Origin: Rhodothermales bacterium
Lineage (GTDB): Bacteria > Bacteroidota > Rhodothermia > Rhodothermales > JAHQVL01
Reading direction: 5' to 3'
DNA: 50,602 nt
NCBI GenBank assembly: GCA_034439735.1
Contig: JAWXAX010000239.1
Location: 1-50,602, forward strand
Position numbers and translations under genes: made by a program. The notes beneath the pieces are model-generated. The model did no database searches and was not told the origin of the DNA. It was given only the letters and a program-made list of their open reading frames with translations. How positions within the stretch are numbered: position 1 is the first letter of the stretch; every line of letters starts with the position of its first letter. Below are positions 1 through 50,602 of this stretch, piece by piece.

Positions 1-189
1 CGCGACGGGCATACGCTTCGAACCTGGCAGTAGCTTCGCGGCGAAGGAGTAGGTGCGCGAATAGTACTGGAAGACGTTCCAGATATAGGCATCCTCCCAA
101 GCGCGCCGCACCCGGTGCGGCGACGCCGAGGACGGGGAGCCCTCCGGCTCCATAAGAGATAACACCGGTGTTGTCGTAGCGTATTTCAT
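1..189 (-). CDS. crtB: Phytoene/squalene synthase family protein, N-terminal part (CrtB-like)
   Basis: Only the first 63 codons are in the window; the gene runs off the left edge. After a variable leader, the reverse-strand translation gives the segment YYSRTYSFAAKLLPGSKR. This matches the conserved N-terminal helix of phytoene/squalene synthases, where Y-S-x-T-F/Y-x-x-A-x-x-L-P precedes the first Asp-rich site. The enzyme condenses two geranylgeranyl diphosphates to phytoene, the first committed carotenoid step, at the membrane surface. The gene lies 55 bp downstream of a CruF-type carotenoid gene on the same strand, which supports the crtB rather than the squalene-synthase reading. The catalytic DxxxD motifs lie outside the window, so phytoene is preferred by context only. 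Confidence 0.75.
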   Translation of the reverse strand, partial: MKYATTTPVLSLMEPEGSPSSASPHRVRRAWEDAYIWNVFQYYSRTYSFAAKLLPGSKRMPVA

Positions 190-244
190 GCGGGCAGTCG
201 TCGTCGGTAGAGCCGGGCAAGGGCTGGTTACATCGTGGACGCCT

Positions 245-1081
245 TCAGGAAGTCAAGGCGACCGGCGACGGTTTACGGTCCGTTCGGCACAAGAAAAGCG
301 GCACCGCCGTAGCGATGAGGCCGGCGGCGACGGCTCCGTAGAGTCCGTACAGCAGCGAAATGGTAAGGGGAAACGCGCAGTTGAGCAGGTAAAAAACAGG
401 GCTCCACGCATGGAATAGCCGCTTGTCCTTGAAGAGCAGGCTATACACGCCCATGATGGCGAGCGAAACCACGAACCAGCCGGCCCAATTACTGAGCGGC
501 ATGCCATAAAAAAATCCTCCTTCGGGATACGTCCAGAACGGAAATGCGCGGCTCATCGCCGGGTCGAGCGAGACGTCCCACAGCACCATAAACGTCGCAG
601 CCAGGGGCGCGCGGGTGAGGGTGTGAGGGGTGACGCGGCCGGCCAGCTCATAACTCACGATGGACATCGCAAACCACGACGGCGGGATGAAGTAAGGCAC
701 ATGCTCCAGGATTTTGGGGCCCAGCCAGAACGTGTAAGCGTAGGGACCGAAGGGTACGCCGGTCGTGGTGCCGATGAGTTCACTCGCACCGCCGATGCCG
801 CTGCCTACGAGGAAGGCCACAAAAGCCGTCTTCCATCCAAGCGACGGACCGTACAGGAAGAGGGCGATCAGCGGGAGGATTGCCATGTACGTCCAGGTTG
901 GAAATTTGACAAGCGTAGGATAATATGGCCCGAACAGGGCCATGCTGGAAGGGATCAGGCGGAGCAGCAGGCTGCCGCCGATGCTGAATCCCATGGCGGC
1001 GATGAATGTAATGGCGAGCGCTCGGAGCCAGCGGTCCGCACGAGTCTGGCCGGCGGGGAGCCATGAGTAGGTTAACGTCAT
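245..1081 (-). CDS. cruF: Carotenoid biosynthesis protein, CruF / DUF422 family hydratase
   Basis: A 278-residue polytopic membrane protein with about seven hydrophobic segments. The core has the family signature: E-L-I-G-T-x-T-G-x-P-F-G-x-Y-x-Y-T near residues 100-117, then LGP and a VPYFIPPSWFAM block. CruF proteins hydrate the 1',2' double bond of gamma-carotene or related carotenoids, and the bacterioruberin hydratases belong to the same family. In Salinibacter/Rhodothermus-type bacteria this yields hydroxylated, glycosylated carotenoids such as salinixanthin. Length and topology are normal for the family. It is transcribed ahead of crtB, probably as an operon. The substrate is inferred from lineage rather than from residues. 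Confidence 0.85.
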   Translation of the reverse strand: MTLTYSWLPAGQTRADRWLRALAITFIAAMGFSIGGSLLLRLIPSSMALFGPYYPTLVKFPTWTYMAILPLIALFLYGPSLGWKTAFVAFLVGSGIGGASELIGTTTGVPFGPYAYTFWLGPKILEHVPYFIPPSWFAMSIVSYELAGRVTPHTLTRAPLAATFMVLWDVSLDPAMSRAFPFWTYPEGGFFYGMPLSNWAGWFVVSLAIMGVYSLLFKDKRLFHAWSPVFYLLNCAFPLTISLLYGLYGAVAAGLIATAVPLFLCRTDRKPSPVALTS

Positions 1082-1154
1082 GGGGTGGTTGGATGTCTAC
1101 CTGGGATAAATACGGTCGGGCGCCGGTGTGCCCGGCCCAGCAGCGATAGGGATC

Positions 1155-1835
1155 ATGGTTGTTGTACTCGCCCCCGAATACCTTCCCGGATGCGCGTTTA
1201 TGGCCATGATGCGGTGCGCGGATTGTGTGGTGCTTGCGGATACCTACCAGTATAGCCGGCAATCCTTCCACAATCGGGCCCGGGTACGGACCCCTCAGGG
1301 CTGGCAGTGGCTAACGGTGCCGTTGGTCGGCGGACAACACGGTAGGCCGATCAGGGAGACCGAGATCGACAACCGGACGCCCTGGCGCGAACGCCACGCT
1401 CGATCGATTCGCTACAACTACAGTTCGGCGCCGTTTTATGACTATTACATCGATCAGTTGCATCGGACCGCGCTGGCGGACGGTCAAACGCTGGGTGATC
1501 TGTGCTGCGGCGGCATCGAATGGCTGGCAAAAACGTTGGCTCCCGGGGCCACTGTGACACGCGCCTCTCATCTCGCTGGCGCGCCGGCTTCGCTCTCCGG
1601 GATCATCGACGCCCTCGGTCGCGGCGATGTGCTCCTGAGCGCCTCCCGGTACCGTCACGACGGCGGGGCCGTGAGCGACCCAACCATCGCCACGTTCGCC
1701 CTGGCGCCGTATCCGCAGAATTTCCCTGGATACGAGCCCAATATGTCAGTTATTGATCTGTTGTTTGCCTGTGGTCCCGATACCGGCCGCAGGTTGGATG
1801 CCGGCCTGACGATCGAGCGGATCCGCCGCCTGTGA
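1155..1835 (+). CDS. WbqC-like family protein
   Basis: A 226-residue cytosolic protein. The N-terminus (VVVLAPEYLPG...) followed by NRARVRTPQGWQWLTVPLVG and a Y-x-x-APFYDYY segment is the typical WbqC-like pattern. WbqC proteins are found in O-antigen and surface-polysaccharide loci and in isolated positions in Bacteroidota, but no reaction has been assigned to the family that I can name with confidence. I chose the ATG at 1155 because homologues begin a few residues before the 'P-x-Y-x-P/L-P' strand; an in-frame ATG at 1128 would add nine residues without family character. It is divergent from the carotenoid pair and convergent with the TIM-barrel gene, 15 bp apart, with no obvious terminator between. 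Confidence 0.75.
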   Translation: MVVVLAPEYLPGCAFMAMMRCADCVVLADTYQYSRQSFHNRARVRTPQGWQWLTVPLVGGQHGRPIRETEIDNRTPWRERHARSIRYNYSSAPFYDYYIDQLHRTALADGQTLGDLCCGGIEWLAKTLAPGATVTRASHLAGAPASLSGIIDALGRGDVLLSASRYRHDGGAVSDPTIATFALAPYPQNFPGYEPNMSVIDLLFACGPDTGRRLDAGLTIERIRRL

Positions 1836-1850
1836 TGGTGGTGGTCAGGG

Positions 1851-2750
1851 TCAGACCGTAGGCAACACGCGGTCCATCCGCGCCGCGATATCGCGCAACC
1901 GCGAGGCGTTTCCGCCAGAGACTTCGGCGGCGGCCCAGCCGACGTAGCCGATATCGGCCAGCGCGGCATTCACCGCCGGCCAGTCGCAATCCCCTTCGCC
2001 GATCTCGACGCCAAACCCTTCCCACAACCCCTCGTCGTCGCGCTTTTTGCGGCTGAACTCCTTTACATCCAGCTTCAAGATGCGCGGCCCGAGGGTCCGG
2101 ATCCAGTGTTCGGGCCAACCGAAGTTGACGATGTTGCCGATGTCGAAATGCGCGCCGATCCACGGGCTTTCGAATTCGTCGATGTACCGGGCCATTTCGA
2201 GCGGGCTCAGCAAGAACTGATTCCACACGTTCTCCAGGGCGATCTTGACGCCCAGCTCCCTGGCGAGCGGCAATACCTTACGGATTTCCGCCTGGGAGCG
2301 GGTGTAGGCATCGGCGTAGGAGACCTCCTGGGAGACGACGGCCGGCACCAAAAGCACGGTGGTCGCACCAAAGAGCCGCGCCTGGCGGAGCGCGTGTTCG
2401 AGTGCCGCGCGGCCTTCGTCGCGTACCGCCGGGTCGGGGTCGGACAATGTCTTGCGCCAGTGGACGGAATCCACGAGGCCGGGGATGACTAGCCCGGTCG
2501 CATCCCGCGCCGCGACGACCTCGGCGGGATCGAGGTCGCTCGGGCTGTCCAGTTCGGCGCCGTCGTACCCGATCTCTCTGAGCAGCTTGAACTTCTCCAG
2601 CACCGAAAGCGGCTCATCCACCATCCCGAACTTGAGCGCCTTGAGGATGCGCTTACGGGGGGCCGGGCGATACAGGGCCGGAAACGCCGGCGCCGCGGCG
2701 AGTGCGAGACTCATGCGGCCGGCGCCGGCGAGGAAGGTACGTCGATTCAT
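1851..2750 (-). CDS. Tat-exported sugar phosphate isomerase/epimerase-like TIM barrel protein
   Basis: A 299-residue AP-endonuclease-2/xylose-isomerase-like barrel. The N-terminus is MNRRTFLAGAG followed by an Ala-rich hydrophobic stretch, a twin-arginine signal peptide. Metal-ligand candidates sit in the usual strands: the E in IALENVW, the D/H in GAHFDIGN and the E of AAAEVSGG near the C-terminus. Relatives isomerise or epimerise keto-sugars, or act on 3-keto sugars next to Gfo/Idh oxidoreductases. It begins 10 bp after the stop of the Gfo/Idh gene, so the two form an operon and probably act in sequence on an extracytoplasmic sugar. The substrate cannot be read from the sequence. Confidence 0.85.
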   Translation of the reverse strand: MNRRTFLAGAGRMSLALAAAPAFPALYRPAPRKRILKALKFGMVDEPLSVLEKFKLLREIGYDGAELDSPSDLDPAEVVAARDATGLVIPGLVDSVHWRKTLSDPDPAVRDEGRAALEHALRQARLFGATTVLLVPAVVSQEVSYADAYTRSQAEIRKVLPLARELGVKIALENVWNQFLLSPLEMARYIDEFESPWIGAHFDIGNIVNFGWPEHWIRTLGPRILKLDVKEFSRKKRDDEGLWEGFGVEIGEGDCDWPAVNAALADIGYVGWAAAEVSGGNASRLRDIAARMDRVLPTV

Positions 2751-2760
2751 CGGGGCGTGC

Positions 2761-4074
2761 TCACGAAAAGAGGCGTTCGACCTGGGTGATGCCGGGGACG
2801 GCCACCGGCGCTTCGGCCAGCGAGCCGAAGGCGAATGTGTCCGGCACCAGTTTCTGTTCGGACTTCATGAGCTGCTCCCAGGTGACTTCCTGGCCGGTGT
2901 AGCAGGCTTCACGCCCGAGGATGGCGGTCATCGTGCTGTAGGCGACGTGTTTCGCTTCGTTCAGCGGCTGGCCGGCGCGGATGCTCGCGATCAGATCCGT
3001 ATGCTCCTGCACGTACGGGTTGTTGCCCTTTTCAGGATGCTCGAAGATGACCTTGCCCTTGTGCGAAGTGAGGCGGGAGAAGTCCGGATGGATGTCCGCC
3101 ACGCCCTCCGTGCCGATGATGCGGTTCGACACGTTCGTGTAGCAGTTTTCCATCTGCCGGCACATGGCCGTCACGCGCACCTCGTTGGCATAGGTGTACT
3201 GGATGTTGAAGTTGTCCCAGATGTGGCCAAACGAAGGATCGACGCGCGCCTGCCGGCCGCCCGATCCGATCGCGCTCACCGGAGGGCCCTGCATCACCCA
3301 GTCGATCGTATCCAGATTGTGCACGAACTGTTCGACAATGTGGTCGCCCGAAAGCCAGGTGAAATAGTACCAGTTGCGGCATTGCCACTCCATGTCGGAC
3401 ATGCCGGGTTTCCGCGGACGCAGCCAGATGGGGCCGGTCAGGTAATATTCCGCCGCGCTGACGACTTCGCCGATTCTGCCCTCGTGGATGCGCTTGATGG
3501 CTTCCACGTAGCTGGGCTGCCGGCGGTACTGCGTGCCAGCGACGATTGAAAGGCCCTTGGCCATCGCCATCTCACCGGATTCGATCACCGACCGGACCCC
3601 GCTCGGGTCGACCGCGCAGGGTTTTTCGACGAACACGTGTTTCCCGGCTTCGACGGCGTACCGCAGATGGATCGGCCGGAAACCGGGCGGTGTCGCGAGG
3701 ATGACGAGGTCCACGTCGCTATCGATGACGTGTTTATAGGCGTCGAATCCGCTGAAGATGCGGTCGTCGGTGACTTTGTAGCCTTCGCCGAGAGCCTCCT
3801 TTAGATCCTCGCGGCGCTCTTCGATCCGGTCCCGGAAGAGGTCTCCGATGGCGACGATTTCTACGCCTTCGGCGGATTCGAAGCAGTCCCGCGCCGCGCC
3901 CGACCCGCGTCCGCCCGCGCCGACCAGGCCGACTCGGATGACGTCCGATCCGCCGGCATACGCAAAGTTGCCCGAGGTCATCAGGCTGGCCGAGAGGCCG
4001 GTTGTGGCGGCGGCCGCCGTCTTTAGAAAATCACGCCGCGAGAACGGATTGAGGATGCGCTGATTACCGTGCAC
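2761..4074 (-). CDS. Tat-exported Gfo/Idh/MocA family oxidoreductase
   Basis: A 437-residue protein. SRRDFLK and the hydrophobic run after it form a Tat signal near residues 12-35. The Rossmann motif RVGLVGAGGRGSG follows, and VFVEKPCAVDP is the signature EKP motif whose Lys is catalytic in Gfo/Idh/MocA enzymes. The C-terminal half contains the family alpha/beta sheet domain and the 'WYYFTWLSGDHIVEQFVHNLD' region, with the His conserved in exported members, quoted here in part. Exported Gfo/Idh proteins usually carry tightly bound NAD(P) and oxidise or rearrange sugars, for example 3-keto-glycoside formation. It is the first gene of a two-gene unit with the TIM-barrel protein. Confidence 0.9.
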   Translation of the reverse strand: MHGNQRILNPFSRRDFLKTAAAATTGLSASLMTSGNFAYAGGSDVIRVGLVGAGGRGSGAARDCFESAEGVEIVAIGDLFRDRIEERREDLKEALGEGYKVTDDRIFSGFDAYKHVIDSDVDLVILATPPGFRPIHLRYAVEAGKHVFVEKPCAVDPSGVRSVIESGEMAMAKGLSIVAGTQYRRQPSYVEAIKRIHEGRIGEVVSAAEYYLTGPIWLRPRKPGMSDMEWQCRNWYYFTWLSGDHIVEQFVHNLDTIDWVMQGPPVSAIGSGGRQARVDPSFGHIWDNFNIQYTYANEVRVTAMCRQMENCYTNVSNRIIGTEGVADIHPDFSRLTSHKGKVIFEHPEKGNNPYVQEHTDLIASIRAGQPLNEAKHVAYSTMTAILGREACYTGQEVTWEQLMKSEQKLVPDTFAFGSLAEAPVAVPGITQVERLFS

Positions 4075-4194
4075 GGGGATACCTCGGAAGGGTTACGGAT
4101 GAGAGGATGGAACCGCGGGTGTAGGCAGGCCTGCGAGGCCAAGCGGGCTCCTTTGAACCTGCGCTCAATAAACGAACGAAACCAGCAGTGAGGC

Positions 4195-4228
4195 AATAAA
4201 AAACCCTGCCCATGCAGCATGGACAGGG
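4195..4228 (-). terminator. Rho-independent terminator downstream of the small coiled-coil gene
   Basis: Read on the minus strand, a stem CCCTGTCCATG / CATGGGCAGGG (positions 4204-4228, one G-T wobble, three-base loop) is followed immediately by TTTTTTATT. It lies 42 bp beyond the stop of the gene at 4270-4497 and is correctly oriented for it. Confidence 0.8.
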
Positions 4229-4269
4229 TGAATAATCGGGCAGGGAGATCGTAGGCCGCCTGCCTACCT

Positions 4270-4497
4270 TCAATTCTGCGTGGTGTACTGATGGTACTTG
4301 TGCCAGATCCGCGTAGCCTCGAGGCTGTTTCCAAACGGTGAACCGTGTTTTTCATACACTTTGTTCATCGTCGTGTGGAGACGCTGGAGCGCTGTGTCGA
4401 GCGCCTTTACCTGGAGCTTGAGCCGGCCGTTGGCTTCGCGCAACGATCGCAGTGCGGATTCGAGCTTCTCGATGTTGACGTTGCTGTTCGCTTTCAT
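4270..4497 (-). CDS. Small coiled-coil protein of unknown function
   Basis: A 75-residue protein whose first 50 residues form a clear heptad-like helix (LESALRSLREANGRLKLQVK). A short, more polar tail contains HGSPFGNSLEATRIWHKY. There is no signal peptide or membrane segment. I do not recognise the family. A strong oriented terminator 42 bp downstream and intergenic space on both sides indicate an independently transcribed, real gene. The regular coiled coil suggests a homo-oligomer or a small partner protein, which is inference only. Confidence 0.6.
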   Translation of the reverse strand: MKANSNVNIEKLESALRSLREANGRLKLQVKALDTALQRLHTTMNKVYEKHGSPFGNSLEATRIWHKYHQYTTQN

Positions 4498-4607
4498 AGG
4501 TTCGTCGAGATCCCGTGTTGATTGAGTGCGGAATAAGGATACGACAACCCACTTTCCGCAGCCATGCGCCGACGGCGCATCGGGGTTCGACTAACGGCTC
4601 AAAACAG

Positions 4608-4628
4608 GGCTAATGGCTTTTATTAGCC
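4608..4628 (-). terminator. Probable terminator hairpin of the 603-residue surface protein gene
   Basis: A perfect 7-bp stem GGCTAAT / ATTAGCC with a 7-base loop lies about 33 bp past the stop of the gene at 4661-6472. On the minus strand it is followed within six bases by TTTT. A second small palindrome, ATGCGCC-GAC-GGCGCAT, lies at 4564-4580. Confidence 0.45.
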
Positions 4629-4660
4629 AAGGTCCCTGCGAATCTGCGATCTTTAATCGC

Positions 4661-6472
4661 TTAATCGTGATTTACGGGGTTTCCGGACTCGCCGGCCGCC
4701 CACGCCCGTTGCCAGGTGCCAAGATGAATCAGGCCGAGCGCGTTTCCACCAAAGGCGCCCATGGTGGCGATGGCCGCGGCATTGGTCGAAAGGGATACAT
4801 CCGGGCCGATTGTGAGGTCGAGACCGTAGTCCGCCGAAGTGATGGTGTCGAGCAGGTCCGCCATCTCCTCTTTAAAATCTTCGATTTCGTCTCGACGGCG
4901 ATGCCAGTACAGTGGCGCCTCATACACCAGTTTTCCATCCCCGAGGCGGACGCGCAGCGTGAGGTCTCCCATCCTATCGGGCGTACCCCAGGTACAGTTG
5001 GTCGCCCAGGTGCGTGTCTTTGTGATGGAATTGTAGGCACAATTTGGATAGGCATCTTCGCTGTCCCACAGACGATTCAGGGCGCTGAGCCGTGTGACCA
5101 CGATGTCCAGATACACGAGGTCCTTGATCCTGAAAGGCTGCGAGACATACGCGCTGCCGGCGGAGCGAAGGTTCGGGTCAAAGCCGGCGGCGACGGGATA
5201 GGCATACCGTTCGCCATCGGCGAGCTCCATGGTCAGCAGTGCACGGCCATGGAAGTTGGCATTAAAAAGCTCGAGATAAATTTCAGCCGCCGGGTTGTAG
5301 GCAGAGAGAAAGGCATTGAATTTCGTGGCCGAAAGCGGCACGGCCGGCACGCCGTCCGTCCTGAACAGCACCTGCCAGCCGTGTATCCCGCTGTAGTCGT
5401 GTACATGGCTGTAATAAAGCCCGTCCTGCCCACTGGGCAAGGACCAGACGCCGGAGTAGTCGCGGAGGACGGAAACGTCCATATGGCCGAAGTTGGGCAC
5501 GCCTTCCTGCATCGCCACAAGGCTGCCAGAAATCGTCACCAATCCGCCCAGGTCCACGTACGGGTTAAGGTTGGTCGATGGCGGTCTTACGAGCACGATC
5601 CCCGTCCAATCAAACGTGATTTCGGGCAGGACGCGGAAGTTGCCCTCGATCACCAGCACCCCTACCCCGCTTAAATCGTTGCTGAGGGTTACATCACCTT
5701 TTACCGTGAGCACTTCATATCCATCCGCGGCGCCGAACGAGGCCCCCACATCCGCGATGTCGGTCACGACCTGATTTTTCTCCGGATAACTCCCGACATA
5801 CGAGGCGACGGCCTGACTGACCTGGTCCGGGAAGTAGACGCCGCTCGAATGATCGTAGGCATCACGCTCGATCTGGGTGACGGGCAAGATATCCACAAGC
5901 AGGTGGCCACTATTGGACAGGGCGCTGGACAGATCGTTTTGAAGATCCGACCACCCGAGGCCGATCTGGCCGAGGCTATCGATGGTGCCCAACTCCGCGA
6001 CCAGCATGGTATCCAGGTCGTGCAGGCTCTGATCGTCCAGCACGACATAGTCCACATCGAGTGTTGCCAGCGGGGCGATCTCGACATTCAGATTGGCGGC
6101 CTTCACCTGCAGCCCCTGCGCGGCGTACGTGTTCCACTCGTACCGGCTTCGGATTTCGTGGGCGGTGCCGCGGTATTCGGCCAGGACGGTGTAGTCGAGC
6201 CCATTTCCGTTCCGCGTGTAGTTCAGAATCCGGTACGACCCGCCGGCCTGCTCTACGCTGTCGAAGGGCGCGTGCATCCCCGTACCGTTCGTCGATACCC
6301 AGTGGGACAACACCACCTTCCGCGCCTCGAGCGCCATATCTCGCGCCACGAGGCTGTTTTGATGGGTGGACGTGTGAGCCTCGGCTTCGAGGTTCGTCAG
6401 GCGCGAACTGTTTTGCAGCGTGACGATAAGTACGGCCAGCGCAAGCGCGGCGATTACGGCTCCTTTACCCAT
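4661..6472 (-). CDS. Surface/secreted protein with pilin-like N-terminal membrane helix, unknown function
   Basis: A 603-residue protein. Residues 3-20 form one hydrophobic helix directly at the N-terminus (KGAVIAALALAVLIVTLQ) followed by a polar Asn/Ser-rich helix, the layout of PilX-like minor pilins and other inner-membrane-anchored assembly proteins. No G-F/W-x-x-x-E prepilin cleavage site is visible. The rest is beta-rich, with a series of GTITISGSLVAM-like short strands near residues 275-320 that resemble the beta-helix of PilX/DUF7305-type proteins. There is no C-terminal T9SS tail. It is a single-gene unit with a likely terminator downstream. A role in a pilus-like or secretion apparatus is possible but unproven. 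Confidence 0.6.
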   Translation of the reverse strand: MGKGAVIAALALAVLIVTLQNSSRLTNLEAEAHTSTHQNSLVARDMALEARKVVLSHWVSTNGTGMHAPFDSVEQAGGSYRILNYTRNGNGLDYTVLAEYRGTAHEIRSRYEWNTYAAQGLQVKAANLNVEIAPLATLDVDYVVLDDQSLHDLDTMLVAELGTIDSLGQIGLGWSDLQNDLSSALSNSGHLLVDILPVTQIERDAYDHSSGVYFPDQVSQAVASYVGSYPEKNQVVTDIADVGASFGAADGYEVLTVKGDVTLSNDLSGVGVLVIEGNFRVLPEITFDWTGIVLVRPPSTNLNPYVDLGGLVTISGSLVAMQEGVPNFGHMDVSVLRDYSGVWSLPSGQDGLYYSHVHDYSGIHGWQVLFRTDGVPAVPLSATKFNAFLSAYNPAAEIYLELFNANFHGRALLTMELADGERYAYPVAAGFDPNLRSAGSAYVSQPFRIKDLVYLDIVVTRLSALNRLWDSEDAYPNCAYNSITKTRTWATNCTWGTPDRMGDLTLRVRLGDGKLVYEAPLYWHRRRDEIEDFKEEMADLLDTITSADYGLDLTIGPDVSLSTNAAAIATMGAFGGNALGLIHLGTWQRAWAAGESGNPVNHD

Positions 6473-6786
6473 GGTTGTGGCGGACGGGTGCAGCTAAAAG
6501 GGAGGGCGCTACCAGTATAACCCCCGGCCACACACTCGATCATGCGTAAGCGGATGGTTGGCGAGACGTCTCCAGCGCAATACCATGAGAGGGTAATGAC
6601 GGGTGGGGTGACGAGATAATGACGGCGAATTCTTCCGGGTGATCGGGTGTGTGTGAGGAATGCCCTCAATGGCATGGTGTTTGAGTTTTCGTAACCGACA
6701 GCGCGTTCACCTCTCGCGGCTCGTCTTCGCCGGCAGCGCATCGGACACAGTCCCTTCTCATCACGTTTTCATCTCACAAAGCTATC
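6473..6786. other. Intergenic region between divergent genes
   Basis: This 314-bp spacer must hold the promoters of the surface-protein gene (leftward) and of the IMPase-family gene (rightward). I see no convincing ORF, repeat or strong hairpin in it; short reading frames crossing it have no family character. Confidence 0.5.
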
Positions 6787-7836
6787 GTGGAAAAGCCCTC
6801 CCTACACGATCTCACTGTCCTTCTCGCCGCCATCCGTCAGCTGCACGAGCAGATCCGCGATCGCGTCGTGGCGGCCTGTGAGCAGTCCGATACGGATCAT
6901 CTCTCCGATGTCGCGGACGAAACGGACGAGGATACGATTTATCAGATCGACCGCGTCGGTGAAGCTGAACTGGCGCCCTTTCTTGAACGCCATGTCGCAC
7001 CTCATTTCCCGGTTATCCTCATCGCCGAAGGCCTGGCCGGGGGCCAGATGGTGCTCCCGCACGGCGCTTCGGAAGACGAAGCGCCGTGGCGGATCATCAT
7101 GGATCCTATCGACGGAACCCGTGGCCTGATGTATCAGAAACGCAGCGCCTGGATCCTGACGGGCGTGGCCCCAAACCGGGGACCGGAGACATCGCTGGGC
7201 GATATCGTGCTGGCTGTGCAGACGGAGATTCCGCTGGTGAAGCAGCATTTGTGCGACACGCTCTGGGCCATCCGGGGGGAAGGCGCGCAGGCAGAACGGT
7301 ACAACCGACTCACGGGCGAGCGCCGGCCCCTGACGCTGCGTCCCTCGCGCGCCACGACGATCGAACACGGGTTCTCCACGATCTCCCGGTTTTTCCCCGG
7401 CGGTCGAGACGTGCTCGCTGCAATCGATGACGCGCTCGTCGAAACACTGCTGGGGCCGGTACAGCCCGGTAGGGCGCATTGTTTTGAGGACCAATACATC
7501 GCGACCGGCGGCCAGTTGTACGAGTTGATGACCGGGCACGACCGCTTCGTGGCCGACCTCCGTCCGTATCTCGCGGCGCTCCTATCCGAACGCGGCGAAT
7601 CCAACGGCATCTGCTGTCATCCCTATGATCTGTGCACGATGCTCATCGCGCAGGAACTCGGGATCCATATTGTCGATCCGGCCGGCGGCCCGGTCGATGC
7701 CCCGCTGCGGCTCGTGTACGACGTAGCGTGGGCCGGCTATGCCAATGGCGCCCTCTACGAGCGCATCGAACCGGTGTTAACCGACCTGCTCCAGCGCTGG
7801 CACATGATCGATGCCCTGGCCACGTCACAGGCCTGA
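6787..7836 (+). CDS. Inositol monophosphatase (IMPase/FBPase) superfamily protein
   Basis: A 349-residue protein starting at GTG. The metal-binding motif WRIIMDPIDGTRG has its Asp residues at about 106 and 109, and a preceding Glu sits in ILIAEGL at about 81. These are two of the three Li-sensitive phosphatase metal sites. The more C-terminal metal Asp is less obvious; candidates lie around residues 297-312 (IVDPAGGPVDAPL). At 349 residues it is longer than typical SuhB (about 265), with inserts between the motifs. Substrate could be inositol phosphate, a sugar phosphate or a sulfonucleotide. Its stop is 10 bp from the convergent esterase gene. Confidence 0.75.
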   Translation: MEKPSLHDLTVLLAAIRQLHEQIRDRVVAACEQSDTDHLSDVADETDEDTIYQIDRVGEAELAPFLERHVAPHFPVILIAEGLAGGQMVLPHGASEDEAPWRIIMDPIDGTRGLMYQKRSAWILTGVAPNRGPETSLGDIVLAVQTEIPLVKQHLCDTLWAIRGEGAQAERYNRLTGERRPLTLRPSRATTIEHGFSTISRFFPGGRDVLAAIDDALVETLLGPVQPGRAHCFEDQYIATGGQLYELMTGHDRFVADLRPYLAALLSERGESNGICCHPYDLCTMLIAQELGIHIVDPAGGPVDAPLRLVYDVAWAGYANGALYERIEPVLTDLLQRWHMIDALATSQA

Positions 7837-7846
7837 CCTGTTGGGC

Positions 7847-9706
7847 TCAGTTAGCGACGGCGGAGATATGGAGCGCGTGTGATGCGTCGAGGGCGTCGTA
7901 CAGCGCGCGAATCCACTCCGCCAGAGGGCCTTCCGGAAGGTGGGTGAGGGTGAGCGGGGCCGGCGCGATGAGGGCAACGGCGGTGCGAAGATCGCCGGCA
8001 CGGCGGATCAGGGGTATGGGCAGATGGGCGAGGAAGTCCTCATCATCCGAAAAATCGACCCCATTCAGGTGGATCGTGGCGGTTCGGACGTGCGGCGACA
8101 GCGCGCGGGCAAACAGCGTCCAGACCCCGGCCTCATCGAGTCCGATCACCTCTACCCGCTCGATCCCCTCTCGGGCCCCGAGCGCATCAAGTGCGCGCTG
8201 GATCGCGCGGATCTGGCGGACGGGCATCGTCGCGTTGTAGGTCGTGGAGTACTCGATGGAATCGGGCGGGTGCGGGGGATCGGGAAGCGGGGAGAGGACT
8301 GCGACGAGCCGGCCGCCGATCTGGTGCTGACGGGCCAGAGACCGCGCCGTACGGGCGGACGCCGCGGCGCCGGAGTGGACGATGAGTACCGCGGAATCGA
8401 CCGCATCCGAGGGAGTCGGGGCGAAATACATCATCCGATCGGCCGTGTCGCTCGGAGCCTCATGAAGGACGTGGGTCAGCGCCTTCCCGTACAAGGTGCG
8501 ATAGGCCTCGAGGGACGCCGCATCGACTGGGCGCGCCCGCTCGAACGCCTCTTCCGCCGCGGCTTTGTACTGACGGAAGAGGGCATCCGGGCCGGCGGGC
8601 GGACGGGGCAGATCGGCATGGAGGGTGTCGGCCGGCAGGAGACGGAGGTCGGCGGGTTCTGGCAGGGCGCCGTTGGCCGGCGTGAGCCACCGCGCAAACC
8701 AGTCATACACTGCGGCCCGGCTCTCGGCGTTGTAGTTGTGCGGGTAACCGAGGTGTACGTTCGCCACCCGATCGGCGGCGCCGTGGAGGGTGTAAATAGC
8801 CTGGATGGCCGGGAATTCCACGTCGGGCGTGTTCACCGTCCAGTCGCCGGCGGTCGAAATCATCATGAGCGGCCGTGGCGCGGCCAGGGCGCCGATCTCC
8901 ACATTCTGGGCGTCGATCCGCAAGAGCGGGCTGTTTTCGCAGATACATCCGCCCTGGAAGTGCGCCGAGATCATATTCACGGGCGCGGCGACGCGAATAC
9001 GGGGGTCGATCGCGGTGAGCATGAACGTCTGCGTCCCACCCCCCGAGGCGCCGGTCATGCCGATCCGTTCGGCGCTGACCTCCGGCAGGGCGCTCAGGTA
9101 GTCCAGCGCGCGTCGGCTATTCCAGAGTTGGAGGCCCATCGCGGAGAAACCCCACAGCTGGTAGAGCGGGTCATCGAAACGATGAGGAAAGCGGCCGGCC
9201 GTTTCGTTGTAGCCGATCATCGAATACGAGAAAACGACGTAGCCCTGCCGCGCAAACGAGATGGCGCGGCCGGGGATCGAGGCGATGTCGGTGTGTTCGA
9301 ACCGGCCGTTTTCCCAGTGTCCGTGCGCCGACAGGATGGCGGGAAAGGGGCCTGTGCCCTCGGCAGGCCGGTACAGGGTACCCGTCAGGAAGAACCCCGG
9401 CCAGGTTTCCAGGGCGATGGCCTGGACGCTGTATCCGTCGCCCCGCGTGATTTCAGAAACACGCGGGCGGAGCGGCGTCGCCTCGGGCATTGGATGGAGA
9501 CCATTGCTGACGAGGATATGATCGCGCAGCCAGGCAGCGCGGGATTCCCACTCGGCGAACGACGCATACGTCGCGGGGGTATGCGCATGATCCAGATGGT
9601 TGGCCGATTGGCTTGCGGCCGGCGCGGCGAAACCCAAACACAGGGCAATCGCGGTGAGCAGATAGCGGAGCTTCATGGGGGTGAGGAGTCCGGTTGGAAA
9701 GATCAT
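7847..9706 (-). CDS. Secreted alpha/beta-hydrolase (acetylxylan esterase / dienelactone hydrolase-like)
   Basis: A 619-residue protein with a signal peptide centred on KLRYLLTAIALCLGFAAPA. It carries a serine-hydrolase nucleophile elbow GASGGG (Ser near 221 counting from 9706), an oxyanion-type HGHWENG segment near 128, and a catalytic-His candidate in LGYPHNYN. The C-terminal 250 residues form a second, less recognisable domain. Relatives remove acetyl or other acyl groups from plant or algal polysaccharide. The upstream GH116-like gene overlaps it by four bases (ATGA), which supports the start at 9706 and translational coupling; an ATG at 9676 gives a more classical signal peptide. The pair probably debranch the same extracellular glycan. 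Confidence 0.75.
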   Translation of the reverse strand: MIFPTGLLTPMKLRYLLTAIALCLGFAAPAASQSANHLDHAHTPATYASFAEWESRAAWLRDHILVSNGLHPMPEATPLRPRVSEITRGDGYSVQAIALETWPGFFLTGTLYRPAEGTGPFPAILSAHGHWENGRFEHTDIASIPGRAISFARQGYVVFSYSMIGYNETAGRFPHRFDDPLYQLWGFSAMGLQLWNSRRALDYLSALPEVSAERIGMTGASGGGTQTFMLTAIDPRIRVAAPVNMISAHFQGGCICENSPLLRIDAQNVEIGALAAPRPLMMISTAGDWTVNTPDVEFPAIQAIYTLHGAADRVANVHLGYPHNYNAESRAAVYDWFARWLTPANGALPEPADLRLLPADTLHADLPRPPAGPDALFRQYKAAAEEAFERARPVDAASLEAYRTLYGKALTHVLHEAPSDTADRMMYFAPTPSDAVDSAVLIVHSGAAASARTARSLARQHQIGGRLVAVLSPLPDPPHPPDSIEYSTTYNATMPVRQIRAIQRALDALGAREGIERVEVIGLDEAGVWTLFARALSPHVRTATIHLNGVDFSDDEDFLAHLPIPLIRRAGDLRTAVALIAPAPLTLTHLPEGPLAEWIRALYDALDASHALHISAVAN

Positions 9707-12279
9707 CCGATGCGTACGGCCTGCCCGGCTTCGAGGAGCACATCGCGCTGGACCACTTCGCCTCCGATCCGTAGTTCTTCGAGGATGAGTCGGCCGCTGG
9801 ATATCTCTACGGTGTAGCGCCCGCCGCCGCGTACGTCCAGTACGCCGCGGGCCGTGGGGATGGCGAATGGGATGCGATACGGCGCGTCGATGCGGGGCTC
9901 AAACGTCAGGCGCCTGGCTACGGCATCGTATTGCTGACCGGAAAGGGCCAGCGGCAGGAGCCACAGGGCGAGGTGCGCGGGATGATGGGAGTATGCCCAG
10001 GGGCTGCCATCCCAGCCGGCTTGCATCTCAAACACATTCCAGGGGTCGCGGAGCGTACGGTACTGATGAGCCGCGGCTCGTTCCGCGCCTTCGAGGGTAC
10101 GGCGCGGATCGATTTCGAGCCAAATGCCCAGCGCCGCGCTGTTGTAGGTAGCCGCCTGCCAGACGACGGAGTCCGTCGGCCCGCCCCGTCCATCGGCGAG
10201 GAATCGGTAAGGCTTTTCGGAGGAAAGGGCGTCTGCGTCGTTGCCGGCGTGGCGCATGGCCAGCAGGCCGTACGGGGACGCGTTGTCCCTGAGTTCTTTT
10301 CGGATATGGCTTCGCGCCCGATCGAGTGGGATGGGGAGATCGATCTCCAGCTGGAAACACCAAAGCAGACCATACAGCGTATCGGCCTGGAGCGCGTCCG
10401 TGGTCGGTTCGTCGGCGGTACGCCAGGCGCGGTAATGATCGCCGGTCCAGAACGCTTCGTCGAACGCCTTGGAGGCGGTCGTTAGCTGATCTTTCAGCGA
10501 GGACGCGAAGGCTGTGTCGCCGGCGAGGGCCGCCATGCGGAGCGCCGCCTGGCCGGCGGCGAGGTGCAGCATTGAGCCGTAAGCCGCGAGATCCTTACGG
10601 TCGTATTGCCACCACCGGTAGAGGGAGTCCAGTCGGTCCGGCAATTCGAGCCGCGCCGCACGCTCCAACTGCCAACCCATCGCCTTACGGGCATGGGGCC
10701 ACAGTTCGGCGAACACACCCCGGTCTCCAGTGGCTCGAAGGTGGGCATAGACCTGGAGGATAAACGCCGGGGCGTTATCGCTATGCACAGGCCCGTGCGC
10801 GCCGTCAAAGGGGGTACGCCGGCCCATGCCCAGGGAGGCCGGCAGGCTTCCGTCGTCGTGTTGCACCGCCGCATAGGCGCGGAGGTGGTCGCGGAGGATA
10901 TCCGGAAAAAAGAGGGCGAGCGGCATGGCCCGGTGGAGGCTCGTGGGCAGACCGGAAAGCGAAGGAGCGGCAAAGGTGTCCCAGAATCGCCAGTGCTGCG
11001 TGCCGGTGAAGACGGCCGATTTGGCGAGGATGGACGGACTGTTGGCCAGGGCGTCTTGCAACGCATCGGGCATGGAATTGTCGAAACAGAGCGCCTGCCA
11101 GGTCGAGAGGCTGTTCCATACGTCCGGCAGGCGGTCGATAAACGCCTTCGCGGCGTCCGGAGCCGACGTATGGCGGCCGGCATACCCCTGTCCGATGTTG
11201 GCGCCGTTAAACGTTCGGTTCGGAAAATGCCAGCTGAGCACAAACGTCACCGCCTGTGTGGCGCCGGGTTCGACGACCGCGCGCGCGGCCGCGGCGCCGT
11301 GGTCGAATAACCCCATCGAAATCTGACCGTCGAACGTGCCCGCTTTCTCGAAGATCTCCCAGATCTCACCGAGTTCGCTGGCCACCATGCTGCTCAGGTT
11401 GAAGCCCGTGACCGTTTCGAGCGTCATCGTGCCGGCGTCCGGCGTATCGCCGTTCCGTGTGAGCGTGATGCCGCGTTGGAGGCGGAAGGTACCCTGCGTA
11501 TGGTTTGGCAGATTACACATGACCGAGGCATCCACCGGGGCATTGCCCGGGTTATGCAGCAGGAGCGTGAACCCCAGGGCGGGGGTGTTGCTGAAGGCCG
11601 GATCGTTGAGGATAAACGGCGAATACGCATACCAGGCGACATCGAGTGGCAGGCCCTCGGCCTGTGGTACGAGGCGGGCGACGGGATACGCGCCGGCAAA
11701 TGCCATCCGGTCGACCCCCGGAAGCTCTCCGGGAGGCTGGGTGCGGAGCGTCCAGGCGCGCGGGGCCTCCGTGCCCCGTTGTGTACGCAGGCCGACAAAA
11801 AAGTCCTCCACATCTACTTTCTCCTCGGTGCTGGCCGGCGAGCCATTGAAGATCTGCCAGTCTCGAAGGCTGCCATCGGCCCGGATTTCGATGGTGCCGC
11901 CTCCCATTCCCCCCAGGGGCAAGCCGGATCGCATCCCGATAGGGGGGGCGACGAGCCGGCGAACCTCCTCCGAACCGGTCGATTGCGCGAGATAGGGCAG
12001 CGATCCCTTGACATGCCAGGCTCCGGCGGATTCGGCGATGTGGACAGGTTGGGGCGCGAACTCGAAGCGCATGTCCTTCGACACGACGCCCTGGTGCATA
12101 AAACGCAGCGCCGCCAGTGGATGGTCGCTGTTGAAGGTGTCGGCAACGGATGCGGATTCCGTGGTGCGTGCACCCGATAATAGACCACAGCCGGCAAAAA
12201 AAGACGAGGCAAGAGGGAGCGAGGCGACCTGCAGAAAGTGGCGACGGGTGATGGAAGATCGAATGGGGGCTCCTTTCAT
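9703..12279 (-). CDS. Tat lipoprotein, GH116-like (GBA2/DUF608) glycosidase
   Basis: Starting at 12279 gives 858 residues, with a twin-arginine signal TRRHFLQ and a lipobox FAGC, so this is a Tat-exported lipoprotein. The family landmarks follow in order: GLPLGGMGGGTIEIRADGS near residue 110, an N-terminal beta-sandwich, then an alpha/alpha toroid ending in the WDGSPWAYSHHP segment. GH116 includes beta-glucosidases, beta-xylosidases and glucosylceramidases. Two catalytic blocks look altered. ALANSPSILAKS lies where the nucleophile Glu of the N-E-L block is expected, and DSLYRWWQYDRKD lies where D-x-T-Y-D-x-W is expected. An alternative upstream ATG (12360) adds an improbable Pro/Cys-rich leader. 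Overlaps the esterase gene by 4 bp. Confidence 0.75.
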   Translation of the reverse strand: MKGAPIRSSITRRHFLQVASLPLASSFFAGCGLLSGARTTESASVADTFNSDHPLAALRFMHQGVVSKDMRFEFAPQPVHIAESAGAWHVKGSLPYLAQSTGSEEVRRLVAPPIGMRSGLPLGGMGGGTIEIRADGSLRDWQIFNGSPASTEEKVDVEDFFVGLRTQRGTEAPRAWTLRTQPPGELPGVDRMAFAGAYPVARLVPQAEGLPLDVAWYAYSPFILNDPAFSNTPALGFTLLLHNPGNAPVDASVMCNLPNHTQGTFRLQRGITLTRNGDTPDAGTMTLETVTGFNLSSMVASELGEIWEIFEKAGTFDGQISMGLFDHGAAAARAVVEPGATQAVTFVLSWHFPNRTFNGANIGQGYAGRHTSAPDAAKAFIDRLPDVWNSLSTWQALCFDNSMPDALQDALANSPSILAKSAVFTGTQHWRFWDTFAAPSLSGLPTSLHRAMPLALFFPDILRDHLRAYAAVQHDDGSLPASLGMGRRTPFDGAHGPVHSDNAPAFILQVYAHLRATGDRGVFAELWPHARKAMGWQLERAARLELPDRLDSLYRWWQYDRKDLAAYGSMLHLAAGQAALRMAALAGDTAFASSLKDQLTTASKAFDEAFWTGDHYRAWRTADEPTTDALQADTLYGLLWCFQLEIDLPIPLDRARSHIRKELRDNASPYGLLAMRHAGNDADALSSEKPYRFLADGRGGPTDSVVWQAATYNSAALGIWLEIDPRRTLEGAERAAAHQYRTLRDPWNVFEMQAGWDGSPWAYSHHPAHLALWLLPLALSGQQYDAVARRLTFEPRIDAPYRIPFAIPTARGVLDVRGGGRYTVEISSGRLILEELRIGGEVVQRDVLLEAGQAVRIG

Positions 12280-12427
12280 GAAATGGCGAGGGGCTTTGCG
12301 ATGCAGAGGCGGGGGCGGGCAGAAGTTCGGAAATGCCAGGCAAAAATGCTGCACGGGCACACGTAATAAGTAGCTGACGCCTGTTTCATGGATGGATCGA
12401 TGCCGACGGGGCCGTATGGGTCGTTAT

Positions 12428-13423
12428 TCAGAGCCAACCCTGCTGGCGGTACCAGGCCAGGGTGGCGGCCATGCCGGCCTCCAGCGGGGTGGCCGGCGAA
12501 AATCCGATCAATCGGCGCGCCTTTTCGGCCGAACAGGTCCAGTAAGGCGCCATGCCCAGAGCCACCTTCTGGCTATTGACCACCGATACCTGGCCGGTGA
12601 GGCGTGAAACCGCGTCGCCGAGGAGACCAGTGGCGCGTACGATCGGCGCTGGAATCTCCCATTCGAAACGCATAGGCGCCTCCAGGGCCCGGGCCATTGC
12701 GCGGTATACTTCCGGCCATCCTATATCTTCTTCATTCGTCATAAAAAAGACCTGGTCGCGGGCGGCTTCGCTGTAGGTGGCCTGAATAAGTCCCGAAACC
12801 AGGTCGTCGACGAAGATGGTGGCGAGCCGGTTGTTCCGGTTCGCGGGATACAAGCCGGCCCCCAGCCGCAGTTGTTTGAACAACTTCAGAAAATCGACAT
12901 CCCGAGGTCCGTACACGGCCGACGGGCGCACGATCGTGAACGGCGACGCACCCGCCTGATCGGATAGCAGTTGTTCGGCTTCCAGTTTACTGATGCCGTA
13001 AACATCGAAAGGTTCGGCGGGGTCCGACTCGGACCTGGGGCGACCAGGGCCGGGGGCGGGGCCCGCGGCCGCCTGGGAAGACACGAGTACAAATCGCTTT
13101 AGCGGGGGCGCTACGGACTTGATGGCCTTGAGCAGGGAAGCGACCGGCTCCACGTTTCCTTCCCGAAAGCTATCGAGCGACAGCGCCTTGGTGACGCCGG
13201 CGAGGTGAATCAGATAGCCGGCCCCCTCCAGTGCCCCGGACGCCGCGATGCTCTCCGGCCGCCGGTAATCCACTACATAGGGGGTAATGCCCGGAGGAGC
13301 GCCGGCGTCTGGAGAGCGGACCAGCGCCCGTACTTCCGCGTGCTGGCCTGCTTCGTGGGTGAGCAGCGTGGTTGCAAGCCGGCTACCGATAAAACCGTTT
13401 GTACCTGTTACGACAAAGACCAT
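12428..13423 (-). CDS. NAD-dependent epimerase/dehydratase (extended SDR) family protein
   Basis: A 331-residue protein from the ATG at 13423; ten earlier residues in frame lack family character. The N-terminal nucleotide-binding motif is VTGTNGFIGSRL (G-x-x-G-x-x-G). SSQAA follows, and then the catalytic YGISK (Y-x-x-x-K) around residue 146. These are the extended short-chain dehydrogenase signatures of nucleotide-sugar epimerases, reductases and 3-beta-HSD-like enzymes. The protein is cytosolic. The gene stands alone between the GH116-like unit and a small hypothetical gene, so neighbours give little clue to the substrate. Confidence 0.85.
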   Translation of the reverse strand: MVFVVTGTNGFIGSRLATTLLTHEAGQHAEVRALVRSPDAGAPPGITPYVVDYRRPESIAASGALEGAGYLIHLAGVTKALSLDSFREGNVEPVASLLKAIKSVAPPLKRFVLVSSQAAAGPAPGPGRPRSESDPAEPFDVYGISKLEAEQLLSDQAGASPFTIVRPSAVYGPRDVDFLKLFKQLRLGAGLYPANRNNRLATIFVDDLVSGLIQATYSEAARDQVFFMTNEEDIGWPEVYRAMARALEAPMRFEWEIPAPIVRATGLLGDAVSRLTGQVSVVNSQKVALGMAPYWTCSAEKARRLIGFSPATPLEAGMAATLAWYRQQGWL

Positions 13424-13680
13424 GTGGGGGCGGCGAAGGAGGGTGTGGTACAAAACTAATGCACAAAAAATCGCTTATTCTGGCGCACAGGAGGCCATTT
13501 TTAAAAAAGTGGAAAAAAAGTACAGATGGTCTGTAACGAAACGAAATGGGAGGGCACTAAACGACGCTTGCAGTACTGATCATGGGATTGGCTCTACCGG
13601 GTGGAGGTAGGGCCTTTCTCAGTTTATAGGGGTCTGGTATTAGAGCCCGGTACTCCAGAGGCGGCTCTATAATCCGCACA

Positions 13681-14016
13681 TCACGCGGCCAGGAGGCAAC
13701 GGTCGATTTCAAGACGCTGCACATAGGCGCCCAGCAGGTCGGCCGCAAAATTATTCCCTGCGCGAACGACCGCACGTACCCCTTCCGGATGACCGACGGT
13801 CAATAGTCCATCAGCTCCTCGTTGCCATCGCCAGGCGCGGGAGTCTAGAGCGAGTAAAACGGCCATTTGGATGGCGCCGGCCTGGCGCCAGGTAATCGTT
13901 CCACGGGAGGGCTCCAGCGATTCATGCTGACCCGGTGGGCCGAAATAAATCCGGCGTCCATCGTTGTGACACCACGCTGGTTCGAGAGCAGCCCATCGGT
14001 TGAGTAGTGCGATCAT
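13681..14016 (-). CDS. Small hypothetical protein
   Basis: A 111-residue protein beginning MIALLNRWAALEPAWC and rich in Trp, Arg and Ala, with no signal peptide, membrane helix or recognised motif. Amino-acid composition and absence of low-complexity sequence favour a real gene. A weak inverted repeat (TAGAGCC / GGCTCTA, about 13643-13670) lies just past the stop. I do not recognise the family. Confidence 0.45.
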   Translation of the reverse strand: MIALLNRWAALEPAWCHNDGRRIYFGPPGQHESLEPSRGTITWRQAGAIQMAVLLALDSRAWRWQRGADGLLTVGHPEGVRAVVRAGNNFAADLLGAYVQRLEIDRCLLAA

Positions 14017-14248
14017 GTAGTAATAAAAGGCCTGGTTCGTAGTGGAGGATGGAGGGTTGTTTCGGGATCATCATCCATCGAAATACCCGTAGAGGAGATC
14101 ATGGGAGCTGACCATGACGGGTAACGATGGTACACGTACGGGTCCGACTACAGGTAGGAGCTTTTGCTCGGAGGCGTGGTATGGATGGCGCATTCGCCTG
14201 AGTCGGCGTCGGGACATGCGGGCACCATGAAACCACACCTTACACCAA

Positions 14249-14548
14249 ATGTCTATGGAACTTCAACGCATAGCCAGAGAATGGGTGGTGTACGGTCGGG
14301 TTCAGGGCGTGGGCTTCCGTGCGTTTACCGCGCAATGCGCCCGGGCGTACGGGGTTGTAGGTTGGGTGGGCAACAGGCCCGACGGAGCGGTCGTGGTGAC
14401 AGCCGAAGGAAGCAGGGAAGGCATGCGTGCGCTTGAAGCGCGACTACGACGCGGTCCCTCGATGGCGCGTGTTGATCGATTTGAGGAAGCGGCGCGAGAG
14501 CCGGAAGGATATGCCGATTTCCGGATTCGCTCGATCGGGCCGGCCTGA
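14249..14548 (+). CDS. acyP: Acylphosphatase
   Basis: A 99-residue protein; typical acylphosphatases have 90-100. The anion-binding loop GRVQGVGFR supplies the catalytic Arg, and GWVGNRPDGAVVV supplies the catalytic Asn and the ferredoxin-like fold signature. It hydrolyses acyl phosphates such as acetyl phosphate or carbamoyl phosphate in the cytosol. Start may be 14249 or the ATG six bases on. Its stop codon is directly adjacent to the stop of the convergent lipoprotein gene, leaving no room for a separate terminator. Confidence 0.93.
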   Translation: MSMELQRIAREWVVYGRVQGVGFRAFTAQCARAYGVVGWVGNRPDGAVVVTAEGSREGMRALEARLRRGPSMARVDRFEEAAREPEGYADFRIRSIGPA

Positions 14549-14971
14549 CTATTCGCTGCGGGGGAAGAGGATGATATCCTTGCCATCGTAGCCGAATCCG
14601 GAGAAGTCGACTTCCAGGACCATCGCATAGGTCGTGCTGAAATCCCGCAAGACCTGGCCCACGATGGTGCCCGTGTTGAATTCACTGTCCAGCTCCAGCT
14701 CCACGCGGTCGTTGTTCAGCGAGCCCGTAAACGCGATGCTGTACACGTCCGACGTACCCACCCGCCGGCCCGGGGTTTCGACGGTCCCGGAGCCTGTCAG
14801 CCGGCCATCCTTGTTCTTGATCTCGATCTCAAGTTGGCAACAGGCGCCCGAAACGGCCGCGACGGTACTCGACCAGTTGCCATTGACAATGCTCGATTCG
14901 TCGCTGAGACGGAAGGCGTCGCATCCGCCGGCGACGACAAGCAGCACACTCAACAGGAAAAGCCGTTTCAT
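14549..14971 (-). CDS. Small predicted lipoprotein
   Basis: A 140-residue protein with an N-terminal lipoprotein signal (KRLFLLSVLLVVAGGC, lipobox AGGC, Cys at 17). The mature part is a compact beta-rich domain with alternating strands (LEIEIKNKDGRLTGSGTV, then VELELDSEFNTGTIVGQV), the look of a calycin-like or DUF-type small barrel. Two adjacent Cys (residues 43-44) are unusual in a periplasmic protein. Function unknown. Confidence 0.7.
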   Translation of the reverse strand: MKRLFLLSVLLVVAGGCDAFRLSDESSIVNGNWSSTVAAVSGACCQLEIEIKNKDGRLTGSGTVETPGRRVGTSDVYSIAFTGSLNNDRVELELDSEFNTGTIVGQVLRDFSTTYAMVLEVDFSGFGYDGKDIILFPRSE

Positions 14972-15350
14972 GGTGGCACAGGCTATTGCTCTCAGAAAAA
15001 TCGAAAGGATCGGACGTGTAAGATCGTTTCGGCGGGTGCAACGTGCAAGCCGGCAACCGAGCTATCGCGCCCTTCACTCTGTGCAAAACGCTCCGGCTAG
15101 CCGAAAGGTTCTCCATTCACCTGTAACGCGATGGATGTGCCCACTTAAAGTGATGGTTTAGTAGAAAAGACGGACCTCCGGAATCCGTGAAGCTCCCTTG
15201 TGGAATTGCCAACCAGTCGCTAAGCTTAGCTGGGGATCGTACGGACGCGGAGTGCGCCGCACCGGAGATCGCCCGGGCAGACGAGCCAGCGAACAGCGAC
15301 CTCCGGGATGGCTGGCGCGTGATGCCGGATTGTATGAAGCAGAACGACCC
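14972..15350. other. Intergenic region upstream of the FAD oxidoreductase
   Basis: This 379-bp spacer separates two divergent genes and should hold both promoters. The reading frame continuing upstream of the FAD oxidoreductase start (from 15198) is Arg/Gly/Pro-rich and does not look coding. On the minus strand, about 15150-15240 translates without a stop to a protein-like stretch (AKLSDWLAIPQGSFTDSGG) that I cannot assign; it could be a relic. Confidence 0.35.
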
Positions 15351-17015
15351 ATGAGACTGGCCTTCCTGTTCGTGGCGGCCGTGGGGATGGTAGCGGAGGT
15401 GGTGGCGCCGGTTCAGGCACGCGCCCTTCCACCGCGGATATCCCCCGCCGATACCACCACGGTTTTTGATCTGGTCATTTACGGCTGTACATCGGCCGGC
15501 ATCGCGGCTGCCGTGCAGGGGCGGCGGATGGACCGAAGTGTCATTGTTGTCTGTCCCGAACGTCACCTGGGGGGATTGACCTCCTCGGGCCTGGGTTGGA
15601 CGGATTCGGGTGTAAAGGAGGCCATTGGAGGGATAGCGCGCGGGTTCTATCGCCGCGTGAAAGCGCATTACGATGGGCCTGATGCCTGGGGATTCCAGGA
15701 CCCCGCTTCGTTCGCGGGGTACGACACGGAGAACGATGCGATCTGGATGTTCGAGCCCCGGGTAGCCGAACTCACCTTCGAGGCGATCGTGGCTGAACAC
15801 GGCATCGATATCCGCAGGGACGCCTGGCTCGATCGCGAACGAGGGGTCGTAAAAGAAGGCGCCACGGTGGTTTCGATTTCGATGCTCGACGGCGCCACCT
15901 ATCGGGGGCGTATGTTCATCGATGCGACGTACGAAGGGGACCTCATGGCCGCCGCCGGCATCAGCTATACGGTCGGGCGTGAATCCAATAGTACCTACGG
16001 CGAGATGCTAAACGGCGTGCAGACGCGCAACGCCATCAAGCACCAGTTCGACCGCCCCGTGGATGCGTACATCATTCCGGGAAAGCCGGAGAGCGGGCTG
16101 TTGCCGCGTATTCAGGGGCGCGACCCCGGTAAAGAGGGGGAAGGAGATCACCGAATCCAGGCCTACACGTACCGGATGTGCCTGACCAATGTGCCAGAGA
16201 ACCGGGTGCCGTTTCCGAAGCCGGCTGGCTACGATCCGATGCACTACGAATTGCTGGCGCGATACCTCGATCTGGGGTGGCGCGAAGTATTCGCGAAGTT
16301 CGACTCCATCCCCAACAACAAGACCGACACCAACAACCATGGCGCGTTTTCGACGGACAACATCGGGATGAACTACGCCTATCCCGAGGCCTCCTACGAG
16401 GAGCGTCGGGCGATCCTGCGTGAGCATATCGAATACCAACAGGGGCTCCTCTGGTTTCTGGCGAACGACCCGCGGGTGCCGGCGGACGTCCAGCAAGCCA
16501 TGAGTGTGTGGGGCCTGGCGAAGGACGAGTTCGTCGACAACGGTCACTGGCCATACCAGATCTACATCCGCGAGGCTCGGCGTATGGTGAGTGACTTCGT
16601 GGCGACGGAAATGCATCTGCGCAGCATCCGAGCGACGCCCCGGCCGATCGGCATGGGCTCCTACAATATGGACTCCCACAATGTCCAACGATATGTCGAT
16701 ACCAACGGATTTGTGCGGAACGAAGGAGACATTCAGGTAAACCCGGGCGGTCCGTACGCCATCAGTTACGGCGCCATCGTCCCCCGGGCGTCAGAGGCGA
16801 CGAATGTGCTTGTCCCTGTCGCCGTCTCGGCCTCGCATATCGCCTACGGGTCGATCCGGATGGAGCCTGTGTTTATGATCCTCGGCCAGTCCGCCGCTAC
16901 GGCCGCGGCGCTGGCGCTGGAGGCCGGCGTAGGGGTTCAGGACGTGCGATACAGCGTCTTGGAAGCGCGACTGTTGGCGGATGGACAGGTGTTGGGCCTG
17001 CCTCGCGAGAACTGA
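15351..17015 (+). CDS. Secreted FAD-dependent oxidoreductase (PF12831-type)
   Basis: A 554-residue protein from the ATG at 15351, chosen because it begins a proper signal peptide (MRLAFLFVAAVGMVAEVV...). The mature N-terminus has a modified dinucleotide-binding motif, FDLVIYGCTSAGIAAAVQG. ERHLGGLTSSGLGWTD and a GDLMAAAGISYTVGRES block follow, both hallmarks of the FAD-dependent oxidoreductase family seen in Planctomycetes and Bacteroidota carbohydrate loci. The C-terminus, GQSAATAAALALE, is the conserved FAD-contacting helix. The substrate is unknown; genomic relatives sit among sulfatases and glycosidases. It is a single-gene unit. Confidence 0.8.
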   Translation: MRLAFLFVAAVGMVAEVVAPVQARALPPRISPADTTTVFDLVIYGCTSAGIAAAVQGRRMDRSVIVVCPERHLGGLTSSGLGWTDSGVKEAIGGIARGFYRRVKAHYDGPDAWGFQDPASFAGYDTENDAIWMFEPRVAELTFEAIVAEHGIDIRRDAWLDRERGVVKEGATVVSISMLDGATYRGRMFIDATYEGDLMAAAGISYTVGRESNSTYGEMLNGVQTRNAIKHQFDRPVDAYIIPGKPESGLLPRIQGRDPGKEGEGDHRIQAYTYRMCLTNVPENRVPFPKPAGYDPMHYELLARYLDLGWREVFAKFDSIPNNKTDTNNHGAFSTDNIGMNYAYPEASYEERRAILREHIEYQQGLLWFLANDPRVPADVQQAMSVWGLAKDEFVDNGHWPYQIYIREARRMVSDFVATEMHLRSIRATPRPIGMGSYNMDSHNVQRYVDTNGFVRNEGDIQVNPGGPYAISYGAIVPRASEATNVLVPVAVSASHIAYGSIRMEPVFMILGQSAATAAALALEAGVGVQDVRYSVLEARLLADGQVLGLPREN

Positions 17016-17201
17016 TCACAACGATTGAGCGGCAGGCGCTTGGTGCTGGAAACGCTTCTGATGGAGATTGATCCCTGTCGCGGGGTGCTAATTATATTAG
17101 GTTATCGTGAAGAAACCGCTTACAATGTTAAGTGATTATTATGTAAGCCCTTCCTGGTCGAAACATTAGTGGGGTCCCGGGTCTATTGAGAGCAGTGACA
17201 T

Positions 17202-17259
17202 CGGCGGGCGTGCGACCGCCCGCCGGCGTCGGTAGACACTCCATCCTGTTGGAGGAGTG
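17202..17259 (+). promoter_or_regulatory. Two hairpins in the leader of the HEAT-like gene
   Basis: A perfect 9-bp stem CGGCGGGCG / CGCCCGCCG with a 6-base loop (17202-17225) is followed by CACTCC / GGAGTG (17237-17259). The start codon is 30 bp further on, preceded by the purine-rich AAAGAGG. The pair could be an attenuator-like leader or the end of an upstream transcript. No T-run follows the first stem. Confidence 0.35.
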
Positions 17260-17288
17260 GCCTTTTACAAGACAAAGAGGATACACCC

Positions 17289-17747
17289 ATGAAGAATAGA
17301 AAGCTCCCGCTTACCGCGCTGCTATCAATGATGGCCGTCATTCCGGCGGCGGCGCAGACCCTCGTGGCTGATTCGGAGCCGTATGTCAACCAGTACATTA
17401 CAAACGGCACGGAGGCCTATGGTCCCCTGTGGTGGGACGCGCTGGCATCTGAACTGGTGTTGGGCGTTGCTCGGCCGGTTGGAGAAGTCGACGAGGCGGC
17501 GTTGCAGAATGTCATCTTCTTCGCGGAGGTACACGGCAAGCGTCTGAACCTCAAGCCGGCAGTTCCGTACCTGCTCGCCGTTTATCGCGACGATGAACGC
17601 GAGGGGACACGTATCATGGCGCTGGCTGCATTACATGCAATCGGCAATCGCGCCGCGATGGACGACCTGCGTGATGGCATCGCCCGGGAGCATTCGCCTC
17701 GTGTGAAACGTCTCACGGTGGCGGCATTATCGGCATACTACCGGTAG
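17289..17747 (+). CDS. Small secreted HEAT-like repeat protein
   Basis: A 152-residue protein with a signal peptide (KLPLTALLSMMAVIPAAAQ). The mature part is all-helical. The last 80 residues contain HEAT-like helices (REGTRIMALAALHAIGNRAA, then SPRVKRLTVAALSAYYR). Such short proteins are common in Rhodothermia and probably bind another periplasmic protein; no specific partner is indicated. AAAGAGG 11 bp upstream is one of the better Shine-Dalgarno-like sequences in this window. A large nested hairpin begins 23 bp past the stop. Confidence 0.7.
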   Translation: MKNRKLPLTALLSMMAVIPAAAQTLVADSEPYVNQYITNGTEAYGPLWWDALASELVLGVARPVGEVDEAALQNVIFFAEVHGKRLNLKPAVPYLLAVYRDDEREGTRIMALAALHAIGNRAAMDDLRDGIAREHSPRVKRLTVAALSAYYR

Positions 17748-17769
17748 ACCGTTCGTATGGACAACATAA

Positions 17770-17860
17770 CAACACCCCCTGTGCACGTCGCGAATCGCTT
17801 GCCCTTCGGCCCCCCGAACGATGGGCGAGCGAGGGTACATTGTGCACAGGGGGCTTGTTG
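17770..17860. ncRNA. Three-tier nested inverted repeat (structured RNA or terminator element)
   Basis: Outer arms are ACCCCCTGTGCAC-type sequence at 17770-17786 and 17842-17860: 12 paired bases, a 2-base bulge and 5 more pairs. A middle stem TCGCTTGCCC / GGGCGAGCGA forms between them, and an inner stem TTCGG / CCGAA closes a C-rich loop. The whole folds into one long hairpin of about 90 nt. It lies between the HEAT-like gene and the convergent AP2-like gene and has no T-run on either side, so a simple rho-independent terminator is not a full explanation. A non-coding RNA, a bidirectional terminator or a miniature mobile element are all possible. Confidence 0.5.
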
Positions 17861-17952
17861 GGACTAACATAAGGATCTGCCCTCGCGCCCGCATAGGCCG
17901 ATTGGCTGAACTTTACGTATCACCGTACGCTAGTTCGATCATCCAGGCGATC

Positions 17953-18498
17953 TCATTTCGCCTCCCCTTCAACTTCCGCCGGCTCTTCCACGACCAGGTT
18001 CATATCCTGCAGTGCCGCAGAAATATTGGGGAACGAATCGTCATAAAGCTGGACGGCCATTTCTTGCAACGAAGAGCGCCCGGAGCCGTTGGCGGCGGGT
18101 AATGTGCCCTTTGCAATCGCCACGCACGCTTTCCAGAGCGATGCACGCAAGCCCCATTTGTTGATGGAGTACCGGGTGCCCGTGCGTTTGCCACCCCGTT
18201 GGATGGATACCTGGAGATGGGCTAGAGGCCCTTCGCTCCCTTCAACGAAGGTAAGGCTCAGACCAGGAACGCCGGTCTTCACGTGTTTTGAGCCTGATTC
18301 CACCGTGCGAGAGGCGAGTTTCGGCGCATCTTTTAGCTTTTCATCGCGCCACGCAACGGCTTTCGCGAGGGCCTCCTCCTTGCCACCATGGACACCGTCG
18401 GAGAATAATTTCGAACAGGGGTTCGACTTCCGTCGAATTCGGACCCACCATCCGTGCGTCTTCTGGTAATCCAGACGCGTGATGTGTTGTAGTGACAT
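17953..18498 (-). CDS. Protein with two AP2-like DNA-binding domains
   Basis: A 181-residue protein. Residues about 14-55 (THGWWVRIRRKS..., then GGKEEALAKAVAWRDE) and about 78-132 (a G-L-S-L-T-F strand, KRTGTRYSINKWG, then ACVAIAKG) each match the bacterial AP2/ERF-like pattern. In that pattern a three-stranded sheet is followed by a helix, with the K/R-x-F/Y-S-x-x-K/x-x-G-x-x-x-A motif between. Such tandem AP2 proteins occur across Bacteroidota and are related to AP2 domains of HNH endonucleases and integrases. DNA binding is likely; a nuclease domain is absent. Its C-terminus is acidic (EEPAEVEGEAK). Single gene. Confidence 0.7.
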   Translation of the reverse strand: MSLQHITRLDYQKTHGWWVRIRRKSNPCSKLFSDGVHGGKEEALAKAVAWRDEKLKDAPKLASRTVESGSKHVKTGVPGLSLTFVEGSEGPLAHLQVSIQRGGKRTGTRYSINKWGLRASLWKACVAIAKGTLPAANGSGRSSLQEMAVQLYDDSFPNISAALQDMNLVVEEPAEVEGEAK

Positions 18499-18858
18499 GT
18501 CTATCGGAATGTCTAGGGTAAGAAGCGGACGCTGCGGCGATCTGGTAGCGATGTATGCCGCAGTGTCTATGTGGGTTATAGGGGTAGATGTTCAGGGGTA
18601 GTGTGCGTAGTCGAGCCTACCAGCGCCGGCGAATCAGAACGAACGGCCCTCGTGAGTTGTCGGTCAGACGAGTAGATTGCGATCCTTTATGAAGGATGGA
18701 CTCGGCTAATAGAGCGGCTGAACATACATATTAATGCCGCATATCCTCAAATGGTTGCATAGAAAATTCTAGCAAAAAATTGAGGGGACGTCACGTAATG
18801 GGATGATATTTCGGAAACGATTGTCGATCTTTCGGTTCAACAACAAGCAATCTGCAAA
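18499..18858. other. Intergenic, partly AT-rich region
   Basis: A 360-bp spacer between the divergent AP2-like gene and a small hypothetical gene. The right half (about 18715-18860) is distinctly AT-rich for this window. A small stem ATCCTT-TATG-AAGGAT lies at 18682-18697. No ORF or recognised element. Confidence 0.4.
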
Positions 18859-19077
18859 ATGAGCGATTCAATTCAGAACAAACTATCCGATGATATCGCG
18901 GAAAAAGCAGATATGATTCGGAAGAAATATCAGTACCGCCGGCTCATCATGAAGAGGAAGACATCGCTCTCCCACGCAAGTGCGGTCCGCCTCATTGGGC
19001 CGGACAGCGCCTATCATCTCTACCGCCACATTTCCAGAGACTCAAGGCCGTTCGGCCCCTTTGACGCCACGGAATGA
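18859..19077 (+). CDS. Small basic hypothetical protein
   Basis: 72 residues, charged and helical in the first half (NKLSDDIAEKADMIRKKYQY), basic in the middle, with no signal peptide. Its codon usage is more AT-rich than its neighbours, and an AT-rich upstream region would suit a promoter. It is not a family I recognise and may not be translated. Confidence 0.4.
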   Translation: MSDSIQNKLSDDIAEKADMIRKKYQYRRLIMKRKTSLSHASAVRLIGPDSAYHLYRHISRDSRPFGPFDATE

Positions 19078-19227
19078 GCCGTAGACTGCATGCTGTTGGG
19101 TCGTATCGCTGAATGGGTAGTTCGAATAGGTACAGCCTTACGGCGCCGTGTTCCATAGTCAATCTTCCCTGCCACAGGTATCCGGCGCACCCTGCCTGGA
19201 GATCCTGCGGACCAATCCATGTACGCC

Positions 19228-19404
19228 ATGTTTTCCTTTTTCAAGAAGGATCCCACCCGCGGGCTCGAAAAGAAGTACCGCGCCCTCCTCGAGCAAGCCC
19301 GCGACGCCCAGCGAGGCGGCGACATCAAACGATATGCAGAACTGACCGGTCAGGCAGAGGACGTCCTGCGGAGCATCGAGGCACTACGAAAGCCATCCGA
19401 TTGA
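19228..19404 (+). CDS. Lacal_2735-like small protein (DUF6435)
   Basis: 58 residues from the ATG at 19228: MFSFFKKDPTRGLEKKYRAL, then an Ala/Gln helix and GDIKRYAELTGQAEDVLRSIE. The pattern F-F-K-K-D-P-x-x-x-L-E-K-K-Y with a following 'QR-x-G-D-I-x-x-Y' segment is that of the short Lacal_2735 proteins of Bacteroidota and marine gammaproteobacteria. Function is unknown. Probably a cytosolic helical hairpin. The earlier in-frame ATG at 19219 adds only MYA. Confidence 0.75.
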   Translation: MFSFFKKDPTRGLEKKYRALLEQARDAQRGGDIKRYAELTGQAEDVLRSIEALRKPSD

Positions 19405-19414
19405 GCCGGCTCCG

Positions 19415-21079
19415 CTAGAATCCGAAGTGTCGCCCGAGCCAGTAGGGTAGAAGCCAGAAAGTAGGAGCTTCTTCGGTTGTACCTGCAGCGCCTCCGTCGG
19501 CGGTGTATGGGTTGCCATTGTGTTTCATGACCCTGCGTTCATCCGGGGCGAGGACATACACCAGGTCGGCCAGGCCATGTCGGTCGGGCGATCGGTTGAG
19601 GCGAACATCGGTTCGATGGCTGTTGGAGACACTCCATTCGATGAGATCGAGTGGCGTGCGGGCGAGGGTGAGCCGGCTTTCTGCGGCCAGGCGCGGCGTG
19701 AGCGGCCCGGCGCCGAGCGCGGCAGCCATATAATTCCACAGCGCGTTGCGCTCCGGCTGCACCTGAGACCAGGTGAAGCGCAGGGTTTCGATATAGGTCG
19801 CTCGTAGCGCCGGGTCCTGTTCGTATGAAAGCAGGGGAAAGATGGCCAGGAAATACAGTTCGTCGTCCGAATAGTTGATCTCCCATTCCTGGCTGCCCCA
19901 GCGGCGGTATTCGAGCGTGAAGTGCGCATACCCTCGGTTTACCCGATCGAGATAGGCGTGCTGGTAGATCGAGTCTCCAGTGATATGATAGGTCGTTTTC
20001 AGGATCGCCAGTAACTCGAGTGCACGCAGAGCGCGCTCGTAGTCGCCCTCGGGGGTAGCGAAGTACTCCTCGTTCCAGCGCCCCCAGCGGGTAGGGAGGC
20101 CGTCGATATCGATCAGGTCGTAGTTGTTGGCCATGAGGTAATCGCTGAGCCGGCGCACATAGGTCCGGATTTCCTCCTTTTCGGCCTCATTGGCCACGAG
20201 GTCAAAATAGATGGCGTAGCCGTAATAGTGACCAACGGTTTCGTCCGAGCTGGTATCGCTTTTCCACTCCAGATCGGCGCCAGGCACGCGGTGCCACTCG
20301 CCATTGTCTTGATGGGGCGCGGGCTCGTCGAGCCGTCTGTACGTGCGGGCATAATAGCCGGGGATGGGATCGATCGTTTCAAGCCGCATGAGCGCGCGGA
20401 GCGAGCGTTCGGCGTTGATGCGCGCGGTGGCGTCGCCCGTGACCCTGAAGCGATAGGCGTGCGCGGCGAGGTACATCGCTGTCCATAAGCCGTCGTTGTC
20501 GTCGTCGCTGGTGACGCTGGAGGCGAGGTCGCCGGGGGTGAGCAGCTTCGAGCGCGAGACGAAGCCATGGCGGACGTGGCGCGCTTCGACCACGGCATCG
20601 AATCGGCCGGCCTTCTCCGCAAAGGTCATCGGCTCAAACGCAATCCGCGAAACCCCGGTGGACGTCCGGACCCAGGCGGTTTCGAAGGGCGCCTGGGCGA
20701 CGACGATCTGCCGGACGGAGTCGTCCGACAGCCAGCGTTTGCCGGCGAAATACTGCCAGCGTTCCCATCGTTCGGTGGCGGCCGGGTCGAACCGAGCCGC
20801 CCCCTGCGGGCCGCCCAGCCAGAGCACCCCGGCCGGCGTGCGCGCCAGTATCCGGAGCCCTTCCACCGGGCCGCGTTCGGCATGGCTCCAGGGCTCGCCG
20901 GCGCCCTCGACGCGTACCGCGTACGGAATCGATGCGTCGTCGATCGAATACGAGGTGGCGGTCTTCTGGAAAAACACGCCGTCAAGCGTCTGGGCCAGCG
21001 CCGCGCCGGGGACGATGAAGGCGAGTAGAAGGAGGAGGCGTTGAACGTTCTTTCGTTGAACGTTTAATGGCGAAACCAT
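19415..21079 (-). CDS. Secreted protein with propeller-like N-terminus and alpha/alpha-toroid (six-hairpin glycosidase-like) domain
   Basis: A 554-residue protein. A signal peptide (QRLLLLLAFIVPGAALAQ) is followed by about 120 residues resembling a two-component-regulator propeller blade (GVLWLGGPQGAARFDP). The rest is an alpha/alpha barrel with DDDNDGLWTAMYLAAHAYRF, a segment characteristic of six-hairpin-like secreted proteins. Catalytic residues are not evident. The n-region NVQRKNVQR is encoded by two copies of the AACGTTCAACG repeat that also occurs in the intergenic DNA 54 bp upstream. It is in the same orientation as, and 74 bp downstream of, the amidohydrolase gene. A polysaccharide-related role is inferred from fold and neighbours. 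Confidence 0.6.
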   Translation of the reverse strand: MVSPLNVQRKNVQRLLLLLAFIVPGAALAQTLDGVFFQKTATSYSIDDASIPYAVRVEGAGEPWSHAERGPVEGLRILARTPAGVLWLGGPQGAARFDPAATERWERWQYFAGKRWLSDDSVRQIVVAQAPFETAWVRTSTGVSRIAFEPMTFAEKAGRFDAVVEARHVRHGFVSRSKLLTPGDLASSVTSDDDNDGLWTAMYLAAHAYRFRVTGDATARINAERSLRALMRLETIDPIPGYYARTYRRLDEPAPHQDNGEWHRVPGADLEWKSDTSSDETVGHYYGYAIYFDLVANEAEKEEIRTYVRRLSDYLMANNYDLIDIDGLPTRWGRWNEEYFATPEGDYERALRALELLAILKTTYHITGDSIYQHAYLDRVNRGYAHFTLEYRRWGSQEWEINYSDDELYFLAIFPLLSYEQDPALRATYIETLRFTWSQVQPERNALWNYMAAALGAGPLTPRLAAESRLTLARTPLDLIEWSVSNSHRTDVRLNRSPDRHGLADLVYVLAPDERRVMKHNGNPYTADGGAAGTTEEAPTFWLLPYWLGRHFGF

Positions 21080-21144
21080 GGTGGGTACGGCGATGGCGTG
21101 ATCTAAAAAATAGGAAGGACGCTCAGCGTTTTAAACGTTCAACG
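21039..21144. repeat. AACGTTCAACG short repeats (three copies)
   Basis: CGTTGAACGTT occurs at 21039-21049 and 21054-21064 inside the signal-peptide coding region of the 554-residue gene. One copy in the opposite orientation (AAACGTTCAACG, 21133-21144) lies in the spacer before it. The same motif is arrayed at 27918-27960. Confidence 0.7.
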
Positions 21145-21153
21145 CGCTCTCGT

Positions 21154-22008
21154 TTACAGCCGGTAGAATGCCCGCGCATTCTCCGCGTACAGTTTCTGAA
21201 CATCTGTCTTTGAGGCGGTTTTGATCGATTTGGCGAGTGTTTCTACCCACCGCGCGTACCTGGTGGCCTGGGATGCGACGGGCCAGTCACTGCCGTACAT
21301 CACGCGGTCCCATCCAAAGCATTCGATTACGTGTTCAATGTAGGGCGCGAGGTCGGCGAGTGTCCATGCGTCATGATCGGCTTCCGTCACGAGGCCTGAT
21401 AGTTTGCACCACGTATTGGGTAGCCGGGCGAAGACCTCCATCAACTCGTCCCACGGAGACAGGATGTGGCTCTTGATAAACGGCTTGCCAATATGGTCCA
21501 AGACAAAGCGGACGTTCGGGCACTGTTCGACGAGTGTAATCGCATTGCGGAATTGATCGTCTCCCTTGATGCATAGTTCGAAGTGCAGGTTATACTCGGC
21601 CAGCATCCGGACGCCGTCGACAAATGCCGGCTGGAGGCAGAACCAGGGATCGGGCTCGAACTGGATGATGCGTCGGACCCCCTTTACGAGTGGATTGGCG
21701 GCGAGGCGGGCCACGTCTTTGCGGGCGTCTTCGCCGCGTTCAAGGGGCGCCCAGGGAACGATGCCGGCGATGCGGGGATCGGTCATGGCGAGGTCCGTCA
21801 CCCAGTCCGCTTCCGCCTGAGACTGAGAGGGGTCGGCTTCGCACTGAACGAAGACCATTTTTTCGACCTCGATCGGTGCGGCTGCGGCGTAGAAGTCCGC
21901 CAGCACGTGCGGTTTGTTGAGCAGCGGAAGGTCGTCCAGCCAACGGTAGCGGAGCCTGCCCGGGTCCCACAGATGGAGGTGGGTGTCGATGATAGTGTGT
22001 GCAAACAT
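21154..22008 (-). CDS. Amidohydrolase-2 family, L-fuconolactonase-like
   Basis: A 284-residue TIM-barrel metal hydrolase. IDTHLHLWDP gives the HxH metal ligands at about residues 10 and 12. FVLDHIGKP carries a further conserved His, and VMYGSDWPVA the C-terminal Asp. This set and the length fit COG3618 lactonases such as L-fucono-1,5-lactonase and rhamnonolactonase, which open sugar lactones in non-phosphorylating deoxy-sugar catabolism. There is no signal peptide, so it is cytosolic. It is divergently transcribed from a secreted glycosidase 110 bp away, consistent with a glycan-derived sugar. Other amidohydrolase-2 substrates are possible. Confidence 0.8.
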   Translation of the reverse strand: MFAHTIIDTHLHLWDPGRLRYRWLDDLPLLNKPHVLADFYAAAAPIEVEKMVFVQCEADPSQSQAEADWVTDLAMTDPRIAGIVPWAPLERGEDARKDVARLAANPLVKGVRRIIQFEPDPWFCLQPAFVDGVRMLAEYNLHFELCIKGDDQFRNAITLVEQCPNVRFVLDHIGKPFIKSHILSPWDELMEVFARLPNTWCKLSGLVTEADHDAWTLADLAPYIEHVIECFGWDRVMYGSDWPVASQATRYARWVETLAKSIKTASKTDVQKLYAENARAFYRL

Positions 22009-22118
22009 GGGTCTGGATGCATGTGGAGCGAGAATGATGAAAGCGATTGGCCGATCGTCCTGTGTTTGGTATTCTACGGCTGTTCGAGAACACCAATCGC
22101 CGTCTCACTCGAGAGCCC

Positions 22119-24272
22119 ATGATACACACTCTCCGCCTTCTTCTGCTACTGATTTTCGTCTTCGCCGGCTGTGGGCGGGCTGCAGTGCCCGGGGAGGCCG
22201 ACTGGCTGGTGCGCGCCCTGGACGTTCCGGCGCGGGTGACGATCGACGCCGGCCGGAACGAGATGACGCTGGAGAATGGGCTCGTTCGCCGCACCTTCCG
22301 CCTGGCGCCCAACGCGGCAACGATCGCCCTCGACAACCTCGCCACCGGAGCGTCGATGGTGCGAGCTGTCCGTCCGGAGGCACGTATTCAGTTGAATGGC
22401 GTCTGGTTCGATGTAGGCGGCCTGACCGGCCAGCCCAACCAGGCCTATCTCACCGAAGCCTGGCTGGAGGGTTTGCAGGCGGATACAGCGGCTTTTCGGT
22501 ACGCCGGCTACCAGGAGGGGCCCATCCAGCCCCATCTCACCTGGAAACAGCGCCGCTATGCCGGTTCGACGACCTGGCCGCCGCCGGGCCGTGAGTTGAC
22601 CCTGCGGTTTGTCGCCCCCGTTGCCGGCGGGTTGACGGTGGACGTTCATTACGCAATATACCATGCGATGCCCGTTATGGCAAAGTGGTTGACGGTCCGT
22701 AATGGGGGGACGGAGTCGGTCCGATTGGATGCGTTCGTGAGCGAAGTGCTGGCGGTGGTGGAAGCGGAGTCGTCCGTCGAGCCGCGCGAGCGCTGGGTGT
22801 TGCCGCCGATCCACATCCAGAGCGACTACAGTTTCCACGGCATGGACCCCGCCTCGGCGAACGTGACGACGCGCTGGCTGCCGGATTCGCTTTACGAAAC
22901 GCAGGTCAGTTATCTGCGTGCGACGCCGGCATTACTCGAAAGCCGGCCGCCGATCGGGCCGGCGGTGGACCTGGCGCCCGGGGACTCACTCGTCACCTAC
23001 CGCACCTACGAGCTGTTCCATGACAGCGACGACCGGGAGCGGCGTGGCCTCGCGCTCCGGCGTATGTACCGTACCGTCGCGCCCTGGGTGACCGAAAACC
23101 CCATCTTCATGCATGTCCGGGAGTCGGACTCCGAATCCATCCGGCGCGCCGTGGATCAAGCGGCGGACGTCGGGTTCGAGATGGTCATCGTAACCTTCGG
23201 GAGCGGGTTCGACATGGAAAACGAGGACCCGTCGTACATCGCTCGGATCAAGGCGGATGTCGATTATGCCCACAGCCGGGGCGTGGAGCTCGGCGGTTAT
23301 TCGCTGTTGTCCAGCCGGCGGATCGACGATGCCACCGACGTGATCGACCCGGCGACGGGCCGGCCTGGCGGGGCGGTTTTTGGCCACGCGCCCTGTCTGA
23401 TGAGCGACTGGGGGGATCTGTATTTTCAGAAACTCGAGCGCTTCTTGGACGCCACCGGCCTCGACATCCTCGAACACGATGGGTCGTATCCTGGCGATGT
23501 GTGTGCCTCCACGGCCCATCCCGGCCATCGCGACCTACAGGATTCGCAGTGGCGTCAGTGGGAGCGTATCACGCGATTTTATGGGCGAGCGCTGGCGAAT
23601 GGGGTGTACCTCAACGTCCCCGATCTCTACTTCTTGAATGGATCGACCAAGGTAGCGATGGGCTATCGGGAGACCAACTGGAGCCTGCCGCGTGACCAGC
23701 AGATCATCCACGCCCGGCAGAACATCTATGACGGCACGTGGGAGAAGACCCCGTCGATGGGCTGGATGTTCGTTCCGCTTGTCGAATACCATGGTGGTGG
23801 TGAAGCCGCGACCCTCGAGCCGCTGTCCAGGCATCTGGATGCGTACGAAGCCCATCTGGCCAACCTGTTCGGAAACGGCGTGATGGCCGCGTACCGTGGG
23901 CCGAGATTGTACGATACGGACTCGACGAAGGCCGTCGTTAAGAAGTGGGTGGATTTCTACAAAGCGTACCGTTCCGTGCTCGACGGCGACATCATCCATG
24001 TCCGCCGCGCCGACGGGCGGGACCTTGACGCCATGCTGCATGTCGATCCCTCAGGCGAGGTCAAGGGCCTGGCGATGATCTACAACCCGACTGATCACGT
24101 CATCGAGAAAACGCTGAGACTGCCACTGTACTACACCGGTCTGGCGGACGAGGCGACGATCCGGATTGGCGATGGGCCGGAGCGCACATACCGGCTTGAC
24201 CGGGGGTATGGCGTCGAGGTCGCGGTGAGCGTGCCGGCGAAAGGGTGGACGTGGGTGGAGATTAGCGAATAA
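22119..24272 (+). CDS. Lipoprotein glycosidase-like protein (alpha-galactosidase clan-D-like)
   Basis: A 717-residue protein from the ATG at 22119, which begins a lipoprotein signal (HTLRLLLLLIFVFAGC). An N-terminal beta-sandwich of about 300 residues (MTLENGLVRRTFRLAPN..., DNLATGASM) precedes a TIM barrel that starts near EMVIVTFGSGFDMEN. The barrel carries GLDILEHDGSYPGD, the strand-plus-Asp pattern of GH27/GH36-like enzymes where the Asp is the nucleophile candidate. The C-terminus is a beta-domain (GLAMIYNPTDH). Relatives in Bacteroidota and Planctomycetes are uncharacterised. Retaining alpha-galactosidase-type activity is a hypothesis. The outer-membrane lipid anchor suggests extracellular or periplasmic glycan processing with the divergent lactonase. 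Confidence 0.7.
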   Translation: MIHTLRLLLLLIFVFAGCGRAAVPGEADWLVRALDVPARVTIDAGRNEMTLENGLVRRTFRLAPNAATIALDNLATGASMVRAVRPEARIQLNGVWFDVGGLTGQPNQAYLTEAWLEGLQADTAAFRYAGYQEGPIQPHLTWKQRRYAGSTTWPPPGRELTLRFVAPVAGGLTVDVHYAIYHAMPVMAKWLTVRNGGTESVRLDAFVSEVLAVVEAESSVEPRERWVLPPIHIQSDYSFHGMDPASANVTTRWLPDSLYETQVSYLRATPALLESRPPIGPAVDLAPGDSLVTYRTYELFHDSDDRERRGLALRRMYRTVAPWVTENPIFMHVRESDSESIRRAVDQAADVGFEMVIVTFGSGFDMENEDPSYIARIKADVDYAHSRGVELGGYSLLSSRRIDDATDVIDPATGRPGGAVFGHAPCLMSDWGDLYFQKLERFLDATGLDILEHDGSYPGDVCASTAHPGHRDLQDSQWRQWERITRFYGRALANGVYLNVPDLYFLNGSTKVAMGYRETNWSLPRDQQIIHARQNIYDGTWEKTPSMGWMFVPLVEYHGGGEAATLEPLSRHLDAYEAHLANLFGNGVMAAYRGPRLYDTDSTKAVVKKWVDFYKAYRSVLDGDIIHVRRADGRDLDAMLHVDPSGEVKGLAMIYNPTDHVIEKTLRLPLYYTGLADEATIRIGDGPERTYRLDRGYGVEVAVSVPAKGWTWVEISE

Positions 24273-24318
24273 ACGATTGGTGATGAGCGATTAGCGAGGT
24301 GTCATGGTCGGGTAGTGG

Positions 24319-24918
24319 TCATCGGGGTGTGTCAAGCAGGCGGACGAGGGTGTCGTGTACGCGTGGGTCGGATAACATGAGGGGGTGGGCGGCGGTGGGG
24401 ATGCGGATGTCGGGGTGGTTGGCGAGGATGGCTCTGCGGGCTGGGAAGACCAGGAGGTCGAACGGCGTCCAGAGCGAGACGAAGTCGACACGACGCAACA
24501 CTTCCGCGTCGCGGTTGAGGTCGTTGATAAACGGGCTTCCCGGGCGCATCTGGCGGAGCCCGGGGAGGGGGGCGAGGTGGGACCAGACGGTGCCGTGGTG
24601 TGGGGCCGCGAGGGTGATGAGCCGGCCCACGCGCTCTATGCCGCCGAGGCGCTGGACGTAGTAGCGCGCGATCAGGCCGCCCATGCTGAACCCGATGAGG
24701 TCGAACGGCTGGCCGGCCAACCGCGTGTTGGCGAAGGCGTCAAGTTGGCCGGCGAGGGCCTCTAGGCCTATCCGCCCATCGTTGGGCCGCAAGTTGATCG
24801 CATGAGGCGTGTATCCTTCCGCGGCGAGCCGGGAGGTGAGCCGGCGAAACACGGCGCCGGTGTCGAGAAAGCCGTGCACGAGCACAACAGGTCGGTGCGT
24901 GGGGGATTCGTTGGGCAT
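24319..24918 (-). CDS. Alpha/beta-hydrolase, lipase-like (PGAP1/LipA-type)
   Basis: A 199-residue protein from the ATG at 24918; 24936 is also possible, and the much longer frame to 25065 is Arg/Gly-rich and unlikely. The oxyanion motif VLVHGFLDTGAVF is followed by GFSMGGLIARYYVQ, whose Ser (about 78) is the nucleophile, and by APHHGT. This layout is typical of triacylglycerol-lipase/PGAP1-like hydrolases. The catalytic His may be in AAHPLML near the C-terminus. There is no signal peptide, so it is likely cytosolic. Divergent from the next gene by 153 bp. Confidence 0.8.
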   Translation of the reverse strand: MPNESPTHRPVVLVHGFLDTGAVFRRLTSRLAAEGYTPHAINLRPNDGRIGLEALAGQLDAFANTRLAGQPFDLIGFSMGGLIARYYVQRLGGIERVGRLITLAAPHHGTVWSHLAPLPGLRQMRPGSPFINDLNRDAEVLRRVDFVSLWTPFDLLVFPARRAILANHPDIRIPTAAHPLMLSDPRVHDTLVRLLDTPR

Positions 24919-25071
24919 CGAAAGAAGCTTTGGCATTTGTGTCGGGATTGGCGCGGCGTATCCGCATGTCCCCATACACACTCCTATGACGCGGCCATCC
25001 TCCTCATCCTCGCCGCGTCGTTCGCCTCTCGTTTTACGCGTACATCCTGTAACTGTCCCAGACAAACTCGT

Positions 25072-27087
25072 ATGGCCAAGTCAACCAAAGAACGCGTGGC
25101 GGCTGACGTCGCGCCCGACCAGCAACAGCTTACGGAACGTCAGGCATTCCGCCTGAGCGAACTGACCGGCGTGCCGGCGAAGGAACTCGTCAAAACGACG
25201 TTTACCGATGCGCACGAGCGCGTCAAGTGGCTGATCGATCCCCAGCTACTCTTTTTCCGCCGCATCTGCGGGCGCGTCGTAAAAAACGACCCGGCGACCG
25301 GCGTGGCGTACGGTGTGCCCAACGCCACGGTGCATGTCGAAGATACCGACTGTTCGTTCCTCAGTTATGCGCCTTCCACGTCTCCGTATTACTGGCTTTT
25401 CCCTTTCAATTGCCACCGCGAAGTCATCGCCACTGTCAAAACCGACGCGTGCGGCAATTTCTGCGTGTTCGTGCCGCGGTGGGAGATCGACTGGATCCTG
25501 CGGTTCCGGCTCAAATTGATCTGCTTCCCGGACATCCGGATTCCGAATCTTGAGGATATCATCCGCGAGCGTTTCCCGTTCCCCGAGCCGGATCCGGGGC
25601 CGCTGCGGTTGGATCGGCCCGAGGTGTTCGAGCGGCTCCAGGAGGTACTCGGAAGCGCCGCGAGCGCGCCGCTCCAGGCGTTGCGAAGCGCCCCCGTGTT
25701 CGGGGCGAATGACGAGGCGGCGCGGGCGCTGCTGGCCCGGCCGGCCTTCACGACCCCGCAGCCGCCACCCATGCCGGCGGAACTCGCCGGCCTGAGCCGC
25801 GACGAGCGCGACAAGGCGTTCGCGGACTTTGTAGCCCGTCAGGGCCTGAACGTCGGTGAGCTTTCTCTCGGCCAGTATGTCGGACCGTTCTTGAAGTGTA
25901 AGACGGTGCTGGTGGCGGAGTGGACGCCGCTGTTCGACATGCCCGACATCACCTTCCGGGTGACGCAGGACTACGACCTGGATGGCGTCGAGGAGGTTAT
26001 CTACAGCGAGGGCTATTTTGACGTTCGCTGGAACGCCGGCTCGATCCCGAATGTGACGCTTGTGGCCTCTGGCAGCGCGTTGGCCTCGTCGATCTGCGAG
26101 GGGCCCATTATGCCGACGTGCACACAGCCGACCATCGTGACGGCCGGCCTGATGCCGCTTACGCCGGCATATCACCAGGCCTCGGGTTACGCGGTGCGGC
26201 CGAACCGGCCCCGCCGGCTGCCGGCGCCCGACAACGCCTTCGGGTTTTCCGACAGCCCGCGGCTGGCCGTCGGCGAAGCACCCTACGCGGGGACGATCCA
26301 ACTCCATGGATGCCATCGCTTTACCGGAGCCTCCTACTACCGCCTGGTGTATGTGCTGGAAGGCGCCTCCGAGGTACCGTTTACCTCGTTCAGCTGGCAT
26401 GCGCCTCGTCTGGGCGGCGGCCCCCCTGTGCCCTTCATCCCGGATGCCAACGGCTGGTACGGGATCGTGCCGGCGGCCGACCTCGTCTTCCCGCATTGGC
26501 TGCTCAACTGGGAGACCTGGCGACTACCGAACGGACGCTACGTCGTAAAACTCCAGCTGGGCAACGCGGCAAAATCCGTGGTCGATGAAAGCGCGACCGT
26601 GGCGTTCGTGGTGGATAACGCGGCGCCGAATGCCACCTTTGGAACGATCGATTGGCGGCCGGCCGGCGGCAGCTGGAATCCACTGCCTTCCATCTGCCCC
26701 GTCCTGTATCGCCCCGCCGGGATCGACCTGGAGATTCGGGTGAACTACGCGGCGTCGGCCGACCACTTCCGTGATGTGCGGCTTGGCGTGAGCGGCTGCG
26801 ACGGCGCGGCGCTGACACGGGTGGGCAACATGGCGGTCGCCGCCGACCGGAGCCGGTTCGAGCACTGGCACATCGGGCCGGCGGACAACGCGTGGGGCCA
26901 CACGGGCACGTTTGTGCTGCCCGCGGGCGCACCGGATGGCGCCTATACCGTCGCCCTGGATGCCTATGGACGCGCCTTTAACCCCGCCGGCAGCGACGGC
27001 GGCCCCGGGGCGGACTGGCACTACGACCCCGCGTACGCCCGCTCGCACCCACGACGCGCGATCTGCGTCATTACGGAAGGGGTTTAA
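25072..27087 (+). CDS. Large beta-rich protein of unknown function with carboxypeptidase-regulatory-like module
   Basis: 671 residues from the ATG at 25072. A short helical N-terminus (LTERQAFRLSELTGVPAKEL) is followed by a module near residues 60-160, GRVVKNDPATGVAYGVPNATV and then DTDCSFLSY, FNCHRE and DACGNFCVFVPRWEIDW. This looks like a carboxypeptidase-regulatory/CNA-B beta-sandwich with paired Cys. A helical linker (LLARPAFTTPQPPPMPAEL) and several further beta domains follow, ending in an Ig-like region (VVDNAAPNATFGTIDWR). No signal peptide, membrane helix or T9SS tail is seen, which is odd for such a Cys-bearing adhesin-like protein. Export by an unusual route or assembly in a cytosolic particle are both possible. 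Function unknown. Confidence 0.65.
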   Translation: MAKSTKERVAADVAPDQQQLTERQAFRLSELTGVPAKELVKTTFTDAHERVKWLIDPQLLFFRRICGRVVKNDPATGVAYGVPNATVHVEDTDCSFLSYAPSTSPYYWLFPFNCHREVIATVKTDACGNFCVFVPRWEIDWILRFRLKLICFPDIRIPNLEDIIRERFPFPEPDPGPLRLDRPEVFERLQEVLGSAASAPLQALRSAPVFGANDEAARALLARPAFTTPQPPPMPAELAGLSRDERDKAFADFVARQGLNVGELSLGQYVGPFLKCKTVLVAEWTPLFDMPDITFRVTQDYDLDGVEEVIYSEGYFDVRWNAGSIPNVTLVASGSALASSICEGPIMPTCTQPTIVTAGLMPLTPAYHQASGYAVRPNRPRRLPAPDNAFGFSDSPRLAVGEAPYAGTIQLHGCHRFTGASYYRLVYVLEGASEVPFTSFSWHAPRLGGGPPVPFIPDANGWYGIVPAADLVFPHWLLNWETWRLPNGRYVVKLQLGNAAKSVVDESATVAFVVDNAAPNATFGTIDWRPAGGSWNPLPSICPVLYRPAGIDLEIRVNYAASADHFRDVRLGVSGCDGAALTRVGNMAVAADRSRFEHWHIGPADNAWGHTGTFVLPAGAPDGAYTVALDAYGRAFNPAGSDGGPGADWHYDPAYARSHPRRAICVITEGV

Positions 27088-27138
27088 GGAAAAGGTAAAA
27101 GGTAAAAGGTAAAAGGTAAAAGGTAAAAGGTAAAAGGT
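27088..27138 (+). repeat. Heptamer tandem repeat (GGTAAAA)6
   Basis: Starting at the base after the stop codon: GGAAAA, six perfect GGTAAAA units (27094-27135) and a trailing GGT. This is a simple-sequence tract that can change length by slippage; it lies outside coding sequence. Confidence 0.95.
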
Positions 27139-27151
27139 GCTTTGGCCTATG

Positions 27152-27187
27152 CCTTTCCCTTGAACCTTAAGCCTCGAACCTTAAACC
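27152..27187. repeat. Dispersed intergenic repeat, copy 1 (TTGAACCTTAAGCCTCGAACC)
   Basis: The minus strand of this stretch shares AAGGTTCGAGGCTTAAGG with the spacer at 46132-46170. A looser relative (CAGGTTCAAGGTGCGCGG...) is at about 35920-35950. All three are next to stop codons or gene ends. Confidence 0.6.
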
Positions 27188-27191
27188 GTCT

Positions 27192-27905
27192 TCAAGACCT
27201 CAGCCGGCGGTTCTCGGGCACGGAGGTGCGGGTCAGCCCCTGGTTGACCTGCGCTTCCGTGCCCTTTTTTATGCCGTCGTAATAGCCTTCCGATTTGCGT
27301 AGGGTGACGGTCGACATCCGGGGCTTCTGGCCGGTGGTTTGTTTGTACCACACTTCGATTTGCTCTCGCTTGTCGACAGGGATGATGGCGCCATCAATCA
27401 GTTTGTGTGGAAAGACGCGCTGGGCGATGGTGCGCAGCCGGCCGTGGACGGCGTCCACCCATCCGGCGCGAAAGTCGTTGACCTCCCAGCGTTCGGGTGG
27501 GGGGTCATATCGCCCCGTGAAGGCCCTGGTGTGTCGTTCGAGCTGGGCGACGAGGGCGTCGAACAGGTAGAGGGCGTTTTCGATGTCGGCCGGCATGCCG
27601 CTGAGCACCCAGCGCGCGCGTACGCGGCCTTCTGCGCTGCCCGAAATGTAGAGGTCGTATACCCCGACAAACGCGCAGATGGTATGCATGAGGAGCGACG
27701 CCCACCCCGGGATCCGGTGCCAGCGGGTGTGGTGCTGCTGGATGACGTAGCGGCTCGTCTCCAGGTCGGCCGGCGAGATCATGTGCTTGCGCATCAGCTC
27801 CATCGCCTGGCGCTCGGCGCTTTCCGACTCATGGACGCTGGAGGTGCCGGCGGCCAGCGCCAGGAGCTTACCGATGCGCTCGATGATTTTGGGATCGACG
27901 GGCAT
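27192..27905 (-). CDS. DUF2786 domain protein
   Basis: 237 residues from the ATG at 27905. Residues 5-45 (IERIGKLLALAAGTSSVHES..., RQAMELMRKHMI) are the DUF2786 signature, a short helical domain often found in phage-related and defence-adjacent genes. The remainder has WASLLMHTICAFVGVYD and ISGSAEGRVRARWVLSGMP, a pattern seen in DUF2786/DUF7168 proteins. No catalytic motif is recognised. It follows the REC-kinase gene on the same strand. The 54-bp gap is filled by AACGTTCAACG repeats, so whether it belongs to the signalling operon is uncertain. Confidence 0.75.
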   Translation of the reverse strand: MPVDPKIIERIGKLLALAAGTSSVHESESAERQAMELMRKHMISPADLETSRYVIQQHHTRWHRIPGWASLLMHTICAFVGVYDLYISGSAEGRVRARWVLSGMPADIENALYLFDALVAQLERHTRAFTGRYDPPPERWEVNDFRAGWVDAVHGRLRTIAQRVFPHKLIDGAIIPVDKREQIEVWYKQTTGQKPRMSTVTLRKSEGYYDGIKKGTEAQVNQGLTRTSVPENRRLRS

Positions 27906-27906
27906 G

Positions 27907-27966
27907 AAACGTTGATTCGTTGAACGTTTTCTCGTTGAACGTTTCAATCGTTGAACGTTTCAACGT
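27907..27966. repeat. AACGTTCAACG repeat array between REC-kinase and DUF2786 genes
   Basis: Full copies of CGTTGAACGTT at 27918-27928, 27933-27943 and 27949-27959 are spaced 15-16 bp apart, with partial copies at both ends. The array fills the gap exactly, and its right end overlaps the stop codon of the REC-kinase gene (27960-27962). Confidence 0.8.
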
Positions 27967-29090
27967 CCCATCAACTCCTCGGCAATGGCTTCCGTGATGA
28001 CGATCGGGAGGGCGATACGGGAGCAGGTGCCCTTCTGGAGCACGCTTTCCAGGGTCAGTGCGCCATCGTAGAGTTCGACGATGCGTTTGGCGATGTAGAG
28101 CCCTATGCCGAGGCCCTGCTGCTCGTAGCTATCGCGTTCAAATTGCATGAACGCATTGATCTGGTCGATGTGGGATTTGCGCATGCCGCGCCCGGAGTCG
28201 CGAAATTCGATCACATAGAACCCATCCGGCGTGGTGTGGGAGGTGAGGAGGACGGGTGCGCCGGTGGTCGAGAACTTGAACGCGTTTTCGAGTAACTCGT
28301 GGATGAGGACTCGGAAGTGGTCCGGGTTGATGCGGATGGCCGACGGCGCAAGGTCCAGCACGAGGTCATTCAGCCGTTGGCGCTTGTTGGCATCCTTTTC
28401 GGCGATACACCGGATGAATTCGAACGCATCCTCGATATAGGTATGTTTGAGCGCGTCGAATTTTTCGGGGTCGGACTGCAGGACTTCGATCTCGGTGAGG
28501 ACCGCGTACTTCTCGGCCAGTTCCTCGAGCCGGCCGCCGGCGGCGTACACATCCCGCATCATATCCCTAATCTCCCCCATCTTAAACAGATCCGTCTCTT
28601 CCGAGATCATCTGGGCGTACCCGATGATGACGCCCAGGGGCGTCCGAAATTCGTGCGGGATGACCCGGGAGATATTGCGTCCGAGTTCGCGTAGTCGCTC
28701 CTCGAACGTATGGTGATGACGGGCCTGTTTGTCCAGCCGTACTCGTACGGCGTTTAACACGTCGTCCGCCTTGAAGGGCTTGGTGAGATAGTCGTCCGCG
28801 CCCTGGTTCATGCCGAGGCGCTGCTCGGCGGGATTGGCCAGCGCCGTGAGGAAGATGAAGGGGATCGTCGCGGTTGTGTGGTCTCTGCGGAGCGAGGCCA
28901 GGACATCGTAGCCACTCATCTCGGGCATCATCGCATCCGAGATAATGAGGTTCGGAATTTCGCTCCGGACGAGCGTGACGCCCTCGAATCCGTTTCGAGC
29001 ACCGAACACCTCGAATCCCTTGGCCTCCAGGAGGTCGGTCAGGTTATCGAGGATGTTCGGATCGTCTTCTATCAACAGGATCGATGTCAT
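27960..29090 (-). CDS. Response regulator–histidine kinase hybrid (REC-HisKA-like-HATPase)
   Basis: 376 residues. REC domain 1-120: acidic pocket IEDD, phospho-acceptor Asp about 52 in IISDAMMPEMSG, Thr 82 and Lys 104 in LTKPF. The kinase core follows, with RVIPHEFRTPLG (His about 146), N-box HELLENAFKFS, G1 DSGRGM and G2 GLGIGLYIAKR. An N-terminal receiver on a kinase usually lets a partner kinase control the second kinase. The upstream kinase gene overlaps by four bases (ATGA), making a direct phosphotransfer partner likely. No output DNA-binding domain is present, so another target must exist outside this operon. Confidence 0.9.
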   Translation of the reverse strand: MTSILLIEDDPNILDNLTDLLEAKGFEVFGARNGFEGVTLVRSEIPNLIISDAMMPEMSGYDVLASLRRDHTTATIPFIFLTALANPAEQRLGMNQGADDYLTKPFKADDVLNAVRVRLDKQARHHHTFEERLRELGRNISRVIPHEFRTPLGVIIGYAQMISEETDLFKMGEIRDMMRDVYAAGGRLEELAEKYAVLTEIEVLQSDPEKFDALKHTYIEDAFEFIRCIAEKDANKRQRLNDLVLDLAPSAIRINPDHFRVLIHELLENAFKFSTTGAPVLLTSHTTPDGFYVIEFRDSGRGMRKSHIDQINAFMQFERDSYEQQGLGIGLYIAKRIVELYDGALTLESVLQKGTCSRIALPIVITEAIAEELMGR

Positions 29091-30121
29091 GAATCGCTGG
29101 TCGGTTCAAGCTGACAATGTCGGGGAAGCATGATGGTGAACGCAGTCCCTTTTCCCAAGGTCGATTCGACGGTGATGCTTCCCTGATGCATGGAGACCGC
29201 GCGCTGCAGGACCGTCAGGCCCAGGCCAGTGCCCGGACGAGTGTCGACGTTGCTGGCACGGTGAAACGGTTCGAATAGGTAGGGCACGTCTTCGGGAGGA
29301 ATGCCGATTCCTTCGTCCGTGACACTCAGGATGAGAGTATCGACCTCGGAGCGCATGGTAATAACGATTCGCTTGCCGGGGTCAGAGTATTTGACGGCGT
29401 TGGACACCAGATTGGTGACGGCCATCCGAATCAGACTCGGATCGGAGGTCATCATCACGCCGTTCTCCGGTAACGTCAGATCCACGCTGTGTGCGTTCAG
29501 AAGGCCGCCCATGGTCAGTTCTTCCATGAGATCCAACAGATACGCCCGCGCGTCCAATTCCTGTTGGTGGCATTCCATGTGGCCGGAATCGATACGGCCG
29601 AGGATCAACACATCTTCGAGTAGACCGGTCATGTGCGCGACATTGCTCTCGATCCGATCCAGATGTTTCTGAATTTTATCGGCCGGCCAGAGGGTATAAA
29701 ACCGATTGAGGAGTTCCGCCGACGAATGGATGGTGGTCAGCGGCGTACGGAACTCGTGCGAGGCCATCGCGATGAACCGCGTCTTTAATTCGCTGAGCTC
29801 CTTTTCCTGTTCGAGCGCCTTGCGCATTTCCTCGCTGGCCTGCTCGGCGGCGATTTTGGCGAGCTGCAGCTCGCGGTTGGAGGCCGCGAGGTCTTCCAAC
29901 GCGCGGTTGAGCGCCGAGGTGCGTTCGTGGACCTTGGTCTCCATGGCGATGGCCGCCTGGAACAGCACAAACGAATCGCCCTGCCAGTCGAGGCCTCGCT
30001 CCACCCGGTTGCTCAGCGCCCGGTTGATTTTTTCAAGCCTGACGATGCGTGCTTGGAGGGGTTCACAGGAGGGGCAGTCCGGCGCGTCACACGGGGAGGT
30101 ATGGGTCGATTCAGGCTGCAT
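29087..30121 (-). CDS. Soluble sensor histidine kinase with Cys-rich N-terminus
   Basis: 344 residues with no membrane helix. The N-terminus has three Cys at 11, 16 and 19 (C-x4-C-x2-C). Next comes a long coiled coil (RIVRLEKINRAL...KVHERTSALNRAL), then HisKA with MASHEFRTPL (His 122), an N-box with N in VTNLVSNAVKYSD, G1 DEGIGIPP and G2 GTGLGLTVLQRA. Kinases of this type sit next to FIST proteins in many bacteria, where FIST is thought to bind a small ligand and pass the signal to the kinase. It overlaps the FIST gene by 11 bp and the REC-kinase gene by 4 bp, so the three are one transcriptional unit. Confidence 0.9.
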   Translation of the reverse strand: MQPESTHTSPCDAPDCPSCEPLQARIVRLEKINRALSNRVERGLDWQGDSFVLFQAAIAMETKVHERTSALNRALEDLAASNRELQLAKIAAEQASEEMRKALEQEKELSELKTRFIAMASHEFRTPLTTIHSSAELLNRFYTLWPADKIQKHLDRIESNVAHMTGLLEDVLILGRIDSGHMECHQQELDARAYLLDLMEELTMGGLLNAHSVDLTLPENGVMMTSDPSLIRMAVTNLVSNAVKYSDPGKRIVITMRSEVDTLILSVTDEGIGIPPEDVPYLFEPFHRASNVDTRPGTGLGLTVLQRAVSMHQGSITVESTLGKGTAFTIMLPRHCQLEPTSDS

Positions 30122-30938
30122 GACCGATCGCCACGCCCGTCAGCGTCTGGTTTACGTGCATCGCATTAAATTGGTCGTCGTAGGTGCTGAAGCCGATGAC
30201 GTTGTTGGCGGCATAGATCCGGCCGACCTGTTCCTTGATCCCATTTTGCTCCATGTCGCCGTTTATTCCGGCGACGAGCAGGCGGGACGAGTCCGCCTGG
30301 GTGACGACCATCTTGTCGTCCGTCGCCACGAAGTGTTCCGTTTTGAATAGGGTGAAGGGGAGGTGGGTGTCTATGAGGATAAACACCGCCGAGCGTTCGT
30401 GGAAGTCGCCCTCATGGAAAACGAAGGTGTGTTCGAAGCGCGTACCATCGGCGGCGGAACCACCGAACCGCTGGATGTCGCCCAGTTGTCCGAATAGAGC
30501 ATTGGCAATGACTTCTTCCTGATGTGAAAGCCCATCGATGAGCATCAATCCGAACGTGTTGCTGCCCGTCGGGAGGCATCCGCGTGCCCGAAGGTCGGTT
30601 AGGGCCGACTGGGCGAGGAACGCGGCCTTACTCATCGGCGAGTCGTCGATCTCATCGATGCGCGAGATCGCGACCTGAAAGTCGGTTACTTCGAAACTGA
30701 CGCCGGTCAAGGATGCTGTCCGATAGCCGAGCGGCCCGATTTCGCCGGCCGTCGTGCAACCCACCAGCGGGGTGGCTGGAAACTGCGCGCGCAGGGCTTC
30801 CCCCAACTCGGAGAGGGGACAGCCAGGCGAACAAAAAAACAACGTGTGCACTGCGTCGCGCTGGAAGAGCGCGTCGTGGAGTTCTTGCGTTGCGAGCGAG
30901 GCGCCATGGCGGAGGCTGGCGGTGTCTTGCGCGATCAT
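30111..30938 (-). CDS. FIST-domain sensor protein with internally deleted FIST_C
   Basis: Starting at the ATG 30938 gives 275 residues. FIST_N is intact: LFFCSPGCPLSELGEAL, LVGCTTAGEIGPLGY and GLMLIDGLSHQEE. In the C-terminal domain the sequence goes from VTQADSSRLLVAGINGD straight to MEQNGIKEQVGRIYAANNVI and the family-typical end GFSTY...MHVNQTLTGVAIG. In FIST proteins as I know them, about 90-110 residues separate the 'EINGxPA' strand from this end. They appear to be missing in frame. FIST proteins are thought to sense amino acids or similar ligands. A longer frame to 31112 exists, but its first codons lie inside a terminator hairpin, so the later start is preferred. Confidence 0.75.
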   Translation of the reverse strand: MIAQDTASLRHGASLATQELHDALFQRDAVHTLFFCSPGCPLSELGEALRAQFPATPLVGCTTAGEIGPLGYRTASLTGVSFEVTDFQVAISRIDEIDDSPMSKAAFLAQSALTDLRARGCLPTGSNTFGLMLIDGLSHQEEVIANALFGQLGDIQRFGGSAADGTRFEHTFVFHEGDFHERSAVFILIDTHLPFTLFKTEHFVATDDKMVVTQADSSRLLVAGINGDMEQNGIKEQVGRIYAANNVIGFSTYDDQFNAMHVNQTLTGVAIGHAA

Positions 30939-31082
30939 GGAGAGCGATACGGCGGTGCCGGGCGAAGAGACGCCGCAGGCGGTTCGGTTCGCCGGGGTGA
31001 GGACAGACGAACCGCGAGGTTTGACCGGGAGTATCGGCTCCGAGAGGTGGTTGGTTAACTCATCCAGGACATGAAAAAAGGA

Positions 31083-31121
31083 TAAAAAATACGGGGGGTC
31101 TGTTGCGGACACAGACCCCCC
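31083..31121 (-). terminator. Rho-independent terminator between the coiled-coil lipoprotein gene and the FIST operon
   Basis: A perfect 11-bp stem GGGGGGTCTGT / ACAGACCCCCC (31093-31103 with 31111-31121) and a 7-base loop. On the minus strand it is followed by a T-rich tract (TATTTTTTATC). It ends the transcript of the lipoprotein gene (stop at 31218) and places the FIST promoter downstream of it. Confidence 0.85.
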
Positions 31122-31217
31122 TACGGGTACTCAAGGCAGCCGGCCGGCCAGATTACTGATCAGCCGACGGCTCTATATTCATCCGCGATTGTGATGGTTG
31201 GTGTTGGGTTAGTGCGT

Positions 31218-31964
31218 TCAGGGTAAACTGGACCGTACAACGGTTGCCGAATCGTCGTTCTGGCGGACTTCCTGGGTAGCTTCCCGAATCCGTGCGCCAA
31301 GGTCGGCCACGGCATCGGCGAGCTCCGTTCGCTGCGCTTCAAAGGCTGTATCGGAGGCCGATTGGAACGTACTTAGCGTCGTGGACAGCTCGTTGAGGTC
31401 TTCCTGCAACGTCTGCATGGTTTCGGCGTGACGCTCCGTGTTAGCCGGCTTGTCGGCGGCGGCGTAGCGCTGGAAGTCGGACAACTCCATCTCCAGCTCC
31501 GTCAGGCGGGCATCGATGGCTTGTTCAAAAGCCCCACGATCGTCGATCGCCGAGAGGCGCAACGACTCGAGGTCCTCCACGATGCGACGCCACTGCGTGT
31601 CGATCGCCTGGCGGCGGGATTCCTGTTGGTCTTCCGTTGCGTCCGGAAGGGCGCGCAACTCCGTTTCAAGCGCGTCACGACGGTATTGCAAGCCGGCCAC
31701 ACGAACGCGGAAGCTGTCTGACAGTGTCTCCGTGTCGGATTCCATGTGCATGCGGAAGGCATCTATTTCCATATCGAGATTGTCGAGGTCGCGTTCGACC
31801 CGGGTACGGTAGTCGTCCATGGCGCCGGCATATGCGCCGGGCACTTCGGTCATGGCGTCGTCTTGCGGCATTTCAGACTCGCGCGGGGTTTCAGTGCAGG
31901 CGGCGAAAAGCAGCATAGGCACAAGGGTGGCGAGCATAGCGCGGGATACGTTGGATACATCCAT
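31218..31964 (-). CDS. Coiled-coil lipoprotein
   Basis: A 248-residue protein with a lipoprotein signal (MLATLVPMLLFAAC, Cys at 23) and an acidic spacer. Almost the entire mature part is one long helical/coiled-coil region rich in Glu, Asp, Arg and Ala (for example ELEMELSDFQRYAAAD, then QTLQEDLNELSTTLSTF). It resembles periplasmic coiled-coil spacers and stress proteins rather than an enzyme. It has its own strong terminator downstream. Function unknown. Confidence 0.75.
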   Translation of the reverse strand: MDVSNVSRAMLATLVPMLLFAACTETPRESEMPQDDAMTEVPGAYAGAMDDYRTRVERDLDNLDMEIDAFRMHMESDTETLSDSFRVRVAGLQYRRDALETELRALPDATEDQQESRRQAIDTQWRRIVEDLESLRLSAIDDRGAFEQAIDARLTELEMELSDFQRYAAADKPANTERHAETMQTLQEDLNELSTTLSTFQSASDTAFEAQRTELADAVADLGARIREATQEVRQNDDSATVVRSSLP

Positions 31965-32009
31965 GGAAGCGTCGGAGATTGGAGAGTGAGGTGATCGGAG
32001 GACGAGGCG

Positions 32010-32098
32010 CCCGTTCGGGCAGGGGCCGGCATTCTATCGGAACCATTGGGGGGCGCCGGCCCCTACCGCTGGGCGTAGCGATCGGGGGGATCGCTACG
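32010..32098. repeat. Cluster of GC-rich hairpins downstream of the fasciclin gene
   Basis: Three perfect stems occur in 90 bp: GCCC-GTTC-GGGC (32010-32020), AGGGGCCGGC / GCCGGCCCCT (32021-32030 with 32055-32064) and CGTAGCGATC / GATCGCTACG around a G5 loop (32074-32098). The last one ends 5 bp past the fasciclin stop codon on the minus strand. There is no T-run, so a factor-dependent or structural end is possible. The CGGCCCCTAC-type sequence is also reminiscent of dispersed intergenic repeats. Confidence 0.5.
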
Positions 32099-32102
32099 TC
32101 GT

Positions 32103-32657
32103 CTACCGGCGGTTGTTATCCTCGTCAGACTTCTTGGCGGCCGGTTTCAACACGGTGTCGATACCGTGGATGACGCCGTTCGTGCTCATGATGTCGGGAG
32201 TTACGATGGTGGCTTCGCCGATCATCGTCTTACCGGACTCGCTCACAATCTTCGCTTCGCCGCCATTAGCCAGTAAAACGGTTTCCATATCCGTAGCTTT
32301 TTCGCTCGGGATGGTTTCCATGACCAGATGGCCACGCAGAACCTCGGTCATCTCCTCCATGCTCATGCTGTTAAAGGAGGTCGCTTTATCAAATGCGGAG
32401 TCCGTGGGGGCAAACAGGGTGAAGGCGGTCGCCGATTCGAGCTGACGAGCGATGCCCGTTTTCTCCAGGGCGGCGATGAGCTTCGAATACTGGCCGGCCT
32501 CCTTAAGCGCGGCAAGCACATCCACTCCTTCTTCGGTCGTCAAGCTGACCTGCTCGACCGGTTTATCGACATCCTGCGCAAGCGCCGAGATCGGGGACGA
32601 GGCAAACAAAGCGCCTGCAACGAGCAGGGCGAAACAGGCACGAAGTGACGTTTTCAT
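32103..32657 (-). CDS. Secreted fasciclin (FAS1) domain protein
   Basis: 184 residues from the ATG at 32657, preceded by AGAAGG eight bases upstream and starting a good signal peptide (KTSLRACFALLVAGALFAS...). One FAS1 domain follows, with its two conserved motifs: FTLFAPTDSAFDK (H1) and the C-terminal GVIHGIDTVLKP (H2, N-G-x-I-H-x-I-D). FAS1 proteins act in adhesion or as surface stabilisers. The tail KKSDEDNNRR is polar and short. A lengthened start at 32723 gives 22 unlikely residues. Confidence 0.93.
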   Translation of the reverse strand: MKTSLRACFALLVAGALFASSPISALAQDVDKPVEQVSLTTEEGVDVLAALKEAGQYSKLIAALEKTGIARQLESATAFTLFAPTDSAFDKATSFNSMSMEEMTEVLRGHLVMETIPSEKATDMETVLLANGGEAKIVSESGKTMIGEATIVTPDIMSTNGVIHGIDTVLKPAAKKSDEDNNRR

Positions 32658-32855
32658 ATGAGAACCTTCTTCTAGTGAACGGTTGTAGCATGCCGTGAAC
32701 GAGTAGCCGTTCATTCGACGCACCCAACATAGGCCGATACGGGAAGGAGATGCTTTATGAAGGTCCGATGAATGCCTGATTATTACCTGATGGAAACCTG
32801 AGGGATGGCTGAAACCGGGTCGGTAGCGCTTTTTTGGCGGTTTTTGAGGTGCTGA

Positions 32856-35237
32856 TCAATTATTGTCGATGAGGAGAATGTCGCTTTCGATGCGTTCGGT
32901 TTGTGCGTAGATGAACCAACGGCCATCGGGAGAGACGGCAAATACACTGCCCTGTGGAGTAGGGCCGAGCGCGGCGATGGGGGTGATGCGACGCGTAGTA
33001 AGGCTGAAGTAACTGATGGAGGAACGGGTAGTGGATCGATCGATGAAATACAGCCCGTTGCCGACGACGCTCCAGTTGCCCTGATCGAGCGGTACCACGC
33101 CAGGCACTACGATGGCCGAGGAATCGGCCTCGGGGAAGAATTGCCAGATGCCTGCTTCGTGAGGTTTCATAAAGAACAGCACCGTACCATCTTCGGACTC
33201 CATCGCCGCGATGCCATCCACCACCGTGTACACGGAATCGATAGGCGGGTGAGCGAGTGAATCGGCCGGCGGGGTCGCTGAGGTATCGGGAGACACCGGC
33301 AGGGCGGACTTGACGATACGCCAGCGTTCGTTTGCATTCGAGGCGTAATAAATCCACCTTCCATCGCGGGACCACGCGGGCGCCAACTCGTCGGCTGGAC
33401 TGGCGGCGATGGGGTGTGGCATGCCGGCGACGGCATCGATCCGGTAGACATCGGCATGGCCATTCCGCCAGTGCACGAAGGCCAACGAAGCACCATCGGG
33501 CGACCACCTCGGCGTGCTGACGATGCCGTCTCCGAGCGTCGTACGCTGAAACGCGTTGGCACCGTCCGCGTCGGCGATCCAGATCTCGCGGGAGCCCGAT
33601 TGCGTGGATACGAAGGCGATCCTCGAGCCATCGGGAGCGATGGCGGGGTCGGAATCCCAGCGTGTGGTGACGATCAGGGGGCGGGGTTGTTGGGAACGAT
33701 GGAGTTGCCAGAGGTCCGTGTAGGACGTACGGCGTTCAAACGCGATGCGTGCACCGCTCCGATCGATCGACGGCTCGCGGAGGTGAGCATTGTAGCCGGC
33801 CGTCGCCACCCAGATCGGTCTGCCCCCGAGTAAGGCGATGCGCCACAGGTTGGACATGCCTCCGCGCAGGGAACTGTAGAGGATGTGCCGGCCACTGGGA
33901 TCCCATTCGATCCCGTTGATTTCTGTGTTATCCCGGGTGAGTCGCGACGGTAGGCTGTCTCGGCGAGCGATCGTATAGATGTCCTGTACGGGCGGTGATA
34001 GGGCGCGGACAAACGCGATACGGTCGCCGTCGGGGGAGAAGGTGGGTGAAAGATCGCCGTAGATGTGATTCGGCGGGAAGGTGCGTTCGCGCAGGGCGAG
34101 GGTTTCGATCGGCATCTCATACAGCGCAAACACGCCATGGGGCGAGCGCTCGATGGAGAGCACCAGCATGGAGCCGTCGGGCGACCAGGTCATGCCTTGC
34201 ACGTCTCGTGCGCCGAAGGTGGCCAGCTCCCGCTCGCTGCCGCCGAGCGAGGGCGTGAGGTAGATGCCTGTGGTCCCGGCTCGCTCGCGGATGAAGGCAA
34301 CCTGCCGGCCATCCGGAGACCAGATGGGATCCCGCTCGTTACCCGGCGACCGGGTCAGCTGAAGCGACGCCTCGCCTCCGACCTGCTTGATGTATAGCTC
34401 GAAGTTATCTCCTGAGCCTCCATTCGATGCGAAAACGATCGATTCGCCATCGGGAGACAGGGCGGGGTCGACTTCTTCGCCGGGTAGACTTGTAAACGGC
34501 AATACGGACGGTTGCGCCGGCGAGGGATCCAGCATCCGATGGTAAACGAGAAAGACCCCCAGCATAAACGCTACGCCTAGGAGCGACCACGTCCATGGCG
34601 GTCGATGTTGCCCGGCGAAGGACGGCAGGGCAGACGAGATTGGGTGCGGCGGCGGCAAAAGGGCGGCAGCGGACGATCCATTGGTGGATCCAGAGTCGGC
34701 TCCATCGGGTAGGGCGGTGGTTCGAGTACCTGATACGGCATCCGCTTCAATGTCGGGGGGCGAGGCGAATGGGAGGTCTGAGACCGAGTGGGCGGCCGTG
34801 CTGGCGACCGAGTAGGCGGCCGAGTAGGCGGCCGTGTCGATTGTCGCATCGAACACGACGGCCGGCAGCAGCCGGTAGCCCGATTTTCGAATCGTCTCGA
34901 TATACCGGGGCTCATTGGGCTGATCCCCTAGAATTTTTCGAAGCTCCGAGATACATCGTGCAAGCACATCGTCGGTGACGACCATGTTGGCCCACACGCT
35001 GTCCATGAATTCGTCTCGACTGACCACCTGCCCGCGGGCCCGCGCGAGGCACACAAGCACCTCCATCATGCGGGGTTCGACACGGATCGAAGCGTCCGGG
35101 CCGATCAACTCGTTCAGCGACGGTCGGGCGCACCAGTCGGCAAAACGAAAGGGCGCCGTGCGGACCGAACGCGTGTCGGGTGCGGACTCACTTCGAGTGG
35201 CACCGTCGGTTCCGAAGGGCAAATCGGTCTCGGCCAT
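32856..35237 (-). CDS. Membrane-anchored winged-helix regulator with TolB/PD40-like periplasmic propeller
   Basis: 793 residues. Residues about 30-130 form an OmpR/CadC-type winged helix (VEPRMMEVLVCLARARGQVVSRDEF, RYIETIRKSGYRL). An Ala/Ser-rich linker is partly built from a repeated AAYSAAYSVA-type unit; the DNA repeats GAGTAGGCGGCC. One membrane helix follows at about 214-234 (PPWTWSLLGVAFMLGVFLVY). The rest is PD40 repeats (ALSPDGESIVFASN, WSPDGRQVAFIRE, WSPDGASLAFVHW...), about six to eight blades. It would bind DNA in the cytoplasm and sense something in the periplasm, as ToxR/CadC proteins do. No classical partner gene is adjacent. Confidence 0.85.
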   Translation of the reverse strand: MAETDLPFGTDGATRSESAPDTRSVRTAPFRFADWCARPSLNELIGPDASIRVEPRMMEVLVCLARARGQVVSRDEFMDSVWANMVVTDDVLARCISELRKILGDQPNEPRYIETIRKSGYRLLPAVVFDATIDTAAYSAAYSVASTAAHSVSDLPFASPPDIEADAVSGTRTTALPDGADSGSTNGSSAAALLPPPHPISSALPSFAGQHRPPWTWSLLGVAFMLGVFLVYHRMLDPSPAQPSVLPFTSLPGEEVDPALSPDGESIVFASNGGSGDNFELYIKQVGGEASLQLTRSPGNERDPIWSPDGRQVAFIRERAGTTGIYLTPSLGGSERELATFGARDVQGMTWSPDGSMLVLSIERSPHGVFALYEMPIETLALRERTFPPNHIYGDLSPTFSPDGDRIAFVRALSPPVQDIYTIARRDSLPSRLTRDNTEINGIEWDPSGRHILYSSLRGGMSNLWRIALLGGRPIWVATAGYNAHLREPSIDRSGARIAFERRTSYTDLWQLHRSQQPRPLIVTTRWDSDPAIAPDGSRIAFVSTQSGSREIWIADADGANAFQRTTLGDGIVSTPRWSPDGASLAFVHWRNGHADVYRIDAVAGMPHPIAASPADELAPAWSRDGRWIYYASNANERWRIVKSALPVSPDTSATPPADSLAHPPIDSVYTVVDGIAAMESEDGTVLFFMKPHEAGIWQFFPEADSSAIVVPGVVPLDQGNWSVVGNGLYFIDRSTTRSSISYFSLTTRRITPIAALGPTPQGSVFAVSPDGRWFIYAQTERIESDILLIDNN

Positions 35238-35643
35238 GCACGTTTCGAGCAGGTTATAGGGGCGACAGAACGAGGTCTACTGCCTGGGAAACGGAGTACG
35301 TGTAGGATACTAGGATATATCGCCTGGATAAGAAACGCGACGGCGCGCGGGTATCGGGAATAGAGCGATGGGATGACGTCGACTCTTCTCGTGAAGCTGC
35401 AGATACCTAGGTAAGATCAAGGGAAGACTTTGTTTCCAGACGCTGGGATTAGGCGCTTACGACTCGCCCGTCGCCAGATGCGCGCGTTCCGAAAGCCGAA
35501 CGCGGACGCCCAGCTCCTAACGCGCGGGGAAGGGTGCCTACGATTTCCATTGTTTCAGCCGGCTTCTGTCGGGCCTATGTTGCAACGACCGAATGAAGTC
35601 ACCCGCAACCGGCAACTCGTCCGTATCTGTACCCGGTGTAGTA
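35238..35643. other. Intergenic region, left part of a relic-rich zone
   Basis: This 406-bp stretch holds the promoter of the winged-helix/propeller gene (minus strand) on its left. I see no ORF with family character and no strong hairpin. Confidence 0.4.
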
Positions 35644-35910
35644 TGTCTTTCCGTATTTCTAGCCTGCTTTGCGGCTTCCTGTTGTGTATGGCCGTCGAGG
35701 CAGTGAGCTTGGCCTACCACCCTCGGCCACCATGTGTTCTGGCTCAACGGATTGACGGCCGGCACGGCGCGGCATATCCATCGCTACGGGATCATGCAGC
35801 TTCAGGCCGGCGCGCAGGCCACCGTGAACCGCGCGCCGGCGCTGCTGGAAGGCATTTACGGCCGGTATCCGGTGTCGGCGCAGGTGTATCTGCGGGTGGG
35901 TGTGGGGTAA
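35644..35910 (+). pseudogene. Relic: leader-like N-terminus joined out of frame to a C-terminal fragment
   Basis: An ATG at 35644 starts a signal-peptide-like stretch (MSFRISSLLCGFLLCMAVEA). From about 35710 a different frame reads to the stop at 35910 as a protein-like tail: GHHVFWLNGLTAGTARHIHR, then GIMQLQAGAQATVNRAPAL and RYPVSAQVYLRVGVG. That frame has no start of its own. The simplest reading is a gene that lost its middle and its frame. I cannot name the parent family. Confidence 0.4.
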
Positions 35911-35972
35911 AAGGGGTTGCAGGTTCAAGGTGCGCGGATTAAGGGGAAGTACTTTAAACCTCAAACATGAGT

Positions 35973-36084
35973 ACTTCGGACAGTTTTCGTAAGGGAACGT
36001 GCTTGACTACCAGGCCCCTCCTCGGATCGAGGAGGGGCCTGATCAGGTACGCGGCAACACCGTTCGTGGTAAACTGTCCGAAGT
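35973..36084. ncRNA. Second three-tier nested inverted repeat
   Basis: Outer arms ACTTCGGACAGTTT (35973-35986) and AAACTGTCCGAAGT (36071-36084) are perfect over 14 bp. A middle pairing GAACG / CGTTC follows. The inner hairpin CAGGCCCCTCCTC / GAGGAGGGGCCTG (36011-36023 with 36029-36041) is perfect over 13 bp with loop GGATC. The architecture copies that of the 17770-17860 element without sequence similarity. It lies 8 bp past the stop of the TonB-receptor relic on the minus strand and 199 bp before the sigma-factor gene. Confidence 0.55.
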
Positions 36085-36091
36085 GTTAATC

Positions 36092-36172
36092 CTAGATCAA
36101 GTAACTCAACCCCACCCGTACGTTTCGGGGATTTCCGGGGGGAGTTGGGGGCGCGAAACGGCCCTGAAACGA
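36092..36172 (-). pseudogene. TonB-dependent receptor C-terminal relic
   Basis: The minus strand reads TPPGNPRNVRVGLSYLI then stop (TAG at 36092-36094). The block G-N-P-R-N-V-R-V-x-L-x-Y-L-F/I-stop is the last beta strand of TonB-dependent outer-membrane receptors in this lineage. It nearly repeats the tail at 43641-43820, also at nucleotide level. Upstream, the frame is closed by TAA TGA, so no full gene is present. Confidence 0.55.
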
Positions 36173-36282
36173 TCATTATTCGGCCTCGATGATGCGTTGG
36201 TGACACGTGAGTATTTGGACTTCCTCGTTGGAATGTTATACTATGAGGGAGTCGTTATGTATTACCGGCGTCGACCACACTT

Positions 36283-36870
36283 ATGGACACATCCGCGGAG
36301 GTTACCGGGCTTCTTCATGCATGGGCTCATGGAGATCCCGATGGGCTCGGGGTCTTGATTCCGTCCGTTTACGATGAACTGGTTCGAATTGCCCGCCGGC
36401 GACTGCGGGGTGAACGCGCGCATCACACGCTGAACACGCACGGCCTGGTGCACGAAGCTTATGAACAGCTGGCGGCGCTCGACATGGTGAATTGGGAGGG
36501 GCGTTCGCATTTTTTTGCCGTGGTCACCCAGATCATGCGACACATCCTGGTTGATCATGCCAGGGCGCGGCTGGCGTCTAAACGAAAGGGGGATCATGTA
36601 CACGTCGCCCTGGATGACCATCTGGAGATTGGTGAAGAGACGGCATCGCTCCTGCTCGATCTGGAAGAGGCCTTAACCTGTTTACAGTCCGTGAATCCTC
36701 GTTGGGCCCAGGTGATTTCCTTTCGCTTTTATGGCGGGTTTTCTGCGGAAGAGACGGCCCGTGAATTATCCATCTCTGTGGCAACCGCGAACCGCGACTG
36801 GCAACACGCGCGGGATTGGTTGAATCAGGTGATGGCGGACGGACGTGATGCCGCCCGCCCTGTGCTCTAA
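36283..36870 (+). CDS. ECF-subfamily RNA polymerase sigma factor (ECF-sub, TIGR02999-like)
   Basis: 195 residues. Region 2 is recognisable in VYDELVRIARRRLRGERAHH and the HGLVHEAYEQL segment. The FFAVVTQIMRHILVDHARAR block is the signature of the planctomycete/Rhodothermia ECF-sub type. Region 4 is SAEETARELSISVATANRDW, the helix-turn-helix that recognises the -35 element. It directs RNA polymerase to a small regulon. There is no anti-sigma factor gene; instead a Ser/Thr kinase follows 12 bp downstream, the usual arrangement for this group, implying regulation by phosphorylation. Confidence 0.92.
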   Translation: MDTSAEVTGLLHAWAHGDPDGLGVLIPSVYDELVRIARRRLRGERAHHTLNTHGLVHEAYEQLAALDMVNWEGRSHFFAVVTQIMRHILVDHARARLASKRKGDHVHVALDDHLEIGEETASLLLDLEEALTCLQSVNPRWAQVISFRFYGGFSAEETARELSISVATANRDWQHARDWLNQVMADGRDAARPVL

Positions 36871-36882
36871 AGGGAAAAGAAG

Positions 36883-39800
36883 ATGGCGGATCAGGATGAT
36901 CGCGCATATGGTCTGTTCGCGAAGGCGCTCACCTGGCCCGAGGGTGAACGCGCCGAACGTTTGGACGCGGTTTGTGGGGATGATGATGGGTTAAAAGAAC
37001 GCGTTTGGGCGCTAATCGCCGGCGTGGGCCGGCCTGGCGTTTTTGATGGGCTGATCGCACAAATGGAACAGCAGACGACGCCCTCCTCAAAAATGGATGT
37101 GCCGGCCCGGATCATCGATAAATACGAGATCCGGGATGCGCTGGGCAGCGGCGGCATGGGGGTGGTGTACCGGGCCTTCGACACGCGGCTCAGGCGAGAG
37201 GTGGCGCTGAAGTTTCTGCGCGAGGACCTGACGGCCGATCCCGATGCCAAAGCCAGGCTGCTCGTGGAAGCGCAGGCGGTCGCCAGCCTGGAGCATCCCA
37301 ATATCTGCACGATATACGAGGTGGGCGAAACGGCCGAGGGGCTGCTCTACCTCGCGATGCCCTGCTACGAAGGGGAGACATTACGGGCGAAACTAGAACG
37401 AGGTCCGCTACCCCTGGCGGATGCGGTGGGTTACGTTGGCCAGGTTGCGGTTGGACTGCAGCGCGCGCACGCCGCCGGCATCGTACACCGGGACGTCAAG
37501 CCGGCCAACATCCTCGTCACCACCGACCGCATCGTCAAAATCCTCGACTTCGGGGTCGCCAGGCGCGCGGAATCCCAATTGACCAGTGTCGGAGCGCAGC
37601 TCGGAACGTTGGCCTATATGAGCCCGGAGCAGCTCCGCGGTGAACGGGTGGACCACCGGGCCGACATCTGGGCGCTGGGTGTCGTCTTGTTCGAGCTGTT
37701 GACAGGGCAGCGTCCGTTCCAGGGCGAGTATCACTACGCCTTGATGTATGCGCAGTTGAATGAAGATCCGATGTCTCTGCGAACCCTCCGGCCAGAGGTC
37801 TCGCCAGCGTACGAGACCCTGATCAACCGATCACTCAGCAAAACGGCGGACGGGCGTTGGCCCGATCTGGCCGCGTTTCTTGTGGCGCTGGAGGCCGCAT
37901 CCGCGCCGCCGGCCGCGAAGGCGTCCGAGCCGGCAGCCGTTCCTCGCCCCCTGCTCTCGAAAGAGGGCGAGCGCCGGCAAGCCTCCCTACTCCTGATGGT
38001 TCTGGGAGGATATGCGCGACTGGCGGAGGAATTACCCCCGTCGGAACTGGAGCAAAAGCATCAATCGCTCCTCCGGGAGGTCGAGCAGATCGTGGGAGCC
38101 CATGCCGGCCTGACCTACCGGTTTTCCGGAGAAGAGCTGATTATCCTGTTTGGTCTGCCGGAAGTCCATGAAGACGACGGCCTGCGCGCGGTGCGCGCCG
38201 CCACGGCGTTACACGCCGTCATGGGTGATCTGGCGCCGCAGTCGGTCATTACCAGCGGCATGGTGGTCGCGAGGACTACATCGGACGGGAGCGTTCCCTT
38301 CGAACTCACGGGTCCGCTGCTGAGCCGGGCCCAGCGCATGGTAGCCCGGTTGGAAGAAGGGGGTATCCTCGTGGATGGGGAGACGTTCCGGCTCGTTCGC
38401 TCCCGGTATCACCTCGCGCCGCTGGGGGCCATCTCGGTGGGACGGGGAGAGCCCGTGCCTGTGTATCGGGTGGAGGATGAACGGCGATCGACGCAGCCGC
38501 TTCCCGCCGACCTCCGTTTGACGGCCTTTGCGGGCCGGCAGCGCGAAATGGATACGATGGTGCGCTGTTTCGACCGGGTGCGGGGGGGCGAGGGACAGTT
38601 CGTGACGTTAAGCGGCGAGGCCGGCCTTGGGAAGAGCCGGCTCCTGTTCGAGTTTCGGGAATCGATCGGCCAGGAGCATGTGGCGCTGCTGATCGGGCGC
38701 TGCCAGTCCCAGGCCAGCCGTACCCCTTATTTCCCGTTTATCGACGTGTTGCGCATGGCCGCCGGGGTCGACGCGATAAAGCCGACGGATATCGATGCCG
38801 TTCGGGTGGTCGACGCGGTCCGGCACATCGGGGATGTGCTGGAGCCTTACTTGCCGGTGTTGCTCCGGTTGATGGGTCTGGAGCACCCCGACTTTCGCAT
38901 ACCCGCTGCCATGGAGGGAGAACAGCTGCATCGGGCCGTGATGGAAAGTCTGACGGCTTTTCTGACGACCCTGGCCGGCCATCGGCCCCTCGTGGTGGTT
39001 CTGGAGGACTGGCACTGGGCCGATGAGGCCTCGCGCAATGCCCTCGCCCTTGTCGTGGACCTGCTCTCTTCCCACCGGATCCTCGTGCTGCTCACGTATC
39101 GGCCGACGTTTGTGCCAGATTGGGGGCAGCCCGAGTGCCACGTCCCGATCCGCCTCCGTCCGCTGGAGGCGTTGGAAATCGAGGCCATGATGGCGTCGAT
39201 GCTGGATGTGACGGAGGTGCCGCGCGATATCGTGAACACACTTATGGAGCGCACCGAGGGGAATCCGTTTTTTCTGGAGGAGCTGTTGAACTCGCTCCAG
39301 GAACTACGCGTGCTTTCGGTGGCGGACGGCCGGCTCCTCACGGCCGGCGCCATCGACCAGATCACCATTCCCGCCACCGTTCAAGCCGTGCTGCGCACCC
39401 GTATCGATCGCCTTTCGACCGAGGCGCGGACGCTGCTGCTGGCCGCGTCCGTCGTGGGGCGCACGTTTACCTTGCCGCTTTTACAGCGCGTCCTGCCCGA
39501 ACAGGGTGGGCTCGACGCCTTGCTGGACGGCATACGGCAGACGGGGCTTGTCCAGCAGACCAAGGTGCTCCCGGAAATCGAATACCGGTTTAAACATGCG
39601 CTCGTGCAAGACGTGGCCTACGACACCCTCCTCGCCCATCAGCGCAAGCGCTTGCACGGGGCGGTGGGCGAGGCCATCGAGGTGTTATATCCGGAGCGCG
39701 CGAACGAACAACCCTTTATGCTCGCCCTACACTTCGCGGAGGCGGAACGCTGGGAGCTCGCCGTGCGGTATGCGAAGCTAACCTCGGAGAAGGCCTGGCA

Positions 39801-41538
39801 ACTCGTGCAATACACGGAAGCCCTGGCGATCAATCAGTCGCTTCTGTCCTGGCTCGACCGCGCCCCGACCACCGCCGAGACGTGGCGTTTACGGCTCGAC
39901 GTCCTGTTCGCCAACGAGACCATTTTCGAAGGTCTTCATTTTATGGACGAACGACGCGCCTGCCTGGAGGCCATCGAATCGATTATCCAGGCGGAAAAAG
40001 ACCCCCTGTTGGAATGTGAGTGGTTGTGTCGAAAAGGTGATTTTCTGATCGAGACGATCAACTACGAAGAGGCTCGGATCGTACTGGATCGTGCTGTTGC
40101 TCTTGCCGAAGCGGAACACGCCAATCCTCTATTAGGTCGAGCCTTGCGGAGTGTCGGATGGTTGTACTTGCGACAGGAAGACTTTCCAGCGGCCCTTCAG
40201 ATAAGCCAGCGCGTACTCGAGCTATCGGAACACACATTTACCCCGGAGGAGACCATCGGTGCACTCTTTAATCTCATCTCGATTACGACCAGGATGGGTG
40301 ATTTTGAGGGAGCACGAGCCTATCTCGACACGGCGCTCAGCCGTTCGACATGGAAAAGCGCCTGGCAACACGCCGCTCTGTTGCAAGCGAAAGCCAAGTA
40401 TGAGTACGCAATGGGTGAAGTTGAAGCGGCTATTGCTTCCTACAAGGAGTCCTTCGTTGACTGGGAAGCCATGTATGCCGATGGGAAGAATATGTCACCG
40501 AAGGGTACGTTCTTCCGATTTTCACTAAACCATCAGGGCCTGGCGGAGATTCTGCGCAGAGAGGGTAGGACAACGGAGGTCGAACAGTTGTATCTAACCG
40601 CAATAAATTTACAACGCAAGTCCTCTCTGCGCCGGCCGGGTGAATTGGCCGAATTACTCCTGGTGACTGGAAACTTCTACATGCATAATGGACGTTTTCG
40701 GGAGAGTGCGGAGCTCCTCGAAGAGGCCTACTCCATCTTTGAACGATTGCAGATTCGGGATTTGCTCCTCTCCGTTTGCACCAGTCTGGCCATTTTGTAT
40801 GAACGCATTGAAAACTACCCGGGCGCCATGGTGCACTGGGAACGAGTCGATGAGCTCTCCGTGCAGCTCGGCGACCGGCGCAAGCGTTTTCTCGCGCTGG
40901 AGGGCAAAGCGCGTCTGGCGCGGGCTCAGGGGCGAGATGCGGAAATAGTCAGAGATCTGTACAACACCGCGCTTGATTATGCCTCACTGGATGGATTCGA
41001 GGAGGAACGCGGTCAGCTACTGAATACAATGGGAATTCTCGATTGGGAGCAAGCAAGGTTTGAAAGCGCCCTCGGGTTTTTTCAAGAGGCGTATCACCTC
41101 TATGATCAAAAAGCGGATGCCGTACACGCCGGCCTGATGCTGAACTCCGTCGCATCCACTCAGCTCAAACTCGGCAAAAACGATGAGGCACTAGAAACGT
41201 TAATCGAGGCCCTTCGCCTCCACGAACAGACGGGGGAACGCACGCTCAAGGCCCACGCCCTGGCTATGTTGGGAGACGCGCACCGCACGCAAGGGGCTTT
41301 CGACAAGGCCCTGGAAGCCTACGGCCGCTCCCTCGAAGTGCGCTGGGCGCTGGAGGATCGGGCCGGCGAGGGATGGATGTTGGAACGTATCGCACAAATC
41401 CATACGTTGCGTGGGGAGCACGAACAGGCCCGGAAATCGGCACAAAAAGCCCTCGATATCGCCACGGAGACCGGGGAACGAACGTTACAGGTGGCCTGTA
41501 TTAACCTCCTGAATCAATTGGCCCTCTTGAATAACTGA
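36883..41538 (+). CDS. Giant Ser/Thr protein kinase – degenerate cyclase – AAA ATPase – TPR protein
   Basis: 1551 residues. Kinase about 80-340: GSGGMG (89-94), VALK (Lys 110), VHRDVKPAN (HRD 202-204), DFG 222-224. A class III cyclase-like fold at about 365-530 has lost both metal Asp: MVLGGYARL in place of a D-x-x-G-S/F-T type strand, and FSGEELIILFG in place of F-x-G-D-G. An AAA/NACHT-like ATPase starts near 548 with Walker A GEAGLGKS and Walker B LVVVLEDWHWADE. From about 900 to the end there are at least ten TPR-like helices. It is cytosolic, with no membrane helix. It is co-transcribed with the ECF sigma factor and probably controls it or integrates a signal. Confidence 0.92.
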   Translation: MADQDDRAYGLFAKALTWPEGERAERLDAVCGDDDGLKERVWALIAGVGRPGVFDGLIAQMEQQTTPSSKMDVPARIIDKYEIRDALGSGGMGVVYRAFDTRLRREVALKFLREDLTADPDAKARLLVEAQAVASLEHPNICTIYEVGETAEGLLYLAMPCYEGETLRAKLERGPLPLADAVGYVGQVAVGLQRAHAAGIVHRDVKPANILVTTDRIVKILDFGVARRAESQLTSVGAQLGTLAYMSPEQLRGERVDHRADIWALGVVLFELLTGQRPFQGEYHYALMYAQLNEDPMSLRTLRPEVSPAYETLINRSLSKTADGRWPDLAAFLVALEAASAPPAAKASEPAAVPRPLLSKEGERRQASLLLMVLGGYARLAEELPPSELEQKHQSLLREVEQIVGAHAGLTYRFSGEELIILFGLPEVHEDDGLRAVRAATALHAVMGDLAPQSVITSGMVVARTTSDGSVPFELTGPLLSRAQRMVARLEEGGILVDGETFRLVRSRYHLAPLGAISVGRGEPVPVYRVEDERRSTQPLPADLRLTAFAGRQREMDTMVRCFDRVRGGEGQFVTLSGEAGLGKSRLLFEFRESIGQEHVALLIGRCQSQASRTPYFPFIDVLRMAAGVDAIKPTDIDAVRVVDAVRHIGDVLEPYLPVLLRLMGLEHPDFRIPAAMEGEQLHRAVMESLTAFLTTLAGHRPLVVVLEDWHWADEASRNALALVVDLLSSHRILVLLTYRPTFVPDWGQPECHVPIRLRPLEALEIEAMMASMLDVTEVPRDIVNTLMERTEGNPFFLEELLNSLQELRVLSVADGRLLTAGAIDQITIPATVQAVLRTRIDRLSTEARTLLLAASVVGRTFTLPLLQRVLPEQGGLDALLDGIRQTGLVQQTKVLPEIEYRFKHALVQDVAYDTLLAHQRKRLHGAVGEAIEVLYPERANEQPFMLALHFAEAERWELAVRYAKLTSEKAWQLVQYTEALAINQSLLSWLDRAPTTAETWRLRLDVLFANETIFEGLHFMDERRACLEAIESIIQAEKDPLLECEWLCRKGDFLIETINYEEARIVLDRAVALAEAEHANPLLGRALRSVGWLYLRQEDFPAALQISQRVLELSEHTFTPEETIGALFNLISITTRMGDFEGARAYLDTALSRSTWKSAWQHAALLQAKAKYEYAMGEVEAAIASYKESFVDWEAMYADGKNMSPKGTFFRFSLNHQGLAEILRREGRTTEVEQLYLTAINLQRKSSLRRPGELAELLLVTGNFYMHNGRFRESAELLEEAYSIFERLQIRDLLLSVCTSLAILYERIENYPGAMVHWERVDELSVQLGDRRKRFLALEGKARLARAQGRDAEIVRDLYNTALDYASLDGFEEERGQLLNTMGILDWEQARFESALGFFQEAYHLYDQKADAVHAGLMLNSVASTQLKLGKNDEALETLIEALRLHEQTGERTLKAHALAMLGDAHRTQGAFDKALEAYGRSLEVRWALEDRAGEGWMLERIAQIHTLRGEHEQARKSAQKALDIATETGERTLQVACINLLNQLALLNN

Positions 41539-41725
41539 TCTTACGCAGGTTTCGCGATCTTGTCCTGCTGAGCCTCGCGAAGCATCTGTATGAAACGCGA
41601 ATCCCTACTAATAACGGCATTGGTTGCGTTTTAGACAGATCCTTCACTGAGTTCAGGAGGACATGTTCAGGCTTAGCGTGTAACGTCAATGCCTAAGTTG
41701 TCCTCACCATCAAACAGCCAAAGCG

Positions 41726-41998
41726 ATGCCACGGTATATCATTGAACGTAATATCGAGGGGCTCCAGGCTCCTTCCGTAGAGGCGCTTTACGGGGATGGG
41801 AGAAAATCCGTTGAAATCGGGCGCGAACTGGGCATCATGTGGATTCGGACCTACATGTCGGAAGCGGAAGGGAAGATGTATTGTGAATACGAGGCAGCCA
41901 GCCCCGAATTGCTGCTCGAACACGCCCGTCGTATGGGCATTCCGGCCGACAAGATCTCGGAAGTGAAGCTCGAAATCAACCCGGCCATGTTCGTTTGA
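41726..41998 (+). CDS. DUF4242 small protein (nickel-binding SCO4226-like)
   Basis: 90 residues: MPRYIIERNIEG..., then YMSEAEGKMYCEYEAASPE and LLLEHARRMGIPADKI. This is the DUF4242 ferredoxin-like fold, of which SCO4226 binds nickel as a dimer or tetramer. The Y-C-E-Y segment carries the conserved Cys region. No signal peptide. Single gene, ended by the hairpin at 42029-42060. Confidence 0.9.
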   Translation: MPRYIIERNIEGLQAPSVEALYGDGRKSVEIGRELGIMWIRTYMSEAEGKMYCEYEAASPELLLEHARRMGIPADKISEVKLEINPAMFV

Positions 41999-42028
41999 TC
42001 GGGTGCACGTTTATTCAAAAGCCCCGTA

Positions 42029-42060
42029 GGTCGGGTTAGGCCAAAGGCCGTAACCCGACC
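42029..42060. terminator. Bidirectional terminator-like hairpin between convergent genes
   Basis: A perfect 10-bp stem GGTCGGGTTA / TAACCCGACC encloses a second GGCC-AAA-GGCC stem. It lies between the DUF4242 gene and the FAD oxidase gene, which converge. A short TTTT occurs 11 bp beyond it on the minus strand. Confidence 0.6.
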
Positions 42061-42076
42061 CACGCTCATGTATGTC

Positions 42077-43504
42077 TTACGCCGGCACGATGTTTTGATT
42101 CATTCGGAACATGTTCTCGGGGTCGTATTGCGCCTTGATGGATTGCAACCGCCCGTGGTTGCCGCCAAACGAGTTCTTGATTAGCGATTGCCCCTCTTCA
42201 AGGGCGCCCGGGAAATTGAAGTACATCTGCCCGTTGGAGAACCGCTGCGTGTCGTTCCAGTACGCCCGCGCCCAAGCGAGTTGCGCGTCGTCTTCGGAGG
42301 CTTTGTCCCAGAGGTTGTCGATGCTCAGCAGGAAAGGCGCGTTCCGGTTGCCGAACCCGGTGGCCGACGCCCCCGGGCGGGCGATGGCGCCTCCCATGAG
42401 CCGGATGCTGGTGAGGGCTTTCGGGGAGGTGCGTGCCGCCTGATGGCTCAGGATCGCATCGATAGCCTGGTCGCCGAGGCTGTTCAGGAAGGCCGATTTA
42501 AAGTAGTACCGTCCGCCTTTCGGGAAAAAGGGATCGAACATCCCCTGCAGGACAATCCACGGGATCGGGCCGCTCATATCAAAGAACGGCGTGCCTACTT
42601 CACGCAGCGCTTGGAGGCGTTGCCGGCCCTCCTCGACGCCTCCCGCATAGACGCCGGCCAGCATCACGAACGCCCGGCCCCAGATCGCCTCGGGGAATGG
42701 AGCCGATTGAGGTACCGTCCACAAAATAGCATCCGTGGTCACCTCGTCCGGCAGACTCGGCACGAGGTCGCGCCAGGCGCGCAGCACCTTGACGCCATCC
42801 TCCAGCGGATACATGGCGGCGGCGAGCATCACCTCGGGGCCCAGCGGAAATGCCCGGTATTCGAAGGAGGTTACGATCCCGAAATTCCCGCCTCCGCCGC
42901 GTATCGCCCAGAACAAGTCGGGGTTTTCCGTTTCGCTGGCCGTCAGATACCGTCCGTCGGCGGTTACGATGTCCACCGATAACAGGGCGTCGATGCTCAT
43001 GCCGTATTTGCGCCGCACCCAGCTATAGCCGCCGCCGAGGGTGAGGCCGGCAATGCCCGTATCGGCCACGACACCGCCCGGGACCACCAGCGAAAAGGCC
43101 TGGCTCTCCCGGTCGACATCCCCCCACGTGCAGCCGGCCTGAGCCCGCAAGGTTCGCGCAACAGGATCGACGCGGATGCCGCGCATGAGGGACAGGTCGA
43201 TCATCAACGTCCCGTCGTAGGCGGCGTGACCGGCCATGCCGTGGCCGCCGCCTTTTACCGTAAATAACAGCTTGTGCTGCCGGGCAAACTGGATAGTGGC
43301 GATCACGTCGGACGGGCCTTTGCAGCGGACAATCAATCCGGGGTGGCGGTCGAACATCCCGTTCCATAACTTGCGGTCCTCGTCGTAGGAGGCGTCGGTG
43401 GGGAACACGAGGTGTCCTCGCAGGACGCCGGACAGGGTGGCGAGCGCGTCGGCAGAGAGGGTCGTCGTGCCGGATTCGCGGAGACGGAGCGTGGCGTTGG
43501 TCAT
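42077..43504 (-). CDS. FAD-binding oxidoreductase, berberine-bridge-enzyme/PCMH type
   Basis: 475 residues. The PCMH FAD domain includes FTVKGGGHGMAGHAAYDG, with the His that normally forms the 8-alpha covalent flavin link, and a long GLTLGGGYSW block. The loop where bicovalent enzymes have the flavin-linking Cys reads VVADTGIAG, with no Cys, so mono-covalent attachment is predicted. The C-terminal BBE motif YDPENMFRMNQNI is present. Relatives oxidise sugars, alkaloids or hydroxy acids with O2. There is no signal peptide, and substrate cannot be assigned. Single-gene unit. Confidence 0.88.
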   Translation of the reverse strand: MTNATLRLRESGTTTLSADALATLSGVLRGHLVFPTDASYDEDRKLWNGMFDRHPGLIVRCKGPSDVIATIQFARQHKLLFTVKGGGHGMAGHAAYDGTLMIDLSLMRGIRVDPVARTLRAQAGCTWGDVDRESQAFSLVVPGGVVADTGIAGLTLGGGYSWVRRKYGMSIDALLSVDIVTADGRYLTASETENPDLFWAIRGGGGNFGIVTSFEYRAFPLGPEVMLAAAMYPLEDGVKVLRAWRDLVPSLPDEVTTDAILWTVPQSAPFPEAIWGRAFVMLAGVYAGGVEEGRQRLQALREVGTPFFDMSGPIPWIVLQGMFDPFFPKGGRYYFKSAFLNSLGDQAIDAILSHQAARTSPKALTSIRLMGGAIARPGASATGFGNRNAPFLLSIDNLWDKASEDDAQLAWARAYWNDTQRFSNGQMYFNFPGALEEGQSLIKNSFGGNHGRLQSIKAQYDPENMFRMNQNIVPA

Positions 43505-43621
43505 GGCTGGATGGGTAAAGTGGATGGGGATCTACCTTATGCAGCGAGAAAATCACGCGAATCCTATCACGCGGCACGCATTTTTTTCGAGAAAGTGAGT
43601 AGTCGTGGATGGATAGATGCG

Positions 43622-43643
43622 GCCCGAGTCCGAACTCGGGCTA
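43622..43643 (-). terminator. Hairpin at the stop codon of the TonB-receptor relic
   Basis: A perfect 8-bp stem GCCCGAGT / ACTCGGGC with loop CCGA overlaps the final base of the relic's TAG stop. It is probably the old receptor gene's terminator. There is no long T-run. Confidence 0.45.
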
Positions 43644-43820
43644 AAACAAGTAAGTCAGCCTCACCCGCACGTTGCGGGGATTTCCGGGTGTAAAATGGAG
43701 CTCGGAAACCGGGCCGGCCTCGCCGCGCAGGCGGGATTCGGTGTCGAGCTGGGCTTCGTTCCACGCGACATCGAGGGCGTTTTCGAGCGCGAGCAGCAGA
43801 AGGGAAAGCAGACGGCTCAT
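43641..43820 (-). pseudogene. TonB-dependent receptor micro-relic: leader-like start fused in frame to the barrel tail
   Basis: From an ATG at 43820 the minus strand reads MSRLLSLLLLAL, a leader-like start. It goes directly, in frame, into NALDVAWNEAQLDTESRLRG and then PVSELHFTPGNPRNVRVRL and a final TYLF. The last 47 residues match the end of TonB-dependent receptors in this lineage (V-A-W-N-E-A-Q-x-D-T-E-S-R-L...F-T-P-G-x-P-R-N-V-R-V). Nothing of the plug or barrel remains between. It is either a deletion relic or, less likely, a genuine small secreted peptide. A second, shorter tail copy is at 36092-36172. Confidence 0.65.
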
Positions 43821-44023
43821 ATGACAGGGAGCAAGGTGGATAGCTGTGCACCGGTTGACGACGGGTGCGGTTGAATATCCAACTTCGAGTTCAATTCTGC
43901 ACGGAAAGAAGATCAAGAAATGCTCAAGCATCGCTCGTTCCACAGCGGTGTCATCTCAACAACCTGCTGGAGAATTGCTCGCCGGTGCGTACCTTGGCTA
44001 TGCGAATTATCCGATAGTCCCGC

Positions 44024-46127
44024 ATGTATACTAAGTTCGCCGATATGCTCAATGCGGCCCGCCAGCGTCTGTTCGTCGGCAGGAAGGCAGAGCTTGACCT
44101 GTTCGACGAGGCGCTCACCGGTGGGAGTCGACCGTACGCCGTGTTATTTGTTTACGGTCCCGGCGGGGTCGGGAAGACATCGCTCTTGCACATGTTCGCC
44201 GACCGGGCCCGTCAGCGGGGCTGGTCCCCCATGTACATCGATACCCGGTCGCTGGAACCCGCGCCCGATGCGTTCCTGCGGGCGGTGGCCGCCGGGCTCG
44301 GTCTGGAAGCCGGCGCCGACCCGCTGGCCCATCTGGCGATTTCGGGCAACGAGCATGCGCTGTTTTTTGACACGACGGAGACGATCGGGTCGCTCGACTG
44401 GTGGCTGCGCGAGCGGTTTTTACCGGCCCTACCCGAGCGGGTCGTGGCGGTTTTTGCCGGCCGTTTAAAACCATCGCTCGCCTGGCGGATGGATCCGGGG
44501 TGGCAGGCGCTCGTGCGGGTGGCGCCGCTGCGTAACCTGAGCGCCGACGAGACCCTCGCCTACCTCCAGAAGCGGCAGGTGCCAGATGAACGGCATCGCG
44601 ACATCCTCGAATTCACCCGGGGATACCCGCTCGCGCTGTCGCTAATGAGTGACATGATCGAGCAGCACGCCGGCGCCGTCGCGGCGGCCGAGCCGGACAT
44701 CATCCAGGCGCTGCTCACCCATTTCCTCGACGTGGCGCCGACGCCCGAGCATCGGTATGCGCTGCAGGTATGCGCCACGATCCGGCATACCACCGAGCAG
44801 GCGCTGGCTTCGCTCCTCGAAAAGGATGACGTACACGCGCCATTCGAGTGGTTGCGGACGTTGTCATTTATCGATGCCGGTCCGGCCGGCCTCTTCCTAC
44901 ACGACATGGCGCGCAAGGTGCTTGTGGCCGACCTCCAGTGGCGGGCACCGGAATGGCACTCCGAACTCCAGCGTCGCGCGCGTCACTATTATATGGGGCA
45001 GATGAACGGCGCCGGCGGCGTCCAGATACGTGAGGTGCTGATCGACTATCTGTACCTGCATCGCGACAATCCGCTCCTCAAGCCGATCTTCACCCAGCTC
45101 CAGAGCGACTGGATGGAGCAATCGTCCAACAGTCCGATCATCGACGACGCCTACCACATTTCAGATACCGAGGCGATTCTTGCGATGATCGAGCGCCACG
45201 AAGGAGCGGCGGCGGTGGAGGTTGCGCGTCGCTGGCTCGTTCGTCAACCTGCCGGCGTCCGCGTCTACCGGGACCCCGCCGGGGCGCCGCTCGGCGTCTT
45301 CGTGCCGCTACGGCTCGAGGCCGACATGGGGGAAGAGGACCGGGCGGACCCTGCCGTCGATCGCGCCCTGACCTACCTGCAGCACTTCGCGCCACTGCGA
45401 GAAGGCGAAAACGCGCTGCTGTTCCGGTTTTGGCTATCGGATGAGACGTATCAGGGCATTTCGCTCATCCAGAGCATGTGTTTCATCCAGATGGTGCGCC
45501 TTTATCTGACAACGCCGGGGCTGGCGTTCTCTTTCCTCCCTTGCGCCGAGCCCGACCACTGGCAGACGCTGTTTGCCTATGTCGATCTCCATCGGCTACC
45601 CGAGGCGGACTATGCCCTGGAGGCCGGCACGTGGGTCCCCTTCGGGCACGATTGGCGGGTGACGCCGCCAGGTGAATGGCTGAAGCGTATCGCCAGCCGG
45701 GTGCCCTCGCACGAGGACGCCGGCCGAGCGCCGGAGTCGCAGCCGTCGCTATTTGTCCTGAGCCGCGAGGATTTTCATACCGCTGTGCGCGATGCATTAC
45801 GCATGCATGTACAAACGCCCCGCGCAGCTGCGCGACAACCCGCTCCTCCGTTCCCGCCTGGTGGTGGATGCCTGCCAGCACGGCGCCGATACGGCCGACC
45901 GAATCGAGGTCCTGTGCACGATGCTCGCGGATGCCGCCGGCACGCTCGACGCCTCGCCGCGCGAACGGAAGCTATTCAAGGCCGTCGAAAAGACCTACCT
46001 GAAGCCGGCGCCCTCCCAGGAGCTCGCCGCCGAACAACTTGGCGTCCCGTACAGCTCATTCCGCCGGCACCTCACCGTCGGCGTGGAGGCCATCGCCGAG
46101 GCGTTATGGCATAAGGAAGTAGGGTAG
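44024..46127 (+). CDS. NTPase-type regulator with C-terminal helix-turn-helix (frameshifted)
   Basis: About 700 residues. Walker A GPGGVGKTS lies at 45-53, followed by NB-ARC/AAA-like helices (GYPLALSLMSDMIEQ) and a GNAT-less middle domain. The frame opened at 44024 runs to 46114, but its last 100 residues are a low-complexity Arg/Pro tail. The neighbouring +1 frame from about 45800 reads a proper C-terminus: MYKRPAQLRDNPLLRSRLVV, then SPRERKLFKAVEKTYL and AEQLGVPYSSFRRHL, ending at 46127. A one-base change between 45797 and 45807 (around CGCATGCATG) splits the gene. The C-terminal segment is a helix-turn-helix-like output. Either a recent mutation or a sequencing error. Confidence 0.7.
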
Positions 46128-46131
46128 CATA

Positions 46132-46170
46132 GGGGATTAAGGTTCAAGGTTCGAGGCTTAAGGGAAGGTT
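46132..46170. repeat. Dispersed intergenic repeat, copy 2
   Basis: ATTAAGGTTCAAGGTTCGAGG and the following CTTAAGGGAAGG repeat the reverse complement of 27152-27187, with the internal blocks permuted. It follows the regulator stop by 5 bp. Confidence 0.6.
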
Positions 46171-46320
46171 GACAAGAGATGATTTCGCAGAGCCGCAACC
46201 ATTTTTGAGCGAAAGGTGAGCGGGTTTTGGGCTGGTGGGTAAGCGGAATGGGCTGGTATTCTCATTGTGTTAACGTCGCTCCGATCGGGGCGGCCCGTTT
46301 CACTCGATTGAAATATACAT

Positions 46321-48501
46321 ATGAAACCATATCAACGTTTTCTATTCCCGCTGGCCCTCGGCGCGCTCGTCGCCGCCGGCCTCGGGCTCCCCGACTTTGG
46401 GGACGCCTCCAGCCACCGTGAGGCGCCGATGATCAGCAACGACCCGCTGGCCGATAATACCGACCTCTATGCCTTCCGCTCGCCGGACGACCCGGAGACG
46501 GTCACCATCATCGCCAACTACATCCCGCTCCAACTGCCGGAGGGCGGCCCGAACTACAACACGTTCGGAGAAAATATCCGGTATGAGATCCACATCAAAA
46601 ACCAGCCCTCGGCCGGCGCGCTCGGCAGCGCGACGGACGACATCACGTACCGTTTTACGTTTGAGCAGGAGAATGAAGATCCCACGACGTTCTTCAACAT
46701 CCGGCTCGGTAAGCAGAATCTCAAAACCACCTACACCGTCGAGAAAAGCACGGACGGCGGAGCGTCGTTCCTGACGATTCTGCAGGATGGCATCGTGCCT
46801 CCGAACCGCATCGGCCCTAGATCGCTCGGTAGTGATGTCGGCCTCTCGACGGACTACGAAAGTCTCGTCAACGACGCTATCGCGACCGCCTCGAGCGGCG
46901 AGGTGATCTTCGCCGGCCCGCGCGACGACGCCTTTTTTGTCGACCTCGGCGGCGTGTTCGACCTCGGGCAGACGCGCAGCCAGTACGGGGGGGATCCCTC
47001 CAACGCCGACAACGCCCGCGACGCCATCGCCGGCTTTAACGTCCACACGATCTCCCTGAAGATTCCGATCGAAAACTTGCAGAAAGATGGGTACGGGACG
47101 GATCAGGCCACGAGCATCCTCGATCCGAACTTCGTGATCGGGGTCTGGGCCTCGGCCAGCCGGCCACAGATCACTACACTCTCTCCTGAAGGCGCGAAGC
47201 CTACGTATTCGGGGCCCTGGGTTCAGGTATCCCGGCTCGGGATGCCGCTTACCAACGAGGCGGTGATTCCCATCGGCGAAAAGGACCGCTGGAACGCCGC
47301 GACGCCGTACAGCGAAGCCGAGCAGACCTTCATCACCTACTTCGCCAACCCGGAGCTGGGGCTTTACATGGACGACACCCAGTTTGGCGGCGCCGTGCCG
47401 GCGCTGGCCGCGCTGCGGATGCCGTCCATGTCCTACCCCGCGTTGGGCGATATCGATGGCGATGGCGCTCCGGGTCTCAACTTCCGGAATGGAAAAGATG
47501 GGGCGTTTGAAGTGACGAAGCTCGACCCGCCGCCCGATCTCTCGGGCACCGCCTTCGCCGTTCCGCTGGCGAAAGGGCTGGTGGGAGAAGGGGAGCCGAG
47601 GCTGGTGGACGTCTACCCGATCTTCTACTTCGGGGTGCCGAACGCCATCCCTTATCAGCTGGCTACCGGGAAGACCGGCGGCCCGCTCAGCGCCGGCAAG
47701 CCATTCATCCACAACTTCCTCCCGCACACCCAGGGGCCAGAAGGGGAGCTGTACGGCGGCGACATGCTGCGGCTGAACATGGCCACGCCGGTGACGCCAC
47801 GGTCGGGAGAAGAGTTTGAGCTGTATTCTCGTCAGGGCCTCGTGCGCACCGCCGTGCTCGGTCTTACGGCCGCCCCGTACAACATGACGTCGGACCTCGA
47901 GTTCATTCCGCACATGGACGGCTTCCCGAACGGGCGCCGACTGGAGGATGACGTGACCACGATCGCCCTCCAGGCGGTTGGCGGCCTTGTGCTTGCGGCT
48001 GTCGGGCTGCCGTTCGACGACGCCACGGCCGGCGACTACAGCGATCTCGCGTCGCAGCAGTTGGTCGATGCGCTCAACTACACGGCCGGCCCCGTCGCGA
48101 ATGACGTCCGCCTGCTCGACGAATTCCCATACCAGGCGACCCCGCACCGTGGGTTCGATTACGTCAAGCAGCTCACCGCGCTCGATCCGATGAACTTGCC
48201 GGTGAGTATCGAGGGCCTCGGGATGGCGGTGCCGAGCGCGTTCATGCTCGACCAGAACTACCCGAATCCGTTCAACCCTTCGACGACGATCGCCTACCAG
48301 GTGACGCGTCCGGGCAACCTGGCGATCCGGGTATACGACCTCCAGGGCCGGCTCATGTCGACCCTCGTCGATCAGGACCACGCCTCAGGTAACCACCAGC
48401 TCAGCTGGGACGCCTCGGCGCTGCCAAGCGGGACGTACTTCTACCGCCTGGAGGCCGAAGGAAAGTCGATCCAGACGAAGAAGGCAATTCTGGTGAAGTG
48501 A
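46321..48501 (+). CDS. DUF4331 protein with type IX secretion sorting domain
   Basis: 726 residues. A signal peptide-like N-terminus (FLFPLALGALVAAGLGL) precedes the DUF4331 domain, opened by SSHREAPMISNDPLADNTDL, the family signature. The domain fills most of the protein (ANYIPLQLPEGGPNY..., NFVIGVWASASRP). Residues about 640-726 are a T9SS type A sorting domain: LDQNYPNPFNPSTTIAYQV, RVYDLQGRLMSTLVDQ and GTYFYRLEAEGKSIQTKKAI. The protein would cross the outer membrane and be lipid-anchored or released. DUF4331 function is unknown. In Bacteroidota the gene is often followed by a membrane TPR gene, as here. Confidence 0.93.
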   Translation: MKPYQRFLFPLALGALVAAGLGLPDFGDASSHREAPMISNDPLADNTDLYAFRSPDDPETVTIIANYIPLQLPEGGPNYNTFGENIRYEIHIKNQPSAGALGSATDDITYRFTFEQENEDPTTFFNIRLGKQNLKTTYTVEKSTDGGASFLTILQDGIVPPNRIGPRSLGSDVGLSTDYESLVNDAIATASSGEVIFAGPRDDAFFVDLGGVFDLGQTRSQYGGDPSNADNARDAIAGFNVHTISLKIPIENLQKDGYGTDQATSILDPNFVIGVWASASRPQITTLSPEGAKPTYSGPWVQVSRLGMPLTNEAVIPIGEKDRWNAATPYSEAEQTFITYFANPELGLYMDDTQFGGAVPALAALRMPSMSYPALGDIDGDGAPGLNFRNGKDGAFEVTKLDPPPDLSGTAFAVPLAKGLVGEGEPRLVDVYPIFYFGVPNAIPYQLATGKTGGPLSAGKPFIHNFLPHTQGPEGELYGGDMLRLNMATPVTPRSGEEFELYSRQGLVRTAVLGLTAAPYNMTSDLEFIPHMDGFPNGRRLEDDVTTIALQAVGGLVLAAVGLPFDDATAGDYSDLASQQLVDALNYTAGPVANDVRLLDEFPYQATPHRGFDYVKQLTALDPMNLPVSIEGLGMAVPSAFMLDQNYPNPFNPSTTIAYQVTRPGNLAIRVYDLQGRLMSTLVDQDHASGNHQLSWDASALPSGTYFYRLEAEGKSIQTKKAILVK

Positions 48502-48511
48502 AATAAAAGAG

Positions 48512-48634
48512 GGTCATCTTGAGCCGCCCGGGATGTACATCCCGGGCGTGTCGAAGGACCTCCCGAATGGGCTGCGCCTCGCTTTAGACAGGTCTTGCAC
48601 AATCGAGGGGTCCTTCGACAAGCTCAGGATGACC
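48512..48634. repeat. Palindromic repeat element A
   Basis: Outer arms GGTCATCTTGAGC (48512-48524) and GCTCAGGATGACC (48622-48634); a second pair TGTCGAAGGACC (48549-48560) / GGTCCTTCGACA (48609-48620). The left part also contains its own 22-bp perfect palindrome GCCCGGGATGTACATCCCGGGC. It is the same family as element B at 50008-50128. GGTCCTTCGACAAGCTCAGGATGA-type repeats are common in bacterial genomes as intergenic palindromes. Confidence 0.85.
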
Positions 48635-48669
48635 ACCATTTTTAGGAATCAGACAAGCATTCCCGTCCC

Positions 48670-49989
48670 ATGAAAACACATAAGCTCACCTCCATAATAA
48701 CCGGACTCGCGCTGACGGGGGTCGTAGTCGTCGCCGGCTGGCTGGCCTATAGCTGGCTCAAACCGGAGGAGGCGCCCGATGTGGCGCAGGTGCCGGCGAC
48801 GCCGGCGTCTCTATTTCTCAACGCCGAGTCGTCGGCGGCCTTTTATGAAGACCGCATCCGGAAGGCGCCGGACGACCTGGAAGCCTACACCCGCCTCGCC
48901 CAGGTATACCTCCAATTATCGAGGCAGACGGGCGACGAGACCCGCTTTGTCCCGCTCGCGTCGGAGCGCATCGAGCAGGCCCTGGCCCGGAATCCGGATG
49001 ACTACTACGCGCAGGTCCTCCACGCCTCGTTGCTGAACATCCTGCACCGATTCGACGAGGCACGCGGCGAGGCGGAGGCCCTGGCGAAAGTCTATCCGCA
49101 CGACTCTGCCGTTCAGGGCATCCTCGTCGATGCTTTCGTCGAACTCGGCGACTACGAGGCGGCGGTGACGGCGAGCGACCAATTGCTGGCGATGCGGCCG
49201 GGTCTTGCGGCGTACGCGCGCGCGTCGTACCTGCGCGAGCTGCACGGCGACGCGGCAGGCGCCATCGAGGCGATGGAGCTGGCCGTCGAAGCCGGCGTGC
49301 CCGGCCAAGAGGACCGCACGTGGGCGCTGATGCACCTCGGCACCCTGTACCTGGGTCAAGGCGATCTGGAAAGCGCCGAACGGATCTATAATGGGATATT
49401 GGAAGAGGCGCCCGGGTATGCGCAGGCCCTGGCCGGCCTCGGGCACATCGCCCATATCGAAGGCGCCACGGAATCGGCCATCGCCTACCTCGGCCAGGCC
49501 TATGCGCAGGAGCCGCGTGGTGCGTTTCTGGAGGTCCTTGTGGAGGTTTTCGCCGCCTCGGGCGACGAAGCCACGGCGAACCTGTACCTCGACCGCGTCG
49601 AGGCCGGCTACCGCGCGGCCTCCGCGATGGGCGAAAACAACCGGATGGAGTACGCCGATTTCCTTGCCGACCGTGGCGAGCGTCTGGAGGAGGCACTGGA
49701 GCTGGCGGAAGCTGAAGTGCGGCGCCGGCCGGGCCACCTCCACGCCAATGAGACCCATGCCTGGGTGCTCCACAAACTCGGCCGGTCCGCCGAGGCCGTC
49801 GCGCCGATCGAACGGGCCATGCGGCTGAACACAGGTGATGCGATGGTGCACTTCCGCGCCGGCCACATCTACCGGGCCATCGGGGATACGATCCTGAGCG
49901 AGCGCCATTTCCGGGCAGCGCTCGAAGCGAATCTCTACATCGAAAGCCTGACGGCGGCGGAGGAGGCGCGGGGGTTGATTGAGGAATAA
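48670..49989 (+). CDS. Membrane-anchored TPR protein
   Basis: 439 residues. One N-terminal membrane helix (SIITGLALTGVVVVAGWLAYSWL) is followed by about ten TPR-like repeats (DDLEAYTRLAQVYLQLSRQ, YAQALAGLGHIAHIEGATES, GHLHANETHAWVLHKLG). The repeat domain should face the periplasm. It follows the DUF4331 gene by 168 bp, a gap occupied by repeat element A; the two genes are linked in related genomes. Likely a scaffold or assembly protein; no enzyme motif. Confidence 0.85.
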   Translation: MKTHKLTSIITGLALTGVVVVAGWLAYSWLKPEEAPDVAQVPATPASLFLNAESSAAFYEDRIRKAPDDLEAYTRLAQVYLQLSRQTGDETRFVPLASERIEQALARNPDDYYAQVLHASLLNILHRFDEARGEAEALAKVYPHDSAVQGILVDAFVELGDYEAAVTASDQLLAMRPGLAAYARASYLRELHGDAAGAIEAMELAVEAGVPGQEDRTWALMHLGTLYLGQGDLESAERIYNGILEEAPGYAQALAGLGHIAHIEGATESAIAYLGQAYAQEPRGAFLEVLVEVFAASGDEATANLYLDRVEAGYRAASAMGENNRMEYADFLADRGERLEEALELAEAEVRRRPGHLHANETHAWVLHKLGRSAEAVAPIERAMRLNTGDAMVHFRAGHIYRAIGDTILSERHFRAALEANLYIESLTAAEEARGLIEE

Positions 49990-50007
49990 AACCCGGCCCC
50001 AAACCCC

Positions 50008-50128
50008 GTCATCCCGAGCCCTCACGATGTAATCGTGAGGTGTCGAAGGACCTCCCGGCCGACCAAAGACCCTCATTTCAGCCCTTTTACTGTGATTCGG
50101 GAGGTCCTTCGACAGGCTCAGGATGACC
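50008..50128. repeat. Palindromic repeat element B, overlapping the 3' end of the AcnX small-subunit gene
   Basis: GTCATCCCGAGCC (50008-50020) pairs with GGCTCAGGATGAC (50115-50127). CCTCACGAT-GTA-ATCGTGAGG (50020-50040) is a perfect inner palindrome. TGTCGAAGGACCTCCCG (50041-50057) pairs with CGGGAGGTCCTTCGACA (50098-50114). The right arm encodes the C-terminus of the neighbouring minus-strand gene, whose TAA is at 50087-50089. Confidence 0.85.
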
Positions 50129-50548
50129 ACGGTTTAAAAGCCGAATCCGCCCATCCGCCTCGATGCATACCTGCTGCCCCCCCTCAATCCGTTCGAAGTC
50201 CGCCTCGGCCAGCGCCACGATCGGGATCGGCTTGCCATACATCTCATCCGCGACGATGGAGGCCAGGGCCATGAAGGTGTCCACTTCGCGGCTGACGATG
50301 GCCGCCGGCGCGACGCCGGCGCGGACGGACTCCAGCAAGATGGCTGTGGATGTGCTCGAGCCCCGGGTGAACGGCACCACGAGCACCCGGCCGGCGGCTA
50401 TCTGCCCGGAAAGCGGATGCCGTCGGTCGATAATTTCACCCGTTCGTTGGTCGTAACCACCCCAGAAGCTGATCGGCTCGTCGGTGACCAGCGCCGCCCC
50501 CTCGGCCGCGCCGGGGACGACGGGGATTCCATGGATTATGCGTTCCAT
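50087..50548 (-). CDS. Aconitase X (AcnX) swivelling-domain small subunit, DUF126
   Basis: 153 residues from the ATG at 50548. The family core is clear: GIPVVPGAAEGAALVTDEPI, FWGGYDQRTGEIIDRRHPLSG, AAGRVLVVPFTRGSSTSTA and RAGVAPAAIVSREVD. AcnX heterodimers dehydrate small hydroxy acids; archaeal members act on mevalonate 5-phosphate and bacterial ones on cis-3-hydroxy-L-proline. The small subunit supplies the swivel domain. The last 14 residues (RGHPEPVEGPPESQ) are encoded by repeat element B and are not family sequence. The start overlaps the large-subunit gene. Confidence 0.92.
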   Translation of the reverse strand: MERIIHGIPVVPGAAEGAALVTDEPISFWGGYDQRTGEIIDRRHPLSGQIAAGRVLVVPFTRGSSTSTAILLESVRAGVAPAAIVSREVDTFMALASIVADEMYGKPIPIVALAEADFERIEGGQQVCIEADGRIRLLNRGHPEPVEGPPESQ

Positions 50549-50602
50549 AGGGTATCGTCTCGGAGGATGCGGCCGGCGACGGCGGAGGTCACGCAATCTT
50601 CC
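50536..50602 (-). CDS. Aconitase X large subunit (DUF521), C-terminal end only
   Basis: 22 codons are visible; the gene continues beyond the right edge. The frame reads EDCVTSAVAGRIL... and stops at TAA (50536-50538), overlapping the small-subunit start by 13 bp. The Cys followed by an A-x-x-G-R helix matches the end of AcnX large subunits. The overlap makes translational coupling likely. Assignment rests on this short tail plus the small subunit. Confidence 0.65.
   Translation of the reverse strand, partial: EDCVTSAVAGRILRDDTLWNA

Follow-up and report, generated by a model that had tools for sequence, protein, structure and literature searches.

The nosP-like gene described here has lost about 101 residues in frame, a real loss in one lineage. 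It lies in a stretch of 50,602 nucleotides from a Rhodothermales bacterium, which was analysed as a whole and is called the window below, and its product is a rare natural deletion variant of the nitric-oxide sensor family NosP, not a new kind of sensor. The original prediction had left the family unnamed; judged by its sequence, the protein is a relative of the NO-sensing FIST protein NosP. Excerpts of the published accounts describe NosPs as heme-binding, NO-sensing FIST proteins with control over a partner kinase (PMC12570481; PMC8846402), and call both their ligand binding and the transfer of the signal to the kinase poorly understood (PMC8846402). With regard to function we infer throughout, and with a probability of about 55%, that the short protein is still a regulator of its kinase and that its sensing is altered. 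The features are collected in Table 1.

Table 1. Coordinates of the short nosP-like gene, its parts and the genes overlapping downstream (positions in the window).
Feature	Position	Strand	Basis
nosP-like gene, internally deleted NosP (FIST) protein, 275 aa	30111..30938	-	ORF, Pfam, NCBIfam
Retained FIST_N part, NosP positions 5-222	30258..30911	-	NF041558; conserved sites below residue 200 intact
Deletion junction, where ~101 residues (303 nt) of the relatives are missing	30254..30258	-	NF041558, alignment, paralogue
Retained FIST_C end, NosP positions 325-368, with invariant His261	30123..30254	-	NF041558, alignment
Histidine kinase, 344 aa, overlaps nosP by 11 bases	29087..30121	-	ORF, Pfam, N-terminal homology, motifs
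Receiver-HisKA-HATPase protein, 376 aa, overlaps kinase gene by 4 bases	27960..29090	-	ORF, Pfam, motifs

The reading frame of the short gene is uninterrupted and runs into that of the kinase, and the ORF coordinates bear out both the open frame and the overlap of the original prediction. A GTG upstream, at 31112, would lengthen the frame; because this codon sits within a terminator-like hairpin, read by eye from the sequence and spanning it, the ATG at 30938 is preferred as the start. Codon-position GC is alike on either side of the deletion junction and in both kinase genes. The Pfam FIST domain (PF08495), which belongs to any NosP, is matched over positions 4-188 of 189 (E 2.4e-38), and the FIST_N part is complete, as first claimed. 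FIST_C (PF10442) has no Pfam match in the short protein, even at E<=10, so this domain is not complete; only the last 44 NosP positions are left. Both domains are found by Pfam in a full-length paralogue of the same genome. The NCBIfam NosP profile NF041558 matches the short protein with E 2.5e-78 and 263.7 bits, below its cut-off of 450, and, unlike in NosP, profile positions 223-324 are absent; since the cut-off is missed, the short protein is a NosP relative or derivative and not a full member. In the genome search this profile yields two matches in the same frame, to positions 5-222 and 325-368, with a single codon between them (30257-30255) in place of the 102 absent positions. An adjacent kinase of the NahK/NosK type, another mark of NosP systems, is present as the overlapping gene with its homologous N-terminal region. 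Pfam, NF041558 and the relatives agree with the central claim of the original prediction, namely that the middle of FIST_C was lost in frame next to an intact kinase partner.

The alignment comprises the short protein, the best 80 of at least 567 relatives, whose start codons were picked by script, and the full-length paralogue. After residue 227, a block of 101-102 residues that is absent from the short protein is present in all 80 of these best relatives, and the paralogue carries 303 nt at the junction site. The size guessed beforehand, 90-110 residues, was accurate, and the break proposed at about 30240 lies near the junction at 30254-30258. A NosP match in two abutting pieces, together with a block present throughout the best 80 of at least 567 relatives, argues for a protein that still regulates its kinase. 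The extent of the loss argues against it: among columns conserved at >=90% in the best 80 of at least 567 relatives, 28 of 89 fall in the lost block, which also took three conserved cysteine columns (conserved in 73, 72 and 79 of the same 80). His202 and His261, invariant in the family (80/80 of the best 80 of at least 567), are both retained. The missing piece was not found elsewhere in the genome, where the FIST_C model matches only the frame of the paralogue.

The loss of these 28 columns also favours the main rival explanation, an early pseudogene, which we consider unlikely on balance. According to it, a loss-of-function deletion hit one NosP gene of the two in this genome, leaving a misfolded or inert product and a kinase that lacks its sensor, and NO sensing falls to the paralogue. 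The genome does have this second, full-length NosP-like gene with a hybrid kinase of its own; however, the open frame of the short gene, the codon-position GC alike on either side of the junction and the fact that the frame still reaches the kinase overlap do not suit an inert copy. The retention of His202 and His261, and of most of the FIST core in the predicted model, would instead accord with a true minimal NO sensor, in which the retained core suffices for heme binding and NO sensing. This is improbable: a heme ligand of NosP was not found in the excerpts of the NosP literature searched, and the presence of the lost block in all of the best 80 of at least 567 relatives indicates that it normally matters.

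Selection was assessed at near-invariant sites over 82 sequences, leaving out, for each sequence, the relatives at least 70% identical to it. From residue 200 onwards, 5 of 16 such sites are altered in the short protein (R220L, E224G, E228D, G254D and E255D), in a region in which 74 of the 82 sequences break none, five break one, L085 two and L135 four; below residue 200 the short protein has 0 of 18 altered. This within-protein contrast has a Fisher p of 0.016, with the cut at residue 200 set post hoc; in an earlier version based on 61 columns the counts were 5/25 versus 1/36 (p 0.038). The branch of the short protein has a length of 0.73, and its neighbours in the tree, in a weakly supported grouping (81/80), have 0.66 and 0.74; because these lengths are similar, there is no sign of decay of the whole protein. 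By median identity to the relatives, the short protein ranks rather low in the first two regions, with 6 and 7 of the best 80 of at least 567 below it, and closer to the centre of their range in the tail, with 21 of the 80 below it. At the sequence level this fits a FIST_N part held by selection and residues near the lost block that were released or re-adapted. The uneven spread of the changed sites, the ordinary branch length and the two retained histidines argue for continued regulation of the kinase, and the near-invariant residues that did change argue against it. The latter, five of them beside the junction, are what a pseudogene would show, although the intact sites below residue 200 and the ordinary branch length are not. 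The changes at R220, E224, E228, G254 and E255 could be the start of decay, or older than the deletion.

The same changes bear on the age and reality of the event. That the deletion is recent, as had been suggested, is unproven, as positions on either side of the junction that are almost constant in the family have changed; with near-invariant sites altered there, an assembly error or a deletion of very recent date fits less well. It has to be considered that the true gene is full length and that 303 bp were dropped at 30254-30258 through misassembly or a mixture of strains, given that the genome consists of 304 contigs and that this is the sole short form found. We regard this as very improbable: the loss is in frame, and dropped reads would not alter near-invariant residues on its flanks. 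Moreover, the segment has one full-length genomic DNA match and only two short secondary ones, and collapse of a repeat is unsupported because no further full-length DNA copy is present in the genome.

A contig scan of species genomes with the short protein as query gave no match, and a second scan with the alignment as query confirmed at least 567 relatives, among the best 80 of which there is no second internally deleted form. Nor is there another internally deleted FIST form among the matches listed in a PF08495 census of the phylum (395 genomes, 89 with a match), or an internal gap like that of the short protein among those listed in NosP censuses of the class of L059 (385 genomes, 42 with a match) and the phylum of L064 (377 genomes, at least 127 with a match). 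Open frames below 370 aa in the PF08495 census are those of the window (339), G353 (325), G350 (351), G120:C12 (329) and G380 (93); by their coordinates, the matches in G350, G120 and G380 lie near contig starts. The frame in G353 was rejected as a second short form, as it stops early and represents a different loss: this FIST protein of 316 aa (L138:2034-2984) ends inside FIST_C, an independent C-terminal loss, and a PAS-histidine kinase gene lies downstream of it. Other candidates were set aside as well, namely the short frames of G1248, G669 and G691, which are at contig ends, that of G588:C37, which begins at base 13, G1189, which lacks the N-terminal part instead, and a Mameliella match aligned gap-free, whose gene is in fact full length (1158 bp). 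As no second short form was found, the event is a deletion in one lineage and not a conserved subtype. The alternative of a minimal FIST sensor subtype is unsupported by the best 80 of at least 567 relatives, all of which contain the block in the orthologue comparison proposed at the outset, and by the three censuses; a conserved short subtype is rejected on present sequence data. Two genomes of the same family gave no match to the short protein in the search for relatives, so that the event cannot be dated by a close orthologue. None of the papers listed by a literature search for an earlier account of a truncated NosP mentions NosP.

The AlphaFold2 model of the short protein has a pLDDT of 83.2 and a pTM of 0.83, and that of the full-length relative L059 has 95.8 and 0.93. 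The alignments for modelling (A2 and A3) contain 70 of the best 80 of at least 567 relatives, with L063, L066, L085, L088, L110, L129, L131, L132, L133 and L136 left out. Both models match the FIST domain of FBXO22 and structures of the chorismatase and cyanuric acid hydrolase type; for the cyanuric acid hydrolase 4nq3_A, the short model gives Z 10.8 (rmsd 4.0, 232 residues) and the full-length model Z 11.1 (rmsd 4.0, 243 residues). The pLDDT of the short model, with its matches to FBXO22 and cyanuric acid hydrolase, argues for a protein still able to regulate its kinase. On the other side are residues ~200-230, with block-mean pLDDT of 52-57, and the fact that AlphaFold is insensitive to damage such as an internal deletion. 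A PDB sequence search with the short protein gave no match, and a PDB profile search gave three hits, all unconvincing. The overall fold is shared with the FIST domain of human FBXO22, which the L059 model matches with Z 21.0 (rmsd 3.2, 254 residues) and the short model with Z 15.6 (rmsd 3.2, 226 residues). Excerpts of a preprint describe this domain as built of three repeats and similar to chorismatases and cyanuric acid hydrolases (PMC11185555). Unlike NosP, FBXO22 is a eukaryotic F-box protein, and the same excerpts mention no obvious pocket for a ligand (PMC11185555).

Residues 203-295 of the full-length model match small beta-barrels weakly (Z 3.7-5.2), which is a hint only. From a reading of the secondary structure, the deletion would take most of a beta-barrel-like insert together with helix 297-312, strand 315-323 and helix 324-333. 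The models suggest a loss of most of the inserted module, one core helix and one core strand, with most of the FIST core staying. As a core helix and strand would go as well, this is no clean excision of a domain; the repeat boundaries are not followed, which argues against a functional regulator. A bolder proposal, that the protein is a working FIST sensor cut to most of the three-repeat core without the inserted module, maintained because it binds the kinase and co-adapted at its junction residues, appears rather doubtful. If it were true, such a core-only sensor would separate, in nature, the part of NosP that binds the kinase from the part that senses.

The partner kinase has intact H, N, G1, F and G2 motifs. 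In the receiver-HisKA-HATPase gene, probably the third gene of the operon, the receiver aspartate is intact along with the H, N, G1 and G2 motifs; all were located with the usual motif patterns. The N-terminal 112 residues of the partner kinase match the beginning of the nosP-adjoining gene in 64 of 80 loci (best 80 of at least 567), with identities of up to 50-58% in the best loci; 12 of these 80 have no NahK-like kinase neighbour. In four of the best 80 relatives (L063, L066, L085 and L088), NosP continues into a protein of 779-869 aa, and in three of these four single proteins the kinase part matches the N-terminus of the window kinase, in frame after NosP, which supports direct contact between NosP and kinase. 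The N-terminal region of ~90 residues (29787-30121) reaches those identities, versus ~34-37% for the whole kinase in the closest loci, and may be a NosP docking module. The kinase misses the cut-offs of the NahK/ErcS profiles NF041831 (103.4 of 1500 bits) and NF041832 (116.7 of 400 bits), and the sequence claim is limited to a NahK-like N-terminus plus a kinase core. Intact kinase motifs and an N-terminus of this type, which adjoins nosP at 64 of the 80 loci and is part of the same protein as NosP at three others, argue for a protein that still regulates its kinase; the 12 of 80 relatives with no such kinase adjoining argue against it.

The proposed mechanism is that the short gene would encode a NosP-type auxiliary sensor of the overlapping histidine kinase, from which an in-frame deletion of ~303 bp in one lineage would have cut out the middle of FIST_C. 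The short protein would still be made and would stay bound to the N-terminus of the kinase through its retained core. It would still set kinase activity, with the NO/heme response altered or lost, and would thus act as a detuned or fixed regulator, and phosphate would pass from the kinase to the receiver domain that the third gene encodes. NO sensing is not to be assumed for a NosP-like gene merely adjoining a kinase, and a protein that has most of the FIST core and its kinase, minus one block, offers a test of the sensing and kinase-contact parts.

Relatives in species genomes reach up to 47% identity to the short protein over the best segment, and five plasmid NosPs of Azospirillum, which come with a kinase of the NahK/ErcS family, have 40.7-44.2%. 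In Azospirillum, as at the short gene, the kinase gene lies directly 3' of nosP. The paralogue (G000:C23) is 36% identical to the short protein over residues 24-230 and, unlike it, has FIST_C; its 404 bits against the NosP profile are also just below the cut-off of 450, and in the tree it is placed apart from the short protein, on a long branch whose position is uncertain. Directly after this full-length gene comes a hybrid histidine kinase of its own that carries receiver-like domains (L051:3285-6331, ~13.3-16.3 kb of the contig). Some nosP-type genes (L045, L046, L049, L050 and L137) have aldehyde-linked neighbours: on plasmids of Azospirillum, Leisingera and Novosphingobium they are near aldehyde dehydrogenase and DUF779 genes, and that of Mameliella is near an S-(hydroxymethyl)glutathione synthase. 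These NosP systems may serve aldehyde or alcohol metabolism.
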